Shown here: positions 1 to 64,000 of the stretch, one piece after another
Position numbering within the stretch: position 1 is the stretch's first letter
How the letters are laid out: each line of letters starts with the position of its first letter
Source of the DNA: Clostridiales bacterium
GTDB taxonomy: Bacteria; Bacillota; Clostridia; Christensenellales; Aristaeellaceae
Length of the DNA: 64,000 nt
Direction of reading: 5' to 3'
Assembly (NCBI GenBank): GCA_024684375.1
Contig: JAIKWZ010000033.1
Coordinates: forward strand, 19,620-83,619
Notes under the pieces: model-generated
Databases searched by the model: none
What the model saw: the letters and a program-made list of their open reading frames with translations, nothing else
What the model was told of the DNA's origin: nothing
Made by a program: the position numbers and the translations under genes

Positions 1-7
1 ATAAAAA

Positions 8-32
8 ACTCCGGAGCTCTTCGCTCCGGAGT
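8..32. terminator. bidirectional hairpin terminator
   Basis: A perfect 10-bp stem (ACTCCGGAGC) with a 5-base loop is flanked by A-runs on the left and T-runs on the right, so it can end transcription in both directions. It lies just past the stop of the minus-strand membrane protein gene and would also end whatever enters from the left edge. Confidence 0.9.
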
Positions 33-46
33 TTTTTCTTCATAGA

Positions 47-358
47 CTATTCTTCTTCAACATAAGTTGTCTTGCGTCTGACGTCTTTCTTTTTCAGCGA
101 AACCAGTTCGTCGCTATTCTGTATGAGCTGGCCAAGGCCGTAGGTCAGCCAGCTGCCGATCCAGCTGAACAGCGAGCCCAGGATCATCATGCCGAAACCC
201 GACAGAATGTAAATGACTTTCGCATCGGAATTATAACGGCTCGACATCGATGCCCCGGCTATGATCATAACTATGCCTCCGATGATGCTGCCGATGATGC
301 CTATCCAGCATACTACCTTAGCCAGGCCTTTGATCTTGCCGCCGATATTGTTCCACAT
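47..358 (-). CDS. small membrane protein of unknown function
   Basis: The 103-residue product has two clear hydrophobic segments (about residues 14-36 and 48-72) and a charged tail rich in Lys, Arg and Glu, so it is probably an integral inner-membrane protein with a cytoplasmic C-terminus. The start ATG has a GGAGGG site about 8 bases upstream. It is a single-gene unit ending at the hairpin at 8-32. I recognise no specific family and the function is unknown. Confidence 0.7.
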   Translation of the reverse strand: MWNNIGGKIKGLAKVVCWIGIIGSIIGGIVMIIAGASMSSRYNSDAKVIYILSGFGMMILGSLFSWIGSWLTYGLGQLIQNSDELVSLKKKDVRRKTTYVEEE

Positions 359-481
359 ACTGCATTCCCTCCATTGTTTTGATATTGCTCATGAAGCTGT
401 TTTTAGTATATCTTAATTATATAAACTTAGATTAACGCAAGAATTAAATAGTTATTACAAATGCCCCTTTCCCGCGTCCGC

Positions 482-510
482 TTGACAAATCTTCGGCTTT
501 TGATTATCAT
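482..510 (+). promoter_or_regulatory. sigma-A promoter of uxaC
   Basis: TTGACA at 482-487 and TATCAT at 505-510 are separated by exactly 17 bases, upstream of uxaC. The leader between about 517 and 587 contains competing GC-rich inverted repeats around 528-570, but matches no riboswitch I know. Confidence 0.7.
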
Positions 511-587
511 TTACCGTAGGTTTTTGGGCGGAAATTACGCGGCTTCGCCCTCCATCCGCCGTTTGCCGCAGCGGCTCAGGAGCTTAA

Positions 588-1991
588 ATGAAACAGTTCA
601 TGGACAAGGATTTCCTGCTTTCCACTCCCACCGCCCGCACTCTGTATCATGAATACGCGGAAAAAATGCCCATAATAGACTACCACTGCCATCTCTCCCC
701 CAAAGAGATCGCCGAGAACAAGCCCTTCAAAAACGCTACCCAGCTGTTCCTGGGCGGAGACCACTACAAGTGGCGCTTTATGGCCTCGCTGGGCGTCGAC
801 GACAAATTCATTCGCGGCGACGGAGACGATTTCGAAAAATTCCGGCTTTACGCGAAGTGCATTTCGCTTGCCATAGGCAATCCTCTGTACCACTGGACCC
901 ACCTGGAGCTGAAGCGTGTCTTCGGCATCGACACCGTGCTTAACGAGTCCACGGCGCGTGAGATCTACGACCGCTGCAACGCGCTTTTGGCGACGCCCGA
1001 CTTCCTGCCCCGAAAGCTCATAGAGCGTTTTGACGTGCGCGTGGTATGCACCACCGACGATCCCGCAGACACCCTCGTTTACCACGAAAAACTGGCCAAG
1101 GACACTTCTTTCCCCGTTAAGGTACTGCCGACATTCCGTCCCGACAAGGCGGTAAAGATCAATTTGGAAGGTTTCAGGGAGTATATCTCTCTGCTTTCCG
1201 ACATGAGCGGCGTGAAGATCGCTTCCGCGAAAGATGTGCTGGACGCGCTGGCTCTGCGGGCGGAGTATTTTCACGACCGCGGCTGCCGCATTTCAGACCA
1301 TGCGCTTGATACTGTGCCATTCGAAGAAAACTGTGAGGCGCTTGCGCAGGAGGCTTTCGAAAAAGCCATGCGCGGCGAAGCCCTGAGCGAAAAGGAGACT
1401 GACGCCTACCGCACCTACATAATGATCGGTCTGGGAGAGATCTATTCTAAACTGGGCTGGGCTCAGCAGTACCATATGAACGCTCAGCGCAACAACAACA
1501 CGCTCATATTCAAAAAATATGGCCCCGACGTGGGCTTCGACTCTATTTCCGACGCGCCCATCAGCGGCAAACTGTGCAGGCTGCTTGATGCCCAGGAAGT
1601 TAAGGGCTGCCTGCCCAAGACCATCCTCTACACACTGAATCCCGCCGCCAATTACATCTTGGGCACCGCGATCGGCAATTACCAGACCAAGGGCGGCATA
1701 GCGGGCAAGATCCAGTTCGGTTCCGCCTGGTGGTTCTGCGACCAGAAGGAAGGTATGTACGAGCACATGAAGACCCTGGCCGCGCTGGGAGCGCTCAGCG
1801 CGTTCGTGGGCATGCTCACCGACAGCCGCTCTTTCGTGAGCTACCCCCGCCACGAGTACTTCCGCCGCATACTGTGCGACCTGCTCGGCCAGTGGGTGGA
1901 AAACGGCGAATATCCCGCCGACATGCCCACGCTTAAGCTTATAGTCGAAAACATCTGCTACGGCAACGCAGCCAGCTACTTCAGCTTCTGA
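588..1991 (+). CDS. uxaC: glucuronate isomerase
   Basis: UxaC interconverts D-glucuronate and D-fructuronate (and D-galacturonate and D-tagaturonate), the first cytoplasmic step in uronate catabolism. The 467-residue length is normal for the family. The early YHCHLSPKEI motif is the metal-binding start of the amidohydrolase-type barrel, and later stretches such as GSAWWF and the C-terminal YGNAASYF are typical. AGGAG precedes the ATG. The stop overlaps the ATG of the fumarase alpha gene (TGATG), so the two are translationally coupled. No uxaB or uxuA is nearby. Confidence 0.95.
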   Translation: MKQFMDKDFLLSTPTARTLYHEYAEKMPIIDYHCHLSPKEIAENKPFKNATQLFLGGDHYKWRFMASLGVDDKFIRGDGDDFEKFRLYAKCISLAIGNPLYHWTHLELKRVFGIDTVLNESTAREIYDRCNALLATPDFLPRKLIERFDVRVVCTTDDPADTLVYHEKLAKDTSFPVKVLPTFRPDKAVKINLEGFREYISLLSDMSGVKIASAKDVLDALALRAEYFHDRGCRISDHALDTVPFEENCEALAQEAFEKAMRGEALSEKETDAYRTYIMIGLGEIYSKLGWAQQYHMNAQRNNNTLIFKKYGPDVGFDSISDAPISGKLCRLLDAQEVKGCLPKTILYTLNPAANYILGTAIGNYQTKGGIAGKIQFGSAWWFCDQKEGMYEHMKTLAALGALSAFVGMLTDSRSFVSYPRHEYFRRILCDLLGQWVENGEYPADMPTLKLIVENICYGNAASYFSF

Positions 1992-2833
1992 TGATCAGAG
2001 AAATAAGCGGTAAAGCAATAGCAGAAACCGTGGAAAAGCTCATACTCCGCTCGGAGTATGAGCTTGATCCTGCTTTGGTGAATGCGGTAGAGGCATCGTA
2101 CGATTCTGAAGACTGTCCCGCCGGCAAATACGCGCTTGGCCAATTGCTGGAAAACTACCGTATCGCCAAAGCGGAACATGTCGCCATCTGTCAGGACACG
2201 GGCATGTGCGTGGTGTTCTGTGAACTTGGGCAGGACGCGCACATATCCGGCGGCTCGTTTGAGGACGCTATAAACGAAGGAGTGCGCCGGGCCTATCGGG
2301 GGCTGCGAAAGAGCGTGGTCAAAGATCCCCTGTATGACCGGAGCAACACTCTTGACAACACCCCCGCCGTGATATACACCCGCTTAGTGCCGGGCGACCG
2401 CCTTTCCCTGACTGTCATCTGCAAGGGATTCGGGAGCGAAAACATGTCCGCTATAAAAATGCTGCCGCCTTCCGCGGGCGAGCAGGGAGTCGTCGATTTT
2501 GCTGTGAACACGGTCAGGCGCGCGGGCGCGAACCCCTGCCCGCCAATGATCCTCGGGGTAGCTATAGGCGGCACGTTTGAGCAGGCGGCGCTGTATGCCA
2601 AGCTGATGACCGCCCGCCCCTTTGATGAGGAGAACCCCTCTCCCGCCTACGCAGCGCTTGAAAAAACGCTGCTTGAGAAGCTCAACGCTCTGAATATCGG
2701 CGCGGCCGGCTTCGGAGGCAAAGCCACCTGCCTTAAGGTGAACATCTGCGCCCTGCCCACCCACATCGCGGGTATGCCCGTGGCGATCAACGTGTGCTGT
2801 CACGCCTCCCGCCACGCGAAGGCGGTGATATGA
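1991..2833 (+). CDS. class I fumarate hydratase / tartrate dehydratase, alpha subunit
   Basis: This is the alpha subunit of the two-subunit, oxygen-sensitive [4Fe-4S] hydro-lyase family (FumA N-terminal type / TtdA). It converts fumarate to malate, or dehydrates L-tartrate in some members. The 280-residue protein carries the family hallmark CQDTGM near residues 63-68 and Cys residues suited to cluster binding. Its start overlaps the uxaC stop and its stop overlaps the ATG of the beta subunit (ATGA), so the three genes form one operon. Fumarase is the more likely activity, but sequence alone does not separate it from tartrate dehydratase. Confidence 0.9.
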   Translation: MIREISGKAIAETVEKLILRSEYELDPALVNAVEASYDSEDCPAGKYALGQLLENYRIAKAEHVAICQDTGMCVVFCELGQDAHISGGSFEDAINEGVRRAYRGLRKSVVKDPLYDRSNTLDNTPAVIYTRLVPGDRLSLTVICKGFGSENMSAIKMLPPSAGEQGVVDFAVNTVRRAGANPCPPMILGVAIGGTFEQAALYAKLMTARPFDEENPSPAYAALEKTLLEKLNALNIGAAGFGGKATCLKVNICALPTHIAGMPVAINVCCHASRHAKAVI

Positions 2834-3363
2834 TGGAGCTTAAGCGCCTTACGCTTCCCCTGACGGAGGCGGATATCCTCTCCCTGCGGGCAGGCGACTG
2901 CGTGCTGCTCAGCGGCGTAGTCTGCACCGCACGGGACGCTGCCCACAAGCGCCTCGTCGAAGCGCTGGACAGGGGCGCAGACCTGCCCATTGCCCTTAAC
3001 AACGCCGCCATATACTACTGCGGCCCTGCCCCGGCGCCTGAAGGCTGGGTCATTGGCCCTGCCGGTCCCACGACCTCCTACCGCATGGACGCGTACACCC
3101 CCCGCCTGATCGGCGAAGGGCTTAAGGTGATGATAGGCAAAGGCCAGCGTTCAAAGGAAGTCATGGACGCGATCAGGACGCACGGATGCGTTTACTTTGC
3201 CGCTGTGGGCGGCGCTGCGGCGCTGCTTTCAAAGCACATCACCGCCTGCGAGACCGTCGCATATGAAGACCTCGGCGCGGAAGCGATACGCAGGCTCACA
3301 CTGAGTGATTTCCCCGTAGCCGTAGCGGCTGACTGCAAAGGGAACAGCATATACAAAAACTAA
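2830..3363 (+). CDS. class I fumarate hydratase / tartrate dehydratase, beta subunit
   Basis: This is the partner beta subunit (FumA C-terminal / TtdB type), 177 residues from the ATG that overlaps the alpha stop. GPTTSYRMD and KGQRSKEVMD are characteristic of the family and line the substrate pocket. An ATG 36 bases further upstream lies inside the alpha gene and lacks a ribosome binding site, so the overlapping ATG (2830 or the adjacent 2833) is preferred. It ends at a hairpin shared with the convergent udk gene. Confidence 0.9.
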   Translation: MMELKRLTLPLTEADILSLRAGDCVLLSGVVCTARDAAHKRLVEALDRGADLPIALNNAAIYYCGPAPAPEGWVIGPAGPTTSYRMDAYTPRLIGEGLKVMIGKGQRSKEVMDAIRTHGCVYFAAVGGAAALLSKHITACETVAYEDLGAEAIRRLTLSDFPVAVAADCKGNSIYKN

Positions 3364-3389
3364 AACAGGACGCACACTGCGCCCTGTTT
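3363..3389. terminator. bidirectional terminator between fumarase and udk
   Basis: AAACAGGACGCA pairs with TGCGCCCTGTTT with one mismatch, giving an A-run on one side and a T-run on the other. It sits between convergent genes and fits termination in both directions. Confidence 0.8.
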
Positions 3390-3404
3390 ATCTGTTTGTT
3401 CCGG

Positions 3405-4019
3405 TTATTCAGGCTTAAAGCCTCCGTTTATATACGCCGCCAGCATATCGCTTATCTTGGCGTTTTTCCCGCCCCTTGCCACGATCACGTCCGCGTAGTT
3501 CACATAAGCGCGGATGTATTTTTCGTACATGGGCTTGACAGTGGAAAGATACTGGGTCTCAATGCCCGCTATATCGCGCCCGCGCTCCACTATGTCACGC
3601 TTTATGCGCCTTAACAGGCAGATGTCCGGGTCAACGCTGATGTAGATCTTAAAATCCATCATGTCACGCAGCCGCTCGTCGTGGAATGCGTGTATACCCT
3701 CGATTATCACCGTGTCAGGCGGGTATATGAGCTCGTCCGGCAGGTCTGCCCGGCAGTGATGGGCGTAATCGTACGCCTTGCGGGTGATTGGTTTGCCTTC
3801 TTTAAGGCAGGTGATGTCGTACAGCAGCTCGTCGTGCTCGAACACGCCGGGTTCGTCGTAGTTGATCTTGCTGCGCTCCTCAAAGGGAAGGTAGGCATGA
3901 TCCCGGTAATAGGCGTCCTGATTCAGCAGCAGCGTATTGCCTTTTAATTTCTGCTGCAGTTCCTTTGCCAAAGTGCTCTTGCCCGAGCCGCTTGCGCCGC
4001 AGATGCCGATTATCAGCAT
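3405..4019 (-). CDS. udk: uridine kinase
   Basis: Phosphorylates uridine (and cytidine) to UMP/CMP in pyrimidine salvage. The P-loop GASGSGKST lies at residues 8-16, followed by NQDAYYRDH and NYDEPGVFEHD, the nucleoside-binding signatures of this P-loop kinase family. The length of 204 residues is normal. The start overlaps the 3' end of recN by 7 bases, so udk is the last gene of the long minus-strand housekeeping transcript, ended by the hairpin at 3363-3389. In many relatives recN is instead followed by spoIVB and spo0A. Confidence 0.9.
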   Translation of the reverse strand: MLIIGICGASGSGKSTLAKELQQKLKGNTLLLNQDAYYRDHAYLPFEERSKINYDEPGVFEHDELLYDITCLKEGKPITRKAYDYAHHCRADLPDELIYPPDTVIIEGIHAFHDERLRDMMDFKIYISVDPDICLLRRIKRDIVERGRDIAGIETQYLSTVKPMYEKYIRAYVNYADVIVARGGKNAKISDMLAAYINGGFKPE

Positions 4020-5713
4020 TTTCTCAGCTCCTTTTTGGTTTGTACCGCGCGCTCCAGCAGGACTTTTGCGTGATTAACCGCGCTTACGTCGCTGCTCTCG
4101 CCGCCAATCAGACGGGTGACTTCCTTAAGCCGCCCCTCGTCGTCCAGCCGTCTTACCACCGAGACCGTGCGCTCACCCTCCTGGTATTTTTCCACCATGA
4201 ACTGGGTGTCGCTCAGCGCCGCGATCTGCGCAAGATGGGTCACGCAGATGACCTGCCTGTCCCCCGCCAGAAGCGCCAGCTTTTCGCCTACAGTCTGCGC
4301 CATGCGGCCTGAAATGCCCGTGTCGATCTCGTCGAATATCAGCGTTTCGATACCGTCGCCCGCCGCAAGCACCACCTTGAGCGCCAGCATGAAACGGGAC
4401 ATTTCGCCTCCCGAAGCGATGTCCTTCAAGGGTTTCATAGGCTCCCCGGGGTTGGTGGAGATTACAAACTCCACTTCCTCGGCGCCTCTTGCGCAGGGAG
4501 GCACAGGTGTCAGCTGCACTTTGAGCACAGCTTTTTCCATACCCAGATCCTTAAGCTGCTCCATTATGGCCTTCTCAAGCCCCGAAGCGGCAGTCCTGCG
4601 TGCGGATGTCAGCTTCGCGGCAGTACTGACAAGCGTTTTTTCGGCCTCCTCAAGGCGCGCCTCCAGCTCTTCGCGCTTAAAGTCTATGTTGGCGAGCTCG
4701 TCCAGCTCTTCCTGTGCCTTCTGGGCATAAGCGATCACGTCGTCTATCTCAGGGCCGTACTTGCGCTTGAGCTTTTTAAGCTTTTCAAGCCTTTCGTACA
4801 CCCTGTCCGCCTGTGCAGGGTCAAATGACAGCTCCTCAAACGCGCTTTGGACCTCGTAGCCTATGTCCCTGACCTGGCTGAGCGCTTCTTCCAGCCTGTC
4901 TGCCAGCACGGCGTATTTCTCGTCCAGCTCCGCTATATCGGAAAGCGCGTTCAGCGCTCTCTCCATGCTCTCCTGCGCGCTTATGCTCTTGCCGCCCAGG
5001 TACAGCCTTTCGTACGCCGTGCGCACGTTCTGGCTCAGCTTCTCGCTGTTCTCGAACAGGCGGCCCTGGCGTTCCAGTTCCTCTTCTTCGCCCTTTTTTA
5101 GCTTGGCGGCCTTGATCTCCTTAAGCTGCATCTCAAGGGTGTCCTGCCGCTGTGAAAGAGTCTTTTCGTCCTGAGAAAGACGTTCGAGCTCCGCTTTGAG
5201 CCCTGACCAGGCGAAGTACGCCTCCTGCGTGTCGGTCCTGAGCTTAAGCAGTTCCTTTCCTCCGAAGGCGTCCAGATATTCCATGTGCTCTCTGACGTTG
5301 AGCAGCCTTTGGTGCTCCTGCTGGCCGTGCAGGTCTATAAGCAGAGAGGTGAATTCCCTGACTGTGTTGAGCGGAACCAGAGCGCCGTTTATCCGGCACA
5401 GGCTCTTGCCCTGATTCGTGACCTCCCGCGTCACCTCGGCAAAGCCGTCATCGTATTCAATCTCCATTTCGTCGAGGAACGCTTTGGCTTTTTCGCTTTC
5501 GCTTATATCGAACAGCGCACGGACTCTTGCCTTGTCCGTGCCCGCCCTTACCAGCTCGCGGCCGCCCCGGTGCCCCAGCGCCAGATTGACGCTGTCCACC
5601 ACTATACTTTTCCCTGCGCCCGTCTCGCCAGTCAACGTATTGAGCCCCCGCGTAAGCTCTATGCGGAGGCTGTCGATAAGCGCGATATTGCGAATGTCCA
5701 GTTCAAGCAGCAT
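4013..5713 (-). CDS. recN: DNA repair protein RecN
   Basis: SMC-like ATPase that gathers at double-strand breaks and promotes recombinational repair. The 566-residue protein has the Walker A motif GETGAGKS at residues 31-38, a long coiled-coil middle (about 150-370), the ABC signature SGGEMSRFMLAL and the Walker B IFDEIDTGISG. Its length is typical. It lies directly downstream of argR with a one-base gap, the usual clostridial order. Confidence 0.95.
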   Translation of the reverse strand: MLLELDIRNIALIDSLRIELTRGLNTLTGETGAGKSIVVDSVNLALGHRGGRELVRAGTDKARVRALFDISESEKAKAFLDEMEIEYDDGFAEVTREVTNQGKSLCRINGALVPLNTVREFTSLLIDLHGQQEHQRLLNVREHMEYLDAFGGKELLKLRTDTQEAYFAWSGLKAELERLSQDEKTLSQRQDTLEMQLKEIKAAKLKKGEEEELERQGRLFENSEKLSQNVRTAYERLYLGGKSISAQESMERALNALSDIAELDEKYAVLADRLEEALSQVRDIGYEVQSAFEELSFDPAQADRVYERLEKLKKLKRKYGPEIDDVIAYAQKAQEELDELANIDFKREELEARLEEAEKTLVSTAAKLTSARRTAASGLEKAIMEQLKDLGMEKAVLKVQLTPVPPCARGAEEVEFVISTNPGEPMKPLKDIASGGEMSRFMLALKVVLAAGDGIETLIFDEIDTGISGRMAQTVGEKLALLAGDRQVICVTHLAQIAALSDTQFMVEKYQEGERTVSVVRRLDDEGRLKEVTRLIGGESSDVSAVNHAKVLLERAVQTKKELRKC

Positions 5714-5714
5714 T

Positions 5715-6173
5715 TCAGAAACGCTTTCCCGTAAGTTCCTTCAGGCGGGCTGCCACGTCGTCCGTGTCCTCAAGGTTTTTTATTATAGCCAGCACAGTGT
5801 TCTCCCCGGCGATTGTGCCGATTATTTCCGGCCATTGCAGATTGTCTATAGCCTCGGCGGCAGTCTGCGCAGCGGCAGTAATGGTCTTAAGCACCACCAG
5901 GTTTCCCGCAGCATTCACGCTGGTCACCAATTCGGAAAAAATGCGCAGGTATCTGTCTTTCCCTTCGTTTTCCTCAGCTCCGCCCGCAGTGTATCTGTAT
6001 GTACCGTGATTAGTGGCGGTTTTTATAAGTTTGAGTTCCCTTATATCCCTGGAAACGGTCGCCTGCGTCACGTTTATACCAGCCTCGGACAGTGCCCTGG
6101 TCAGCCCCTCCTGGGTGTCTATCTCCTGTGATGCGATTATTTCAAGTATCAGGGCGTGGCGTTTAACCTTCAT
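5715..6173 (-). CDS. argR: arginine repressor ArgR
   Basis: Arginine-dependent hexameric regulator of arginine biosynthesis and catabolism. The N-terminal winged helix includes TQATVSRDIRELKL. The C-terminal half carries the arginine-binding and oligomerisation domain with GTIAGENTVLAI. The length (152 residues) is normal. The gene has its own promoter at 6205-6234, overlapped by palindromic TATAATTATA sequence similar to that before argG, so it is probably autoregulated. GGGAGG precedes the ATG. Confidence 0.95.
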   Translation of the reverse strand: MKVKRHALILEIIASQEIDTQEGLTRALSEAGINVTQATVSRDIRELKLIKTATNHGTYRYTAGGAEENEGKDRYLRIFSELVTSVNAAGNLVVLKTITAAAQTAAEAIDNLQWPEIIGTIAGENTVLAIIKNLEDTDDVAARLKELTGKRF

Positions 6174-6204
6174 GCTTATCCTCCCTGTTATTCATTGTGG
6201 TATA

Positions 6205-6234
6205 ATTATACATTATTTATACATTTATACGCAA
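6205..6234 (-). promoter_or_regulatory. argR promoter overlapping ARG-box-like operator
   Basis: On the minus strand TTGCGT (6234-6229) and TATAAT (6210-6205) are 18 bases apart. The -10 is embedded in the palindrome TATAATTATA (6201-6210), with further TGTATAAAT-like half-sites between the elements. The same TGTATAAT/ATTATACA words occur before argG (25008-25077), so this is read as an ArgR operator. The assignment of exact half-sites is inference. Confidence 0.65.
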
Positions 6235-6246
6235 CATCAAACGCCG

Positions 6247-7050
6247 CTAAATCCCAAACTTAACATGCGCCTCGCTAACAGCGCGCTGTATAGTTTCCTC
6301 GGAAACACCGCTAACACCTGGCCTGTTTTTCAGGTGCAGCAAAAACTCTATGTTGCCCTCCTGACCCGTTATCGGGGAAAAATCGAGCGCGGCAGGGCTG
6401 TAACCCTCGTTCTCACAAAACGATACTATGTCAGAAATCACGCGTATATGCGTTTGCGGATCCCTCACCACGCCTTTTTCGCCCACTTCTTCCCTGTTCG
6501 CCTCAAACTGGGGCTTGATCAGCGCCACGAAATCCGCCCCCGGAGCAAGCAGCCTCAACACGGGCGGGATTATCGCTTTGAGCGATATGAACGACACATC
6601 GGTGACACCCATATCGAGGGTTTCCGGAATGTCACCGGGCTTGAGCAGGCGCGCGTTCGTGCGCTCCATGACCCGTACTCTTTCGTCGCTTCTCAGCTTC
6701 CACGCAAGCAGGTTGTATCCCACGTCTACCGCGTAAACCCGTTTTGCGCCCCGGCTTAACAGCACTTGGGTGAAGCCGCCGGTAGAAGCGCCTATGTCCG
6801 CGCAGACCTTGTCCCGGGCAGAAATATCGAACACCTCGAACGCTTTCTCCAGCTTGTGAGCGCCGCGGCTGACCCAGGCATCCATGTCGCCCTTCAGCCG
6901 CAAAAGCGAGATCTCCCTAACTTTTTCGGATGGTTTCAGGATCTTCTGAGTGCCGTACAGCGCTCTGCCTTCCATTATCAGCGCCGAAGCTTTGGTCAGA
7001 TCCTCCGCAAGGCCCGCCTTTACAAGCGCTTTGTCTGCCCTCTCAGCCAC
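6247..7050 (-). CDS. tlyA: TlyA-family rRNA 2'-O-methyltransferase
   Basis: A 267-residue protein with an N-terminal S4 RNA-binding domain (about 5-60) and a C-terminal FtsJ/RrmJ-type methyltransferase fold: ADIGASTGGFTQVLL is the SAM-binding loop (about 89-103). Family members methylate ribose of rRNA cytidines. The start overlaps dxs by 8 bases, so the two are coupled. In many clostridia nadK follows tlyA. Here a 73-base promoter region and argR follow instead. Confidence 0.9.
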   Translation of the reverse strand: MAERADKALVKAGLAEDLTKASALIMEGRALYGTQKILKPSEKVREISLLRLKGDMDAWVSRGAHKLEKAFEVFDISARDKVCADIGASTGGFTQVLLSRGAKRVYAVDVGYNLLAWKLRSDERVRVMERTNARLLKPGDIPETLDMGVTDVSFISLKAIIPPVLRLLAPGADFVALIKPQFEANREEVGEKGVVRDPQTHIRVISDIVSFCENEGYSPAALDFSPITGQEGNIEFLLHLKNRPGVSGVSEETIQRAVSEAHVKFGI

Positions 7051-8896
7051 GCTCGCCCTCCTTCAAAGTCTCATACACTGCCCCAGCAACGCTTTCGGCG
7101 TCCAAAGCGCACATCTTCAGCTGCTCTTCTGCCGAGCCGGCAGGTATATACTTGTCGGGCACGCACAACAGGCGCACATGCACCCCTGCAGGAGCGCGGG
7201 ATGCGATCTCTTCCCCCAGACTGCCTGTACGGACGCTGTCCTCGAGCGTGAACACGAATCTGTTTTCAGCAAAAACCTGTTTAAGCAGCGCTTCGTCCAG
7301 AGGCTTGAGGAATCTGGCGTTCACTATCGCGCAGTCAATGCCTGATGAAGCCAGCTTGTCAGCTGCCTCATTGGCAGTTTTCAGCATCCTCCCGCAGCTT
7401 ATTATGCACGCGGCGTGCCCGTTCCTTGTTTTATCCCACTCGCCGATCCCAAACACAGCATCTGAATGTCCTTCCGGGAGGGATTTTGGGTACTTGACTG
7501 CAAAAGGCATATCAGCTTCAAGGCTCAGTTCCATCATTCGCTCAAGCTCGTTAATGCTTGCCGGCACCGCTACGCAAAGTCCCGGCAGTCCGCATAAAAG
7601 AGATGTATCGAACACGCCCTGATGTGTTTCTCCATCCGCGCCGTTAAGTCCGCTTCGGTCGATGAGAAGCGTCACTGGAGCGCGATTAAGGCAGATGTTG
7701 AGGTTTATCTGGTCGTAAGCGCGTTGCATAAAGGTAGAATACAGCGCCAGGTAAGGCTTCATCCCGTTCAGTGCCATACCCGCTGCCATTCCGGCAGCGT
7801 GGCCTTCCGCAATGCCTACGTCAAAGCACCTGTCCGGGAACGCGTCATTGAAGGCGGACAGTCCCGTTCCGTCCAGCATGGCGGCAGACACCGCGCAGAT
7901 CCTTTTGTTCGTCTCCGCCCTGCTTATCAACCAATTCGCGACCGCTTTCCCGCAGCTGTGCTCCGCCCTCGTTCTCAGGGGCTTGCCCGTGAGCCTGTCA
8001 AACGGCCCTACACCGTGGAACAGTCCCGGCGTTTCCTCCGCAGGCGGATAGCCCTTTCCCTTTTTTGTGACTACATGCACAAGAACGGGGACATCATACG
8101 TGAGCGCCTTTGAAAACACTCTTTCCATTTCCCCTATATCGTGTCCGTCTATGGGCCCCAGATATTCTATCTCAAGGCTCTCGAAAAACTGGTCTGACAC
8201 GAACAGAGCCTTAACGGCGTTTTTGATACGTGTAAACAGTCTTTCAGTAGATTTTCCTCCCTTCGGGAGGCGATAAATAAGCTTTTTTACGCTCTGTTTG
8301 AGACCTCGGTAACCGCCGCTCTGACGCATGCGGGTAAGGTGCTTGGCCAGAGACCCCACGTTTTTTGAAATGCTCATTTCGTTGTCGTTTAACACGATGA
8401 GCATTTTCGCGCAGCTGAGTCCTGCATCGTTGAGCGCCTCGTATACCATGCCTCCCGTCAGCGCTCCGTCCCCCAGCACAAGGGCGATGTTGCAGTCTTC
8501 TCCCCTGAGCTCCCGCGCTCGCGCCATTCCAAGCGCAAGGGATACCGAATCGCTGGCATGACCGCTGTTGACCTCGTCGTATTCGCTTTCGTCACGGCGG
8601 GTAAAGCCGCTTATGCCTCCTGCCTTCCGAAGCGAGCTGAAACGTTCATACCTGCCCGTTAACAGCTTGTGGGCGTAGCACTGATGCCCCACGTCGAATA
8701 AAAGCTTGTCTTTAGGCGCGTCCAAAACGCTGTGCAGGGCGATGGTAAGCTCCACCGCCCCTAAATTGCTCGCCAGATGTCCCCCGTTCCGGGACACTGT
8801 GTCTATGATCTTTTCCCTTATCTCCCCTGCCAGCGCCTGTTTTTCTTTCAGCGACAGGCTTTTGAGCTGCCGGGGAGAATCAATCTTCTCCAGCAT
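7043..8896 (-). CDS. dxs: 1-deoxy-D-xylulose-5-phosphate synthase
   Basis: Thiamine-diphosphate enzyme that condenses pyruvate and glyceraldehyde-3-phosphate in the first step of the MEP isoprenoid pathway. The 617 residues contain the ThDP motif GDGALTGGMVYEALND, the early SNLGAVELTIALH, and DRSGLNGADGETHQGVFD in the pyrimidine-binding domain. The length and order are canonical. It follows ispA with a 4-base gap and overlaps tlyA, placing isoprenoid precursor genes in one transcript. Confidence 0.97.
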   Translation of the reverse strand: MLEKIDSPRQLKSLSLKEKQALAGEIREKIIDTVSRNGGHLASNLGAVELTIALHSVLDAPKDKLLFDVGHQCYAHKLLTGRYERFSSLRKAGGISGFTRRDESEYDEVNSGHASDSVSLALGMARARELRGEDCNIALVLGDGALTGGMVYEALNDAGLSCAKMLIVLNDNEMSISKNVGSLAKHLTRMRQSGGYRGLKQSVKKLIYRLPKGGKSTERLFTRIKNAVKALFVSDQFFESLEIEYLGPIDGHDIGEMERVFSKALTYDVPVLVHVVTKKGKGYPPAEETPGLFHGVGPFDRLTGKPLRTRAEHSCGKAVANWLISRAETNKRICAVSAAMLDGTGLSAFNDAFPDRCFDVGIAEGHAAGMAAGMALNGMKPYLALYSTFMQRAYDQINLNICLNRAPVTLLIDRSGLNGADGETHQGVFDTSLLCGLPGLCVAVPASINELERMMELSLEADMPFAVKYPKSLPEGHSDAVFGIGEWDKTRNGHAACIISCGRMLKTANEAADKLASSGIDCAIVNARFLKPLDEALLKQVFAENRFVFTLEDSVRTGSLGEEIASRAPAGVHVRLLCVPDKYIPAGSAEEQLKMCALDAESVAGAVYETLKEGERG

Positions 8897-8900
8897 GTTG

Positions 8901-9800
8901 TCAGTAAGTGCGCTTCGCCATATCCAGCGTCAGCCGCCTGAAATAGTCCCCTTTTTCGCCAAATACTCCCAACGCGTCCAGCGCGCTGTCGCACAGGTCT
9001 TTCGCGCAGCGTTTTGCGCCTTCCAGCCCCATGAGGCTCACCGCTGTTAGCTTGCCTTCCGCCTCGTCCTTTCCCTTGGACTTGCCGAATTTGTCCGCGT
9101 CGGCAGTCACGTCAAGTATGTCGTCGGTCACCTGGAACAGGCGCCCGAAATTCGCCGCGAAGCGGGTCAGCGCAAAAAGCTTTTCCTCATCCGCTCCGGC
9201 GAGATGCGCTCCTGCCTGCACCGCGCCGATAAACATGGCGGCCGTCTTGCCCGCGTGGATGTACTTAAGCAGCTTCTCATCCGCCTCCCCGCGGCCCTCG
9301 GCATACAGATCCGCGCACTGGCCCGCCACCATGCCTGTAACGCCGGCTCCGCGGGCTATGGCATAGATCGCCTTAAGCGCGTTTTCGTGGAGGATCGACC
9401 CGTTTATTGCCGCTTTGAGCATGGTCTCAAACGCAAAGGTAAGCAGACCGTCACCTGCCAGGATCGCCTGCCCCACGCCGAATACCACATGGTTGGTAGG
9501 CTTGCCGCGCCTTAAGCAGTCGTCGTCCATGCCAGGAAGGTCATCGTGGATAAGGCTGTAGGTATGTATCATCTCCATTGCGCAGGCATAATCCAGGGCG
9601 GAGGATACGTCGCCCCCGTTGATCTCGCACGCCTTCAACAACATGCACGGCCTTAAGCGCTTCCCGCCCGCCAGCAGGCTGTAGCGCATGGATTCGGCAA
9701 GCAGGCCCGGGATCTGCCCTTCCGTAAACCCTTCAGTCTCGTGAAGTAGCGCGTTAAGTCTTTCCTCTACCCGCGTTTTGAGCTCCGACGCGTCACTCAT
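8901..9800 (-). CDS. ispA: polyprenyl (farnesyl/geranylgeranyl) diphosphate synthase
   Basis: Trans-prenyltransferase that builds C15-C20 isoprenoid diphosphates from IPP and DMAPP. The first Asp-rich motif lies in LIHDDLPGMDDDCLRRG and the second in FQVTDDILDVTAD. GGKRLRP near the N-terminus binds pyrophosphate. The length (299 residues) is normal. The start overlaps the xseB stop by 8 bases, the usual clostridial arrangement. Chain length is assumed to be C15 from context. Confidence 0.93.
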   Translation of the reverse strand: MSDASELKTRVEERLNALLHETEGFTEGQIPGLLAESMRYSLLAGGKRLRPCMLLKACEINGGDVSSALDYACAMEMIHTYSLIHDDLPGMDDDCLRRGKPTNHVVFGVGQAILAGDGLLTFAFETMLKAAINGSILHENALKAIYAIARGAGVTGMVAGQCADLYAEGRGEADEKLLKYIHAGKTAAMFIGAVQAGAHLAGADEEKLFALTRFAANFGRLFQVTDDILDVTADADKFGKSKGKDEAEGKLTAVSLMGLEGAKRCAKDLCDSALDALGVFGEKGDYFRRLTLDMAKRTY

Positions 9801-10017
9801 CTGCTTCTCCTCCCTGCAAAAGGCGTTCTCCCTGCGAGGTCAGCTCAATTATCTTCCTGTCGCCCTCGTCCAGCAGCGCCTTCAGGCGGGAGTACAGTTT
9901 TACGCCTCTCTGATACGCCTTGAAGCTGTCGTCAAGGCTCATTTCTCCCTTTTCCAGCGCGGAGACCAGCTCTTCCAGCTCTTCCATGCCTTTTTCGAAG
10001 GTGAATTGCTCTTCCAT
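9793..10017 (-). CDS. xseB: exodeoxyribonuclease VII small subunit
   Basis: A 74-residue, mostly helical protein with the family core FEKGMEELEELVSALEKGEMSLDDS. It assembles with XseA to form the single-strand-specific exonuclease VII. The gene begins directly after the xseA stop and overlaps ispA. Confidence 0.93.
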   Translation of the reverse strand: MEEQFTFEKGMEELEELVSALEKGEMSLDDSFKAYQRGVKLYSRLKALLDEGDRKIIELTSQGERLLQGGEADE

Positions 10018-11229
10018 TTACGTATTCCTCCTGACAAGAGTCACCCGGGCGCCGAATTCGCCGCCCTTCATTTCGACGGTCAAACTCTGTCCCTGTTCCA
10101 CCATGTCGATATCTGTTAAAAACTCATCGTCCGTCCTGACGCAGGCGTAGCCCCGCTTTTTGACGTTTTCCGGGTTCAGGCTCTCCAGCATACGCCCCAG
10201 ACTCTCAAGTGCGGAAAGCTGTTTGTCCTTCATTCGCTTAAGGGAAGCGGCCAGTTTCTCAAAGCCCGCTTCCAGCTCCTCGCGCCGTTTTTGTATGAAC
10301 GCCTCCCGGGGATGAGCGAATGGATAAGCTCTCTGTATCGCCGAAAGCCTTAGCCGCCTGTTCTGCTGCGCGGAGATCATTAGCGCGTTCATGCGCCTGA
10401 GCAGGTGATCGACGCTCTGGGTCACTTCCTTTACGTCCATGACCGCCAGTTCCGCAGCGTTTGAGGGAGTGGACGCCCTGAGGTCTGCAGTAAAGTCAGC
10501 TATTGAAAAATCCGTCTCATGCCCTACACAGCTTATTACCGGCGTTTTGGCGTTGAAGATCGCTCTTGCCACGACCTCTTCGTTGAAGGGCCACAAATCT
10601 TCCAGTGAGCCTCCGCCCCTGCCCGCCAGTATCACTTCCACACGCGGGTCGTTATCAAGCCTTTCTATGGCTGAAGCGATCTCGTTTTCCGCGCCCCTGC
10701 CCTGCACCGCGCAGGGAGCTATAATAATGTTTATCCGCGGATTCCTGCTTCTGGCCACCTTTATAATGTCGCGGACAGCCGCGCCGCTTAAGGAGGTAGC
10801 CACTCCTATAGTGGCGACTTTCAGCGGGATAGGTTTCTTGGCGGCCTGGTCGAACAGACCCTCCAGCAGCAAGCGGTTTTTGAGCTCGTTGAATCTTTCG
10901 AAAAGGTCGCCCGTGCCCTCCTGCTTGATGGAAGCGATCACCAGCTGATATTTTCCGGTAGGCGGATACAGCGTAGCCTGCCCTGAAACGACTACCTTCT
11001 GGCCTACCTTCGGGGTAAAACCAAGCCTTTGCACGCCGGTGCGCCACATGACGCAGCTTACCGATGAGTGCTCGTCTTTCAGCGTAAAGTATGCGTGCCC
11101 GCTGCCCGCCTGCAGCTTGTACTCGCTTATTTCGCCTCTCACCAGAGCGTTTTTGAGCAACGGGTCCTGATTCAGACGATTCTTGACATATTCATTTAAC
11201 TGGCTTACGCTCAACGCGGCTTCAGGCAT
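10018..11229 (-). CDS. xseA: exodeoxyribonuclease VII large subunit
   Basis: Catalytic subunit of exonuclease VII, 403 residues. The N-terminal OB-fold (about 1-100, with SVSQLNEYVKNRL and GEIS) binds DNA. The central nuclease domain contains ILAGRGGGSLEDLWPFN and ISCVGHETDFSIADF, both diagnostic. The C-terminal helices bind XseB. The start overlaps folD by 8 bases. Confidence 0.95.
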   Translation of the reverse strand: MPEAALSVSQLNEYVKNRLNQDPLLKNALVRGEISEYKLQAGSGHAYFTLKDEHSSVSCVMWRTGVQRLGFTPKVGQKVVVSGQATLYPPTGKYQLVIASIKQEGTGDLFERFNELKNRLLLEGLFDQAAKKPIPLKVATIGVATSLSGAAVRDIIKVARSRNPRINIIIAPCAVQGRGAENEIASAIERLDNDPRVEVILAGRGGGSLEDLWPFNEEVVARAIFNAKTPVISCVGHETDFSIADFTADLRASTPSNAAELAVMDVKEVTQSVDHLLRRMNALMISAQQNRRLRLSAIQRAYPFAHPREAFIQKRREELEAGFEKLAASLKRMKDKQLSALESLGRMLESLNPENVKKRGYACVRTDDEFLTDIDMVEQGQSLTVEMKGGEFGARVTLVRRNT

Positions 11230-12073
11230 ACCTGCTCCTCGCCGCTGCCATAGTGTTTTTCAGCAGCATCGCGATCGTCATGGGGCCAACGCCTCCCGGC
11301 ACGGGAGTTATGAACCCGGCGACTTTTGCGGCGCTTTCAAACTCAACGTCACCCACGATCTTTCCGTCCTCCAGCCGGTTTATGCCCACGTCGATCACAC
11401 AGCAGCCGGGTTTGAGCATTTCTCCCCGGATGATTCCGGGCTTGCCCACCGCTGCGACCACTATGTCCGCATTTGCGAGGTACGCGCTCAGATCCCCGGT
11501 CTTTGAGTGGCAAAGGCTCACTGTGGCATCTTCTCTTGTCAGCATTACCGCAAGGGGTTTGCCGACTAAGTTTGACCTGCCTACGACCACGGCGCGGGCG
11601 CCCTTAAGCGCTATCCCGTATCGTTTCATCAACTCAATGCAGCCTTTAGGCGTGCAGGGTTCCAGCAGCGCGTGCCCCCTGAACATCTCTCCCTGGTTTA
11701 CCGGGCTGAAGCCGTCTACATCCTTGGCGGGGTCGATCGCCCTTATCACTTTTTCCGCGTCGACCTGGCGAGGAAGGGGCAGCTGGACCAAGATGCCGTG
11801 CACTTCCGCGTCACGATTGAGCTTTTCCACCTCCAAAAGCACTGTTTCCGTTGACACATCCCCATCAAGCAGCACCGAACGTGATTCGATCCCGGCGGCG
11901 GCGCATGCCTTTTGCTTGTTTCTTACATAAATAGCGCTGGCGGGGTCATTTCCCGCCATTATTACCGCAAGACAGGGTCTGATCCCGTTATGCTCAAGGA
12001 AATCCTCAGCTTCGCGTTTGACTTCGCTTCGAATGTCCGCAGCGACCTTTTTCCCGTCAATAATCTCAGCCAT
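11222..12073 (-). CDS. folD: bifunctional methylenetetrahydrofolate dehydrogenase / cyclohydrolase
   Basis: Interconverts 5,10-methylene-THF and 10-formyl-THF. The 283 residues include the catalytic YVRNKQKACAAAGI region, ILVQLPLP and the NADP-binding VVGRSNLVGKPLA, ending with TPVPGGVGPMTIAML. It is canonical in length and motifs. It overlaps xseA and the TsaD-like gene by 8 bases on each side, so it is part of one tightly coupled operon. Confidence 0.97.
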   Translation of the reverse strand: MAEIIDGKKVAADIRSEVKREAEDFLEHNGIRPCLAVIMAGNDPASAIYVRNKQKACAAAGIESRSVLLDGDVSTETVLLEVEKLNRDAEVHGILVQLPLPRQVDAEKVIRAIDPAKDVDGFSPVNQGEMFRGHALLEPCTPKGCIELMKRYGIALKGARAVVVGRSNLVGKPLAVMLTREDATVSLCHSKTGDLSAYLANADIVVAAVGKPGIIRGEMLKPGCCVIDVGINRLEDGKIVGDVEFESAAKVAGFITPVPGGVGPMTIAMLLKNTMAAARSRYA

Positions 12074-13013
12074 GCGCTTTCTCCCTCAGCAGTCTGTCCC
12101 CTATCAGCGCGACGCCGCATGCGTTGTCGCCGGAAAGCTCTTTCCTGCCCCAATACAGCTCGATGTCTCCGTTTAGTTTTTCTACCCTGCGGGCGGTCTC
12201 TCTTCTGAACAGCGGAGACGACGCGACGCCGCCCATCATAAGCGCTTTTTTCAGTCCGGCAGCCTCACAGGCGTTCACTGTCAGCCTGGCTATCGTCCTG
12301 GCCAGAAACGAGTATGTCTCTATGGCGACATCCTCCGGTGAAGCGCCGCTCTCTATAAGCCGGCTTAACGTGTTTTCCGCCCCTGAAAACGACGCCGTCA
12401 GTCCTTTGACGCAGACCCCCACACGGCTTCTGCTTGTGCCGTTCAGTGCCAGCTTTTCAAGCTCCGGCCCGGCGGGAAACGGCAGTCCGAGTCTTACCCC
12501 CGTTCTGTCCACCAGCTGCCCCGCGTGAAGGTCGTTTGAGCCGCCCAGGCAGGTGATCTTCAGCCCCCTGTCCACCCTGAGCGCCTCAGTAGTGCCGCCT
12601 GACAAGTGCAGGGCGATGAAACTGTCATCTTCAAGCCCGCTTTCATACAGCGCCGCGGCCACATGCCCCTGCTGGTGTGTGGTATAAAACAGCGGAACGT
12701 CAAGCGTCTTCGCTATTACGCGGGCAAACGAAGTGCCCGCCGTAAATACGGGCATGTAGCTCCCTTCAGCGTCTCTAGGCGCCCGAGACACGCATACGCA
12801 GGCGATCTTGGCCTTCGCATGTTCCATCAGTTCGCCGTAGAGCTCCGGAAGGTTCCTTACGTGCTGGAATACGCCGTCTGACTGTCTCAGCCCCCGCTCT
12901 CCGTGCGCCACTTCAAGCATGCGCCGCTGTGACCATACAACAACACCCTCCCCTGCAAGGGCAAGGGAGGTGGTGTAACAGCTGGTATCTATTCCAAGCG
13001 CTACCTCAGGCAT
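12066..13013 (-). CDS. TsaD/Kae1-like protein (glycoprotease M22 fold)
   Basis: A 315-residue ASKHA-fold protein related to TsaD, the tRNA t6A-forming subunit. The N-terminal GIDTSCYTTSLAL loop binds nucleotide, and THQQGH holds the two metal-binding histidines in the usual HxxxH spacing. It differs from true TsaD in many places and lies in the conserved nusB-folD neighbourhood, where clostridia carry a second Kae1-like gene besides genuine tsaD. I therefore do not assign t6A synthesis. It overlaps nusB and folD by 8 bases each. Confidence 0.8.
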   Translation of the reverse strand: MPEVALGIDTSCYTTSLALAGEGVVVWSQRRMLEVAHGERGLRQSDGVFQHVRNLPELYGELMEHAKAKIACVCVSRAPRDAEGSYMPVFTAGTSFARVIAKTLDVPLFYTTHQQGHVAAALYESGLEDDSFIALHLSGGTTEALRVDRGLKITCLGGSNDLHAGQLVDRTGVRLGLPFPAGPELEKLALNGTSRSRVGVCVKGLTASFSGAENTLSRLIESGASPEDVAIETYSFLARTIARLTVNACEAAGLKKALMMGGVASSPLFRRETARRVEKLNGDIELYWGRKELSGDNACGVALIGDRLLREKAHG

Positions 13014-13410
13014 TTTTGATTTGTCTGGCCAGACTGCCCAGTACGCCGTTTATGTACGCCCCGGACTTGTCGTCTGAATACTGTTTGGCGATCTCCACCG
13101 CCTCGTTAATGGCCACGCCCGCAGGTACGGAACCGAACAGCAGTTCCCATGCGGCGACGAGAAGTATGGAGTAATCCACCTTCGGCAGCCGGTCCAGCGC
13201 CCAGCCTTCGCCGAGGCGTCCGCCCAGCGCTTCATCCAGCGCGGGCTTATTCTGCGTTACGCCGTTGAACAGGGTGTACATAAAATCCGTCTCGTTTTCG
13301 TGGGGCTGTATCCCCAGCAGTTCAGTTAGCGTACTGTCGCCGCCCTCGCCACCCAAAAGATACTCGTATACCAGCTTTACCGCCGCCACGCGCGCACTCG
13401 TTCTGTCCAT
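13006..13410 (-). CDS. nusB: transcription antitermination factor NusB
   Basis: NusB joins NusE (S10) on boxA RNA in rRNA antitermination. The 134-residue all-helical protein has the start motif RVAAVKLVYEYL and the C-terminal AINEAVEIAKQY(S)DDKSGAYINGVLG that typifies the family. It sits three bases downstream of the Asp23-like gene and overlaps the TsaD-like gene. Confidence 0.93.
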   Translation of the reverse strand: MDRTSARVAAVKLVYEYLLGGEGGDSTLTELLGIQPHENETDFMYTLFNGVTQNKPALDEALGGRLGEGWALDRLPKVDYSILLVAAWELLFGSVPAGVAINEAVEIAKQYSDDKSGAYINGVLGSLARQIKNA

Positions 13411-13413
13411 ATA

Positions 13414-13920
13414 TCAACCCTTTTCGGATTCGCCAGTGGGCTCGGTCTGCCCCTCCAGCTGCTTGCCGTCGCGGGCGCCTTTTTCGCTGATCAGATAGTT
13501 CTGATACTCCATCTCGGCGTTTTCACGGTTTTCCTTGGCGAATGACAGCCCGGTAACGTGCACGTCCACGTTGTTCACTCGCATGTTCGTCATGGTCTCG
13601 ATAGTCTTTTTGATGTTTTCCTGTATGCTGCGGCATACTTCCTGCACGGAGTAGCCGTATTCCACCACCACGCTGACGCTCACAGACACGTCCTGTTCGT
13701 CAACATCCACCTTGACGCCCCGGGTGATATTCTTGATGTTGTTGGCGTTTTTGCCCTTGCGCCTGTCAGACGCAAGCCCCTGATAACGCACCATGTTGGC
13801 GATCCCTTCCACCTCGGTAAGGGCGATGCCGGCTATGGTCTGTATCACGTCAGAGGCGAAATACACCGCGCCGTTGGCCCGGGTATCTATTTTCAGATCC
13901 ACGCTCTTGTTTTCAGGCAT
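13414..13920 (-). CDS. Asp23/Gls24-family envelope stress protein
   Basis: A 168-residue member of the alkaline-shock family. The core VYFASDVIQTIAGIALTEVEGI and the later VSVSVVVEYGYSVQEVC match the fold. A C-terminal extension of about 45 residues, rich in Glu, Lys and Gln, makes it longer than the usual ~120 residues. It is the first gene of the housekeeping run and has a good promoter at 13953-13981. The usual clostridial order Asp23-nusB is kept. Confidence 0.88.
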   Translation of the reverse strand: MPENKSVDLKIDTRANGAVYFASDVIQTIAGIALTEVEGIANMVRYQGLASDRRKGKNANNIKNITRGVKVDVDEQDVSVSVSVVVEYGYSVQEVCRSIQENIKKTIETMTNMRVNNVDVHVTGLSFAKENRENAEMEYQNYLISEKGARDGKQLEGQTEPTGESEKG

Positions 13921-13952
13921 TTTTCTGGCCCTCCATACGTTTTGCTGTACAG

Positions 13953-13981
13953 ATTATAGCAGGTTTCTGTAAAAAACGCAA
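13953..13981 (-). promoter_or_regulatory. promoter of the asp23-nusB housekeeping operon
   Basis: On the minus strand TTGCGT (13981-13976) and TATAAT (13958-13953) are 17 bases apart, about 35 bases before the Asp23-like start. It likely drives the run of coupled genes as far as tlyA. argR has its own additional promoter. Confidence 0.75.
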
Positions 13982-14007
13982 ATCTGTGTGAAAGACTTAA
14001 AGAAAAA

Positions 14008-14036
14008 TTGACCCTCAGGTGGCTATGTGATAGAAT
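14008..14036 (+). promoter_or_regulatory. promoter of the CXXC protein / ferredoxin operon
   Basis: TTGACC (14008-14013) and TAGAAT (14031-14036) are spaced by 17 bases and placed just before the start of the 45-residue CXXC protein. It is divergent from the asp23 promoter. Confidence 0.7.
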
Positions 14037-14052
14037 AAGCACGGTGATCAAC

Positions 14053-14190
14053 ATGAAAAAGCTTGTCGTAAAGCTGGTCTTCCTCCTGCTCGCCCTGCTG
14101 CTTATCGTTTGGGGGCTGATCGAAGGGCAGGCGAAAGACGTGCTCAATAAAGCGATAAATATCTGTACGGAGTGTCTGGGGCTTGGATAG
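14053..14190 (+). CDS. CD1871A-type small CXXC membrane protein
   Basis: A 45-residue peptide with one hydrophobic helix (about residues 6-23) followed by a CTEC motif (Cys38, Cys41) near the C-terminus. This layout matches the small clostridial CD1871A family of CXXC proteins, which travel with 4Fe-4S/thioredoxin membrane proteins. An in-frame ATG could be placed 45 bases earlier only by reading through the promoter, so the internal ATG is chosen. The end overlaps the next gene. A redox partner role is inferred from the CXXC and the neighbour. Confidence 0.75.
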   Translation: MKKLVVKLVFLLLALLLIVWGLIEGQAKDVLNKAINICTECLGLG

Positions 14191-15550
14191 GTTAAAAAGG
14201 CTGCGCCCCTCGAAGCGCAGGCTTATTCAGCTGTATACCGCGCTGATGTACAACGCCCATGTTAAGGGTTTCTTTAGCGGGAAGCTGTACCGGGGACAGC
14301 TCAAAAACCTGTGTGTGCCCGGGCTGAACTGCTATTCATGCCCTGGCGCGGTATCGGCATGCCCGTTGGGCGCGCTGCAAAACGCGCTTTCTCAGTCATC
14401 GCACGGCGTTCCGTATTATGTCCTGGGTATCCTTTTGCTGTTTGGGATGACGCTTGGGCGTACGGTGTGCGGTTTTCTGTGCCCCATGGGGCTTATTCAG
14501 GAACTGCTGGACAAGCTTCCGTTTCCCAAGCTTAAAAAGAGCCGGATGACATATGCGCTGTCTTATCTTAAATACATCATACTGGCAGTGTTGGCGGTGG
14601 GGCTGTCGCTGGCGTTGGGCTATCCCGCATTCTGCAAGTATATCTGTCCCGCAGGTACGCTGGAGGGTTCCGTTCCTCTGATAGCTAACCCGGTCAATTC
14701 CCCGCTTCTCAGGACCCTGGGCGCGCTGTACACCAACAAGCTGGTACTGCTGATACTGTTTTTGCTGTCATTCTGCTTCGTGTACCGTCCCTTCTGCCGC
14801 TTCGTGTGCCCGCTCGGCGCGATCTACAGCCTGTTCAACCGCGTCAGCCTGACAGGTGTCGAGCTGGACAAAGCCGCCTGTATAAACTGCGGGAAGTGCT
14901 TTCAGATATGCAAAACTGACATAAAACATCCCGGTGACCGGGAATGCGTGTCCTGTCTGGAGTGCGTTGATAAATGCCCCGTGAACGCCATATCTTTCAG
15001 GCTGCCGTGGAAAAAAGCTCAAACCCGAAAAAAAGCGTTAAAACGCCTGATCGCCCCGCTGGCGCTTATCGCTCTTGTGTGCCTGACGCTGGCGGTCAAC
15101 GTCTATCCGTCAGAAGAAAATGCCTCCCCTTACAGCGTCAGCAGCCCCTGCCCCGCCTTCTCTCTCACTCTGGAAAGCGGAAAGAGAATAACACAGGATG
15201 ATCTCAAGGGTAAACTGAGCGTAATAAACATCTGGGCCACCTGGTGCTCTCCCTGCGTAAAAGAACTGCCTGAGTTTGAGCGTCTGTATCAGATTTACTC
15301 GCCTAAAGTGAACTTCTATGCAGCAGACACCTTCACGGAGACCGGCGACGCCGCGGCCTTCTGGCTGGAACACGGCTTTACCATCCCCCTCGCTTTCGAT
15401 GACGGCAGCGCCATAAAAGCGTTCGGGGACTGGGACGCGCTGCCCGTGACCGTGATCCTGGACGCGGACGGCACCATACTCTACAACGTCCCCGGCGCGT
15501 TCAGGGACGGCGAACTGGAAACGCTGTTGGAGAAGTTCCTGGCAAAGTAG
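14183..15550 (+). CDS. NapH-like 4Fe-4S membrane protein fused to a TlpA-type thioredoxin
   Basis: A 455-residue fusion. The N-terminal part has membrane helices and NapH-like cysteine motifs (CGFLCPMG, CRFVCPLG). Next come two 4Fe-4S ferredoxin motifs (CINCGKCFQIC and CVSCLECVDKC, about residues 234-265), another helix near 285-305, and a C-terminal extracytoplasmic thioredoxin-like domain with WCSPC (about 350-455). It probably passes electrons across the membrane to thiol substrates. The start is TTG at 14183: conserved-looking sequence precedes the first ATG, and the TTG overlaps the upstream stop. A hairpin follows. Confidence 0.85.
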   Translation: MDRLKRLRPSKRRLIQLYTALMYNAHVKGFFSGKLYRGQLKNLCVPGLNCYSCPGAVSACPLGALQNALSQSSHGVPYYVLGILLLFGMTLGRTVCGFLCPMGLIQELLDKLPFPKLKKSRMTYALSYLKYIILAVLAVGLSLALGYPAFCKYICPAGTLEGSVPLIANPVNSPLLRTLGALYTNKLVLLILFLLSFCFVYRPFCRFVCPLGAIYSLFNRVSLTGVELDKAACINCGKCFQICKTDIKHPGDRECVSCLECVDKCPVNAISFRLPWKKAQTRKKALKRLIAPLALIALVCLTLAVNVYPSEENASPYSVSSPCPAFSLTLESGKRITQDDLKGKLSVINIWATWCSPCVKELPEFERLYQIYSPKVNFYAADTFTETGDAAAFWLEHGFTIPLAFDDGSAIKAFGDWDALPVTVILDADGTILYNVPGAFRDGELETLLEKFLAK

Positions 15551-15554
15551 AATA

Positions 15555-15580
15555 GCGGCTTCGCGAAGCCGCCATTTTTT
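15555..15580 (+). terminator. terminator after the ferredoxin-thioredoxin gene
   Basis: The self-complementary GCGGCTTCGCGAAGCCGC is followed by CATTTTTT. It lies between the plus-strand fusion gene and the convergent phosphotransferase gene. Confidence 0.85.
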
Positions 15581-15586
15581 CCCGCT

Positions 15587-16591
15587 TTACCCCATGCACT
15601 CACTGAATTCGATCGGTTCGGTAAGCGCGCGCTCGGCCTCGTCAAGGGCCGATGCTATTGCTGCCGGGTCGTTTTGGGCGTTTTTCAGTTTCTCCACTTT
15701 TGTGTACCACAGCGGTTTCAGGCAGCGGTAAAGCATCAGCGCCGTCTCCTTTTCGATATCCGAAAAGCGGTAGCATTCCGAAGCTGTCCTGAGCGCTTCG
15801 CGTATCTCGGCTGCGCCGTCACATTCGCGCATCAGGTAGTTCAGGAACACGTCCCTGCCGCAGAGGTTAAAGTCGTAAACGCCTACGAATCTGCCCGCGT
15901 CGTCAAGCAGTATGTTAGTTGAATTCAGGTCTGCCTGAAACACGGAGGTCGGAAGCCGCCTGTAAACGGGTTCAAGCTTCACCCGGTTGTCCGTCCACAG
16001 CCGCCAGATCATTTCGACCTGTTTGCCGAACTCATACGGCAGCGCATCGGCGCATTTCCTCCACTCCAGCGCGTTTTCGAGCACCTCGTCCGTTTTGTCG
16101 CTGGGGCAGAAAGTCTCAAACAGGCAGTACGCGGACGGGTACTCGGTATAATCGAAATACTGCGCCGCCACCCGCGCTGTCATCCGCCAGATATCCCTTT
16201 TATAGCTTTCATACAGCCTGTTCAGCTCACTGTCATCGCACGCCCGGTCCGCGGCGGGACGGTACGGCGCGTACTCCTCTGCGTAGACCGCGCAGCTGTG
16301 TCCTCGGAAATCGATCACCGGAAACCCGCCCGATCTGTCGCGGAATATCTCCGGACAGTAATACCCGAGCTTACGGTATTCTTCGGCCGTTCTCCGCCAG
16401 ACGCTTATTTTTTCCGGAAACGTGAAATCGTTGTCGGCAAGCTTGAGCACATATTTGCTCCCCGCATGCGTGTCGACTATGAATGTGATCCGAAAATCAC
16501 TTTCTCCCCGGCTGGTATCTATGGACCTGTAAGCCGATGGTTCAGCGTCAAAAAACAGTGAGAAAGCTCTTTTTATGTCATCATCCACCAT
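15587..16591 (-). CDS. aminoglycoside-phosphotransferase-like kinase
   Basis: A 334-residue APH/choline-kinase-fold protein. YVLKLADND near residue 45 supplies the ATP-binding lysine. The catalytic loop reads QADLNSTNILLDD (about 235-247), and VYDFNLCGRD is the metal-binding DFG equivalent. The His usually found in the HxDxxxxN loop is replaced, so it may use a different substrate or be weakly active. The ATG at 16591 is preferred because GGAG lies 5 bases upstream. The ATG at 16606 lacks a site. The substrate is unknown. Confidence 0.75.
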   Translation of the reverse strand: MVDDDIKRAFSLFFDAEPSAYRSIDTSRGESDFRITFIVDTHAGSKYVLKLADNDFTFPEKISVWRRTAEEYRKLGYYCPEIFRDRSGGFPVIDFRGHSCAVYAEEYAPYRPAADRACDDSELNRLYESYKRDIWRMTARVAAQYFDYTEYPSAYCLFETFCPSDKTDEVLENALEWRKCADALPYEFGKQVEMIWRLWTDNRVKLEPVYRRLPTSVFQADLNSTNILLDDAGRFVGVYDFNLCGRDVFLNYLMRECDGAAEIREALRTASECYRFSDIEKETALMLYRCLKPLWYTKVEKLKNAQNDPAAIASALDEAERALTEPIEFSECMG

Positions 16592-16635
16592 ATCAGCTCC
16601 ATTCACAACAAAAATGCATGTTTTTCAAACGCAAA

Positions 16636-16663
16636 GCACAGCCGGGCGCTTGTCCGGCTGTGC
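16636..16663 (-). terminator. terminator after pgi
   Basis: GCACAGCCGG pairs with CCGGCTGTGC around an 8-base loop, followed on the minus strand by TTTGCGTTTG. It lies just beyond the pgi stop and separates pgi from the phosphotransferase gene. Confidence 0.75.
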
Positions 16664-16697
16664 CATATAAGCTCTTTCGCGTCTGCCGTGAGCTGCG

Positions 16698-18278
16698 TCA
16701 GATCTCCAGCAGTTCGCTGTAGGCTTTGAGCCCGCCGTCCGTGTCGCCGGAAAGCACCTTCTTGGCCAGCACTTTGCCAAGCTGTACACCCTCCTGGTCG
16801 AATGAGTTGATGTTCCACACAAAGCCCTGGAACATCACTTTGTTCTCGAAGTGCGCCAACAGCGCGCCAAGCGCCTCAGGGGTCAGCTTTTCGCCGATAA
16901 TAATACTTGAAGGTCTCTCGCCAGGGAAGCGCTTGTTGGGGTTTTCGTCGTCCTTGCCGAGGGCGAACGCCATTATCTGCGCCGCCACGTTGGCAAGCAG
17001 TTTCTGCTGGCTGCTTGAGCCCTGGATCTCCACGTCGGTGCCCATCTGGCTGGACTTGAAGCCCACGAACTGCAGCGGGACTATATCCGTGCCCTGATGC
17101 AGCAGCTGATAGAATGAGTGCTGCCCATTGGTGCCGGGCTCGCCGAATATTACCGGCCCGGTAGGATATGAAACGTCTTGGCCGAAGCGGTTAACGCTTT
17201 TGCCGTTGGACTCCATGTCCAGCTGCTGCAAATGCGCGGGGAAGCGGCTCAACGCCTGGGAGTACGGCAGCACGGCAGTTGCCGGGTAGCCAAGCACGTT
17301 CCTTTCGTACACTCCGATCAACGCGTCCAGCATGTCCGGATTCTCGTAAAAGTCCTTTTCCGCGGCCAGTTTATCTTCCTGGTGTGCGCCTTCAAGTATG
17401 CGGCAGAACACGTCATAGCCGAAGGACAGGGACAGGATCGCTCCTCCTACCGCGGAAGTGGAAGAGTACCTGCCTCCGATATAGTCGTCCATGAAGAACG
17501 CCGCCAGATAGTCAGGAGACTTTGCCATGGGGCTGGTGGCGCTAGTGACCGCGAGCATGTGTTTTGATGGTTCCAGCCCGGCTTTTCTGAGCGCGTCTCT
17601 TACGAAGCTCTCGTTCGTAAGCGTTTCAAGGGTAGTGCCGCTCTTGGATACGACTATGAACAACGCGGTAGACAGGTCAGTGTTCGCGAGCACCGCCGCC
17701 GCGTCGTCCGGGTCCACGTTTGATATGAACTTCGCGTTCATAAGCAGCGTTTTCTCGGTCTTCGCCCAGTTTTCCAGGGCGATGTACAGCGCCCTGGGGC
17801 CCAGGTCGCTCCCGCCTATGCCCACCTGCACAACGGTCTCAAAGCGCTCTCCCTGCTCGTTTGTCAATTCGCCGGAATGGACTTTTTCCGAAAATGCTTT
17901 TATCTTCTCCAGCTGCGCCAGATAAAACTTCCGCTTGTTCTCCCCGTCAGCGATCACGTCACTGCCAAGCTGGCCTCTGGTCAGCTGGTGCAGGACCCGG
18001 CGCTTTTCGCCCGTATTCACGATCTCGCCGTTATACAGCAGCTCAAATTTCTCCTTCAGCTGCGCTTCCCTCGCCAACGCTTTGAGGGCGCCCAGTATCT
18101 CATCGTTCACTTTTTTCGCAGCGTAATTGTAGCTCAGGCCCCCGGCCATGGGCACGGAATACTCCTTTACTCGCGCGTATCCTTTTTCGCCTTCCAGTTC
18201 GTTCCTCAGAGACGGAACAGGCAGGCTCTTAAGTTCATCATAAGCGATCAGAGCGTCGAAATTCGTCCAGTTGACCAT
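16698..18278 (-). CDS. pgi: glucose-6-phosphate isomerase
   Basis: Interconverts glucose-6-phosphate and fructose-6-phosphate. The 526-residue protein has VQVGIGGSDLGPRALY, ISNVDPDD, VVSKSGTTLETL and GGRYSSTSAVG, all diagnostic for the long bacterial Pgi family. The ATG at 18278 is chosen because GGAGG lies 6 bases upstream and the promoter at 18307-18335 precedes it. A longer frame would read through that promoter. The gene is monocistronic, with a hairpin downstream. Confidence 0.95.
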   Translation of the reverse strand: MVNWTNFDALIAYDELKSLPVPSLRNELEGEKGYARVKEYSVPMAGGLSYNYAAKKVNDEILGALKALAREAQLKEKFELLYNGEIVNTGEKRRVLHQLTRGQLGSDVIADGENKRKFYLAQLEKIKAFSEKVHSGELTNEQGERFETVVQVGIGGSDLGPRALYIALENWAKTEKTLLMNAKFISNVDPDDAAAVLANTDLSTALFIVVSKSGTTLETLTNESFVRDALRKAGLEPSKHMLAVTSATSPMAKSPDYLAAFFMDDYIGGRYSSTSAVGGAILSLSFGYDVFCRILEGAHQEDKLAAEKDFYENPDMLDALIGVYERNVLGYPATAVLPYSQALSRFPAHLQQLDMESNGKSVNRFGQDVSYPTGPVIFGEPGTNGQHSFYQLLHQGTDIVPLQFVGFKSSQMGTDVEIQGSSSQQKLLANVAAQIMAFALGKDDENPNKRFPGERPSSIIIGEKLTPEALGALLAHFENKVMFQGFVWNINSFDQEGVQLGKVLAKKVLSGDTDGGLKAYSELLEI

Positions 18279-18306
18279 ATCGTTCCTCCATAAAAATACT
18301 GAATGT

Positions 18307-18335
18307 ATTATACACCCGCGACAAGCAATCCGCAA
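18307..18335 (-). promoter_or_regulatory. pgi promoter
   Basis: On the minus strand TTGCGG (18335-18330) and TATAAT (18312-18307) are 17 bases apart, about 30 bases before the pgi ATG. The divergent ThuA-like gene has a TATAAT near 18437 with a poor -35. Confidence 0.7.
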
Positions 18336-18477
18336 GCCTTGACTCACATATTGCCGTAGGCGCTCTCGGCTTGCCCCGTCCAAAATTTATTTGTCCCTTC
18401 CCGGCCGTTGCGTCTACCATTTTTTCGGCGCATAGTGTATAATTGACAGTAATTACAATAAGGAGTGTGCACGCCAT

Positions 18478-19200
18478 ATGAAAAACGCTTGGATCTTTCA
18501 GGGCGGCTGGGACGGCCACCAGCCGAAGCTGACCAGCGCCCGTTTCGCCGGAATGCTCAGGGATGCCGGCTACGAAGTCACCATACACGACTCCCTCGCC
18601 CCCGCCGAGGATCTGGACGCGCTTTTGAAGCTGGATCTTATCGTCGCGTGCTGGACGATGGGAGAGATCTCCAACGTTCAGGTCGACAACATCTGCAAAG
18701 CCGTCGGGACCGGCGTGGGCCTTGCAGGCTGCCACGGCGGCATGTGCGACTCCTTCCGCCAGTCTACCCAGTGGCAGTTCATGACCGGCGGGCAGTGGGT
18801 CTCCCATCCCGGCGGAGACGGCATTCATTACACCGTCAACATCTGCAAGGGATCCAGCCCCATAATCCAGGGTCTCGATGACTTCGAGGTGGCGAGCGAG
18901 CACTATTACCTGCACATAGACCCTTCCATCGAGGTGCTGGCGACTACCCGCTTCCCCGTGGTGTCTTATTACCACATTTCCAACAAACCTGTTGATATGC
19001 CCGTGGTGTGGACGAAGTTCTGGGGCAACGGCAGAGTGTTCTATACCAGTCTTGGCCATCATGACGACGTGTTCGACAAGGCTCCCACCGCGAACGAGAT
19101 CATGCGCCGCGGGCTCATCTGGGCAGGCGAGGGCAAGCAGTACGCGATAGACCACAATCTTACCACCGAACCCTTTGAAAACACTGCGAAGATGTATTAA
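18478..19200 (+). CDS. ThuA-like domain protein
   Basis: A 240-residue class I glutamine-amidotransferase-fold protein of the ThuA (trehalose-utilisation-like) family. Motifs include LIVACWTMGEIS, GLAGCHGGMCDSFR (about 80-93) and YTSLGHHDDVF. ThuA proteins are linked to oxidation of sugars or glycosides and typically sit beside Gfo/Idh/MocA dehydrogenases, as here (11-base gap). The reaction is not settled for the family. AAGGAG precedes the ATG. Confidence 0.85.
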   Translation: MKNAWIFQGGWDGHQPKLTSARFAGMLRDAGYEVTIHDSLAPAEDLDALLKLDLIVACWTMGEISNVQVDNICKAVGTGVGLAGCHGGMCDSFRQSTQWQFMTGGQWVSHPGGDGIHYTVNICKGSSPIIQGLDDFEVASEHYYLHIDPSIEVLATTRFPVVSYYHISNKPVDMPVVWTKFWGNGRVFYTSLGHHDDVFDKAPTANEIMRRGLIWAGEGKQYAIDHNLTTEPFENTAKMY

Positions 19201-19210
19201 GGAGGCACCC

Positions 19211-20320
19211 ATGAATTGCGTAAACGTTGCGATGATAGGCGTAGGATGCATAAGCGGCATATATCTTGAGAACCTGACAAAGGTATTCAACAGGGGCGTA
19301 AAGCTGCTGGGCGTGTGCGACCTGGTGCGCGAGAGGGCCGAGAACGCCCAGAAAAAGTACAGCGTGCCCAAGCTGTACGAGACCATGTACGACGCGTTCA
19401 AAGATCCCGAGGTGGACCTGGTATTGAACCTGACCCGCCCCTACGAGCACTTTGACGTAAGCCGCGCCGCGCTCGAATACGGCAAGCACGTATACAGCGA
19501 AAAACCTCTGGGCGCGAGCCTTGAGGAAGGCCAGGCGCTGGTAAAGCTGGCCAAGGAGAAAGGCCTTATGCTGGGCGGCGCGCCGGACACTTTCATGGGC
19601 GCCGGCATACAGACCTGCAGACGGCTCATAGACGACGGCTGGATAGGCGACGTGGTGGGCAGCGCGGCGTTCATGATCTGCCGCGGCCACGAGTCCTGGC
19701 ATCCCGACCCTGACTTCTATTATCAGTACGGCGGCGGCCCCATGTTTGACATGGGTCCCTACTACCTGACCGCCATGATCAACCTGTGCGGCGGCATCTC
19801 TTCTGTCATGAGCGCCAGCAAAAAATCCTTTGAGAAGAGAGTCATCTCCTCCCAGCCCTTCTTCGGCACCCCCATAAACGTGAACGTGAACACTTACGTG
19901 GCCGGCACCGTAAAGTACGCTTCCGGCGCCATCGGCACACTGTTCACCACTTTCGACGTATACTATCCCGGCCAGGCGCGCTTTGAAGTGTACGGTTCCC
20001 GCGGCACTCTGTTCGTGCCCGATCCCAACGGGTTTGGCGGTCCCGTCAAACTGTACAGGCCCGAAGACGGCGAACTGAAAGAGATCCCACTGATGTTCGA
20101 CTATAAGGAGAACAGCCGAGGCCTGGGTCTGGCCGACATGGCCAAGGCGCTCATCGACGGCCGCGCCGCCCGCTGCGATTACAACCAGACCTTCCACGTG
20201 CTGGACGCGATTACTGGGTTTGAGCGTTCGAGCCAGAGCGGCCGCTGGGTCAAGATGTCCACCCGCTATGTCCGCCGTCCCGCGATGACCAAGACCGAGC
20301 TTAAGGGGATCCTTGACTGA
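19211..20320 (+). CDS. Gfo/Idh/MocA-family sugar oxidoreductase
   Basis: A 369-residue NAD(P)-dependent dehydrogenase. The N-terminal Rossmann motif is MIGVGCISGIYLENL. YSEKPLGASLEEG (about 97-109) contains the family EKP signature lysine. The C-terminal half forms the substrate beta-sheet. AAGGAGG lies before the ATG at 19211, so the in-frame upstream ATG is rejected. It pairs with the ThuA-like gene, pointing to oxidation of a sugar or glycoside released by the GH127 enzyme downstream (inference). Confidence 0.9.
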   Translation: MNCVNVAMIGVGCISGIYLENLTKVFNRGVKLLGVCDLVRERAENAQKKYSVPKLYETMYDAFKDPEVDLVLNLTRPYEHFDVSRAALEYGKHVYSEKPLGASLEEGQALVKLAKEKGLMLGGAPDTFMGAGIQTCRRLIDDGWIGDVVGSAAFMICRGHESWHPDPDFYYQYGGGPMFDMGPYYLTAMINLCGGISSVMSASKKSFEKRVISSQPFFGTPINVNVNTYVAGTVKYASGAIGTLFTTFDVYYPGQARFEVYGSRGTLFVPDPNGFGGPVKLYRPEDGELKEIPLMFDYKENSRGLGLADMAKALIDGRAARCDYNQTFHVLDAITGFERSSQSGRWVKMSTRYVRRPAMTKTELKGILD

Positions 20321-20970
20321 TGGCGAAACGCAAAAGGGTCAGCGTCACTCCCGTGTCCGTAACACTGCTTATCCTGGCGCTGGCAGGCATGTTCGTTCTG
20401 GGCGTTTTTGTGGGCAAAAACATGTCAGGCGGTCACAAGGTGGATAAAAGCATCCTTCTGGTCAATGAGTCGCACCCCTTGAGCCGGGACTACGTTCCCG
20501 ACAGTCTTGTGAACCTCTACGAAAAGCGCCATTCCTTCCGTCTCTCCCGAAGCGACATCTATCTTACATACGAGACCTATCTCGCAGCGCAGCAGATGTT
20601 CGCCGCCGCCGAGAGCGAGGATGTTAACGGCTTTTACATCACCAGCGGCTACCGCTCCTACGAGCGGCAGCAGGAGGTCTATGCCGAAAGCAAGCCGGGC
20701 TATGCTCAAAAGCCCGGCTGCAGCGAGCATCAGACGGGGCTGTGCTTTGACGTGACGGCTGAGAACGTGGGCGGGTTTGAGACCACTCGCCAGTATGACT
20801 GGCTGCGCCTGAACGCACACAAATACGGTTTTATCCAGCGTTATCCCGTGGATAAAAGCCATATCACCGGCATAAGCTACGAGCCCTGGCATTACCGCTA
20901 TGTGGGCATCGATGCGGCTACCTACATGACCGCCCATGGCCTTACCCTTGAAGAATACCTGGGACAATAA
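20320..20970 (+). CDS. VanY-type D,D-carboxypeptidase (M15B)
   Basis: A 216-residue membrane-anchored peptidase. One N-terminal helix (about residues 9-31) anchors it. The zinc site is recognisable as SEHQTGLCFD (His and Asp ligands) and EPWHYRYVG (catalytic Glu and the third ligand His), with ITSGYRSYERQQ before it. It removes the terminal D-Ala from peptidoglycan stems. The ATG overlaps the dehydrogenase stop (TGATG), so it is coupled to sugar genes, an odd placement. No vanR/S genes are nearby, so resistance is not implied. Confidence 0.9.
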   Translation: MAKRKRVSVTPVSVTLLILALAGMFVLGVFVGKNMSGGHKVDKSILLVNESHPLSRDYVPDSLVNLYEKRHSFRLSRSDIYLTYETYLAAQQMFAAAESEDVNGFYITSGYRSYERQQEVYAESKPGYAQKPGCSEHQTGLCFDVTAENVGGFETTRQYDWLRLNAHKYGFIQRYPVDKSHITGISYEPWHYRYVGIDAATYMTAHGLTLEEYLGQ

Positions 20971-20985
20971 CCGTTGGAGGGTGTT

Positions 20986-22911
20986 ATGGAATACGTTTCT
21001 TCCCGCGATATACATCTGTCTCCATCCCCCGTTTATTCACTGGTAAAGAAGGCGGAAGATAAAATGCTGCCCTACCAGTGGGAAGCGCTCAACGACCGCC
21101 TGGCGGAGGGCCCCAAGAGCTATTCCGTGCGAAATTTCCGCGCCGCCGCTGGCGAGATAGACGCTCCCCACGCAGGCGCAGTGTTTCAGGACAGCGACAT
21201 TTTCAAATGGATAGAAGCCGCCGCATACGCGCTCAAGCGGGAAAGGAACCCCGCGCTGGAGGAGAAGATCGACTGGTTCGTATCCCTCATGCAGAAGGCG
21301 CAGCAGCCCGACGGCTACCTGGACACGTACTATATCCTTACGGACATTTCCAAACGTTTCACCAATCTCAGGGACAACCACGAATTGTACTGCCTTGGGC
21401 ACCTTATCGAGGCCGCCGTGGCGTACTTCGAGGCCACCGGAAAGCGCGGGATACTGGACGTCGCGCTCAAGTACGTGGAACTGGTGAACGCCACATTCGG
21501 CTTCGAAGAAGGCAAAAAACACGGCTATCCCGGCCACGAGGAAATAGAGCTGGCGCTGGTCAGGCTGTACCGCCTGACGGGCGACCCCATGCACCTTAAC
21601 CTTGCCAGATACTTTCTCTCCGCCCGAGGCACGAACGACTATTTCGACGACGAAGCCGCCTCACGCGGCGACAAGCCCGCCTGGGCATGGAGCGTGTATT
21701 CACACAGAAACCGCTACTATCAGGCGGATGAGCCCGTAAAAGAAATGACCATGGCCAAGGGGCACTCAGTGAGACAGCTGTACCTGCTCACCGGCATGGC
21801 GGAGGTGGCGCTCGAGACGGGCGACAGCGAGCTCAAAGCCGCATGCGACACCATGTGGAAGGACATCACCCGCCGCCAGATGTACATTACCGGCGCGGTG
21901 GGACAGTCTTCCTTCGGAGAAGCCTTCACTTTGGACTACGACCTGCCCAGTGACACAGTATACGGCGAGACTTGCGCCGCCATAAGCCTGTATTTCTTCG
22001 CCACGGCCCTGCTTAAAAGCCATCCTCTTGGCGAATACGGCGACATAATGGACACGCTGCTGCACAACGGCACGCTCAGCGGCATAAATGAGGACGGTAC
22101 CAGGTATTTCTACGTCAATCCCCTTGAGTGCATCCCCAAACGCAGCAAATACAGTCAGAGCGTGTTCCACGTACGTACGCAAAGGCAGCCCTGGTACGGC
22201 TGCGCGTGCTGCCCGCCCAACATAGCCCGTATGCTCACGAACCTGGACGAGCGGCTGCTGCTTAAGTCCGGGAATACGCTGTACGTGAACCTGTTCGCGT
22301 CACTGGATACACAAACGCAGCTGGAGAGCGGCAGCGTCTCCCTCACCGAAACGACGGATTACCCCAACGACGGCAGCATATCCATCCGCATAAACAAGGC
22401 GTTCCACGGCTTTGTTCTGGCGCTTAGACTTCCAGGCTGGGTACAGTCCTACACGCTCAGGATCAACGGGCAGAATCCTCCGTGCGTCATGGATGAGGGC
22501 TATATATACATTTCGGATCTTAAGGACGGCGACGAGATCTCCTATGTACTGGACATGCCTGCCCGCTTAGTCGCCGCGCATCCGCTCTCCCACGCCACGG
22601 CGGGCAAAGTCGCGGTGATGCGCGGCCCGGTGGTGTACTGTCTGGAAGAGGCAGACAACGGCGGTGAATTGTGGAACGTGCTTATCAGGCCCGACGCGCC
22701 CATGTCCGTCAGCCGGGACGAGCGCTTCGGCCAGGTCATTGCTGCGCCGGCGCTCAGGCAGACTCAGGACAACTGGGACGGGTACGAGCTGTACGCTCCC
22801 CTGCGCAGGCCCGCATATCAGGACTTCACCGCCCGTTTCATCCCCTATCGGCTGTGGAACAACCGCGGCGAAGGCGAAATGCGTGTGTGGCTGAGGCTCA
22901 AAGAAAACTGA
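20986..22911 (+). CDS. glycoside hydrolase family 127 (beta-L-arabinofuranosidase-like)
   Basis: A 641-residue protein with an alpha/alpha-barrel and two beta-sandwich domains. GHLIEAAVAYFEATGK, SVRQLYLLTG and WYGCACCPPNIARML (catalytic cysteine region, about 400) are hallmarks of GH127/DUF1680, which removes beta-L-arabinofuranose from plant glycans. The ATG at 20986 has GGAGGG upstream. A TTG 12 bases earlier is rejected because it overlaps that site. It has no signal peptide, so it acts on imported oligosaccharides. Confidence 0.92.
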   Translation: MEYVSSRDIHLSPSPVYSLVKKAEDKMLPYQWEALNDRLAEGPKSYSVRNFRAAAGEIDAPHAGAVFQDSDIFKWIEAAAYALKRERNPALEEKIDWFVSLMQKAQQPDGYLDTYYILTDISKRFTNLRDNHELYCLGHLIEAAVAYFEATGKRGILDVALKYVELVNATFGFEEGKKHGYPGHEEIELALVRLYRLTGDPMHLNLARYFLSARGTNDYFDDEAASRGDKPAWAWSVYSHRNRYYQADEPVKEMTMAKGHSVRQLYLLTGMAEVALETGDSELKAACDTMWKDITRRQMYITGAVGQSSFGEAFTLDYDLPSDTVYGETCAAISLYFFATALLKSHPLGEYGDIMDTLLHNGTLSGINEDGTRYFYVNPLECIPKRSKYSQSVFHVRTQRQPWYGCACCPPNIARMLTNLDERLLLKSGNTLYVNLFASLDTQTQLESGSVSLTETTDYPNDGSISIRINKAFHGFVLALRLPGWVQSYTLRINGQNPPCVMDEGYIYISDLKDGDEISYVLDMPARLVAAHPLSHATAGKVAVMRGPVVYCLEEADNGGELWNVLIRPDAPMSVSRDERFGQVIAAPALRQTQDNWDGYELYAPLRRPAYQDFTARFIPYRLWNNRGEGEMRVWLRLKEN

Positions 22912-22926
22912 CGGAAAGGTACGACC

Positions 22927-25008
22927 ATGTCTTTTACGGATACTTACGGTATACAGGTGTTCAGCGACCGGGTAATGCAACAGAGGCTCTCCGCTCAGGC
23001 TTATAACAGCTACAAACAGCTTTCGCTTGACGGCGGAACGCTTACCCGCGACGTGGCGGACGAGATCGCCTGCGCGATGAAGGACTGGGCCATCGAAAAC
23101 GGCGCCACTCACTTTACGCACTGGTTCCAGCCCATGACCGGGATGACCGCCGAAAAACACGAGGCGTTCATACGTCCTGATGGCGATTGCGCGCTGGCAG
23201 TCTTCAGCGGAAAGGAGCTTATAAAAGGCGAAAGCGACGCCTCCAGCTTCCCCAGCGGAGGCCTGAGGGCAACGTTCGAAGCCCGCGGCTACACCGCGTG
23301 GGATCCCACATCTTATGCTTTCATAAAAGACAAGACCCTGTGCGTGCCCACGGCGTTTTGTTCCTATACCGGCGAGGCGCTTGACAAAAAGACCCCGCTT
23401 ATGCGCTCGATGCGGCTGTTGAACGCTTCGGCGCTGAAGCTCCTCGCCCGCCTTGGAGTCAGGGCGCAGCGCGTAAGCGCCATGGTGGGCGCGGAGCAGG
23501 AGTATTTCCTGATAGACAAAGAGCTTTACAGGGACAGGCCCGACCTGATCTACACCGGCCGGACACTTTTGGGAAGGCGTCCGAGCAAGGGGCAAGAGCT
23601 GGACGACCATTTTTTCGGAGCGCTCAAGCCACGGGTCAGCGCTTTCATGCGTGAGCTGGACGAGGAATTGTGGAAGCTGGGCATCCCCGCCAAGACCTGC
23701 CACAACGAAGCCGCGCCTGCCCAGCACGAGCTGGCCTGCGTCTACGAGAGCGTCAACGTGGCTGTGGATCACAACCAGCTGACCATGGAAATGATGAAGC
23801 GGATCGCCTCCCGTCACGGTCTGGTATGCCTTTTGCACGAGAAGCCTTTTAAGGGCGTGAACGGCTCCGGCAAGCACAACAACTGGTCGCTGCAGACAGA
23901 CGAAGGGATGAACCTGCTTGAGCCAGGTGACAAGCCCTGGGAAAACCCGGTGTTCCTGCTGATGCTCTGCGCTATGATCCGCGGAGTTGACAAATATGCC
24001 GAGCTGCTCCGTGTCAGCGTAGCCAGCGCGGGCAACGATCTGCGGCTTGGCGGGGACGAGGCTCCTCCGGCGATAATAAGCATGTATCTTGGGGACGACC
24101 TGTGCCGTATGCTCAGTGACGTCGCCAACGGACAGCAGCCCGGCCGCGCGGACAGGGAGTTCATAACCGGAGGCGTGGACACCCTGTCCCCGGTGATGAA
24201 GGACACATCCGACCGCAACCGAACCTCCCCCGTGGCGTTTACCGGCAACAAATTTGAGTTCCGCGCTGTAGGTTCGTCCTTCTCCGTCGCCGATATTAAC
24301 GTCATAATCAATACCGCCGTAGCGGACAGCATGGAGTTTTTCGCCGCAAAGCTGGATGAATGCGAAAGTATCGAAAGCGGAGTGCGCGAAATAGTGCGCC
24401 AAACGCTGGAAGAGCACGGCAGGATACTGTTTAACGGCAACAATTATTCGCTCGAATGGGCAAAAGAGGCTCAAAGGCGCGGTCTGCCCCGGCTGGACAC
24501 CACCGTGGATGCTCTGAAGCGCTACTGCGCAGATGAAAACCTTTCGCTGCTCACCCGCCACAGCGTGCTTTCCCGCACCGAAATAATCTCAAGGCGGGAG
24601 ATCATGCTTGAAAACTACTCCAAGATAGTGGCCATAGAAGCGCACACGCTCATCGATATGCTCAGGCGCGGCGTTATGCCCGCCGCGCAGGAGTATACCC
24701 GCCGCCTGGCGGACGGTGTCCTGAAAAAGCAGCAGGCGGGGGTCGGGCCCTCCGCGGAAATGCACACGCTTTCCAGCCTGAACTCGCTGTGCAACCAGCT
24801 TTATGATGCCTGCTCTGCGCTGGACATGGCGCTGGACGAGGCGGAAGGCAAAAGCAGTGAAATGGAAAAAGCCGAATGCTACTGCGAAAAGGTGCTGCCG
24901 CTTATGAAACTCTCCCGGGGCTATTCCGATGAGGCTGAAGCCCTGTGTCCGCTGGATGTATGGCCCTATCCGGATTACGGCAGCCTGCTGAGCGGGACTT
25001 CGGTATAA
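22927..25008 (+). CDS. glnN: glutamine synthetase type III
   Basis: ATP-dependent synthesis of glutamine from glutamate and ammonia. The 693-residue length is typical of the large type III enzyme of Clostridia and Bacteroidetes. Motifs include THFTHWFQPMTG, VGAEQEYFLID (metal ligands), NEAAPAQHELA, GVNGSGKHNNWSLQT and RNRTSPVAFTGNKFEFRAVGS. Only 15 bases separate it from GH127, so it may be cotranscribed with sugar genes. An ArgR-operator region follows. Confidence 0.95.
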   Translation: MSFTDTYGIQVFSDRVMQQRLSAQAYNSYKQLSLDGGTLTRDVADEIACAMKDWAIENGATHFTHWFQPMTGMTAEKHEAFIRPDGDCALAVFSGKELIKGESDASSFPSGGLRATFEARGYTAWDPTSYAFIKDKTLCVPTAFCSYTGEALDKKTPLMRSMRLLNASALKLLARLGVRAQRVSAMVGAEQEYFLIDKELYRDRPDLIYTGRTLLGRRPSKGQELDDHFFGALKPRVSAFMRELDEELWKLGIPAKTCHNEAAPAQHELACVYESVNVAVDHNQLTMEMMKRIASRHGLVCLLHEKPFKGVNGSGKHNNWSLQTDEGMNLLEPGDKPWENPVFLLMLCAMIRGVDKYAELLRVSVASAGNDLRLGGDEAPPAIISMYLGDDLCRMLSDVANGQQPGRADREFITGGVDTLSPVMKDTSDRNRTSPVAFTGNKFEFRAVGSSFSVADINVIINTAVADSMEFFAAKLDECESIESGVREIVRQTLEEHGRILFNGNNYSLEWAKEAQRRGLPRLDTTVDALKRYCADENLSLLTRHSVLSRTEIISRREIMLENYSKIVAIEAHTLIDMLRRGVMPAAQEYTRRLADGVLKKQQAGVGPSAEMHTLSSLNSLCNQLYDACSALDMALDEAEGKSSEMEKAECYCEKVLPLMKLSRGYSDEAEALCPLDVWPYPDYGSLLSGTSV

Positions 25009-25077
25009 ATATACAATTATACAGATTTTTTACTTGACAATTGCTGTATAATGTCTCATAATTATACAGCATTATTC
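25008..25077 (+). promoter_or_regulatory. ArgR-type operator region before argG
   Basis: The region contains TATACAATTATACA (25012-25025) and a perfect 9-base inverted repeat, CTGTATAAT / ATTATACAG, with an 8-base spacer (25044-25069). The same words occur before argR. They overlap the argG promoter, so bound ArgR with arginine would block transcription. Operator identity is inferred from position and similarity. Confidence 0.7.
25034..25062 (+). promoter_or_regulatory. argGH promoter
   Basis: TTGACA (25034-25039) and CATAAT (25057-25062) are spaced by 17 bases. The -10 lies inside the spacer and right arm of the inverted repeat, as expected for a repressed promoter. Confidence 0.65.
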
Positions 25078-25094
25078 ATCCTTGGAGGCATTCT

Positions 25095-26318
25095 ATGAAA
25101 AAATACAATAAAATCGTGCTTGCTTACAGCGGCGGTCTGGACACCTCAGTCATAATCCCCTGGCTGAAGGAAAACTACGACGATCCCGAGATAATCGCCG
25201 TCTCCGGGGACGTGGGTCAGGGTACCGAGCTGGATGGTCTTAACGAAAAAGCGCTCAAAACCGGCGCCAGCAAGCTGTATATAGAGGATCTTAAACAGGA
25301 ATTTGTTGATGAGTACATCTTCCCTACCCTCAAAGCGGGCGCCAAATATGAAGGCGAGTACCTGCTGGGCACGTCTTTCGCGCGTCCCATAATCGCCAAG
25401 CGCATTGTTGAGATTGCGCTCAAGGAAGGCGCCGACGCGATCTGCCACGGCTGCACGGGCAAAGGAAACGACCAGGTGCGCTTTGAGCTGGCGATCAAAG
25501 CGTTCGCGCCGGACATGCCTGTTATCGCCCCCTGGCGCGAATGGAAGATAAAAAGCCGTGAGGAAGAGATCGATTACGCCGAAAGCCACAACATACCCCT
25601 GAAGATCAGCCGTGAGACCAACTATTCCAAAGATAAAAACCTGTGGCACCTTTCCCACGAGGGCATGGATCTGGAAGACCCCGCCAACGAGCCTCAGATA
25701 AACAAGCCCGGTTTTCTGGAGATGGGCGTATCTCCCGAAATGGCGCCAGATACACCTGAGTACGTCACCATATCATTCGAAAAAGGCGTCCCCGTAAAGC
25801 TGAACGGCAATAAGCTGGGCGGCGTAGAGCTTATCGAGCAGCTCAACCAGCTGGGCGGGAAGCATGGCATCGGCATAATCGACCTGGTGGAGAACCGCCT
25901 GGTCGGAATGAAGAGCCGCGGCGTGTACGAGACCCCCGGCGGCACCATACTCTACAAGGCGCACAGCCTGCTGGAGACCCTTTGCCTTGACCGGGAGACC
26001 ATGCACTTCAAGGCCATCGCCGCCCAGAAATTCAGCGAGCTTGTGTACTTTGGCCAGTGGTACACACCGCTGCGTAAGGCATTGAGCGCGTTCGTGGACG
26101 AGACCCAGCAGCACGTTACGGGTGAAGTCAGGCTCAAACTGTACAAGGGTAATCTAATCCCGGCCGGTATGACCAGCCCCTACAGTCTCTACGACGCGGA
26201 GATCGCCACCTTCGACGAAGACGATGTGTACGACCAGAAGGACGCTCAGGGCTTCATAAACCTGTTCGGGCTGCCCATCAAAGTACAGGCCAAGCTGAAC
26301 GCGAAACTGAACAAATAA
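25095..26318 (+). CDS. argG: argininosuccinate synthase
   Basis: Joins citrulline and aspartate with ATP to form argininosuccinate. The 407 residues open with [17 protein letters not shown], the N-type PP-loop, and include [13 protein letters not shown] and GRETN-like [19 protein letters not shown]. The length is normal. GGAGG precedes the ATG. It forms an operon with argH (9-base gap) under ArgR-type control. Confidence 0.97.
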
Positions 26319-26327
26319 GGGTCACAA

Positions 26328-27713
26328 ATGGATTCAAAACTCTGGGAAGGCCGTCTGGCAGGCGGTTTGAGCGGCGCGGCAAACGATTACAATTCCTCCA
26401 TACGGGTGGATTCCCGCATGTACCGGGAGGATATACAGGGTTCCCTCGCCCACGCGCAGATGCTTAAGGAAACAGGGATCATCTCTCCTGACGACTATGC
26501 CACCATACAGGCCGGCTTAAAAGCCATTCTGGATGACATTTCCTCCGGCGCGCTTGCCGTATCGCCTGACGCTGAAGATATCCATACCTTCGTGGAGGCA
26601 GAACTCACCCGCAGGGTAGGCGCTCCCGGAAAAAAGCTTCACACCGCGCGCAGCCGCAACGACCAGGTGGCCACTGACGTGAGGCTTTACCTGAAGGAAC
26701 AGGCCGCGAACACCGTATCGCTGCTCATACAGCTGACAAAGGCGCTGGCTGATAAGGCGGAAAAATATACCGACGCCATCATGCCCGGCTACACACACCT
26801 GCAAAGAGCTCAGCCTGTGAGCTTCGCCCAGTATCTGCTCGCCTATGTTCAAATGTTCTTAAGGGACATTGGTCGGGTCAGGGACGCCGCTGCGCGAATG
26901 AACCGCTGTCCTCTTGGGGCAGGCGCGCTGGCCGGAACCTCTTTCCCTATCGACCGGGAGCTGACAAGCCGCCTTTTGGGCTTCGACGCGCCTTGCGCGA
27001 ATTCCATCGACGCGGTGAGCGACCGTGATTTCTGCGTGGAACTCGCCTGTGCCCTGAGCCTCATAATGACCCACCTGTCCCGCCTTTCGGAAGAAATAAT
27101 ACTCTGGTCCAGCTGGGAGTTCCGCTTTGTTGAGCTTTCTGACGAATACTCTACCGGTTCCTCCATCATGCCCCAGAAGAAAAATCCCGACCTGGCGGAG
27201 CTGACGAGAGGAAAGACAGGCCGGGTAAACGGCAACCTTGTCGCTTTGCTGACGATGCTCAAAGGGCTGCCCCTTGCCTACAACAAGGACATGCAGGAGG
27301 ACAAGGAAGCTATCTTCGACAGCTTCGATACAGTGACGGCCGCCCTGGTGGTGTGCATTCCCATGTTGGAAAGCATGGCCGTCAACACGGACAAAATGCG
27401 CCTTGCCGCCACTCAGGGCTTTATAAACGCCACCGACGCCGCGGACTACCTGGCCTCAAAAGGCGTGCCATTCCGGGACGCCTACAAAGCGGTTGGAGCG
27501 CTGGTCAAGTACCTCATTTCTGAAGGTAAATCGCTTGAAAGCGCGTCTTTGTCGGAATTCAGGCGCTTCTGCCCCGCTTTCGATGAGGATGTCTACAGTT
27601 TTATCAGTCTGGAAGCGTGCTTAATGCGCCGGAACAGCCTTGGAGGCACTTCGCCTGAGCAGACCCGAAGCCAGTTGGAAGACTTTCGCGCCCTTATTGC
27701 GCAATATGAATAA
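26328..27713 (+). CDS. argH: argininosuccinate lyase
   Basis: Cleaves argininosuccinate to arginine and fumarate. The 461 residues begin with LWEGRLAGG and contain HTARSRNDQVATD, GYTHLQRAQPVSF and the flexible signature loop GSSIMPQKKNPDLAEL with the catalytic serine. It lies directly after argG with a weak ribosome binding site. The 3' end overlaps the acyltransferase start by 8 bases. Confidence 0.97.
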   Translation: MDSKLWEGRLAGGLSGAANDYNSSIRVDSRMYREDIQGSLAHAQMLKETGIISPDDYATIQAGLKAILDDISSGALAVSPDAEDIHTFVEAELTRRVGAPGKKLHTARSRNDQVATDVRLYLKEQAANTVSLLIQLTKALADKAEKYTDAIMPGYTHLQRAQPVSFAQYLLAYVQMFLRDIGRVRDAAARMNRCPLGAGALAGTSFPIDRELTSRLLGFDAPCANSIDAVSDRDFCVELACALSLIMTHLSRLSEEIILWSSWEFRFVELSDEYSTGSSIMPQKKNPDLAELTRGKTGRVNGNLVALLTMLKGLPLAYNKDMQEDKEAIFDSFDTVTAALVVCIPMLESMAVNTDKMRLAATQGFINATDAADYLASKGVPFRDAYKAVGALVKYLISEGKSLESASLSEFRRFCPAFDEDVYSFISLEACLMRRNSLGGTSPEQTRSQLEDFRALIAQYE

Positions 27714-28869
27714 GCAGGATCGCGCCCCCGCCGCGGACATACTGCGGGTAGTCAGCATCGGCATCGTCGCCTGGTACCATATCTGGCAGCAGAGCTGGCT
27801 GAACCCCAGTTTTACCCTTTTCGGGCACTATTTCAATCTGTACCCTCTTGTAAGCAGGGGGTACATGTTTGTGTACGTCATGTTCATGCTCAGCGGGTTC
27901 GTGCTTATGCTGGGCAGCTTAAACGGCAAATATACCTCTGTCAAGCGCTTTTATCTGGGCAGAGCCGCGCGCATCGTGCCATCATACCTGATGTGCCTGC
28001 TGATCTTCGGCTGCTTTGTCATCATCCCGGACGATCCTTATCCATCAACGGAGTTCATGCTCAAGGACGTGCTCAGCCACCTGAGCTTCACCCACAATCT
28101 GTTTTATGAGGGCTATCAGGCTTCCCGTTTCAACCACGCCCTGTGGACCATTGCCGTGGAAATGCAGTTCTATCTGCTTTTTCCTCTGCTTTCCCGCTGC
28201 TTCAAAAGCAAACCGATCATCACATTCGGGGGCATGCTGGCTTTTTCAACGGGTGTAAAGATGCTTATCAGGGCTTTTGTGCCTGACTCTACCATGTACC
28301 TGAACCGCTTAAGCACCACACTGGACGTGTTCGGCCTGGGCATGCTGGGCGCGTATGTGTATTCCGGGCTGAAAGAACGCAGCTTTGGAAAGCTTCCCAA
28401 GCTTGCTTTCGCGCTCGCAGGACTGGTTTGCGCGGCAGGCGCTCATTTTTTGATAAAATGGCTCGCCTCGTATTCCGGCGCAGAGACAGAGCGCCAGGCG
28501 CAGATGTGGTTCGCCCTGCCCCTGTCCGCGCTGTTCTGCGTATTCACCGTATGTGTCAGCCTGAGCTTCAACTGGGTCAAGGCCTTCTGCTCCAACCATG
28601 TGATACTGTTTCTGTCCGGCATCAGCTACAACTTCTATATCTGGCACCAGACCCTGGCAGTGCGGCTTAAGCAGGCCAGGATCCCGTCCTATACCGGCGA
28701 CGCTCCCAATATGGATGGGCAGACAGTCTGGCAGCACCGATACACCTGGGTCTGCTTCGCAGCAGCCCTGCTCTTCGCGGCGCTGATGACTTACATAATA
28801 GAAAAACCCTGCGCAAGAGCCTTTGCCCCGCGCAGGGAAGAAAAGCCGTCTCAGCCGCCGAATTCCTGA
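27706..28869 (+). CDS. acyltransferase 3 family membrane protein
   Basis: A 387-residue polytopic protein with about ten hydrophobic segments. The N-terminal ADILRVVSIGIVAWYH carries the conserved R-x10-H feature of acyltransferase-3 (OafA-like) enzymes, and FNHALWTIAVEMQFYLLFP is the later family signature. These enzymes O-acylate sugars of surface glycans. The ATG at 27706 overlaps the argH end. The last 19 bases overlap the convergent URO-D-like gene. Confidence 0.88.
   Translation: MNKQDRAPAADILRVVSIGIVAWYHIWQQSWLNPSFTLFGHYFNLYPLVSRGYMFVYVMFMLSGFVLMLGSLNGKYTSVKRFYLGRAARIVPSYLMCLLIFGCFVIIPDDPYPSTEFMLKDVLSHLSFTHNLFYEGYQASRFNHALWTIAVEMQFYLLFPLLSRCFKSKPIITFGGMLAFSTGVKMLIRAFVPDSTMYLNRLSTTLDVFGLGMLGAYVYSGLKERSFGKLPKLAFALAGLVCAAGAHFLIKWLASYSGAETERQAQMWFALPLSALFCVFTVCVSLSFNWVKAFCSNHVILFLSGISYNFYIWHQTLAVRLKQARIPSYTGDAPNMDGQTVWQHRYTWVCFAAALLFAALMTYIIEKPCARAFAPRREEKPSQPPNS
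28807..28837 (-). terminator. terminator of the URO-D-like gene inside the acyltransferase coding end
   Basis: CCCTGCGC and GCGCAGGG form an 8-bp stem, followed on the minus strand by TTTTTCTATT. It lies beyond the stop of the minus-strand gene at 28851 but within the last codons of the plus-strand acyltransferase. Confidence 0.7.
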
Positions 28870-29972
28870 CGGAAGCGGTCGCAGTAGTACCTGACGTTGT
28901 CCCACTTGGCATCAGGCGCGATCCTGTGGTCTGGGCATGGAATGTAGCCGCCCAGGTCGATCAGCGGCTTAAGCCGTTCTATCTCTGCGTCAACGGCTTT
29001 AAAGTCCTTGCTGAACACGCGTTTGTCCATGCCTCCCACGCCCTTTATCTCGCGGCCGTATTTTTCTCTCCACGGCGCTATGGAAGCATTCCAGGTGCCC
29101 ACTTCGATCGGAAACATCGTGTTTACCCCGTTTTCCAGCCAGATAGGCACCAGCTCGTCGATCTTGCCGTCACAGTCCAGTGAGATAATGTCCGTACCGT
29201 GAGCGCGCATTTCGTCTGTTATTTTTTTGTACCATTTTCCGGTCAGGCGCCTGAACACCGCGGGTCTGAGCAACGGGCCGGTCTTAAAGCAGATATCCTC
29301 CCAGAAGTGGCCGTAATCGAATTTGAGGCCCAGCTTCATCGTCTCTTTCACGCATTCGTAGCAAAGAGAATCCACAGTGTCCACGATCTCTTCGTATAGC
29401 TCCTCATCGTCGGCCGCCAGGTAGCTCAGTTCTTCCACACCGACCATGTTCCTCACATTTCCGTAAAGCGAGCCAAGGAACAGGTATATCGGGTGGTCTT
29501 CCCCCTTTAGGCGCTCGTATTCCCGCTTAAGCCTTTCGCCGTCGACTCTTTCAGGGAAAAACCTGAGGCGGGGCAGGTATTCCTCCTCCCAGGCCTCCCG
29601 TCCTGTCAGGGTCGTGCCCACATGAGCAGGGATTGACACCACTCCGGGCTTGATTTTAGTTATAAGGCCCAAACCGTCCCGGCGTATCTCGCTGCCATCA
29701 GGCAGCACTTCAAGTACCTCGGGCTTGAACGACGGACTCAGGAAGCCGTTGAAGCCCAGTCCTCCGCCCCAGTTGAAGTCAAAGCCCAGCATCTGGTTTA
29801 TTTTGTGATCGGTGGCGTTGCCGTCTCCCCAGGCCTTGGCATCCTCGCGGGTGATATGGCCTTCCTGGGCCCATTTAGCCAGAGTCTCGTTCCAGAAGCC
29901 AAAACAAACCAAAGGCATACGGTCATATTTTTCATAGTGCATTATAGCGTGTAACCGCTGGGTATTGTTCAT
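28851..29972 (-). CDS. uroporphyrinogen-decarboxylase-like (URO-D) family protein
   Basis: A 373-residue barrel protein of the URO-D/methyltransferase superfamily. It keeps the general layout (MNNTQRLHAIMHYEKYDRMP at the start, GTDIISLDCDGKIDELVPIW near residue 250, and the C-terminal GGYIPCPDHRIAPDAKWDNV). It is not the haem enzyme by context: no haem genes are nearby. Such proteins in gut Clostridia are often linked to methyl transfer or sugar loci. The substrate is unknown. GGAGG precedes the ATG. Confidence 0.8.
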   Translation of the reverse strand: MNNTQRLHAIMHYEKYDRMPLVCFGFWNETLAKWAQEGHITREDAKAWGDGNATDHKINQMLGFDFNWGGGLGFNGFLSPSFKPEVLEVLPDGSEIRRDGLGLITKIKPGVVSIPAHVGTTLTGREAWEEEYLPRLRFFPERVDGERLKREYERLKGEDHPIYLFLGSLYGNVRNMVGVEELSYLAADDEELYEEIVDTVDSLCYECVKETMKLGLKFDYGHFWEDICFKTGPLLRPAVFRRLTGKWYKKITDEMRAHGTDIISLDCDGKIDELVPIWLENGVNTMFPIEVGTWNASIAPWREKYGREIKGVGGMDKRVFSKDFKAVDAEIERLKPLIDLGGYIPCPDHRIAPDAKWDNVRYYCDRFRQEFGG

Positions 29973-30084
29973 GGTCAGCCTCCGTTTTCCCCTATTATTG
30001 TGATTTTAGCACAATTTTCTTTCTGTTTTATTGTTATTGATTTCGCTTTTACTACAAATAAATCTCGAAAACATATAAATCGTA

Positions 30085-30113
30085 TTGCAAAAGTATTATC
30101 GAGGCGGTATAAT
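30085..30113 (+). promoter_or_regulatory. promoter of the cell-wall operon
   Basis: TTGCAA (30085-30090) and TATAAT (30108-30113) are separated by 17 bases. The transcript start lies about 55 bases before the SH3b/NlpC gene. The surrounding intergenic region (29973-30174) is AT-rich and otherwise featureless. Confidence 0.75.
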
Positions 30114-30174
30114 ACTGTCGTATATGTATACGTGTATCTTCAGGCGATAATATAACGTTTTAGGGAAGTGCGAA

Positions 30175-33114
30175 ATGAAAAACCATCAACTGCCTTCTAA
30201 GATCATTTCTCTCGTTCTGGCGCTGGCGTTCATAATAGCGCTGTTTCCTGCCGCGGTCGCGGAGAGCTACGCTGCGGACGTCAACGTGAACCGGATGATC
30301 GTCCGCTCAGGCCCCAACACCTCTTACCCGGTGCTGGGTTACCTGAATAAAGGCACCCGCGTCACGGTGACGGCGACTTCCGGCAGCATCGCCAGGATCT
30401 CCTACAAGGGAAAGACCGGTTACTGCCTGCTCAGCCAGCTCACCCGCGTCGCCACTGCCACTCCCACTCCAACTCCGACTCCCGCTCCCACCCCCACCGC
30501 CTCTCCTACTCCGACACCTGCTTCCGGCACAAACAACGGTTCCATCTCCGGGCTGGGCACGATCACCGCAGCTACGGCCAATATATACGCTTCCGCTTCG
30601 ACATCCTCCAATGTGCTCATGGTCGCGAAAAAGGGACAGACTTTTACCGTGCTTGCCACCAACGGCACCTGGGCGCGGCTGCAAAACGGCAAAAACATAG
30701 GCTACATCAAAATGTCCCAGCTTAATATACGTGTAGGCGTCACTGCTACTCCAGTGCAAGGCAGCAGCAGCCCCACGCCCACAGCTACGCCAACTCCCAC
30801 CCCCACTTCTACTCCCGTTCCCACTCCCACTCCCCTGGGATTAGCATACATCAAGCAGAACGATACCAAAATCTACCTTTCATATAATATCACCTCCAAG
30901 GTGATCGCCACAGTAAATAAAGGCGACAGATTCACGATACTTGCCCTGAACGATAATTGGGTCAAATTGGAGAACGGCAAAAATGTGGGCTTTGTCCAGC
31001 GCAAGAACGTAAACATCGTGCCCGGAGTTACGGCAACGCCCAAGGGCTACACCCCGACGCGCACTCCCACGCCTACCCCGACTCCAACTCCGACTCCCAT
31101 GCCCACGCCGACGCCCGTCCGCGTGGCCACAAATCAAAATCTGCCCGCTTTCGCCAATTGTTCCACCGTACTGTACAAATCAGCCTCCACCGCGTCGCAG
31201 AAGCTCAAGACCCTGCCCATAGGCCAGGAGCTCACCCTCTGGGGCTGGAACGGGAACTGGGCGGCGGTCATCGTTAACGGAACTAAAGGCTATACATCCC
31301 TTAAGGCGCTGACCAAGGTCAGCGACGTGACGCTCAAACCTTCCATGCACGCGCAGGCTACCGTCAGCGCGAGCCAGGTCACTTTTTACAAGTACGCCTC
31401 CAGCTCCTCAAAGAGCCTCGGAACTCTTTCTCGCGGCGTTCAGGTCACCGTGCTCGCCGCCGGCAACGGCTGGGCGCTGGCGGAGTACAACGGCAAGCGC
31501 GGCTACTGCACCGCCTCCAGCCTTACCGAAATAATCAATCCCACTCTGGAAGAATCCGAAAACATAGCCGTGGTGACCTCGAAAAAGGCTATAGCCCGCG
31601 CTTATGCCACCACCTCTTCCAATGCGCTGGGCACCATCAATCAGGACACATATCTTACCCTGCTCGCGCACGACAGCCAGTGGGGCCTGGTCGTTTATAA
31701 CGGCACCCGCTGCTACGTGGATATCAATTCTCTCGTTAAATACTCCAATGTCACCATGCGTGAGGAGGAGAATTACACTGCCACGGTTACCACAGCTGGC
31801 ACTGTGAAAAAATACGCCTATGAATCCAGCTCGGGCGTAGGCCCCGTTACGGTCGGCCTGAAAGTCAACGTGCTCAATCACAACCAGTACTGGGCGCTGA
31901 TAGAGAAAAACGGCCACAAGGGCTACTACCCCGTTACCGGACTCAAGATCCACCTGGACGAGTTTATTTCACCTATTGAAAAGACACTCGAGGCCACCGT
32001 TATCCGTTCCGCCGTCGCATATTCCGCCGCGCTGGAGACCGCGAACAAGCTGGGCACCGTGCCCATGGCCACAAACCTGACTGTGACCGCATACACCGAC
32101 AAGTGGGCGCGCATAAGCTATTCCGGCGTCAATGCCTACGTGCTTAACAGCTGCCTGTCCGTAACACAGTACACTGAACTTAAAAACGGCGTTTCCGCCG
32201 CAAACGAGATCCTCGCTCTCCAGAAGGCGCTGGAGGATCTCGGCTACTTTGACGGCCTGCCCGCCGGAAACTACGGTTCCCTTACTACCAGCGCGGTGTC
32301 CCGCTTTCAGACGCAGGTGGGCTTAAGCGCCAGCGGCGTAGCGGATCAGACCACATTAAGGGTGCTTTACGGCGGCCATGCCCCGCAAAGTCCCATAAAG
32401 TCCACTAACCTGGCCAAAGGCTCTGTGGGCAACAACGTAACACGGCTGCAGACCCGCCTGACCTACAAGGGCTACTTAAGCGCTGGCATAGACGGGGACT
32501 ACGGCAATATCACTCAAAGCGCGGTCAAGCTGTACCAGAAAACCGCGGGGCTGGAGGAAACGGGCTCGGCGGACGCCGCGACCATGTCCAGCCTGTTCTC
32601 ATCCTCCGCGCCGAAAAACAAGACCTCCGCCATAAGCGGGAGCACGGGCAGCTCCTCCTCTTCGAGCGGCAGCGCCTCCACTGGCCATTACTCCACGAAC
32701 CCCGCCGACGACCCCGCCAGCGGCACAGCCTCTTCCACGATCGAGACCGTGATAACCCACGCCCTTCAGCAGCTGGGCAAACCTTATGTGTACGCCACCT
32801 CCGGTCCCAACAGCTTCGACTGCTCAGGCTTCACCGGTTACTGCTACAGAAAGGTGGGCATCTCTCTCGGTCGCAGCGCCTATGCCCAAGGCTACGGCAA
32901 GGGCACTAAGATAGAGAGCATAAGCGAAATGAAGCGCGGCGACATCGTTTGCATGAACACGATAACCGACTCTGACTTAAGCGACCATGTTGGCATCTAC
33001 CTTGGCGGCGGCAAGTTCATTCATGCCTCCTCCTCCGCCGGAAAGGTGATCATCTCCTCCATCTCAAGCGGTTATTACAACCGCGTGTTCTCCTGGGCCA
33101 GGAGGGTCGTGTAA
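30175..33114 (+). CDS. secreted multi-SH3b NlpC/P60 peptidoglycan hydrolase
   Basis: A 979-residue exported wall enzyme. A signal peptide occupies about residues 1-33. About eight bacterial SH3-like units follow (36-655), the first four separated by Pro-Thr linkers. Two PG_binding_1 domains lie at about 672-730 and 745-805, then a Ser-rich stretch, and an NlpC/P60 domain (860-979) with Cys883 in FDCSG, His938 in DHVGIY and His950 in FIHAS. It should cut peptide stems in peptidoglycan while anchored by its repeats. It is the first gene of a three-gene operon and its stop abuts the next ATG. Confidence 0.92.
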   Translation: MKNHQLPSKIISLVLALAFIIALFPAAVAESYAADVNVNRMIVRSGPNTSYPVLGYLNKGTRVTVTATSGSIARISYKGKTGYCLLSQLTRVATATPTPTPTPAPTPTASPTPTPASGTNNGSISGLGTITAATANIYASASTSSNVLMVAKKGQTFTVLATNGTWARLQNGKNIGYIKMSQLNIRVGVTATPVQGSSSPTPTATPTPTPTSTPVPTPTPLGLAYIKQNDTKIYLSYNITSKVIATVNKGDRFTILALNDNWVKLENGKNVGFVQRKNVNIVPGVTATPKGYTPTRTPTPTPTPTPTPMPTPTPVRVATNQNLPAFANCSTVLYKSASTASQKLKTLPIGQELTLWGWNGNWAAVIVNGTKGYTSLKALTKVSDVTLKPSMHAQATVSASQVTFYKYASSSSKSLGTLSRGVQVTVLAAGNGWALAEYNGKRGYCTASSLTEIINPTLEESENIAVVTSKKAIARAYATTSSNALGTINQDTYLTLLAHDSQWGLVVYNGTRCYVDINSLVKYSNVTMREEENYTATVTTAGTVKKYAYESSSGVGPVTVGLKVNVLNHNQYWALIEKNGHKGYYPVTGLKIHLDEFISPIEKTLEATVIRSAVAYSAALETANKLGTVPMATNLTVTAYTDKWARISYSGVNAYVLNSCLSVTQYTELKNGVSAANEILALQKALEDLGYFDGLPAGNYGSLTTSAVSRFQTQVGLSASGVADQTTLRVLYGGHAPQSPIKSTNLAKGSVGNNVTRLQTRLTYKGYLSAGIDGDYGNITQSAVKLYQKTAGLEETGSADAATMSSLFSSSAPKNKTSAISGSTGSSSSSSGSASTGHYSTNPADDPASGTASSTIETVITHALQQLGKPYVYATSGPNSFDCSGFTGYCYRKVGISLGRSAYAQGYGKGTKIESISEMKRGDIVCMNTITDSDLSDHVGIYLGGGKFIHASSSAGKVIISSISSGYYNRVFSWARRVV
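30457..30525 (+). repeat. Pro-Thr linker repeat, first copy
   Basis: Tandem ACTCCNACT-like hexamers encode TPTPTP stretches between SH3b units. Similar tracts recur at about 30766-30838 and 31045-31122 in the same gene. These are spacer repeats in coding sequence, not a CRISPR or promoter element. Confidence 0.8.
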
Positions 33115-34410
33115 ATGCCGCTTAAATTCAGGCAGGTTATATTTGACCTGGACGGCACCATCACCCGCTCCGCCCCCGGCATATGCGCTTCGGCGGCGTA
33201 CGCGATAGACAATATGGGGTTTCCGCCCCTCCCGGAAGATAAGCTGACGGAGTTCGTCGGTCCGCCTCTGATGCACAGCTTCATGCGGCTGTGCGGCATG
33301 ACTGAAGCGCAGGCCGCCGAAGCGACGAGGCTGTTCCGTGAACGCCACAGCGTGATCGGCTGGAAGGAAGCGGCGGTTTATCCGGGCATATACGAACTGG
33401 TGTATTCGCTGAAGCGCGAAGGCGCCATCATCACCCTTGCGTCCTCCAAGTCCCGGGGACTGTGCGTAAAGACCCTTGAGTACTTTGGGCTTCTTCCCTT
33501 TTTTGACGGCGTCTCCGCTCCGGACGAGCATAACGCCCACACAGTCACCAAGCAGGAGCTTATCCTTGCGGCGCTCAAGGTCGCTAAGGCGGACGCCTGC
33601 ATGGTAGGCGACCGGGTCTTCGATCTGGAAGGCGCGCGTCAGGCAGGCGTTTGTTCCGTCGCAGCCGCTTACGGCTACGGTTCGGCCGAAGAACTCGCCT
33701 CCTGCGGGCCGGATGCCACTGCGGCAGACCCCGCGGCGTTAAGGGAACTGCTGTTAGGCGACGCTGAGCGCATGCCGGGCTTTTTCATAACGCTCGAAGG
33801 CTCCGACGGCTGCGGCAAGACCACCCAGAGCCGGCTGCTCAAGCAGTATCTTGAAACGCTGGGTTTGGACGTAGTGCTGACCCGTGAGCCGGGCGGCTGC
33901 CCCATCTCCGAGAAGATCCGCGGGCTGCTGCTTGACGTGAGCAGTCTGGGCATGACCGACGAATGCGAGGCGCTTCTGTTCGCCGCCGCAAGGCAGCAGC
34001 ACATACACGACACCATCCTTCCGGCGCTTGCTCGCGGTGCGGTCGTGCTGTGCGACCGCTTCAACGATTCCTCCATCGCCTACCAGGGCTTCGGCCGGGG
34101 GCTTGGCGACTGGGTCAGGCAGATAAATGCCCGCGCGCTTGAAAAGTGTACGCCGGACCTTACGGTGGTGTTCGACATAAGTCCCGACGAGGCGCTCAGG
34201 CGCAGGCTGGGCGAACAGGCCGCCGACCGCATCGAACTGTCCAGGGAGGCGCTGCAAAGGCGCGTGTACGAAGCGTTCATCTCCTTGTGCGAAAGCGGCG
34301 AAAAGCGCTATAAACGGCTGGACGCCGGCGGTACGCCGGAACAAATCTTTGACAATCTGCGCCAAACGGTCATAAAACTGTTTACAAGTCCTCCCGGGGA
34401 GGTGGAATAA
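33115..34410 (+). CDS. HAD-family phosphatase fused to thymidylate kinase
   Basis: A 431-residue fusion. Residues 1-215 are a HAD hydrolase of the phosphoglycolate-phosphatase type with FDLDGT (Asp11, Asp13), a helical cap, TLASSK and MVGDRVFDLEGA. Residues 220-431 are a complete dTMP kinase with P-loop EGSDGCGKTTQ (from 228), TREPGGCPISEKIR, CDRFNDSSIAYQGFGRGL and the TMK lid region. The dTMP kinase would make dTDP for DNA. No ribosome binding site precedes internal Met220, so it is one polypeptide. Its frame starts directly after the hydrolase stop. Confidence 0.88.
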   Translation: MPLKFRQVIFDLDGTITRSAPGICASAAYAIDNMGFPPLPEDKLTEFVGPPLMHSFMRLCGMTEAQAAEATRLFRERHSVIGWKEAAVYPGIYELVYSLKREGAIITLASSKSRGLCVKTLEYFGLLPFFDGVSAPDEHNAHTVTKQELILAALKVAKADACMVGDRVFDLEGARQAGVCSVAAAYGYGSAEELASCGPDATAADPAALRELLLGDAERMPGFFITLEGSDGCGKTTQSRLLKQYLETLGLDVVLTREPGGCPISEKIRGLLLDVSSLGMTDECEALLFAAARQQHIHDTILPALARGAVVLCDRFNDSSIAYQGFGRGLGDWVRQINARALEKCTPDLTVVFDISPDEALRRRLGEQAADRIELSREALQRRVYEAFISLCESGEKRYKRLDAGGTPEQIFDNLRQTVIKLFTSPPGEVE

Positions 34411-37400
34411 ATGAGTCAGAAATGCTATAACTGCTTTAAGCCCACGGGTCCCGACGGGGTATGCCCCTACTGCGGCTACGACAACGCTGACGCTGATAAC
34501 GCCGGCGCCGCCAAGGCGGGCACGCTGCTGGATTCCCGCTACATAGTGGGTCGCTTAAAGCGCTCCGACGGCGACGTAAACATCTACATCGGCTACGATA
34601 CCGACAAAGGCGCCAAGCGCAGGCTTCTGGAATTCTGTCCCGACAGCCACTGCCGCAGGCTCGCCAGCGGAAAGATCGCCCTGAAGCCCGGTCATGAGGA
34701 CGCATACAGGCGCGCCCTTGGGCTGGTGCGTGACGAGCTGGATGAGACCGAGGGCAAAAAATACATCCCCTTCTCCGCCAACGGTACCACCTGGTTCGTC
34801 GAAAGAAAGCAATCAGCCAAAGCTCCGGCGCCCGTGCAGGAAGAAGAGCTGGTGGAAAACCCGTTTTCCGGCAAGCTGCCCGCGATCATTATCGGCGGAG
34901 TCATACTTATCGGGCTCATTTATCTCGCCGTAAGGCTGCTGTCAGGCCCCACGCAGGATCCCACCGACCAGAACGTCACCCCCACTCCCACCCCCTACCA
35001 GAACATCTCCTGGCAGCCGGACGTCACCGCCACACCCACTCCCTATGTGTGGGTCGAACCCACGCAGAACACCAGCATAAGCTACGCCGACTGGATGGCG
35101 CAGCCCGGCGACACCTCCGCGCCCAGGCGCACTCCTACTCCCACCCCCTTCAGCATGTGGGACGACCTGCAAAACGAGATCGATTCCACCTGGGGCAGCA
35201 TGACGCCCACACCCGCCCCCACACGCGGCACCGTTTCGAAAAACTCCGACCCTGAGACGATCCGCGACCTGCAGTGGCAGCTCATCCAACTGGGCTGGCT
35301 GGAAAACGGGCAGGCGACCGGTGAATACGACGCCGCGACCGTTCAGGCAGTCAAGGATTTCCAGACCTACATGAACAGCACCCAGAACGCGGGGCTCAAG
35401 GTGGACGGCATCTGCGGCGCCAAGACTTTCAGGTACCTGGACGATTACGAGATCTCTCCCAAGCCCACTCCCGGCCTGACGCCCACCCCCGAACCCGAAT
35501 CCAACGTGGTGGGCAAGGATTCCTCTCCTTTGCAGATACGTGACCTGCAGATACTGCTGACTGACAACGGCTGGTATTCCGGCCAGGCACACGGCGTTTA
35601 CGACGCGGCCACCATGGAAGCGGTGATGCAGTTCCAGCAGTACGTCAACTCCTCTACCGGCGTCCATTACGTGGATGAGACGGGCTACGCAGACGAGCAC
35701 ACCATGCTCCTGCTCAAATGGGGAGAGTTCAAAAAGCCCCAGACGACGCCTGCCCCCACCGCCGAGCCCACTCCAACCCCTTACGCCGACCCGTATGACG
35801 AAAGCGACCAGATGATCGAGCTGTTCGAGCCTACGACCGTCATCGTGGTTTCGGAAGGCAATGTGCCCGTGTTCGAAAGCGCCAGCGAGCACAGCCCCAC
35901 GTTGGGCACTGTGCCCCATTCCAGCCGTCTTTTAATGCTGGCGTCCAGCGAGAACTGGGCCATGGTCTCTTCCGCCAGCGGCAGGACCGGCTTTATGCGC
36001 CTGTACGACCTTGAAATGGAGAACCCCGTCGTGCCTGACGAGGGCGAGGACTATTCCATAAGCGAGTCCTCATCCGCCGACAACATCCGCTCCCTGCAGG
36101 AGCTTCTGATCGCCCAGGGCTGGTTAAACGGCAAGGCTGACGGCGTATACGGGCGGCAGACCCGCGCCGCCGTGAGCGCGTTCCAGACATACGTGAACAG
36201 CGTTGAGGGCGAAGGCAGGCTGTCCGTGAGCGGCACCGCCGACGGCGACACCATGGACCTGCTGCTTAGCGGTATTTACCTTAATCCTGACGTATACCAG
36301 ACCGTCACGGACGAAGTGGTCTTCACCGACGTCTACGAGCCGCTGTACGTAAAAGCCAAGGCCGACGGTACCGCGCTGTACGAAAAACCGGACATCAATT
36401 TCCCCAGATGGAACGTGTCCAGCAAAGCGGAGTACGTTTTGAGCGCCACGGGCGGCGAGTGGCTGAAGATATACAACCCTGCCAACCAGTTTACCGCCTA
36501 CGGTCTGGCGGACGAGTTCGACATGTATTCCAAGCAGGAAAAGCCGACTCCCACGCCCACGCCCGAGCCTGAGCCCACGCCCATACCCGCTGACGAGATC
36601 ACTTTCACCGAAGTGTTCGACACCCTGTACGTGCGGGCCAGAGCCGACGGCACTGCCCTGTACACCCAGCCTGACGCCGAGCATAAAAAGTGGAGCATCT
36701 CGGCTTCCGACGAGTACCTTCTGAGCGCCGTGGGCGGCGAATGGATCAAGATACTCAACCCTTCCAACCAGCTTACCGCCTACGGGCTTTACGAGGAGTT
36801 CGAGGTGTATTCCAAGCCCGCTCCGACAGCGTCTGCGCCTACGCCCACGCCCGAGCCTGAGGACGATCACGTTCCCCAGCCCGTTGAAAACTTCATCCCC
36901 GCCCAGCCGGGAGAGATGTACGTCATGGTCATCGACCAGAACGCTCCGCTGTTCGCCTCGTTTGACGACGCGGACGGCCTGCCCGTAGCCATGCTGGATA
37001 TCGGCGGCGTGTACGAGGTGATCGAGTACTCGGACAACTGGGTGCACATCGCCGTCGGGGAAACGGGCGGCTACGTGTCCCGGAGCCTGGTGGAGAGGGC
37101 GAGCGCCCCCTCCCCGGAGTATACTGAAGACACGGAACCGACTCCCACGCCGGAACCCACGCCTACGCCTACTCCCGAGCCCACGCCCGAACCGACTCCC
37201 ACTCCCACCCCGGAGCCCACGCCCACCCCCACTCCTGAGCCTACGCCTGAGCCGACCCCGACGCCTACTCCGGAACCGACTCCAACGCCCACGCCTGAAC
37301 CCACGCCCGAGCCCGAGCCGCAGTACGATCCCGGCTGGGTATACGATCCCGCGCTGGTGCGCGCCTTCCAGGACGCGCTGGTCAATGCCGGCTGGCTGGA

Positions 37401-37620
37401 TGCGGACCTGATCTACGGCGGCGACGAATACGGCACGCTGGGCGAGTTCACCTACGAGGCGGTCAGCCAGCTTCAGCAGTACGCGCAGGAACAGGGCGCG
37501 CCCTACATGCAGCCGGTAATGGACGCCGCGGGCAGTTTCACGGACGGATCCGGCAGCTACTATCCAATAGACGAGGCTACCTACGCATACATCATGGAGA
37601 GCCTCCCCATAAGGCCGTAA
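34411..37620 (+). CDS. zinc-ribbon, kinase-N-lobe membrane protein with peptidoglycan-binding ectodomain
   Basis: A 1069-residue single-pass protein. A zinc ribbon (Cys5, Cys8, Cys18, Cys21) is followed at 39-133 by sequence matching the N-lobe of clostridial zinc-ribbon Ser/Thr kinases: [23 protein letters not shown] (where kinases have IKEYFP) and [12 protein letters not shown] at the hinge. The invariant Lys is lost and there is no C-lobe. A membrane helix lies at about 157-177. Outside are PG_binding_1 domains (279-347, 370-437, 554-619, and a divergent one at 976-1069), SH3-like units (477-535, 833-895), two ~80-residue duplicates (634-712, 729-807) and a Pro/Thr/Glu linker (908-970). 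It looks like a wall sensor or scaffold. Function inferred. Confidence 0.75.
37136..37320 (+). repeat. (T/E)P-rich coding tandem repeat
   Basis: About 185 bases of ACTCCCACNCCNGAGCC-like units encode a rigid TPTPEP linker between the last SH3-like unit and the C-terminal domain. Near-identical units make it prone to slippage, so length may vary between strains or be mis-assembled. Confidence 0.85.
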
Positions 37621-37649
37621 GGCCCGCGCAAACCGCGCTGAACGAAGCC

Positions 37650-37678
37650 GCCGGCACGATCGAAATGATCGTGCCGGC
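37650..37678. terminator. terminator of the cell-wall operon
   Basis: A perfect 12-bp stem (GCCGGCACGATC / GATCGTGCCGGC) with a 5-base loop is followed by GGTATTTGTTTT. It separates the plus-strand operon from the convergent lipocalin-like gene. Confidence 0.85.
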
Positions 37679-37706
37679 GGTATTTGTTTTAACTGATATT
37701 TGCCTT

Positions 37707-38375
37707 TTACTTGGCCGTATCGGTGTCCAGCGCGGCTGATGTTGCGGCTGCAAGATACCATACGCGCGCGGGGGCGTCCGGGCTTGTGACGCTGAGGCGC
37801 AGCAGGCCATCCTGCTGTTGCTGGATAAGCACCTGCGCGCCGCCGATCTCGCCGGATAGCGCGCCGTTTTCCTCAGCCATCTCCACTATCGTGTCGCCGA
37901 ATTCGGGACCGCCCAGTATCACGTGCGTGCCCTCCACGTACAGGTCTGTCTCGTCCTCCAGCAGCCCGGCGGGCAGGGGCGTGCCTTCTTTGTCCACGTA
38001 CGCAGCCTTCCAGTACCCGCTGAGCTCACCGATGTATATCCCTTCCAATACCTCGGCGGGCGCATAAGTAGCGGGACGCTCGCGGGTGAAGAACACCGCT
38101 TCCCCGCACAGCTTCAGCTGGCCGTCAATGGTCATGAGGGCGGGCAGATCCTCCCCGTCCAGGTAGATATACCCGTCGTCGTATCTCCAGGTGCCTTTGG
38201 CGGTCTCGGCAGTGGGATAAGAAATGGTGTAGCTGCCGTCGGCTTTCAGTGTCAGCAGCGCGGCCGCGCCGTTTATCCCGGTATACCATTCGCCGCTCAC
38301 GTCTTCCGTTTCCGCCAGCGCGGGCAGCGCGGCCAGCAGCAGGCAGGCCAGTATCAACGCTATATATCTTTTCAT
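37707..38375 (-). CDS. secreted lipocalin-like protein of unknown function
   Basis: A 222-residue protein with a signal peptide (about residues 1-20, cleavage after LAE-like ALA). A first repeat (about 25-100) has the pattern GEWYTG...LTLKADGSYTI...GTWRYDDGYIYLDG, the beta-strand rhythm of small lipocalin-like sensor or binding domains. A second half (about 108-205) repeats that pattern more loosely. GGAG precedes the ATG at 38375. It follows the large secreted gene by 57 bases on the same strand, so they are probably cotranscribed. Ligand unknown. Confidence 0.65.
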   Translation of the reverse strand: MKRYIALILACLLLAALPALAETEDVSGEWYTGINGAAALLTLKADGSYTISYPTAETAKGTWRYDDGYIYLDGEDLPALMTIDGQLKLCGEAVFFTRERPATYAPAEVLEGIYIGELSGYWKAAYVDKEGTPLPAGLLEDETDLYVEGTHVILGGPEFGDTIVEMAEENGALSGEIGGAQVLIQQQQDGLLRLSVTSPDAPARVWYLAAATSAALDTDTAK

Positions 38376-38432
38376 TATCGGACTCCTTTCAAAGTCTTGT
38401 GAAGACATCACGCTCACTTTGCCGTGCCAGCG

Positions 38433-41357
38433 TCACCAGGTGCCTTCTATTCCATATTTATGCTCCAGGTTATAGTTGTAGTCGTATTGGTCTCTTCCGC
38501 CTATCTGCGCCTCATATGTGGATTCTTTCCCTGTTGAATCCTTTACCGTAAAGACATACGTCCAACAGAAGTCATAAAAGTCTGAATATTCATCAACAAT
38601 CGGAATAAACAGAAGGGACACTGTAGTTCTTTCGGACGCTTCTTCTACCGGCGGCAAGGCTTCATTGAGCTTGACCAGGAAGTGTCCGGAATCCGTTTTG
38701 GGTATATCGCAGTAATATACAGGATTCATCTCGTCTTCGATATGCTTGCAGCCTTCGTATGTCCCGTCCCATCTCCATTTGCATGTTATACCCATCTCAT
38801 AAATGGATACCATTTCCAGTATCGGGTCGGCCCGTTTGCGGACTATCGTGTAGGAATACGGCGCGACGCCGCCCTGCACGGTAAAGATGATCGCCGGGCC
38901 CGCGCTGTCATAAGAAGCGTCCAGCTTCATTTCCCAATATACCTTTGCCGGTTCGGAGGTCACGCTCTTTCCGCTCACTGGATCGGTGACGACGCAGCGG
39001 TATGTGCCCGAGATCTGGTTTTCAAACGAGGTATATCTGCTCTGCTTAAGATTCAGCTCAGGCCCCTTGCCCATGTCCTTCCAGCCGCTCTCACCCTTCT
39101 TTTCCCAGCGGTACTGGAGCTTTTCCTGCGCGCAGGCGCCGGAATACGCCTTGCACCTCAGGGTTTGTGTTACACTGGAATCTCTGCTTCTGAAGAAGCA
39201 TTCCACCGGCTGGCTGTCGATGAACAGTTCGCCCGTATACTCTACCAGCATGGGCCCCGCCTCGGCGATCCTGCCTTCCTTGTCCGTCACTACGCAGCAG
39301 TAGCGTGCGCCGATAGTGTTTGTGTAAATGAAATTGGCTTCGGTTTCTTCACTCCGCACGTATTTGCCGTCAGTCAAATATCTTGGAGATTCAGCAGGAT
39401 AGTCGCTTTTCCAGACTTTCCAAATGTAGAGATATGGCTCTGTGCCGCCTTCGGCCTTCACGTACAGCTTAGTGCTTCCGCCGGGCTCGGTCACGTTCGC
39501 GGTATACGAACAGTCGGCGATGTGGAAGCCCAGGTCTTCCCTCACCTGCGCGATATCGCTGCGCGTGTGGCGCTGCTCGGCGTCCGTCACCTCGAATAAG
39601 TAATCACCTTCGTCATACACATTGATGGCGTATTTGTGGCTATCCGAAGTCGTGCTGTAATAAGGCGACGGTATGCCGTCGATGTCGAGCTGGAGCACGT
39701 CATATCTGAAAGGCGCGACGCCGCTTCCTATGGTTATGCTCAGCTCCAGATCGGTCTCGTCATTCAGCTTGCCGCCCTGAGGCTGCTGGAGTATGGTGAG
39801 CGCTTCGCCGTACACCTGCGTGTAAGCCAGGGCGTATCTGTCCGTTTTGTCATGTACGAGCACGGAGTATTCGCCGGGTTCGGACGCGCTGAAGCTCAGG
39901 CTGCTGCTCTCCAAGGTCTCCTCTTTTGCCAGCACGCTGTCCTGGTACCACTCTACCCTGTAAGGAGGCACGCCGTTCAACACCGCGGCTTCGAGCTCTG
40001 CCACGGGACCGGCGTTGTAATAATCCCTGAAGCCCGCGATCTCCATCCCGTCCGCGTTGTACACCGTGCATGGGTCCGAAGTCAGCAGCTTGGAAGTGCT
40101 GTCCTCCACGGTGAAATAGTACTCGCCCGCCTGCTTGACGGGAACGCCGCCCAAGCGATTCTTGTCGGTGCCTATCTTGTTGCCTTCCGCGTCGTAGCAG
40201 GTGTACAGGTAGCTGCCGTCCTCATAGGGCGTGCCCCCGTCCGCCCAGCATACCAGCGTGACGGACTCCTTGCCAAACATGTTCTCGCTTTCCGGCTGAT
40301 GGTCTATATACAGTTCGTAGCCTACGAGCACTTCTTTGCTGTCCACTTTGTGCCCGGCTTCGTCGTACACCTGGCAGTAATATTTGTAATTGCCCAGGTC
40401 CGCCTCACAGCTGCCGCCTTCCGTGTTCTCCACTGTGTGCCACGGGAACAGCGACTGCCAGATATAGGCACGGTACCTGCGGCGCCACACATAGGTGTAC
40501 TCGCCTTCGCCGCCTTCCGCCTCCACGGTCAAAATCATGCTGCCGCCCTTGGCGATCGTGCCGCCCTCGGGCTGCGTGACGATATGCAAAGCGTTTTCAT
40601 CCAAAATGTCATCCGTGGGGCCGTTGCGCAGTTTGTTCATTATGGAACCGCCGCTCAAGGGGTTTTCTACGGGTATCTCCTCCGCCTTCTCTTCCCCGCA
40701 GCGCGAGCAGGTATAGGTCTTTACGCCCGGCTCCAGGAACCCGGGGGCCTTGACTACCGTGCCCTCGCCCCAGTCATGGCCCAGCGCCTTTACCGTTTTT
40801 ACGGTCTTCTGCTCCTTGCAGCGCGAACATGTGCTGGTGTACACGCCCTCATGCGTGCAGTCCGCCTTCTTAGTTGGCGTCTCCTTGCCCCAGTCGTGCC
40901 CCAGCGCTTTTATTTTCTCCGTCTTTTGCTGTTTGCAGCGACTGCAGGTGCTCGTGTACACGCCTTCGTGCGTGCAGTCCGCCTTCTTCGTCACCACCTG
41001 CTTGCCCCAGTCGTGCCCCAGTGCCTTCTCGCGGTAGGTTTCGGTTTTCTTGCCGCAGCGGGTGCAGGTGCGGTAGAACGTTCCCTGATGCGTGCAGTCA
41101 GGCTGTTTTACCCAGATCCTCTTGCCCCAGTTGTGCCCCTTTGCGGGGATCGTCTTTGGATCTTGCTGTCGGCAGCGAAGGCAGTAGCGTATCTTCAATC
41201 CCTCTTTTTCGCAGGTGGCTTCTTTCGTGGTCTGCCACTCGCTCCATTCATGTTTGCCGTTGCAGCTTGTAGCCGCCTGCGCCGCAAATACGCACAGCCC
41301 CGCCAGCAGCACCAGCAGCAGGCTGAGCAACAAGGTCCTCAATAAGGTCCGTTTCAT
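38433..41357 (-). CDS. large secreted protein with cysteine/GHDWG repeats and Ig-like domains
   Basis: A 974-residue exported protein. The signal peptide spans about 1-28. Residues 32-230 contain five repeats of about 33-36 residues of the form C(T)xxG...CxxC...GH(D/N)WG; the last lacks the first Cys. Such repeats are common in surface proteins of gut Clostridia and could bind metal or form disulfides. From about 255 to the end there are several beta-rich, Ig-like units. No LPxTG sorting signal is visible. GGAGGAG precedes the ATG at 41357. Adhesion or substrate binding is inferred. Confidence 0.7.
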   Translation of the reverse strand: MKRTLLRTLLLSLLLVLLAGLCVFAAQAATSCNGKHEWSEWQTTKEATCEKEGLKIRYCLRCRQQDPKTIPAKGHNWGKRIWVKQPDCTHQGTFYRTCTRCGKKTETYREKALGHDWGKQVVTKKADCTHEGVYTSTCSRCKQQKTEKIKALGHDWGKETPTKKADCTHEGVYTSTCSRCKEQKTVKTVKALGHDWGEGTVVKAPGFLEPGVKTYTCSRCGEEKAEEIPVENPLSGGSIMNKLRNGPTDDILDENALHIVTQPEGGTIAKGGSMILTVEAEGGEGEYTYVWRRRYRAYIWQSLFPWHTVENTEGGSCEADLGNYKYYCQVYDEAGHKVDSKEVLVGYELYIDHQPESENMFGKESVTLVCWADGGTPYEDGSYLYTCYDAEGNKIGTDKNRLGGVPVKQAGEYYFTVEDSTSKLLTSDPCTVYNADGMEIAGFRDYYNAGPVAELEAAVLNGVPPYRVEWYQDSVLAKEETLESSSLSFSASEPGEYSVLVHDKTDRYALAYTQVYGEALTILQQPQGGKLNDETDLELSITIGSGVAPFRYDVLQLDIDGIPSPYYSTTSDSHKYAINVYDEGDYLFEVTDAEQRHTRSDIAQVREDLGFHIADCSYTANVTEPGGSTKLYVKAEGGTEPYLYIWKVWKSDYPAESPRYLTDGKYVRSEETEANFIYTNTIGARYCCVVTDKEGRIAEAGPMLVEYTGELFIDSQPVECFFRSRDSSVTQTLRCKAYSGACAQEKLQYRWEKKGESGWKDMGKGPELNLKQSRYTSFENQISGTYRCVVTDPVSGKSVTSEPAKVYWEMKLDASYDSAGPAIIFTVQGGVAPYSYTIVRKRADPILEMVSIYEMGITCKWRWDGTYEGCKHIEDEMNPVYYCDIPKTDSGHFLVKLNEALPPVEEASERTTVSLLFIPIVDEYSDFYDFCWTYVFTVKDSTGKESTYEAQIGGRDQYDYNYNLEHKYGIEGTW
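40750..41130 (-). repeat. DNA-level tandem repeats encoding the CxxC/GHDWG modules
   Basis: Four consecutive units of about 100-110 bases share long identical words (for example GTGTACACGAGCACC-type and TGGGGCAAG-type stretches). The two middle units are nearly identical, showing recent duplication within the gene. Confidence 0.75.
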
Positions 41358-41718
41358 GGCTTCTCCTCCTTCGCTTGAGTGTGTCGGTATGAAAAACAGG
41401 AGGCGGCAGCCCATTTGTGGGGCGCACCGCGCCTTTGATAATGCCTGGCAGGCAGATAAGGCCTTACACGTACGTCAGACCTGGACCTGCCGGGATCGTA
41501 TACATTAATAGTTTAACATATTTTTCACATTGGCGCAAGTCCCCTCCGGCATTTTCTGGCTTTTCGCAGTATGCCGACCTCCCCGGACTTGTCCAAATAG
41601 ATCACCCGGACATTCGGCGGGTTTTTCAGCCGCCCGCCCAATCGATAACGTCTTTTTAACAACATCAGTCTGCGAAAGTGGTATAATGAAAGGTAAGTTT
41701 TTGTGTTTGGAGCGACCG
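41358..41718. promoter_or_regulatory. divergent intergenic region, XpaC promoter
   Basis: This 361-base gap separates the secreted-protein gene (minus) from the XpaC gene (plus). On the plus strand TATAAT at 41682-41687 preceded by TG at 41679 forms an extended -10, with a weak -35 at 41659. A short GGCGGG/CCCGCC hairpin lies near 41612-41639. The leader of the secreted gene, about 41358-41500, shows GC-rich inverted repeats but no riboswitch I recognise. Confidence 0.5.
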
Positions 41719-42720
41719 ATGAGCCAAAGCAATCATTTAGGGCAGAACAATAACCAGAATAACACCCAGGGAAACGACAGCTTCAAGATAGACGGCGGCT
41801 TGATCGTCAATCTGCTGATGCTGTTTGTGCCCGGCCTTCGCTTTATCGGGGCGATCTGGCTGTACAGCAGGATAAAAAAACAGTTCAAGGTCAAAAAATG
41901 GAACCAGACCTGGACGCTGGGGCTGACCGCCGTATTCCTTATCTACGCGGTGAGCGAGCTGTTCGGGGGCAGTTACCTGTGGCCCCTGTCCGTGGCGGCG
42001 CTCGTGGCGGTCGGGGTCTCCTTCCTGACCCGCGGCTTTGTGAACAATACCGACGAGGTGTACGCGTTCCTGCAGGGGCGCGACGCGTGCGAGATATCCG
42101 CCCTGTCCAACGCGCTGGGATTGTCCGCGGCCCAGATAAAGGCCTCCGTAAAGCAGCTCAAGCGCAAGGGTCAGCTGCCCAAGACCACATATATCGACAA
42201 GGCGCGGGGACTTATCGTGCTCACGCCCCAGGGGCGGCCGGCAGAGGATGAGGTGAAGCCAGCTTCTTCAAAGGCTTCCGCACAGGAAAAGACCGTAAGC
42301 GCGGAGGCGGAGGCTGACCCCTACGACAAGATCCTGCTGCAGATCAGGACGCTCAACGACCGCATACAGGATCGGACGATGACCGAAAAGATATACCACA
42401 TAGAAGCGACCACCGCCTCGATATTCTACGCGGTCAAAAACAAGCCCGGGCGCGAAAGGGAGATACAGAGCTTTCTGGAGTACTATCTGCCTGCCACGCT
42501 CAAGCTTCTGAGCAGGTACGCTGAGCTTGAAAAACAAAATCGCGCCGGCAGCGAAAGCATACGCAACTCCATCCTCAACATCGAGGGCGCCATGGACAAG
42601 GTGGTCGAGGGTTTCGACACCCAGCTTGACAAGCTGTACAAAAGTGACGCCATAGACATCACCAACGACATTAACGTGCTTGAAAAAATGATGCGCATGG
42701 AGGGGCTGAACGGGAGATAA
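41719..42720 (+). CDS. XpaC-like (5-bromo-4-chloroindolyl phosphate hydrolysis) family protein
   Basis: A 333-residue protein with an N-terminal membrane domain (hydrophobic at about 29-47, 66-80 and 88-104), a winged-helix-like middle (about 110-170, with NALGLSAAQIKASVKQLKRKG) and a C-terminal helical XpaC domain (about 200-330, FLEYYLPATLKLLSRYAELEKQ). Such proteins often accompany TelA-type stress genes, absent here. The ATG at 41719 has GGAG upstream. An upstream ATG at 41686 overlaps the -10 and is rejected. Confidence 0.8.
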   Translation: MSQSNHLGQNNNQNNTQGNDSFKIDGGLIVNLLMLFVPGLRFIGAIWLYSRIKKQFKVKKWNQTWTLGLTAVFLIYAVSELFGGSYLWPLSVAALVAVGVSFLTRGFVNNTDEVYAFLQGRDACEISALSNALGLSAAQIKASVKQLKRKGQLPKTTYIDKARGLIVLTPQGRPAEDEVKPASSKASAQEKTVSAEAEADPYDKILLQIRTLNDRIQDRTMTEKIYHIEATTASIFYAVKNKPGREREIQSFLEYYLPATLKLLSRYAELEKQNRAGSESIRNSILNIEGAMDKVVEGFDTQLDKLYKSDAIDITNDINVLEKMMRMEGLNGR

Positions 42721-42742
42721 GCCTGCCGTCTCACAGAAAAAA

Positions 42743-42771
42743 GACCACCGGGCAGATACTTCCCGGTGGTC
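42743..42771. terminator. bidirectional terminator between XpaC and YitT genes
   Basis: GACCACCGGG and CCCGGTGGTC form a perfect 10-bp stem with a 9-base loop, with an A-run on the left and CTTTTT on the right. It separates convergent genes. Confidence 0.9.
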
Positions 42772-42816
42772 CTTTTTATTCCCATTTAGTGCCTCGCGCG
42801 GGCAGCTGTCAAAAGC

Positions 42817-43707
42817 TTATTTTCTGGAGGAGATATGCTTGAAGTTGCCTATCGTCCTTGTCACGTCGCTGACACAGGCGAAGGTGCCGGGGTATTTTGA
42901 GATTATCTCCATGAATTCCTTGATCTGGTGCGGGTTGACCACGCATATCATCATGGTCTTTTCCGTGCCGGAGTAACCGCCGATCGCGTGGATTATCGTC
43001 ACCGAATGCCTGAGCCTGGTGATCAGCTCCTGTTTGAGAGCGTCCGGGGTCTGGGTGATAAGCTCTATCTTTACCGCCGCCTCGCCGCCGCGGATGATAC
43101 CGCCTGAGATATGTGTTGTGACATAGGTGTAGAGGATGCTCAGTATCACCGGCTCGAAATTGTAGCCGTACACGAAATAGCTGGACAGGGCGACCATGGC
43201 GTTGAATACCAGCAGCACCCGGGTGAACGCTATCTCAGGGTGTCTTTTGTGCACATATGCGGCTATAAAGTCAGTGCCGCCCGTGGTGCCGCCGTTTCTG
43301 ACGGTTATGCCGTAGTTCAGCCCGTTTACAGCGCCTGCGGCAATTGGCGCGAGTATGGTGCTCTTCCCGTCCTGAGTGTGGTAGATAAAGCGTTCGATAT
43401 CGATGATCTTGTTCTGGAACAGCAGCAGCACTCCCGAGAACACCAGCACATACAGCGTGGTCTTATCCGTCAATTCGCGTCCGATCAGGAAAAAGCCTCC
43501 GATCGCCAAGGGTATATTGATCAAAAGCGACATATAGCTTATGCTTATCCCGCTCAAGTACTGCACCATGGTGGCGATGCCGTTTATGCCCGCCGGCGCG
43601 AAAGCGTTTGGCAGCACGAACACATAATAATTCGCCGCGCACAGCGTCGCCGCAAACACGATGACTATATAGCTGAATACCAGTTTGAGTTCAACTTTAC
43701 CGGACAT
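42817..43707 (-). CDS. YitT-family membrane protein
   Basis: A 296-residue protein with five or so membrane segments in the N-terminal YitT domain (about 10-205, with YYVFVLPNAFAPAGINGIATM and NGGTTGGTDFIAAYVHKRH) and a cytoplasmic C-terminal DUF2179 domain (about 220-280, VTIIHAIGGYSGTEKTMMICVV). The transported substrate is unknown. It overlaps the YolD-like gene by 11 bases and is the last gene of the dipeptidase-polymerase transcript. Confidence 0.88.
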   Translation of the reverse strand: MSGKVELKLVFSYIVIVFAATLCAANYYVFVLPNAFAPAGINGIATMVQYLSGISISYMSLLINIPLAIGGFFLIGRELTDKTTLYVLVFSGVLLLFQNKIIDIERFIYHTQDGKSTILAPIAAGAVNGLNYGITVRNGGTTGGTDFIAAYVHKRHPEIAFTRVLLVFNAMVALSSYFVYGYNFEPVILSILYTYVTTHISGGIIRGGEAAVKIELITQTPDALKQELITRLRHSVTIIHAIGGYSGTEKTMMICVVNPHQIKEFMEIISKYPGTFACVSDVTRTIGNFKHISSRK

Positions 43708-43900
43708 TTTCCGCCTTCTTTCGCGTGTCAGCCTGATCCTGCTGCTTTTCTATCGCCTTTGTGTATTCTGCGATGAGTTCCTCGTACCCGCCCAGCGCCG
43801 CGTACGGCGCAAACTGCGCCGCTCTTTCCAGCCTGCCCATGCGCGGATGCTTTTTGGAAACGGGGCGCGGCAGGTCGATGATGTCTGAGTAATCCTTCAC
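43697..43900 (-). CDS. YolD-like protein
   Basis: A 67-residue protein with the conserved clostridial YolD-like start DIIDLPRPVSKKHPRM and RAAQFAPYAALGGYEE. Such genes typically lie next to Y-family polymerase genes in Firmicutes and are thought to act with them in DNA damage tolerance. Here its ATG overlaps the polymerase stop by 4 bases (translational coupling). Confidence 0.85.
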   Translation of the reverse strand: MKDYSDIIDLPRPVSKKHPRMGRLERAAQFAPYAALGGYEELIAEYTKAIEKQQDQADTRKKAENVR

Positions 43901-45399
43901 GCCCTGTGCCCCCCTATCTGCTTGTTGCGTTCCAGCGCGGTGGCGCCTTTTTCCAGGCTTAGACCCTTGAAGATCGCGTTTTTCCCGAAGCGCCTTTGTA
44001 TCTCGTTTATCGCCTTCTGGCGGCTGAGCTTTCTGGCGTCAGAAGCTTCCTCCGAAGCCGATATGGCATCAGTTCCGAACATGTCAAGCTGTTCCGGGAT
44101 GACCAGGGCAGGGTCGCGCTCATCGAGCACCTCTCCTGCCGCCACATACAGGCGGCGCACGAGCAGGCTGGGGTTGGTCGTTTCGTCAAAGATCTCACAT
44201 ACTGCCCGGTCAAAATCCTCTCCCAGGGCAGTCGGCTTGTTGAACCTGCGCGCTCCACCCGCGCCTTTGGGGACGGGGCGGCCGTAGAAGTCCCGTTCGA
44301 TCTGGTTGGATACGGTCTTCATGCGTTCCGGGTCGTTGAGGTTTTCGGTATCGTAGTTCACTCCCGCGGAGAGGGTGCATGCTTTAAGTCCCCTGCTGCT
44401 CAGTTCAAGCGCGAGTTTTCCGGCCATTTCACGTATCACAACCCGGGCAGCCGCGTTTTCGTAGGGCTCTGCCAGCACCTGGCCGTTGGATAAGGATGAC
44501 GCCTTGGCCCTGTACGCCTTGATATCACGTATCTCACAGCTTTCATAGCCCCAGGCGTGGTCTATCAGCAGCTCCGCATTCACGCCGAAAAGCTTATATA
44601 GCGCCTCCTCGTTGGCGCGCATGTCCGCCCCGCCCAGAGAGCAGCGGGCGATGTCCCCCATAGTGCGTATCCCCATGGCGGCCAGCTTTTTCTGGGTGCC
44701 GCGTCCCACCCGCCAGAAATCCGTGAGGGGCGTGTGGCTCCACAGCTGGCGGCGGTACTCCATTTCGTCCAGCTCCGCTATCCTGACGCCTTTGGAGTCC
44801 GACTGCATGTGCTTGGCCACTATATCCATGGCCACCTTCGCCAGGTACATATTCGTGCCTATGCCCGCCGTGGCGGTGACGCCCGTAGAGTCGTACACCT
44901 CGTGTATGAGCTTTTCGCACAGTTGCCGCGGAGTAAGTCCGTAGATCTTAAGATATGGCTGCGCGTCGATGAACACCTCGTCCACGCTGTAAACATGTAT
45001 GTCGTCGGGAGATATGTATTTGGCGTAGATGGTGAAAACCTTCCCGGAATACTCCATGTAAAGGCTCATGCGCGGACGGGCGGTAAGAAACGTGAGCTCC
45101 AGCGACGGATCTCTGTCCAGCTCGCTTTTCAGAAAGCTTTTGCCCGTAAACGTATGGTTGGGCGCCTTGAGACGGCGGGCGGCGTTGACCTCCCTGACCT
45201 TTTCGATCGCCTCGAACAGCCTCGCGCGTCCGCCCACGCCCACGGCTTTGAGCGAGGGCGACACCGCCAGACATATTGTCTTTTCCGTGCGGGAGGTATC
45301 CGCCACCACCAGGTTCGCGTCCAGCGCGTCAAGCCCCCGCTGGGCGCATTCCACTGAGGCGTAAAAGCTTTTAAGGTCTATGGCGAGAAAAGCGCCCAT
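43897..45399 (-). CDS. Y-family translesion DNA polymerase (UmuC/UvrX-like)
   Basis: A 500-residue error-prone polymerase. The catalytic metal sites are visible in LAIDLKSFYASVEC (residues 5-18) and YSVDEVFIDAQPY (about 141-153). The thumb region IGTNMYLAKVAMDIVAKH and the little-finger domain follow. It is longer than DinB and closer to Gram-positive UvrX/UmuC-type enzymes, consistent with the adjacent YolD-like gene. No SOS box is obvious near it: it sits 2 bases after the C69 dipeptidase gene. Confidence 0.9.
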   Translation of the reverse strand: MGAFLAIDLKSFYASVECAQRGLDALDANLVVADTSRTEKTICLAVSPSLKAVGVGGRARLFEAIEKVREVNAARRLKAPNHTFTGKSFLKSELDRDPSLELTFLTARPRMSLYMEYSGKVFTIYAKYISPDDIHVYSVDEVFIDAQPYLKIYGLTPRQLCEKLIHEVYDSTGVTATAGIGTNMYLAKVAMDIVAKHMQSDSKGVRIAELDEMEYRRQLWSHTPLTDFWRVGRGTQKKLAAMGIRTMGDIARCSLGGADMRANEEALYKLFGVNAELLIDHAWGYESCEIRDIKAYRAKASSLSNGQVLAEPYENAAARVVIREMAGKLALELSSRGLKACTLSAGVNYDTENLNDPERMKTVSNQIERDFYGRPVPKGAGGARRFNKPTALGEDFDRAVCEIFDETTNPSLLVRRLYVAAGEVLDERDPALVIPEQLDMFGTDAISASEEASDARKLSRQKAINEIQRRFGKNAIFKGLSLEKGATALERNKQIGGHRA

Positions 45400-45401
45400 T
45401 T

Positions 45402-47138
45402 TCAGCCCTTCAGTTCAGCGCTGCCGTTCTCATCAGCATCCATGAGGCACATGGCGGCGAAGGAGGAGCCGTCCTTATTCCTTCCGCCCAGTATGTATTC
45501 GAATGTGCCGGCTCCGTCCTTTTCCAGAGGCCGGGAAGCAAACTCGAAACGTGCGCTCCAGGCCTCGCCCCGCCTTTTAAGGCTTCCCTCCACGGGCATG
45601 GCGTAGCGGCTGGTCTCGAACCGACCCGGCCCGAACGCGAGGGTGCTCTCCATGGGAGACTCGGCGGTAAAAACGACGCTGGCGCAAAACACGCCCGCCT
45701 TGTCTGAAGATATGGACGCGTCAAGTATCCGCGCGTTCTCCAGTCCGCGCTTTAGAAACCTGTCCTGCGTGCGTTTGACCGCGTATAGCAGGTTGTCGGT
45801 GTCTGCGGCGTTTATCTCGTTTGCGGACAGGTTTGCGTTTCTGAGCTTCGCTTCCGACTTTTTGAAACGCGCCAGCAGCCGGCGCTTAAACTCCGTGACT
45901 TCTGGAATGACCTCCACGTACCTGAACTCACACAGGTTTTCAAAGTTTTTCATACTCTGCCAGGGTGTAGCGCGGTATTCGGTCGCGCCGGCGCTGGGCC
46001 GGAAATGCATTGCCGCCTCGGCAAACGGGTCAAACTCCCCGTCCTCGATCTCGGTCACGTTGCCGCACAGCGGATGAAGAGGCACATACGGCTGCTCGCA
46101 GGGCCGTCCCAGCGCCGTCCACGCTGTGATCAGACGCTCTTCGTCAGTAAACTCGTATATCTCGCTTTCCACCGTAGTGCCAGTGCAGATGCGCCTGACG
46201 GGCGTATCGTGCGGGGACAGGCCGGGGCCGAACCTCACGTCGCAGCCCGTGCCCTCGTAGTGGCTTGACATCACCCTCATCAGGTCATCAACGCTGATTT
46301 TTCTTGCCGCCTTCACGCAAAACGGATACCCTTCAGACTTTTCGTCCCATTTCCGCCCCAGCAGCATTTGTGAAGCGTATTTGTGCCTCAGTGTATTATC
46401 GGAATGCTTATAAGTTCTGGGGTCCTGATACGCCTTCGCGAAGTCGAAATCCGAATAGTCCCCCTCTTTTGCCGGAGTGTACCAGCCGCGCCTGACGGCG
46501 TATTCCACGATGTCTTCGGAATACCACATCTCAGGCACGTCATGCAGCGAATGGAAGGTGTAGTGGTTGGGCATAACCGCTATGGCGTCGTCCGGGATCC
46601 TGGCCGCGATATATCTGTGTCCCCGCACGATCTGCAGCATGAACGCCTCGTTATTATCGGCAATGGTGTATATGCGGCCCGCGGAAGCGTAGCCGTATTT
46701 TTCCACTAGCTCAATGCCGATCCTGAGCCCTTCCCGGGCGTTCGGGCTGCGTTCCGCCAGAGCCCTGCGCAGTTCGTAGACAATGCCGTCAGTTGAATGG
46801 ACCTCTTCGTCCGCGTCCTCATGAGAACCGCAGGAAGAATCCGACACTATCACGACTCCGTTTTCGTTTATGAAGCTGTCGGACGTGGACAGTCCCCCTT
46901 CCGGCCCCCGCACCTGGCTCCACCAGTATCCATATGTGTGCCTGAGCTGCGGAATACGCCTGAAACCTTCCTCGGCAGGGAGCATTTCTCCATCTTCCCA
47001 GTCCCGCGCGGGTACGTAAAAGTGTCGGATCCGCGCGTGAATATAATCATCCTCGTTGTGGGCAACCATAACGAAGCCGGTCTTGCTCGCGTTTCTGCCC
47101 ACCACTACGGTCATACAGTCGGTATTTGTTATGTCCAT
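45402..47138 (-). CDS. C69-family dipeptidase
   Basis: A 578-residue Ntn-hydrolase. The N-terminal NTDCMTVVVGRNASKTG has Cys8, which becomes the catalytic N-terminal nucleophile after autoprocessing, and HNEDDY follows as in the family (usually RNED). These enzymes hydrolyse dipeptides of broad specificity. The ATG at 47138 has AAGGAA upstream. A longer frame to 47168 overlaps the promoter. The C-terminal 80 residues form a beta-rich extension. Confidence 0.85.
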   Translation of the reverse strand: MDITNTDCMTVVVGRNASKTGFVMVAHNEDDYIHARIRHFYVPARDWEDGEMLPAEEGFRRIPQLRHTYGYWWSQVRGPEGGLSTSDSFINENGVVIVSDSSCGSHEDADEEVHSTDGIVYELRRALAERSPNAREGLRIGIELVEKYGYASAGRIYTIADNNEAFMLQIVRGHRYIAARIPDDAIAVMPNHYTFHSLHDVPEMWYSEDIVEYAVRRGWYTPAKEGDYSDFDFAKAYQDPRTYKHSDNTLRHKYASQMLLGRKWDEKSEGYPFCVKAARKISVDDLMRVMSSHYEGTGCDVRFGPGLSPHDTPVRRICTGTTVESEIYEFTDEERLITAWTALGRPCEQPYVPLHPLCGNVTEIEDGEFDPFAEAAMHFRPSAGATEYRATPWQSMKNFENLCEFRYVEVIPEVTEFKRRLLARFKKSEAKLRNANLSANEINAADTDNLLYAVKRTQDRFLKRGLENARILDASISSDKAGVFCASVVFTAESPMESTLAFGPGRFETSRYAMPVEGSLKRRGEAWSARFEFASRPLEKDGAGTFEYILGGRNKDGSSFAAMCLMDADENGSAELKG

Positions 47139-47173
47139 GGCATTTCCTTCCTGTACATTCCATCTCAAACTAT

Positions 47174-47201
47174 ATTATACCAGTTTTTCATGCTAATTCA
47201 A
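47174..47201 (-). promoter_or_regulatory. promoter of the C69 dipeptidase operon
   Basis: On the minus strand TTGAAT (47201-47196) and TATAAT (47179-47174) are 16 bases apart, with TGG before the -10 (extended -10). It is divergent from the glycosidase-like gene promoter. Confidence 0.7.
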
Positions 47202-47210
47202 GGGATAAGC

Positions 47211-47239
47211 TTGCATGGTTTTGAGCTATCGTTTATAAT
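47211..47239 (+). promoter_or_regulatory. promoter of the glycosidase-like gene
   Basis: TTGCAT (47211-47216) and TATAAT (47234-47239) are spaced by 17 bases, followed by GGGAGG and the ATG at 47265. Confidence 0.7.
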
Positions 47240-47264
47240 CTTGACATAATATGGGAGGTGTGCC

Positions 47265-49241
47265 ATGAAACGCAGGAGCGCGTGCGCCTTCGGGCTGCAT
47301 TTTGATTTTCACGCTTCTCCCGGGCCTGATTCCCCCTCCATTGGCGAAACGCTTAAGGAGGAAGATATACGGGAGATCTGCCGGCTTTTGCGTCCAGATT
47401 ATCTGCAGATCGACTGCAAGGGGCATCCGGGCTGGGCAAGCTATCCTACGCTGACAGGCAACGCCATGCCCTCTATCAAGCGGGACACTCTTGAGCTTTG
47501 GCGCAGGGTTACAAAGAGCGAGGGTGTCGGCCTGTTCATGCACTATTCCGGTGTGTTCGACCGGAAATACTGCTCTGAGCACCCCGAAGATGCCGTCATG
47601 CGTCCGGACGGCAGCCGGAGCACTGATATCACACGCACTTTCGGCCTTAAATACGCTGACCGTGTGCTTATCCCGCAGCTGAAGGAACTTGCGGGCAGAT
47701 ACGGCGTGGACGGCGTCTGGGTTGACGGAGAGTGCTGGGCCACCGACCTTGACTTTGACCCTGAGACTCTGGAGGCGTTTGAACGGGAATGCGGTATCAG
47801 CCTGGGAGGCGCCCTGCCCTCAGACCCCGCTTCGATGGAGTATCGCCTGTTCCGCGAGTTCTGCCGTGAATGCTTCCGCCGGTATGTAAGGCATTACACG
47901 AACGAGGTGCACAGGGAATACCCGGATTTCCAGATCATTTCCAACTGGCTGTGCTCTGACTACATGCCCGAGCCCGTACCCGAAGGCATAGACTGCCTGT
48001 CAGGTGATTTCTCCCCCTGGTCCTCAGTTAACTCCGCCCGCACCGCCGCCCGAACACTGGCATCCCAGGGCCGGGGCTGGGACCTTATGGCCTGGAACTT
48101 CCGCGTCAGCCGCACAGGCGCCACTCAGGGGCGTTTCGTCAAGGAGCCCTGCCAGCTTATGCAGGAAGCAGCGTGCGTGACCTCTTTGGGCGGAGGCTTT
48201 CAGGACTATATTCCCCAATACCCTGACGGTTCTCCCCGCATGTGGCAGATACGCCGGTTAAAGCCCCTTGCGGACATGATACGCGTCAGGCAGGAATACT
48301 GCTTTGGCGGTAAGGTCGTGCCCCAGGCGACAGTACTGCTGTCCCGGTACGACCGTTACCTGGAGGGAGACAAGCTGTTCAGCCGCTCCGGCAGCGAGAA
48401 GGTGACGGGGCTGGTGTCATTGCTGTGCGACATTGGCCGCAGCGTATCCATCGTGTCCGAACACACGCTTTCTCACCCCGAAAAGTGGGGCGTGATACTG
48501 GTGCCTGAGCTGGTTGAAGGGCTGGAACATGAAACGCTTGACCTCCTGCTCGACTACGCAAGACAAGGCGGCAGCCTGCTTGTAAACGGCGTCAACGCCT
48601 GTAAAATGCTGGAAGAGGCCGGGATAGACATCCATGTCAGCAAAAGAACGGACGAATTGATCTGTTTCTCCTGCGACGGAGAGTGTTACGGCAGTGTGTA
48701 CGGTTCGAGCCGTCTCAGTTCATCAGCTTGCCGAGTCTTCGCCGAAAGCTGTTTAGACCCGCGCAGGAAACACGATCCCTTCGCCTTGATCCTACCTTAC
48801 GGGAATGGCAGGATCGCCTGCGTAGGCGCGGACATAGGCAGCGCCTACATACTGGGCAGGCAGGAAGCTCACAAGCGCCTGATGCGAAAGCTGCTTGATG
48901 AATTATATACTCCCCTGTGCGAAGTTGTGTCCTGTGAAGGGATACTTGAAAAAACGGAGCTGTTCAAAGACGGCAGGCTGCTGATCCAGTTGGTCAACAT
49001 GAACGGCCCTCACAGTGACCTTTCCGTCCCCAGCTTTTCCGAGATCCCGCCTTGCAGGGACGTCGTGCTGAGACTGCGGCTGAAGGGTGAAGTGAAGGCG
49101 GTGCTGCGTCCGATCGGAGAAAGCCTGACTGCGGAACCGACCTCTGACGGCGTGCTAATCAGGGTCGATCGGGTCGAATGCCATGAGATAATAGAAATAC
49201 CTCTTGATAAGGAGTTTGAAAATGAGCATTTCGCTGAATGA
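47265..49241 (+). CDS. putative glycoside hydrolase (barrel plus beta-galactosidase-like regions)
   Basis: A 658-residue cytoplasmic protein. The first ~350 residues read as a TIM-barrel hydrolase: DYLQIDCKGHPGWASYP, then GVDGVWVDGECW (about 145-156) with acidic residues where catalytic carboxylates are expected. Residues about 390-560 resemble the flavodoxin/glutaminase-like trimerisation domain of family-42 type galactosidases (GVILVPELVEGLEHETLDLLLDYARQGGSLLVNG). A beta-sandwich ends the protein. I do not assign a GH family. The 3' end overlaps the FNT gene by 20 bases. Confidence 0.65.
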   Translation: MKRRSACAFGLHFDFHASPGPDSPSIGETLKEEDIREICRLLRPDYLQIDCKGHPGWASYPTLTGNAMPSIKRDTLELWRRVTKSEGVGLFMHYSGVFDRKYCSEHPEDAVMRPDGSRSTDITRTFGLKYADRVLIPQLKELAGRYGVDGVWVDGECWATDLDFDPETLEAFERECGISLGGALPSDPASMEYRLFREFCRECFRRYVRHYTNEVHREYPDFQIISNWLCSDYMPEPVPEGIDCLSGDFSPWSSVNSARTAARTLASQGRGWDLMAWNFRVSRTGATQGRFVKEPCQLMQEAACVTSLGGGFQDYIPQYPDGSPRMWQIRRLKPLADMIRVRQEYCFGGKVVPQATVLLSRYDRYLEGDKLFSRSGSEKVTGLVSLLCDIGRSVSIVSEHTLSHPEKWGVILVPELVEGLEHETLDLLLDYARQGGSLLVNGVNACKMLEEAGIDIHVSKRTDELICFSCDGECYGSVYGSSRLSSSACRVFAESCLDPRRKHDPFALILPYGNGRIACVGADIGSAYILGRQEAHKRLMRKLLDELYTPLCEVVSCEGILEKTELFKDGRLLIQLVNMNGPHSDLSVPSFSEIPPCRDVVLRLRLKGEVKAVLRPIGESLTAEPTSDGVLIRVDRVECHEIIEIPLDKEFENEHFAE

Positions 49242-49845
49242 AAAACTGAAGGAGCGCTTCAGGGCCCCCGCAAAAACGAGCATCCCCAAGTCCATCGCCG
49301 CCGGGGCGCTGATAGCCATGGGCTGCATAGTCAATCTCAAGGCAGGTGGCGGGATACCCGGCGCGGTACTGTTCAGCGCGGGGCTGTGGTTCGTGGTGAG
49401 TTTTGACGCTCAGCTGTTTACGGGCAGGGTGGCAAAACCTGAGTACTCCCCGCTTCAAAAGCTGCTGATGCTGGCGTTCAATCTCGTTGGCGCCTTCTTG
49501 ACCGGTCTGCTGGCGGGACACTTCCTGCCGGAGATCAGCGGCGCGGCTCAGGAAATAATGGCCAAATATTCAGACCCGCTCAAAGTACTGTGGCAGGGCA
49601 CGATGTGCGGAGCATGCATGTTCCTGGCTACCGCTCCGCCCAAAGTGCTTAACGGCAGCCGCCTTCCCCATGTCATTTACGGCGTGACGCTGTTCATTTT
49701 AAGCGCCTACGCTCACTCGATCGCTCTGATGGGCTACGCCGGCATAGCGTTGGATGTTTCCTGGTGGCTCATCCCTGTAGCCGCTCTGGGCAATACGCTT
49801 GGCAGCTATGTCATCAAGCTGTTGCTTATGTACAAATACAACTGA
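49222..49845 (+). CDS. short formate/nitrite transporter (FNT) family protein
   Basis: A 207-residue six-helix membrane protein, shorter than the usual ~260-280. FNT features are GCIVNLKAGGG, DAQLFTGRV (equivalent to GELFTGN) and SAYAHSIALMGY, where the conserved pore His is His165. The usual Glu-His and Asn around it are replaced. It may pass small monovalent anions. The ATG at 49222 has AAGGAG upstream and lies inside the 3' end of the glycosidase-like gene. Confidence 0.75.
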   Translation: MSISLNEKLKERFRAPAKTSIPKSIAAGALIAMGCIVNLKAGGGIPGAVLFSAGLWFVVSFDAQLFTGRVAKPEYSPLQKLLMLAFNLVGAFLTGLLAGHFLPEISGAAQEIMAKYSDPLKVLWQGTMCGACMFLATAPPKVLNGSRLPHVIYGVTLFILSAYAHSIALMGYAGIALDVSWWLIPVAALGNTLGSYVIKLLLMYKYN

Positions 49846-49861
49846 CCTAAAGCGCAAACAC

Positions 49862-49881
49862 GGGCAGGATCTCTCCTGCCC
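49862..49881. terminator. terminator between FNT and MscS genes
   Basis: GGGCAGGA and TCCTGCCC form an 8-bp stem with a 4-base loop, followed by ATATTTTATG. It lies between convergent genes. Confidence 0.75.
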
Positions 49882-49929
49882 ATATTTTATGCTGCAACCA
49901 TATCCGTCTTTCTCATTAGGCCATGCACG

Positions 49930-50724
49930 TCATCTCATATGCACATCCAGCTGCGGGTAGGGTATTTCTATTCCCGCGGCGTCCAGCGCTTTTTTGCCGT
50001 TTTCGGTCAGATCCCATTTTACGTTCCAGTAATCGGCAGACTTACACCATACGCGTGCGGTAAAATTCAGACTGCTTTGGGCGCACTCGTCAAGCTTCAC
50101 GGTCGGCTCCGGTGAAGGCAGCACCCTGCTTGTGGCGTTCACCGCCTGAAGCAGCGTGGAGCGCACGCTGTCTATATCCGATGGGTAACTGACGGAGAAA
50201 ATGACGTCTACGCGCCTGGTACCTTCACGCGTGTAGTTGATAACCGATGTGCCGGTAAGCGCGCTGTTGGGCATGGAGATGTGGCGGTTGTCAAAGGTCG
50301 TAAGCTCAGTATAGAAAATGCCGATTTTCTGCACCGTGCCCTCTGTATCGCCTATCTTTACGTAATCACCTGCCTTGAGCAGTTTGATGAGCATAACAGT
50401 CACTCCGCCCACGAAATTGCTCAGCGCGCCCTGCATTGCCAGCGTGACCGCCACACCTGCCGAGGCCAGCAGCGTCAGGAAACTTGTGAGCGGTATGCCC
50501 ATTATGCCTACCGCAGTAAGTATGACCGTTACATAAAGAATGATTTTGAGCAGGTTTTCAAGAAATCCCCTGATAGTGGGATCGATCTTCCCAAAGCGCG
50601 CGCTGCGGATGAGCAGTTTCAGCGCCCAATGCGCCACGACCAATCCCGCTATGAGCGCAATGATGCCGCCCAGCAGGTTTATTCCCTGAGAGAGTATGAC
50701 TTCCTTTATTCCGTTCAGATCCAT
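49930..50724 (-). CDS. small-conductance mechanosensitive channel (MscS family)
   Basis: A 264-residue channel that opens on membrane tension after hypo-osmotic shock. Three N-terminal helices are followed by the pore-lining TM3 with ASAGVAVTLAMQGALSNFVGG (about 88-108), a beta domain (GDYVKIGDTEGTVQKIGIFYTEL) and an alpha/beta C-terminal domain. The length is close to that of E. coli MscS. GGAGG precedes the ATG. Confidence 0.95.
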   Translation of the reverse strand: MDLNGIKEVILSQGINLLGGIIALIAGLVVAHWALKLLIRSARFGKIDPTIRGFLENLLKIILYVTVILTAVGIMGIPLTSFLTLLASAGVAVTLAMQGALSNFVGGVTVMLIKLLKAGDYVKIGDTEGTVQKIGIFYTELTTFDNRHISMPNSALTGTSVINYTREGTRRVDVIFSVSYPSDIDSVRSTLLQAVNATSRVLPSPEPTVKLDECAQSSLNFTARVWCKSADYWNVKWDLTENGKKALDAAGIEIPYPQLDVHMR

Positions 50725-50772
50725 CCTGCAACCTCCACGGTCAATACTGTTTGGAGAGTAAAAACACTGCTA

Positions 50773-51267
50773 TCACTGCTTAAGCTCAAACATCGCCTTT
50801 GGAATGTGGCAGTATCCTCCGGGATTCTTGTCAAGATACTTCTGATGGTACTCTTCGGCGTCATAGAAGTTTTTAACAGGCATGAGTTCCACGGCCAGCT
50901 TCGCGCCCGCTTTCGCTTCCTGCTCTCTGAACACTGCTTCGATCTCGGGCAGCTGGCCCTCTTCGGTGTAGTATACGCCTGTTCTGTACTGAATGCCGCT
51001 GTCCTCACCCTGCCGGTTCACGCAGAGCGGGTCTATGACCATAAAATAGTATTCCAGCAGTTTCGTAAGCGATATGCGCAAAGGATCGTAAATCACGCGC
51101 ACGGTCTCCGCATGCCCGCTGCCTGCGCGCACTTCCTTGTATGACGGAGCCCCCTCAGGCCCGTTGGCATAGCCCACAGTCGTGCCCGTCACACCCTCAA
51201 ACTGGTCAAAGAACTTCTGCACTCCCCAGAAGCACCCTCCGGCGAGATATACAGTCTTGGTATCCAT
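50773..51267 (-). CDS. msrA: peptide-methionine (S)-S-oxide reductase
   Basis: Reduces S-methionine sulfoxide in proteins. The 164-residue protein has the catalytic GGCFWG with Cys12, VGYANG, SGHAETVRVIYDP and the C-terminal YCHIPK. The ATG at 51267 is chosen because GGAGGA lies just upstream and the family starts here. A frame extending to 51420 has no support. No msrB is adjacent. Confidence 0.95.
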   Translation of the reverse strand: MDTKTVYLAGGCFWGVQKFFDQFEGVTGTTVGYANGPEGAPSYKEVRAGSGHAETVRVIYDPLRISLTKLLEYYFMVIDPLCVNRQGEDSGIQYRTGVYYTEEGQLPEIEAVFREQEAKAGAKLAVELMPVKNFYDAEEYHQKYLDKNPGGYCHIPKAMFELKQ

Positions 51268-51568
51268 ATGCTTTCCTCCGTCCCCTCGCCCGTCCTTCGG
51301 GCGCAGGGCTGTATTGTCATACCGCGGTTTGCGGCAGCTAAAGGCGTACAAACGACCTCTTCGTCTGATATATTCTGCGTTTCCTGCCCGCATTCCTGCC
51401 CGACACACCGTTTTTTCCACTTTTTGCGTAAAAAACCGACCGACTGCGCCTTGGCAAGCGGCCTTCTTCCGCGCTCATCATCCTTAACCGCAGCGCGTGA
51501 ACGGATAAAACAGGTGGGCACCGCGTCATGCCCGCGGTGCCCCGATCACGCTCATGCCGAACGATATG
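51268..51568. other. intergenic region before msrA, terminator of the alpha/beta hydrolase
   Basis: The stretch holds a strong hairpin at 51516-51542 (GGGCACCGCG / CGCGGTGCCC, 7-base loop), followed on the minus strand by TGTTTTAT, which would end the alpha/beta hydrolase transcript. No convincing -35/-10 pair for msrA was found, so its promoter position is open. Confidence 0.6.
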
Positions 51569-53050
51569 TCATTTGCCGACAGGAGAATCCGGCAGGTTCC
51601 TTACCAGTTCTATGCCGGGAATGTCAAGGCCGTCTTTTTTCGGTCCTGACAGGCGCAGGTTCCGGCTGCCTGCCAATTTAGCCGCGATACTTGCCAGATA
51701 CGCGCTTTTGCCTTCCGCGATGCATACCCGCTCCGGGTTCGCCTTTATCAGCGTTCTGAGCGCCGATACGCGCCGAGTGTCCCAGCCGTAATTGTAGGCG
51801 TGCAGGTGTTTAATGCCCATTCCGTCGTACGCCGCGGGGCAGGCGCCCAGACGCAGTTCAGGGCCGCTTTGAGGATCTTCTGTCAGATACGGGATGTCAA
51901 GCGTATCGGAGGAAAGCTCTGGAAATACCCTCCGGATTATTTCACTGCCGGCAGCTGCGTCCAGTTTGAGCAGATTGTCCCTCATAATGCTTTTAACCAG
52001 CCCGAACAGCGCTTCTTCTCCCTCTATAATGCCTTCTTTCTCTGTGTAATGCCTTATATTTCCTATCAGAAGGTCGGCGGGGTCTATCTCTATGTCGATC
52101 TCATCCGGATACGGATTTTCCAGCCCGAACACCCGGCAGAAAAAGTCGTATGCGCGCTCCCGGGTGGGCTTGTCGTAGCTGTGGGGCGCGCTGCGGTAAA
52201 ATGTCTCCAGCCGTTCCCCGGCCCCGTACAGGTCGTATACTCTCTTTATCGCCGGAAACTCCACTTCACGCGAGTGAGCCGTCCAGTCGCCGTCGCTTGC
52301 GGCCAGAAACATCGGGCGGGGAGCGATAAGCATGGCGTAATCCACGGAACAGTATTTGGTGCGCAAAAACGGCGCGTTTTCGCAGCCGCAGCCGCCCTGC
52401 ATATACGCGGATACCATGTTTATGGGCGCGGCCGCCTTCACCCGCTCGTCTATAGCGGAAAGAAACCATGTCTGCGTACCGCCGCCGGAACAACCGGTGC
52501 AGCCGATGTGCGAAGCATCCACGTAAGGCAGGCCGCTCACGAAATCCAGCGCCTTTATGCTGTTGTTGAGCTGCAGAGCGAAGTGGCTGAAGTTCCAGGC
52601 GTCAAACTCCGGCATATAGCCGTTGTGGTCGATCTGGTCCGAATCATTCCAGCCCACCATGTCCCATATGAACGCCACCATGCCCCGCATGGCAAAGTTG
52701 GCGCAGCGCTGAGGCAAGCGTCCGAGGGGATCAAGGTCGACCCTTCCTTTTTCCCAGTGACCGTGCGGGTTTAGAACGGCGGGATACTTGCGCGTCAGGT
52801 CCTTGGGCCTGTACAGGTTGCCCGCCACATAAAAGCCCGGCAGGCTCTGGAATATCACCTTTTCGACCACGAATCCCGGAAACTCCACGGCTCCGAAGAT
52901 TTTCGGCGACAGAGGCGCGTCGTGCTTCAGCAGGTCTATGGATGACGAAAAACGTATGCTTCCGAGCAGGTCTCGGCGCGTTTCTTCCCATTCATTAAGC
53001 GAAGACGGCGAAAGCGGTGTTTTGATCTCGTCCAGCGAATGCAGTTTCAT
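51569..53050 (-). CDS. alpha/beta hydrolase family protein (acetyl-xylan-esterase-like)
   Basis: A 493-residue cytoplasmic hydrolase. An N-terminal region (1-75) precedes the alpha/beta core: LNPHGHWEKGR (oxyanion region), FIWDMVGWNDS, and the nucleophile elbow GCTGCSGGGTQT (about 184-195, with Ser). APRPMFLAASDGDWT supplies the Asp region and SAPHSYDKPTR the His. Such proteins occur in carbohydrate loci and are annotated as acetyl xylan esterase or dienelactone hydrolase. The substrate is not proven. AAGGAGG precedes the ATG. Confidence 0.8.
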   Translation of the reverse strand: MKLHSLDEIKTPLSPSSLNEWEETRRDLLGSIRFSSSIDLLKHDAPLSPKIFGAVEFPGFVVEKVIFQSLPGFYVAGNLYRPKDLTRKYPAVLNPHGHWEKGRVDLDPLGRLPQRCANFAMRGMVAFIWDMVGWNDSDQIDHNGYMPEFDAWNFSHFALQLNNSIKALDFVSGLPYVDASHIGCTGCSGGGTQTWFLSAIDERVKAAAPINMVSAYMQGGCGCENAPFLRTKYCSVDYAMLIAPRPMFLAASDGDWTAHSREVEFPAIKRVYDLYGAGERLETFYRSAPHSYDKPTRERAYDFFCRVFGLENPYPDEIDIEIDPADLLIGNIRHYTEKEGIIEGEEALFGLVKSIMRDNLLKLDAAAGSEIIRRVFPELSSDTLDIPYLTEDPQSGPELRLGACPAAYDGMGIKHLHAYNYGWDTRRVSALRTLIKANPERVCIAEGKSAYLASIAAKLAGSRNLRLSGPKKDGLDIPGIELVRNLPDSPVGK

Positions 53051-53090
53051 TCATCGGCCTCCTTAATGCGGCTCCGGCGCACTGCCGGTA

Positions 53091-53486
53091 TTATTCTTTC
53101 GGAAAAAATGTTCCGAATGCGTCAAATCCTGCGTCCACGCGCTCATCCGGATTGTAGCTCAGCAGGTCATAAAATGGTTCAAGTGAAACGGCGGGACTCA
53201 AGCCTTGCCTGCGCAGATAATGATACTCTTCCAGCGTGCGGGGTTTTGCGGCGATAACTATCCAGCTGAAACGTCTTTCTTGCGGCAGGTCTTCGTTTTG
53301 CTCAAGGAAGTATTCAAGCCCGTGCTCTTTTACGATCAGGCAGGCCTCACGCACGGTGTCAGGAAAATCCGCTTCCGACATGGGCGGCGACAGCGCCATG
53401 CGCTTGCAGCCGCCCGCTACGCACTCGGAAAACGCGGTGACCATCCCCAATATGAAAGACCTTCTCTCAAGGCCATCTATCTTCAT
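53091..53486 (-). CDS. conserved hypothetical protein beside a sugar kinase
   Basis: A 131-residue soluble protein with no signal peptide or membrane helix. It begins MKIDGLERRSFILGMVTAFS and has two early cysteines (CVAGGC). I recognise no family. GGGGAGGAG lies upstream of the ATG at 53486. It sits between a PfkB kinase gene (30 bases upstream) and the alpha/beta hydrolase, likely in one operon. Confidence 0.6.
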   Translation of the reverse strand: MKIDGLERRSFILGMVTAFSECVAGGCKRMALSPPMSEADFPDTVREACLIVKEHGLEYFLEQNEDLPQERRFSWIVIAAKPRTLEEYHYLRRQGLSPAVSLEPFYDLLSYNPDERVDAGFDAFGTFFPKE

Positions 53487-53516
53487 CCGTCTCCTCCCCA
53501 AACACGCCGAAGAGCG

Positions 53517-54365
53517 TTATTTTTTACAGTATTCCTGCCTATACGGGATCGCGCTCGCCGCCCCCTTGCGCGACACGGTCACGGCAGCGGCAGCGTTGGC
53601 GGTCACAGCGGCTTCATAAAGCGTTTCCCCCTCAGCCAGCATCACGGCCAGCACGCCTGTAAACGTGTCCCCCGCGCCGGTCGCGTCGACAGTCACGGCA
53701 GGTTCCGCGGGGATAAATGCTCCTTCCTGCTTTAGCAGGCAGCCGCGGCTGCCCAGCGTGACCACGCAGTTATTCATTCCCTCAAGTTCCGCGGCCTCAT
53801 ATTCGTTTGGAGTAAACAGGTCAACGAGCTTTTTGAGGATATCAGGTACGGAACGGCGCGGCGCTGGATTCATGATTGTCTTTACGCCGCAGGCATGCGC
53901 CGCCTGCGCGCAGGCGATATTGACCTCGTCAGGCACCTCGCTGTTGAGCAACAGCAGATCTGCGGACGCTATCTCCGGCGCGAAGCGCTCGGCGTCCCCG
54001 CGGTCAAGCTCCGCCCCACGGAAAACCGTCACGCGGCTTCCACCCTTTAAATCAGTCATAATAACGGCGCAGGCGCTGCGGCCCGGTTTTTTCGCAAGGC
54101 AGCATTTTATTCCTTCGTGTTCACAAAACGCTGCTGCGCTCAGGTCATAACCCTCTGAACCCACCGCGCCCAGAAAACTCACGTCCGCGCCCGCCCTGGC
54201 TGCCGCCACGGCCTGGTTAAACCCTTTGCCGCCCGGCTCATCAAACATCGACAACGCCGTCAGCGTTTCCTCGGCGGCGTGAAACGCGGGGACCGTCATA
54301 AACAGCGACTGCCCCACCAGACCCACGCACGCGATCTTGACCTTGCCCGAACCTGTTCCATCCAT
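53517..54365 (-). CDS. PfkB-family carbohydrate kinase (ribokinase-like)
   Basis: A 282-residue sugar kinase. The N-terminal half includes the sugar-binding DEPGGKGFNQAVAAARAGADVSFLGAVG, close to ribokinase. The C-terminal PfkB signature is VTVDATGAGDTFTG with the catalytic Asp. The protein is slightly shorter than ribokinase (~305). Ribose is the likely substrate but another pentose or nucleoside is possible. The start is ATG at 54365 with only a weak AGG nearby. Confidence 0.88.
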   Translation of the reverse strand: MDGTGSGKVKIACVGLVGQSLFMTVPAFHAAEETLTALSMFDEPGGKGFNQAVAAARAGADVSFLGAVGSEGYDLSAAAFCEHEGIKCCLAKKPGRSACAVIMTDLKGGSRVTVFRGAELDRGDAERFAPEIASADLLLLNSEVPDEVNIACAQAAHACGVKTIMNPAPRRSVPDILKKLVDLFTPNEYEAAELEGMNNCVVTLGSRGCLLKQEGAFIPAEPAVTVDATGAGDTFTGVLAVMLAEGETLYEAAVTANAAAAVTVSRKGAASAIPYRQEYCKK

Positions 54366-54639
54366 TGCTAACCTGCCTTAGTCCCTGATGTCGGACGGAC
54401 CGATGCGCCATGTTTTGAACCCGTACTGCAGAGCATGATCTCACTGTGGCGTGCCATGTCCTCAGTTAAAGAATAAGCCTGCCTACGGGCTGAACGCGCC
54501 GACTGCGTCCGGCACACATAAAGTCCAGATACTCTCCCCCTGTCACTTGAACGAGCAATTATCTCATCCACATGCATACAGACGCGCCGCGGAATAGATA
54601 TTCTGCGGCGCGCTGTCAGTTTCCTGCCTTTTTGTTTGA
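54366..54639. other. intergenic region with a long hairpin
   Basis: There is no gene in this 274-base stretch. A long inverted repeat at 54583-54612 (CGCGCCGC / GCGGCGCG, extended by GAATA/TATTC) lies downstream of the minus-strand gene ending at 54640 and could end or protect its transcript, although the minus-strand T-run is poor. The rest shows no clear promoter. Confidence 0.5.
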
Positions 54640-55203
54640 TCACCCGATATTTCCGTCGAACGCCAGCAGATCCGGTATTCCCGTGCAGGCGCGCATCAGT
54701 TCGGACAGTCCGCCCTTTGAAGTCATCAGGTCATCCAAAAGTGGTCCTTCCGCTCTGTATTTTTTGCCAAGAAAATCCGTAAGAGTCAGCTTCCACGTAC
54801 CGACGTCAGTTGCGTATTTGATTCTGTTTTCCTTGGAGAAGTATTCACCCACGGCGTCGAACAGCGCTTCCGCGCGTTCTTCCGGGATCTTGATCTGACG
54901 CTTCCCGACGAGTTCGAACTCCCCGAAGCCTTTCCCGAACCGGTATCGCGACAGCCATACGCGGCCATCCTCTGTTATGGTCAGACGCTGCTCCACCTCA
55001 TCTTCAGGCTTTGGGCAAGGCCCGTAACACACATTCTCCGATTTCAGCTGCAGCTTTGTGATCATATCCATATTGAAGGGCCGTTTTCTGCGCTCTTCCT
55101 TCTCAAATACATAATCTCCGAATGTGTAGATCTCCCCCTGGTATACTCCGTCATCCGTATACGCTTCCAGGATCCCCGATATGGGATTACGGCTGAATTT
55201 AAT
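54640..55203 (-). CDS. hypothetical protein with probable ATT start codon
   Basis: Taken from the first ATG (55071) this would be 143 residues, but no ribosome binding site precedes that ATG. The same frame stays open back to 55203 and reads like protein (FSRNPISGILEAYTDDG, GEIYTFGDYVFEKEE). A perfect GGAGGG at 55215-55210 stands 6 bases before an ATT at 55203-55201, giving 187 residues. No ATG, GTG or TTG lies between. The upstream SIMPL gene stops in the same frame, so readthrough is an alternative. The family is unknown. Confidence 0.6.
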   Translation of the reverse strand: MKFSRNPISGILEAYTDDGVYQGEIYTFGDYVFEKEERRKRPFNMDMITKLQLKSENVCYGPCPKPEDEVEQRLTITEDGRVWLSRYRFGKGFGEFELVGKRQIKIPEERAEALFDAVGEYFSKENRIKYATDVGTWKLTLTDFLGKKYRAEGPLLDDLMTSKGGLSELMRACTGIPDLLAFDGNIG

Positions 55204-55221
55204 GGCGTTCCCTCCGATCTG

Positions 55222-55887
55222 TCACCCTATCTCCCAGATAACCGTTACTGTATCTGATACAGTGATGTTATCCGGTTCCACGTTCAAGTCGTAGCTTTCA
55301 TCCGAAAGATCATTATCGATAGTGCCACCGCAGGGCAGCACCATTTCCTTCATCGTTTTAACTTCAAAATCGATCTCGCCCCATGAGTAGTCTATATTCT
55401 GGATTTCTTTCAGGCTTATCCCTGCGGCTTTTGTCAGCACATACGCCTTCTCTCTGGCGTCTGTTACTGCCTTGCCAAGCAGCTCGTTCTTCGCGGCTTC
55501 TGGGTCACTTACGGTATGGCTGAGCCGAAACTCCGGCTTCACGTGGCAATTGGCAAGCGCATAAAGTATCCTGCCGAGACGGTCATTATCGGATTCAAAC
55601 TCGATTTTCATTACGTGCTGATACTTATACCCTATGAAGCGCTCCTTCCACGCACTCTTTTCTTTATAGCTTTCATACTCAGCGTCAACGCTGAAGTCCA
55701 GAGTCTTGAGATCTGAACGCTCAAAGTCGAAAGCCGCGAACAGTTCTTTTAGCTGTTCCGTATCCTCAGAAGACCTGCGCAGGGCTTCACTGTATTCGGG
55801 ATAGACTCCCTCCAAAGTGATCGTGATCCTTGTCATATCCGGTCTGACCTTTATTTGTCCTTTGCCGGTTACCCGAATAGTTCTCAT
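55222..55887 (-). CDS. SIMPL-domain (DUF541) protein
   Basis: A 221-residue protein of the SIMPL/DUF541 family. It opens with the family start TIRVTGKGQIKVRPD and has SDNDRLGRILYALANCHV and KNELLGKAVTDAREKAYVLTKAAGI in the expected places. Unlike many members it has no signal peptide, so it is cytoplasmic. The function is unclear for the family. It is 3 bases downstream of the ADP-ribosylglycohydrolase gene. Confidence 0.85.
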   Translation of the reverse strand: MRTIRVTGKGQIKVRPDMTRITITLEGVYPEYSEALRRSSEDTEQLKELFAAFDFERSDLKTLDFSVDAEYESYKEKSAWKERFIGYKYQHVMKIEFESDNDRLGRILYALANCHVKPEFRLSHTVSDPEAAKNELLGKAVTDAREKAYVLTKAAGISLKEIQNIDYSWGEIDFEVKTMKEMVLPCGGTIDNDLSDESYDLNVEPDNITVSDTVTVIWEIG

Positions 55888-55890
55888 GGT

Positions 55891-56691
55891 CTATATCCTT
55901 TCTGCCGCCGCATCAAACCTGTCGAGCACTGCCAGCATATCCTTGGGCAGACGCTTCCTGCACTCTGCTATCAGCTCATCCGGCACACCATAGAACGCTT
56001 CGGCTATGCTGCCCGCGATGCACGTCAGAGTGTCGCAGTCCCCGCCCAGTGATACGGCTGTCCTGATCACATCCTCGAAATCGTTACCTTCCAGAAAAGC
56101 AGTGATCGCTTCGGGGACAGTCTGCTGGCAGCTTTCCACATGATGGTAATCCGGACGGATCTCATTGCAGGTCCTTGAAAGGTCGTAGCCGAATTCCCTT
56201 ATGATGTAGTCTTTGATTTCAGCCTTGCCGCTCCCCGTCCTGGCAAGGAAGATCGCGCTTGCAGTCGCCTCGGCGCCCTTGATGCCCTCGGGATGGTTAT
56301 GCGTGACCTCAGCGGTCAGCCTGGCAATGCGCCTCATTTGTTCCAGTGTGCCGAACAGCCAGCCCGCGGATGAAACCCGCATGGCAGAGCCGTTGCCATA
56401 GCTCCCATATGGCTGCGGATCTTTCGACCAGAGCCACGCATAGAATCTCTGGCCATATCCGGCATTCGGGTAGTCATTCCCCCATTTGCGCATGGAGGCA
56501 ACGAGCGCATCCTTGATCTCATCGTCGCTTTTACCGATAGAATCCATAAGTGCCTCTGCCACCGCTACAGTCATGACCGTGTCGTCCGTGAAGCGCGAGT
56601 TGCGACCGAAAAGCGGGAATACCTTGGTTTTGTCGCCCATGTCAAACTCATACGGGGCTCCTATCATATCCCCTAGTATCGCTCCGTACAT
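55891..56691 (-). CDS. ADP-ribosylglycohydrolase family protein
   Basis: A 266-residue all-helical metal-dependent hydrolase that removes ADP-ribose from proteins or small molecules. The family motifs are AILGDMIGAPYE (residues 4-15), FTDDT (about 33-37) with the magnesium-binding Asp pair, VTHNHPEGIKGAEATASAIFLA and GGDCDTLTCIAGSIAEAFYG near the C-terminus. It is complete and probably active. A partner ADP-ribosyltransferase is not seen in the window. Confidence 0.9.
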   Translation of the reverse strand: MYGAILGDMIGAPYEFDMGDKTKVFPLFGRNSRFTDDTVMTVAVAEALMDSIGKSDDEIKDALVASMRKWGNDYPNAGYGQRFYAWLWSKDPQPYGSYGNGSAMRVSSAGWLFGTLEQMRRIARLTAEVTHNHPEGIKGAEATASAIFLARTGSGKAEIKDYIIREFGYDLSRTCNEIRPDYHHVESCQQTVPEAITAFLEGNDFEDVIRTAVSLGGDCDTLTCIAGSIAEAFYGVPDELIAECRKRLPKDMLAVLDRFDAAAERI

Positions 56692-56772
56692 TTCAGTTTC
56701 CTCCTGTTTCCTTATTGCACTCTGAGTATAACATGAGCCGGATTAATTCAGGTCGCCTGCCGGACGACAAAT

Positions 56773-57555
56773 TCAATCCTGTTTACGCTTACTGTTATCG
56801 CTGAATAGGATTTTCAGCATTTTATCCGGGTTTTCCAGGAAACGCCGCGTCATCTGATAGTGTTCCGTTTCGCGATAATCGACACTGCGGATGCCGTCAG
56901 CGCTCAGCTCATACGTTGTTGCTCCGGGAAAAGTCATTAATATCGGTGAATGTGTAGCTATGATGAACTGTGAGTGTTGTTTTACCAGCTTGTCGATCCT
57001 GCACATCAGCCGCATGAGTTTCATGGGTGATAACGCCGCTTCGGGCTCGTCCAGTATGTAGAGACCGTTGCCGCCGAATCGGTTTTCAGCAAGCGCCATA
57101 AAGCTTTCACCGTGCGATTGATGATGAAGCGATACACCTCCATAACTGTCTATTACCGGTCTGCCGAAAGACGGTTCGCTGTCAAGATCGTCTATGTTTG
57201 TCGCCACATTATAAAAGCTCTCTGCGCGGAGAAAGAAGCCGTCCCGGAGGGGTTTTATTCCCTTAGCCACACGGATACAGTCGTACAGTTCGGAATGTGT
57301 TTCCTGTGTAGAGAAATTGAAGTTTCTGGTTCCTCCTTCCGGATTAAAGCCCATAACTACAGCCAGCGCTTCAATGAGCGTCGATTTACCCGTACCGTTT
57401 TCGCCTACGAAAAACGTAACCGGCCCATGAAACTGTATAGGGGCTTTCGTCAGCGCACATACTACCGGCAGCTTGCGGAGATAGCTTTCTTTTGGCGGTT
57501 TTCGGATAAGCGAAACCTCGCGCACATACAATTCGCTCAAACTGTTTTCTTCCAT
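56773..57555 (-). CDS. AAA-type ATPase (ABC-like, overcoming-lysogenisation-defect style)
   Basis: A 260-residue soluble ATPase. Walker A GENGTGKST lies at 51-59, a signature-like SHGESF in the middle, Walker B LYILDEPEAAL around 165-175, and the ATHSPILM switch follows. This compact layout matches stand-alone AAA_21/AAA_23-type ATPases of defence or unknown systems. No nuclease domain is attached. The ATG at 57555 is preferred over a TTG 6 bases earlier. A role in the island is open. Confidence 0.8.
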   Translation of the reverse strand: MEENSLSELYVREVSLIRKPPKESYLRKLPVVCALTKAPIQFHGPVTFFVGENGTGKSTLIEALAVVMGFNPEGGTRNFNFSTQETHSELYDCIRVAKGIKPLRDGFFLRAESFYNVATNIDDLDSEPSFGRPVIDSYGGVSLHHQSHGESFMALAENRFGGNGLYILDEPEAALSPMKLMRLMCRIDKLVKQHSQFIIATHSPILMTFPGATTYELSADGIRSVDYRETEHYQMTRRFLENPDKMLKILFSDNSKRKQD

Positions 57556-57566
57556 GGTCAATATAC

Positions 57567-58058
57567 CTATTTTGTCTGGCGAGAGTGAAACTTGTCCTTA
57601 TACTTCAAAGCAATGGCTCTTTTCAGTTCTTCGATATCCATCGGATGCGGCTGTTCTTTTCCGTACCAGCAGTACTTATGGTTAGTACCTCTCAAATGCC
57701 TGAATGGGTGATCTTCAAACTCTCCCGGCCCAAGCAGAGTATTCAGCAGATCTGCTTCTTCCTCTGACCAAACCGGAAGGTAATCAGTATAATGCCCGTC
57801 GTGACCTTCATCAGACATCGATGTATACGTGGACACCTGCAAAAGAAACATGCCTCCGCAATGCTTGCAGCGCAGGAGCACCCGATAGCCGTCATCCCAT
57901 ACAGAATTATAGTGCAGCAGAGTGCCATCCGGGAGTTTGGTTTCGTCGCCATAGCCTTTCACAAATTCAGTATCCAACTGTTTATGGGCTTCTTCGGCGT
58001 CATCGATATCATATATGTGGCACAGGCAGCCATTGATCCCGTAACCGTCTTTTTTCAT
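57567..58058 (-). CDS. hypothetical protein with CxxC pair
   Basis: A 163-residue acidic, soluble protein. It carries LLRCKHCGGMFLLQV (a single CxxC, about 62-76) and several aromatic residues in the second half, with SEEEADLLNTLLGPGEFE. The fold is unknown. It resembles small island proteins of gut Clostridia that often serve as immunity or accessory factors, but this is only an impression. GAAAGGA precedes the ATG and the AAA gene follows 12 bases later. Confidence 0.65.
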   Translation of the reverse strand: MKKDGYGINGCLCHIYDIDDAEEAHKQLDTEFVKGYGDETKLPDGTLLHYNSVWDDGYRVLLRCKHCGGMFLLQVSTYTSMSDEGHDGHYTDYLPVWSEEEADLLNTLLGPGEFEDHPFRHLRGTNHKYCWYGKEQPHPMDIEELKRAIALKYKDKFHSRQTK

Positions 58059-58071
58059 TTCTATTCCTTTC

Positions 58072-58404
58072 TCAGTAAAGCTCGACTTCCATTATTCCGT
58101 ACCAGTCTGCTTTAGGCAGGGTGGACGATGACCGCGTCGAACCGATCCTGTCTTCAAAGACCGGAGCGATCCCCGTCTTTTTGATCTTGAACAGCTGCTG
58201 GACTGTTTCGCGCGAACACACATACAGGTAGCTCCCCCAATCCATTTGCTTCTGTTCTCCCAGCAATGGCAGCCACTCACCGGGAGTCCGGTACAGGCTC
58301 GTCAGTTCGTAGTATCTTTTGAACAAATCAAAAGGCCTGTCGTAATAATCATCCAGATTATCCTTAGCACCATCATTGAATATGCCTACATACATAGCAT
58401 ACAT
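58072..58404 (-). CDS. small hypothetical protein
   Basis: A 110-residue soluble protein starting MYAMYVGIFNDGAKDNLDDY, rich in Tyr and Leu, without membrane segments or metal motifs. GGAGG lies 8 bases before the ATG. It is followed 13 bases later by the CxxC hypothetical gene, so they are cotranscribed. I recognise no family. Confidence 0.6.
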   Translation of the reverse strand: MYAMYVGIFNDGAKDNLDDYYDRPFDLFKRYYELTSLYRTPGEWLPLLGEQKQMDWGSYLYVCSRETVQQLFKIKKTGIAPVFEDRIGSTRSSSTLPKADWYGIMEVELY

Positions 58405-58434
58405 AGATCTGGCCTCCTCTCATTTCCGATTTTG

Positions 58435-59253
58435 TCACAGCAGCCTCTTGAACGTCTCCAGTAGCGCGGTGATCTGGTAACTGAGCAGCCAAGCGGCATT
58501 GTTCCATTCCGGCACGGCCTTGACCACATCCAGCAGCGGCAGTACGTATTTCTCCGTCTGGACCACATACGAGGCCATCTTACCGCGGGTAAATCCGTCC
58601 GCCATGCAGCTCAGGTTGTTGCAGCGGTCTATGCACTTCACGAGTGATGCCAGTTGGTTTTTTCCGATGTTCTCGTAGTACTTCGGTTTGATTTCCTCTT
58701 TATCGCCTTCGTACGTATTGTAGGACACGAGGCACACAGCATCGCGCACACGATCATTGACAGGCAGTTCCTCTGGTTTGGTATCAGTGTCCTCTATCAC
58801 GTCGTGCAGCAACAGCGCCGCAATCACGTCGTCGTCCACTATACCCATAGCCAGCGTGTGGCAGGCCAGGGTAAGCGGATGAGTGATATACGGCGCATTG
58901 TCCGTCATGCCCTTGCGTACCTGGCCCTTGTGTTTCTCGCGTATCAACGGCAGGGCTTTCAGCGTCTGCTCCAGTTTCTCGCTTTGTGCCTTAGCCTTAA
59001 TGTATGTGTACATGTGCTCCGGATCGGAATGCGGGGCTTTCAGCATCCACTCGTGTTTGTTCTCACTGAACAGCGCGTCAAGTGAAGTATTCAGCGCTTT
59101 CGCCAGTAATGTCAGCCGCGCGGTGTCCGGCAGGTTCTCGTCCCTTTCCCAGCTGCTCACCGCCTGAAAACTCACGCCCACCAATTCGGCCAGGTTTTCC
59201 TGCGTAAGCACTCGCAGTTTCCTCGCTTCAGTAATGTTGCTTCCCAGACTCAT
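58435..59253 (-). CDS. XRE-type HTH regulator fused to a SpoT-like HD domain
   Basis: A 272-residue fusion. Residues 5-60 form an XRE/Cro-type HTH (TQENLAELVGVSFQAVSSWE). After a short linker, residues about 118-230 carry an HD hydrolase domain: ITHPLTLA (His125), AALLLHDVIEDTD (His150-Asp151, then Glu154-Asp155), the motif set of the RelA/SpoT/MESH1 hydrolase. It may bind or cleave (p)ppGpp and couple that to DNA binding (inference). The ATG at 59253 is chosen over an upstream GTG because AAGGGG is better spaced. Confidence 0.78.
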   Translation of the reverse strand: MSLGSNITEARKLRVLTQENLAELVGVSFQAVSSWERDENLPDTARLTLLAKALNTSLDALFSENKHEWMLKAPHSDPEHMYTYIKAKAQSEKLEQTLKALPLIREKHKGQVRKGMTDNAPYITHPLTLACHTLAMGIVDDDVIAALLLHDVIEDTDTKPEELPVNDRVRDAVCLVSYNTYEGDKEEIKPKYYENIGKNQLASLVKCIDRCNNLSCMADGFTRGKMASYVVQTEKYVLPLLDVVKAVPEWNNAAWLLSYQITALLETFKRLL

Positions 59254-59279
59254 CACCGTCACCCCTTTCTTACGGTGTC

Positions 59280-59335
59280 ATTGTAGCATATTCTTCAAGT
59301 CTATTCTAACATCCGGGGTTTGAAATTGCAATTTC
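59280..59335 (-). promoter_or_regulatory. promoter and palindrome before the HTH-HD gene
   Basis: On the minus strand TTGCAA (59331-59326) and TAGAAT (59308-59303) are 17 bases apart. A second set, TAGAAT and extended TGC-TACAAT (59285-59280), also has 17-base spacing. The perfect palindrome GAAATTGCAATTTC (59322-59335) covers the first -35 and is a natural operator candidate for the HTH protein encoded just downstream. Confidence 0.55.
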
Positions 59336-59339
59336 TTTT

Positions 59340-59798
59340 TCAAGTCTGGCTTGAGTTTTTTTCATCTGGATTTGTCTGATCAAATCTGGCCAGCAACTTT
59401 TTGAAAAACACTTTCTGCATCCCGCCAACGGCGAACTGCGCGAGATACTCTACCTCCGGTTTGGACAAATGGGCATCCTCATTTTCGTCATACACATAAG
59501 TCGGATCGCCCCAGGCCCGCCTGAAATGACGTCTCAGTTTTTCGGTCGGCGCGTTTTTGTACATATTCCTGTAATATGGATTCCTTATGAAAAGCTCAAA
59601 TCGTATGCCACAGACGGGAAACATTGCGAGATACTCCTCATCAGGCCCGGGCAGATGAGTGTCATCACCTTCATCATCCACATAAGTCGGGTCGCCCCAG
59701 GAACGCCTGTTAAAATGTTTCAGTTTTTCGGTGGGCGCTTTTTCGTATATCTCCCTGTAGTATGGATTCCTCATGAATAGTTCAAATTGGTTCCTCAT
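59340..59798 (-). CDS. tandem RNPYY-repeat hypothetical protein
   Basis: A 152-residue soluble protein made of two similar halves: FMRNPYYREIYEKAPTEKLK...WGDPTYVDDEGDD (about 6-48) and FIRNPYYRNMYKNAPTEKLR...WGDPTYVYDENED (about 68-110). Each half has basic-aromatic then acidic sequence. No known family is recognised. It overlaps the upstream 105-residue gene by 17 bases. That neighbour contains one related motif. The pair lies behind the SAM-type riboswitch. Confidence 0.65.
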   Translation of the reverse strand: MRNQFELFMRNPYYREIYEKAPTEKLKHFNRRSWGDPTYVDDEGDDTHLPGPDEEYLAMFPVCGIRFELFIRNPYYRNMYKNAPTEKLRRHFRRAWGDPTYVYDENEDAHLSKPEVEYLAQFAVGGMQKVFFKKLLARFDQTNPDEKNSSQT

Positions 59799-60099
59799 TA
59801 TCCTTCCCCTCCCTTTCTGTCAATTCCTTTATCCTTTCCCGCCAGTATACGACCTTTGGGTTGTTGCCGCAGTATCTCAGTGCGTGCCTGCAATCCGCAA
59901 TGCTAAAATGTTTCTCAAGCTCCTTTGCCTGTTTTATAGCCTCGTCCACCTTTGTCTCATCGCGAGTTTCGCTCCAGAAAAAACTAAGCAAGACGTACCG
60001 CTTTGAGTACTCTGACGGCGCGTCATCATAATACCGTTTCCAGTACGGATTCCGCAAAAACAGCTTCGCCGCTTCCCATATTTCTTTTTCCGTGATCAT
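59782..60099 (-). CDS. single RNPYW-motif hypothetical protein
   Basis: A 105-residue, highly charged helical protein. Near the N-terminus it has LFLRNPYWKRYYDDAPSEYS, clearly related to the repeats of the next gene. The rest differs (DCRHALRYCGNNPKVVYW). GGAGA precedes the ATG by 6 bases. It is the first gene downstream of the predicted SAM riboswitch and attenuator at 60201-60330. Confidence 0.65.
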   Translation of the reverse strand: MITEKEIWEAAKLFLRNPYWKRYYDDAPSEYSKRYVLLSFFWSETRDETKVDEAIKQAKELEKHFSIADCRHALRYCGNNPKVVYWRERIKELTEREGKDNEEPI

Positions 60100-60200
60100 A
60101 ATGTCTCCTACGTTTAATAGTCTCGGTCACTTGGCGCTATTCCGGAACGCAAACAATATAAATACGCCCCTCCTTCCGTTTTTGCTTATAAAGAGTGACG

Positions 60201-60232
60201 AATAAACAGTCCCATCGTTACCGACAGGACTG
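60201..60232 (-). terminator. attenuator hairpin of the riboswitch
   Basis: On the minus strand CAGTCC (60232-60227) pairs with GGACTG (60212-60207) and is followed by TTTATT. It stands about 10 bases after the aptamer, the position of the expression platform terminator in SAM riboswitches. Confidence 0.65.
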
Positions 60233-60242
60233 CCTTTATATC

Positions 60243-60330
60243 TCCTATCGGTCAAGCTTTGGCACCTTACCGTCCCCGGCAGGTTGTCGTGCGGTCAACG
60301 AGCTTGTCTCTCGCGCACTCTTCATAGGTC
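60243..60330 (-). ncRNA. SAM-I/IV-type riboswitch aptamer (predicted)
   Basis: Read on the minus strand, the segment has the core words of the SAM-I/SAM-IV class: GACAAGCUC, then ACGACAACCUGCC, then GGUAAGGUGCCAA, and the closing GACCGAUAGGAG. P1 can form from CCUAU (60328-60324) with AUAGG (60248-60244), P2 from GUGCG (60318-60314) with CGCAC (60293-60289), and P3 from ACCU..CC with GG..AGGU. A GATAAT -10 with TG extension (60344-60339) lies immediately upstream and an attenuator immediately downstream. The first gene reached is an unknown small protein, not a methionine gene. Confidence 0.68.
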
Positions 60331-60430
60331 AGCAGGATATTATCACAGATTCAGCTTATTTACAAGAACAGGTTGCCGAAGCCCGGCCGGAGCGCTTACA
60401 GGGGAAGCTTCCGGCATTTCCATGCGGAGA

Positions 60431-60459
60431 TTGATGAAAAAAGCAAAGCAAGGTATAAT
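60431..60459 (+). promoter_or_regulatory. promoter of the YwaF-like gene
   Basis: TTGATG (60431-60436) and TATAAT (60454-60459) are separated by 17 bases. The leader would be about 145 bases. A second candidate -10 lies near 60557. Confidence 0.6.
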
Positions 60460-60612
60460 ATCAGATACGGAAGGGAACCAAACTCCGATTCATCCGGAAC
60501 AAACGGTTCGCCGGTATGCCGCGGGCTGATTTCCTTCTGAAACACGAATACTCTTTAATATAATATCAATGGCAAACCTTATATCCGGGCATTTGCGTGA
60601 AAGAGGCTTTTT

Positions 60613-61398
60613 ATGCGGGAATTTTTTGGGCTGGAAGTTGAAAACGGCGGTTATCTGCGGGAGCCGGAAGGCTATTTTTCCTGGCAGCACCTGGTGTTTG
60701 TGACCCTGATCTGCCTGGCCGCCATCCTCCTCGGTATTGTGCTGGGAAAGCGTAACCGCGGCCGCTCGGACAGGGAAAGGAACCGTGTGCTGATCGCGGC
60801 GGCATTGCTCCTTGACGCCCTGGAACTGTTTGAGATCGTGTTTCTCTGTTTCCGCAGCCACGATCCCATGAACTGGCTGAAGAACCTGCCGCTGTTTCTG
60901 TGCAGCGTGCAGGCTGTCGCCCTGCCCATGGCGGCTTTCTGCAAAGGGCGGCTGAAACTGGCGGCGCAGGACTTTGTGTCCGTCTTTGGCGTGCTGGGAA
61001 TGCTGCTCGGCACCTACGGCGCCGGCCAGAACTATGCCTGCTACCCGGTTCTCTCTTTCAACAATGTGCAGTCGGGCATTGTCCACGGCATTTCGGGATT
61101 CGCGGCCATTTATATTTTTACCGCGGGGCTGGCCAGCCTGCAGAAGCGCAATATCCCGATCACTTACAGCATCCTGGCCGGGCTCTGTGCGGCGGCATAT
61201 GCGGCCAATGTGCTGATCGGCTACAACTACATGTTCCTCATGCGGGGCGACGGCACCCCCTATGATCTCGTGTACAATGCGGTCGGGGGAAGCCCGGTGC
61301 TGTACCCGCTGAGCGTAGTCGCTCTGTTCCTGGTTTACATTGCGGTATTCTATTGGGTGGTCTTCCTCATCCGGCGCAAACGGGCAAAAGCCATGTGA
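60613..61398 (+). CDS. YwaF / TIGR02206-family integral membrane protein
   Basis: A 261-residue protein with about seven hydrophobic helices. LKNLPLFLCSVQAVALPMAAF (about 95-115) is the conserved LPL-x-LC region of this family, and NYACYPVLSFNNVQSGIVHG follows. The function is unknown. The codon use (ATA apparently absent, CGG favoured) resembles its downstream neighbours and differs from the genes before 60 kb. Confidence 0.78.
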   Translation: MREFFGLEVENGGYLREPEGYFSWQHLVFVTLICLAAILLGIVLGKRNRGRSDRERNRVLIAAALLLDALELFEIVFLCFRSHDPMNWLKNLPLFLCSVQAVALPMAAFCKGRLKLAAQDFVSVFGVLGMLLGTYGAGQNYACYPVLSFNNVQSGIVHGISGFAAIYIFTAGLASLQKRNIPITYSILAGLCAAAYAANVLIGYNYMFLMRGDGTPYDLVYNAVGGSPVLYPLSVVALFLVYIAVFYWVVFLIRRKRAKAM

Positions 61399-61482
61399 CC
61401 CAAAAAAGCAAAAACGCCCGTCGGCCGTTCTTCGCAAACAGCCGGCAGGTACAGGCGCTTTTCTTTTCCCGGCCGGGACCAT

Positions 61483-62496
61483 TCATTCCCGGTTCCTCGC
61501 GCAGAAAGGCGATTCATACAGGTCTCCGTGGACAAAATAGTTGTAGGAACGGCACCCGCCCCTGCAAATCCAGTTATCCGGGCACTCCGCGCACTTGCCG
61601 TGCAGGTTTTCCCATGTCATCTTCCGGTTGTACGCGAAAGCGTCCGGGTCCTCCCAGATTTCCCGGAGGGAGCGCTGCCTCAGGTTTCCTTCGATGAAGC
61701 GGTCGTCATACAGCGCTTCGCATCCCTTGACGTTCCCGACGCTGTCGATGCCGATGGCGTCGATCCCCGCCCGGCATCCCCTGTATACCGCCGCCCCGCT
61801 GAGGTTGCCCCGCAGGCTGCCTTCATTCTCCGTAAAGTATCCGATGTTGTCGGCAATCCCCAGGATAAAGGGGGCCTGCCTGGTATGCGCGGATACGAAA
61901 TCAATCACCGTCCGGAAATCAAAACGGTAATCGATCCCTCCCCTGGCCGCGTTGCCCATCGGGGAGCAGGCCTGGATCTGCCACGCCGCAACGGGATACC
62001 CTTTCAGGTATGCGTACATCTCTTCCAGATCCGATACGTTCTCATGATTCAGCGTAGTGATCACGGAGACAGGGATCCCGCTCCGGCCCAGGCGGTCAAT
62101 GGCTGCCTCTGCCCTGGCAAAGCTCCCGGGCTGCCGCAGCCGGTCATGATGCTCCTTCATGCCGTCCAGGGATACCGCGACAGACTCGATCCCGATCTCC
62201 CGGATCCGGGATACGAGGGTTTCCGACATCTGGAAACCGTTGGTGATGATCGAGGTCCGGACCCCTTTGGTGACCAGGCGATCGGCGATCCGGTCCCAGT
62301 CGCTTCGCATGAAGACTTCCCCGCCGATCAGGGCGACCCTCTCGCAGCCCAGGTCGGCCAGCTGATCTGCGAGATCAAGGCATTCCTCCCCGGTCAGCTC
62401 GTCAGGCCTGGCTTTTCCTCCGCTGGAACCGCAATGCCTGCAGGAAAAGCAGCATGCCAGCGTGATCTCCCATACACAATCCCTGAGCGTGTACAT
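61483..62496 (-). CDS. radical SAM / SPASM-domain protein
   Basis: A 337-residue radical enzyme. The [4Fe-4S]/SAM site is CCFSCRHC (Cys15, Cys19, Cys22, spacing CxxxCxxC). The barrel includes VALIGGEVFMRSDW and TNGFQMSE. The C-terminal SPASM region carries GCRAGIDAIGIDSVGNVKGC and CAECPDNWICRGGC. SPASM radical enzymes usually modify peptides or proteins. The ATG at 62496 has GGAGGA upstream. It lies 89 bases downstream of a WXG100 gene on the same strand, which suggests that protein as substrate (inference). Confidence 0.85.
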   Translation of the reverse strand: MYTLRDCVWEITLACCFSCRHCGSSGGKARPDELTGEECLDLADQLADLGCERVALIGGEVFMRSDWDRIADRLVTKGVRTSIITNGFQMSETLVSRIREIGIESVAVSLDGMKEHHDRLRQPGSFARAEAAIDRLGRSGIPVSVITTLNHENVSDLEEMYAYLKGYPVAAWQIQACSPMGNAARGGIDYRFDFRTVIDFVSAHTRQAPFILGIADNIGYFTENEGSLRGNLSGAAVYRGCRAGIDAIGIDSVGNVKGCEALYDDRFIEGNLRQRSLREIWEDPDAFAYNRKMTWENLHGKCAECPDNWICRGGCRSYNYFVHGDLYESPFCARNRE

Positions 62497-62585
62497 CGCT
62501 TTTCCTCCGTGTGCCGCTGTTTTGATTTGCAGCGCTCCCTTACCCACGGTTCTCCGTGCCTGTATGGGGGAGCGGCAGAATCCTG

Positions 62586-62996
62586 TCAGGTCAGGTGACC
62601 TTTGAAGTTCTTGAGGTTAAGGATCGTTTGGGGCGCGCCGTAAAGCATCGTAACCATCGGCGTCTGAATTACTTTCCAGTCAAAGTGGATACCGCCGGCC
62701 CCGCCCCCGTCCTTGATGGTGCTCCTGGCCTGCTCGTCCGCTTCCTGGTAAGCCTTGGCCGCGCGCTGGATCATCTGGACATAGGATTCCACCAGCGCCG
62801 CCATCTTCTTGAACCATTCCACAGCTTTCCGCTGTTCTTCCATGAATGCTTTCTGGGAATCCCCTTCCCAGGACTGCCCGAGTACTTCGGCGCACGCATA
62901 AACCTTGCATGCGGTGCTCAGGTAATCTTCTGCGGCCTGGTGAATCTTGCTGGCGGCATTGTACATTTCGGAGATTGTAACCTCAAACCTGGCCAT
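62586..62996 (-). CDS. WXG100-family protein with C-terminal extension
   Basis: A 136-residue helical-hairpin protein. The WEG turn motif (QSWEGDSQKAFMEEQ) lies at residues 43-45, between two helices, as in WXG100/EsxA type VII secretion substrates. Typical members are ~100 residues. This one continues with KDGGGAGGIHFDW and a ~40-residue tail to KNFKGHLT. AAAGGAGG precedes the ATG. No type VII secretion genes are in the window. The next gene on the transcript is a radical SAM/SPASM enzyme. Confidence 0.85.
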   Translation of the reverse strand: MARFEVTISEMYNAASKIHQAAEDYLSTACKVYACAEVLGQSWEGDSQKAFMEEQRKAVEWFKKMAALVESYVQMIQRAAKAYQEADEQARSTIKDGGGAGGIHFDWKVIQTPMVTMLYGAPQTILNLKNFKGHLT

Positions 62997-63115
62997 TCTG
63001 ATATCCTCCTTTTCGCAGTGTATGATTCCTTTTCACCGGAGCGCCTCCGGATCTCCGCGCGGTCCGGTTTATCGGGAAACAGACGTTATCTCTGCTTATG
63101 AACAATTATCAATTT

Positions 63116-63144
63116 ATTATAGCCAAATTGCGTCGGCGTTTCAA
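63116..63144 (-). promoter_or_regulatory. promoter of the WXG100 / radical SAM operon
   Basis: On the minus strand TTGAAA (63144-63139) and TATAAT (63121-63116) are 17 bases apart. The leader to the WXG100 ATG is about 110 bases. The intergenic stretch 62997-63333 shows no gene. It holds this promoter and an A/T run near 63180-63195. Confidence 0.75.
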
Positions 63145-63333
63145 GACGGAACCAGCCGGTCAGCGGGGGATATTCCTGTTGATTTTTTTATTGAAACAAT
63201 GATGTCAGCCTTCCCGGTTCCGGTTGCAGGAGCGGGAGATCAATGCCGTCAGGCAGCCGAAGCGTAGGCGCGAATACGGCCGGCATACCGTAAGCCCGCA
63301 GGAACCGAATCTGTTTTTCAGTCAGGATGGTTT

Positions 63334-64000
63334 TCACTTCGTGCCGGTCAGCAGTGCGGAGCCGCTCAGCGCCATCCAGGCGGCTTCGGATTTTTTCATA
63401 AACTTTCCGTTCGTCGTGTCGATCAGCTCCACCTGCCGGTAGCCCATGTCACGGAGCTTCTTCACAAAGGCCTGCATGTCCCCGTACCTGGATCTGGAAA
63501 ATATATCGTGCAGGGCGAAGGTGCCGCCCTTTTTCAGCGTCCGCAGGGTTTCCAGCAGGTATTGCTGCCGGTTCCCTGGGATGTTGTGGTACACATAATT
63601 GCTCACCACGGCGTCAAAGGTCCAGTCCGGGAAATCCAGATGGGTGGCGTCTCCCTGCCGGAATGTAATCCGGCTGACGCCCTCGGCTTTGGCGTTGCTT
63701 TCGCACAGACTCTTGCTGAAGGATGCATATTCCTTGCCCCAGCGATCGATGCCGACGATCTCTGCCCCGGGGTTCCGTTTGCCCACAGCGATTCCCAGCG
63801 CGCCGCTTCCGCAGCCCACATCCAGGCACTTTCCGCCTTCCGGCAGCTTCACACAGGACGCCGTTCCCTCAATGATCTGCCGGGCCATCTGGCGTTTTCC
63901 GTTGTAGTCGAAAGCGCGATACATTTGGGCAGCCCAGACGGTCAGTCCGCAGAAAACAAGCGCGATCACCGCAAACGCGATGGTCAGCACGGTTCTCAGC
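63334..64000 (-). CDS. class I SAM-dependent methyltransferase, partial at 5' end
   Basis: At least 218 residues are visible from the GTG at 63990, and the frame stays open to the window edge, so the true start probably lies outside. A hydrophobic N-terminal segment (about 3-22) precedes a Rossmann methyltransferase with CLDVGCGSGALGIAVGK (motif I), IVGIDRWGKEY (motif II) and FDAVVSNYVYHNIPG. It appears membrane-anchored. The substrate is unknown. Confidence 0.8.
   Translation of the reverse strand, partial: LRTVLTIAFAVIALVFCGLTVWAAQMYRAFDYNGKRQMARQIIEGTASCVKLPEGGKCLDVGCGSGALGIAVGKRNPGAEIVGIDRWGKEYASFSKSLCESNAKAEGVSRITFRQGDATHLDFPDWTFDAVVSNYVYHNIPGNRQQYLLETLRTLKKGGTFALHDIFSRSRYGDMQAFVKKLRDMGYRQVELIDTTNGKFMKKSEAAWMALSGSALLTGTK

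What the first reader, a model, noticed from the sequence alone, without database searches (positions are those of the whole stretch)
61483..62996. WXG100 protein with an extra tail paired with a radical SAM/SPASM enzyme
The two genes share a strand and promoter (63116-63144) with an 89-base gap. WXG100 proteins are normally ~100 residues. This one has about 36 extra residues after a GGGAGG hinge, containing His, Trp, Tyr, Asn and Lys that radical enzymes could modify. SPASM enzymes commonly mature peptides fused to leader-like parts, so the WXG100 fold could act as a leader and secretion signal for a modified C-terminal core. A system that modifies a type VII-type substrate in this way would be new to my knowledge.
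Basis: partly seen in the sequence, partly recalled or inferred. Interest (0 to 1): 0.72.

Follow-up and report, generated by a model that had tools for sequence, protein, structure and literature searches.

The report
Splicease-tagged type VII secretion protein
The window encodes a WXG100 protein (the small protein type exported by type VII secretion) with a conserved extra tail, next to a radical SAM enzyme related to tyramine-excising "spliceases" that is predicted to cut a piece of a tyrosine out of the tail's LYGAP motif, which would likely give an exported protein with a reactive keto group built into its backbone.

Summary
In detail: a 136-aa WXG100 protein with a ~40-aa tail lies 89 nt upstream of a 337-aa radical SAM/SPASM gene. 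The enzyme is nearest to TIGR04103/TIGR03913; PlpX, the splicease that excises tyramine from Xaa-Tyr-Gly, is of this kind (PMC11002830; the family link is partly recalled). In the 18 tailed homologues four tail residues barely vary (W 17 of 18; P, Y, P 18 of 18), as W..IQ.P....LY(G/A)xP. Of 13 genomes with a close enzyme, 11 have a .Y[GA].P protein next to it, about 1.3 expected, on unrelated carriers. The pair is adjacent in 3 of 3 family genomes with an enzyme at least 88% identical. The genome has EssC elsewhere. In G146 the enzyme lies between an EssC-like ATPase and a VYAAP-tailed protein. I read this as a PlpX-like splicease acting on a type VII substrate; chemistry and export are untested. 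Against: the enzyme misses the TIGR04103 cut-off, no PlpY was found, and the tail outside its anchors evolves fast. The paper likeliest to cover this ground (Scott 2022) was not held.

The parts
62586..62996 (-). WXG100 (ESAT-6-like) protein with C-terminal tail, 136 aa
   Evidence: PF06013 40.1 bits, TIGR03930 46.8 bits, both over cut-off; AlphaFold helices 8-41 and 46-94, most of the tail under pLDDT 50, mean pLDDT 62.9; Foldseek best matches EsxA structures, E 7e-3, none at E <= 0.001
62862..62870 (-). W-E-G turn (W43-G45)
   Evidence: sequence; W43 and G45 invariant in the 29 rows of A1
62736..62750 (-). YxxxD (Y83-D87), candidate type VII export motif
   Evidence: sequence; Y83 invariant in the 19 rows of A2; role of YxxxD recalled, not tested
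62589..62708 (-). tail, residues 97-136, Gly-rich hinge then variable core
   Evidence: present in the 18 homologues of 126-145 aa, absent from the 97-aa ones aligned
62631..62678 (-). conserved core W107..I110 Q111 .P113....L118 Y119 G120 A121 P122 (proposed splice site at L-Y-G)
   Evidence: P113, Y119, P122 in 19 of 19 rows, W107 in 18 of 19
61483..62496 (-). radical SAM/SPASM enzyme, 337 aa, PlpX-like
   Evidence: TIGR04103 best NCBIfam match 232 bits, cut-off 725 not reached; trees; Foldseek PqqE, SuiB, SkfB
62431..62454 (-). CxxxCxxC motif (C15, C19, C22) for the radical SAM cluster
   Evidence: invariant in alignments A3 and A4
61579..61776 (-). SPASM domain with auxiliary-cluster cysteines
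   Evidence: PF13186 31.2 bits; C241, C259, C302, C305, C311, C315, C332 invariant in A4
62497..62585 (-). 89-nt spacer with ribosome site GGAGG 62508-62504 for the enzyme
   Evidence: sequence; spacer region not unusually folded, z -1.0
63116..63144 (-). promoter-like TTGAAA-17-TATAAT
   Evidence: 11 of 12 consensus matches

Best explanation
[quoted passage not shown] Steps. (1) Shown: both genes are adjacent, on one strand, behind a promoter-like site; the tail is a separate module after a WXG100 domain. (2) Shown: enzymes of this clade lie next to tyrosine-motif proteins on unrelated carriers. (3) Inferred: the enzyme recognises the short W..IQ.P....LYGxP segment and acts on Y119. (4) Inferred from PlpX: radical reaction at the tyrosine, loss of C8H9NO (135.07 Da) and rejoining, giving a ketoamide at the former Leu118. 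(5) Inferred: export through the WXG and YxxxD signals by the EssC encoded elsewhere in the genome. (6) Inferred, weakest: the electrophilic ketoamide inhibits or traps a serine or cysteine protease outside the cell.
For: Tail motif: in the 18 tailed homologues plus the query, P113, Y119 and P122 are in 19 of 19, W107 in 18, L/M at 118 in 19, G/A at 120 in 18. PlpXY naturally acts on LYG and MYG and needs no leader; tags derived from its substrate with PIRPGYGLPI were spliced in 2 of the FtsZ placements (PMC10533398 passages). PlpX is a SPASM radical SAM of subclass IPR026482 acting on Xaa-Tyr-Gly (PMC11002830 passage). Our enzyme's best NCBIfam match is TIGR04103, nif11-class maturase 3 (that TIGR04103 and IPR026482 are the same entry is recalled). 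Trees: it groups with a TIGR04103 and TIGR03913 enzymes apart from MftC and TIGR04053, 100/99 (from which I left out TIGR04133, NirJ, Rhizobium, Indioceanicola and Agathobacter rows) and 100/98 (with them; TIGR04133 then falls inside, NirJ, Rhizobium and Indioceanicola outside). Context: 11 of 13 genomes with a close enzyme have an adjacent .Y[GA].P protein, summed chance expectation 1.3: WXG100 tail LYGAP or LYAAP, VYAGP proteins (up to 10 copies), VYAAP tail. More distant relatives: Nif11 peptide LYGLP (Nostoc), leader-type peptide AYGVP, proteins with KYGVP, KYGYP or KYAAP repeats, two of them with a chagasin domain (PF09394), DUF1843 peptides. Outgroup controls: 0 of 7 radical SAM loci outside the clade have the motif next door; the 2 TIGR04133 loci, inside the clade, do. 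Type VII link: EssC 902 bits in the genome (cut-off 778.4); in G146 an EssC-like ATPase, the enzyme and a VYAAP-tail protein follow each other with a 13-nt gap and a 4-nt overlap. WXG100 control: 0 of 28 other WXG100 loci fetched in the family carry the motif.
Against: The enzyme scores 232 bits against TIGR04103's cut-off of 725. No PlpY-like partner was found in 8 genomes (a 71-aa query, so weak). Ten of 19 rows have G after the Tyr, 8 have A, one M; PlpX activity in the passages seen is on XYG. Tags with PIRPLYGLPI, the closest in letters to our LYGAP, were not accepted at the two FtsZ sites where they were tried (Table 1 of PMC10533398). The tail evolves fast overall. EssC is on another contig and the pair is not in its locus; G175 shows no EssC (81% complete). 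VYAGP proteins with zinc ribbons show no export signal that I recognised, so export is not a general feature of the clade. Two of 13 close genomes lack the motif (G577 none found; G701 at a contig edge), and 3 of 10 distant ones (G379, G546, G311) show only AYGLI/LYGII inside a transporter within 1.5 kb. The motif was chosen after looking, and genomes of one genus are not independent.
Confidence: 0.55

Rival explanations
1. The enzyme modifies the tail tyrosine by another radical reaction, such as a Tyr/Trp or Val/Leu-Tyr cross-link (as MftC or cyclophane-forming SPASM enzymes do, recalled) or a beta-carbon change, not by tyramine excision.
For: W107 is nearly as conserved as Y119, which could mean a Trp-Tyr pair is the target; the nearest solved folds are PqqE, SuiB and SkfB, which do other chemistry (chemistry recalled); A or M replaces G after the Tyr in 9 of 19 rows.
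Against: The closest curated family is TIGR04103; the Y(G/A)xP motif is shared with other carriers in which no W..I.P segment is seen; MftC and TIGR04053 enzymes fall outside the clade, NirJ too.
Confidence: 0.25
2. The tail is modified but the protein is not a type VII export substrate; the WXG100 fold is a scaffold used inside the cell, like the VYAGP carriers of related enzymes.
For: A related carrier in G455 ends in a zinc ribbon (PF13240), and similar CxxC ends are seen by eye in G395, G699 and G327; the EssC locus is on another contig.
Against: WXG and the Y of YxxxD are conserved; another relative has an EssC-like ATPase directly beside the enzyme; the genome has an EssC over cut-off.
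Confidence: 0.25
3. The two genes are neighbours by chance or only share a promoter.
For: The pair lies outside any secretion locus that I recognised, and six other genomes of the same genus show neither gene at the thresholds used.
Against: The pair is adjacent in 3 of 3 family genomes while the outer neighbours differ between the two genera; 0 of 28 other WXG100 loci fetched carry the motif.
Confidence: 0.04

Closest known systems
PlpXY splicease and spliceotides (Pleurocapsa PCC 7319; IPR026482, by recall TIGR04103)
   Same: SPASM radical SAM enzyme whose nearest curated family is TIGR04103; partner protein with (L/M)YG; a short tag without leader suffices for PlpXY
   Different: enzyme below the family cut-off, no PlpY partner found, substrate is a WXG100 protein and not a Nif11 or nitrile-hydratase leader peptide; activity untested
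GDL-motif peptide maturase TIGR03913 with DUF1843 peptides
   Same: second-best NCBIfam match; neighbouring peptides carry YG or YA motifs
   Different: different carrier, motif without the Pro, enzyme with extra C-terminal part
TIGR04133 enzymes with radical SAM-associated lipoproteins
   Same: third-best NCBIfam match; inside the clade; both lipoproteins examined have YG.P near the N-terminal lipid-type Cys (CEYGSP, CYGMP)
   Different: lipoprotein carrier; very long branch; chemistry unknown to me
WXG100 / EsxA-EsxB substrates of type VIIb secretion
   Same: hairpin fold, WXG turn, YxxxD
   Different: about 40-residue tail with an enzyme-linked motif; radical SAM gene next door
VYAGP proteins beside close enzymes in other Clostridia families
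   Same: same enzyme clade (51-58% to ours in G455, G395, G559, G327; 59-61% to the homologue P0053 in G699, G700, G703), same YxxP motif
   Different: no WXG100 domain; motif often repeated

Membership tests
WXG100 family | Pfam PF06013 / NCBIfam TIGR03930 over cut-off | tested here: met
   40.1 bits (cut-off 27.3) and 46.8 bits (cut-off 44.85)
WXG100 family | WXG turn between two helices | tested here: met
   W43-E-G45; predicted helices 8-41 and 46-94
WXG100 family | length near 100 residues | tested here: not met
   136 aa; the first 96 fit, the tail is extra. It is a WXG100 domain plus an added module
type VII secretion substrate | EssC-type ATPase in the genome | tested here: met
   G000 C60:113049-116531, 902 bits, cut-off 778.4, followed by a YukD-like gene at 25.2 bits, cut-off 27
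type VII secretion substrate | encoded in the secretion locus | tested here: not met
   different contig (C58 against C60)
type VII secretion substrate | protein found outside the cell | not testable with these tools
   needs culture
radical SAM/SPASM enzymes | CxxxCxxC and SPASM cysteines | tested here: met
TIGR04103 (nif11-class maturase 3, PlpX type) | score over the curated cut-off | tested here: not met
   232 bits against 725; so described as PlpX-like, not as a TIGR04103 member
splicease system | Xaa-Tyr-Gly motif in the partner protein | tested here: met
   LYG in the window protein; across rows Y in 19 of 19, then G in 10, A in 8, M in 1
splicease system | RRE partner PlpY | tested here: inconclusive
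   no match at E <= 1 in 5 of 8 genomes, G000, G641 and G175 among them; in the other 3 the best is 0.07, inside longer frames; query only 71 aa, a Nostoc gene placed like PlpY
splicease system | loss of C8H9NO from the motif | not testable with these tools
   needs mass spectrometry

The most novel reading that the evidence does not exclude
Bacteria use backbone splicing to arm a type VII secretion protein: a WXG100 carrier delivers a ribosomally made ketoamide (beta-amino acid) warhead outside the cell to trap proteases, with a second version in a relative where the splicease sits directly between an EssC-like motor and its tailed substrate.
Probability: 0.33. Interest if true: 0.87.

Novelty: new variant of a known kind. 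Interest (0 to 1): 0.74.

Why it matters
If true, radical SAM backbone splicing extends from small natural-product peptides to a protein export pathway: a type VII substrate with an electrophilic residue made by the ribosome and one enzyme. It would give a radical-SAM-modified WXG100 protein (other modifications of WXG100 proteins are in print, for example CFP10 phosphorylation, PMC10653824, title in the listing), a likely function for a large set of uncharacterised enzymes (the 120 best hits are 62-89% identical; 4731 hits of all degrees at E <= 1e-3), and a natural tag of about 16 residues near a protein's C terminus. In the open library I found no paper joining the two subjects (searches; also 17, 23, 76, 89, 96; listings, and passages of five papers); the most relevant paper, Scott 2022, was not available to me, so priority is unsettled.

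Tried and rejected
Tail conserved as a whole: rejected; only anchors are. RNA structure in the spacer that would set the ratio of the two genes: not supported, z -1.0, and the G641 spacer differs in sequence. Viral contigs as extra context: three scans found no relative. More tails in six genomes: none convincing; apart from the known tails of G000, G175 and G641 the hits have E of 0.28 or more. Contexts of the 18 tailed homologues found could not be fetched apart from those in held genomes. Two pairs share contig length and source with an enzyme hit (P0011/P0029, 22362; P0013/P0030, 2016), which suggests the same contig but is inference; the 97-aa WXG100 P0161 also lists 22362. A first control script parsed only 4 of 9 outgroup loci and 21 of 28 WXG100 loci; one search repeated both on all: 2 of 9 outgroup loci have .Y[GA].P next door, both TIGR04133 with its lipoprotein, and 0 of 28 WXG100 loci have it. 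Tropicibacter, in the clade, has FYGLP in an adjacent 323-aa phosphotransferase-type protein, which I do not count as a precursor. AlphaFold models are moderate (enzyme pLDDT 73.7, WXG100 62.9), so fold matches are supporting only.

Full report
Observation. On the minus strand of the window a 136-residue WXG100 gene (62586-62996) is followed after 89 nt by a radical SAM/SPASM gene (61483-62496), behind a promoter-like TTGAAA-17-TATAAT at 63144-63116. The enzyme's better start is ATG 62496, with GGAGG 7 nt ahead; the mechanical ORF begins at GTG 62547. Both domain calls exceed curated cut-offs. The window lies in a 2.9-Mb, 67-contig genome, 77% complete; this protein is its only PF06013 match at E <= 0.001. 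The two named relatives are an uncultured Clostridiales genome (RUG14706) and a Clostridia genome from water-buffalo rumen.

The tail. A search of 5.8 billion proteins gave 28 homologues, 18 of them with a tail (126-145 aa); with an alignment as query 86 were found, most of the rest being 97 aa long and, where aligned, ending where the tail would begin. In the 18 plus the query, the Gly-rich hinge and the end vary in length and sequence, but P113, Y119 and P122 are in 19 of 19, W107 in 18, Leu or Met at 118 in 19, Gly or Ala at 120 in 18. Between G000 and G641 (locus L004), dN/dS is 0.14 for residues 1-96, 0.15 for the enzyme and about 1.1 for the tail (31 codons). This is a fast-evolving segment pinned at a few positions. 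AlphaFold gives a helix hairpin with a mostly low-confidence tail (mean pLDDT 62.9); the best solved matches are EsxA structures, E 7e-3.

The enzyme. Its best NCBIfam match is TIGR04103 (nif11-class peptide radical SAM maturase 3, 232 bits; cut-off 725), then TIGR03913 (GDL-motif peptide maturase) and TIGR04133; all 19 enzymes of alignment A3 match these three at E <= 1e-20, and 11 further families too. PlpX, the founding splicease, is a SPASM enzyme of subclass IPR026482 that excises tyramine from Xaa-Tyr-Gly with its partner PlpY (PMC11002830, passage; that IPR026482 equals TIGR04103 is recalled). PlpXY acts naturally on MYG and LYG and works on ten-residue tags without a leader; in FtsZ, two placements with PIRPGYGLPI in the tag were accepted, several others were not, and PIRPLYGLPI was not accepted at the two sites tried (PMC10533398, passages). 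In trees the enzyme falls with a Nostoc TIGR04103 protein, Azospirillum TIGR03913 proteins and Clostridia relatives, apart from MftC and TIGR04053 (100/99, built without TIGR04133, NirJ, Rhizobium, Indioceanicola and Agathobacter). In the fuller tree NirJ, Rhizobium and Indioceanicola are outside as well and TIGR04133 falls inside on a very long branch. PlpX itself was not available to me as a sequence.

Neighbours of relatives. I looked at 13 genomes with a close enzyme: G000, G175, G641, G146 (family), G455, G577, G395, G559, G327 (class sample; 51-58% identical), and G699, G700, G701, G703 (59-61% identical to the homologue P0053). In 11 of 13 an adjacent same-strand frame has .Y[GA].P; at the background rate (9 motifs in 43,829 aa) the chance expectations sum to 1.3. 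The carriers differ: WXG100 tail (G000 LYGAP; G175 and G641 LYAAP), a 196-aa protein ending in TLVYAAPDSMRF... (G146), and VYAGP proteins with one to ten copies (G455, G699, G703, G700, G395, G559, G327), one with a Pfam zinc ribbon (G455) and others with similar ends by eye. The misses are G577 (none found) and G701 (contig edge). Of ten genomes with more distant enzymes (37-41% identical to ours or to P0053), 4 of 10 have .Y[GA].P next door: KYGVP, KYGYP or KYAAP repeats in G398, G547 and G1018, of which G398 and G1018 have a chagasin-family inhibitor domain, and AYGVP on a leader-type peptide in G851. Three more have LYG or AYG peptides without the Pro (G224, G258, G778), and 3 (G379, G546, G311) show only AYGLI/LYGII inside a transporter within 1.5 kb. 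Among plasmid hits, Nostoc has a Nif11 peptide ending ALYGLPPELF plus a 71-aa gene after the enzyme; Azospirillum and Aureibacter have DUF1843 peptides with LYGG, PYGV, LYAA, MYAA or PYGA; in Agathobacter an unannotated frame ends GPVMYGTGVRM. Control: in 9 loci of other radical SAM families the motif is next door in 2, both TIGR04133, whose lipoproteins read CEYGSP and CYGMP near the lipid-type cysteine; in the 7 others it is absent. Since TIGR04133 falls inside the clade, I take this as an extension of the pattern, but a stricter reader may count it as 2 of 9 control hits. I chose the motif after seeing it, and genomes of one genus are not independent, so the counts are supportive and not a clean probability.

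Pairing. WXG100 matches at E <= 1e-3 occur in 18 of 200 family genomes; of the 36 places listed, 28 beyond G000 and G175 came with loci, and 0 of 28 has the motif in a frame over the match (two of the 28 are from G146, which has the enzyme on another contig). The enzyme at E <= 1e-80 is in 4 of 308 family genomes (G000, G175, G641, G146). In G000, G175 and G641 both genes are adjacent (gaps 89, 95 and 95 nt), with different outer neighbours in the two genera. Six other genomes of the window's genus show neither gene, so the pair is patchy. In G146 the 48% enzyme lies 13 nt after an EssC-like ATPase (TIGR03928 387 bits, below the cut-off) and overlaps the VYAAP-tail gene by 4 nt.

Secretion. 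G000 has an EssC over the cut-off (902 bits, cut-off 778.4) on another contig, followed by a YukD-like gene (25.2 bits, cut-off 27) and small genes without clear Pfam matches. EssC over the cut-off is in 7 of 15 genomes examined; G175 has no match in its 81%-complete assembly, and G641 was not examined. The WXG turn and YxxxD are present (YxxxD as export signal is recalled).

Reading. [quoted passage not shown] Pairing is well supported; the chemistry rests on family and motif; export rests on fold and genome content; a protease-inhibiting role rests on spliceotides being described as protease inhibitors (PMC11117315, passage) and on chagasin domains fused to the motif in two distant relatives. 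The main rival is another reaction at the same tyrosine, perhaps involving W107.

Prior knowledge. Searches for WXG100 with radical SAM (2 papers, neither about this by title), type VII secretion with radical SAM and RiPP (1 paper, on Enterococcus), WXG100/ESAT-6 with modification terms (17 papers, 10 listed), chagasin with radical SAM (0 papers), splicease (11 papers, 7 listed) and spliceotide (15) showed no title or abstract start describing such a system. Reviews seen in passages say that these beta-amino-acid products are widespread (PMC10373908; PMC11002830). Scott et al. 2022, whose title covers peptides and proteins, is not held, so I cannot say whether it lists WXG100 carriers.

Noticed in passing
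L054 11469-16490 (G146 contig C12): EssC-like ATPase, 48% identical enzyme and a 196-aa protein with a C-terminal VYAAP tail in a row: a second link of this enzyme clade to type VII-type genes.
   Followed up: partly
L043 344-1291, L087 2512-3462, L048 473-1420: Proteins with many KYGVP, KYAAP or KYGYP repeats beside related enzymes; the first two carry a chagasin-family peptidase-inhibitor domain (PF09394), suggesting protein-sized spliced inhibitors.
   Followed up: partly
L056 9887-10996 and L058, L059, L060, L088, L090, L091: VYAGP proteins with up to ten motif copies, some with zinc-ribbon-like ends, next to close enzymes in other Clostridia families.
   Followed up: partly
L100 1578-2420 and L101 2062-2451: Lipoproteins beside TIGR04133 radical SAM enzymes have YG.P (CEYGSP, CYGMP) next to the N-terminal lipid-type cysteine: the same kind of motif in another probably exported carrier type.
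   Followed up: partly
L061 4444-5664 (G175): The enzyme has Tyr where the 34 rows of alignment A4 have a SPASM cysteine (C241); the near-identical copy in L004/G641 keeps the Cys. Possible decay or assembly error.
   Followed up: no
L049 4713-4919: Unannotated small frame ending GPVMYGTGVRM, 81 nt before an Agathobacter rectalis plasmid radical SAM gene: a possible missed precursor peptide.
   Followed up: no
window 60613-61398 (+): TMEM164-like membrane protein (PF14808, 70 bits) convergent with the enzyme gene.
   Followed up: no
window 59340-60099 (-): Two neighbouring frames (152 and 105 aa) with repeated RNPYYR/RNPYWK-type segments; not searched against family libraries.
   Followed up: no
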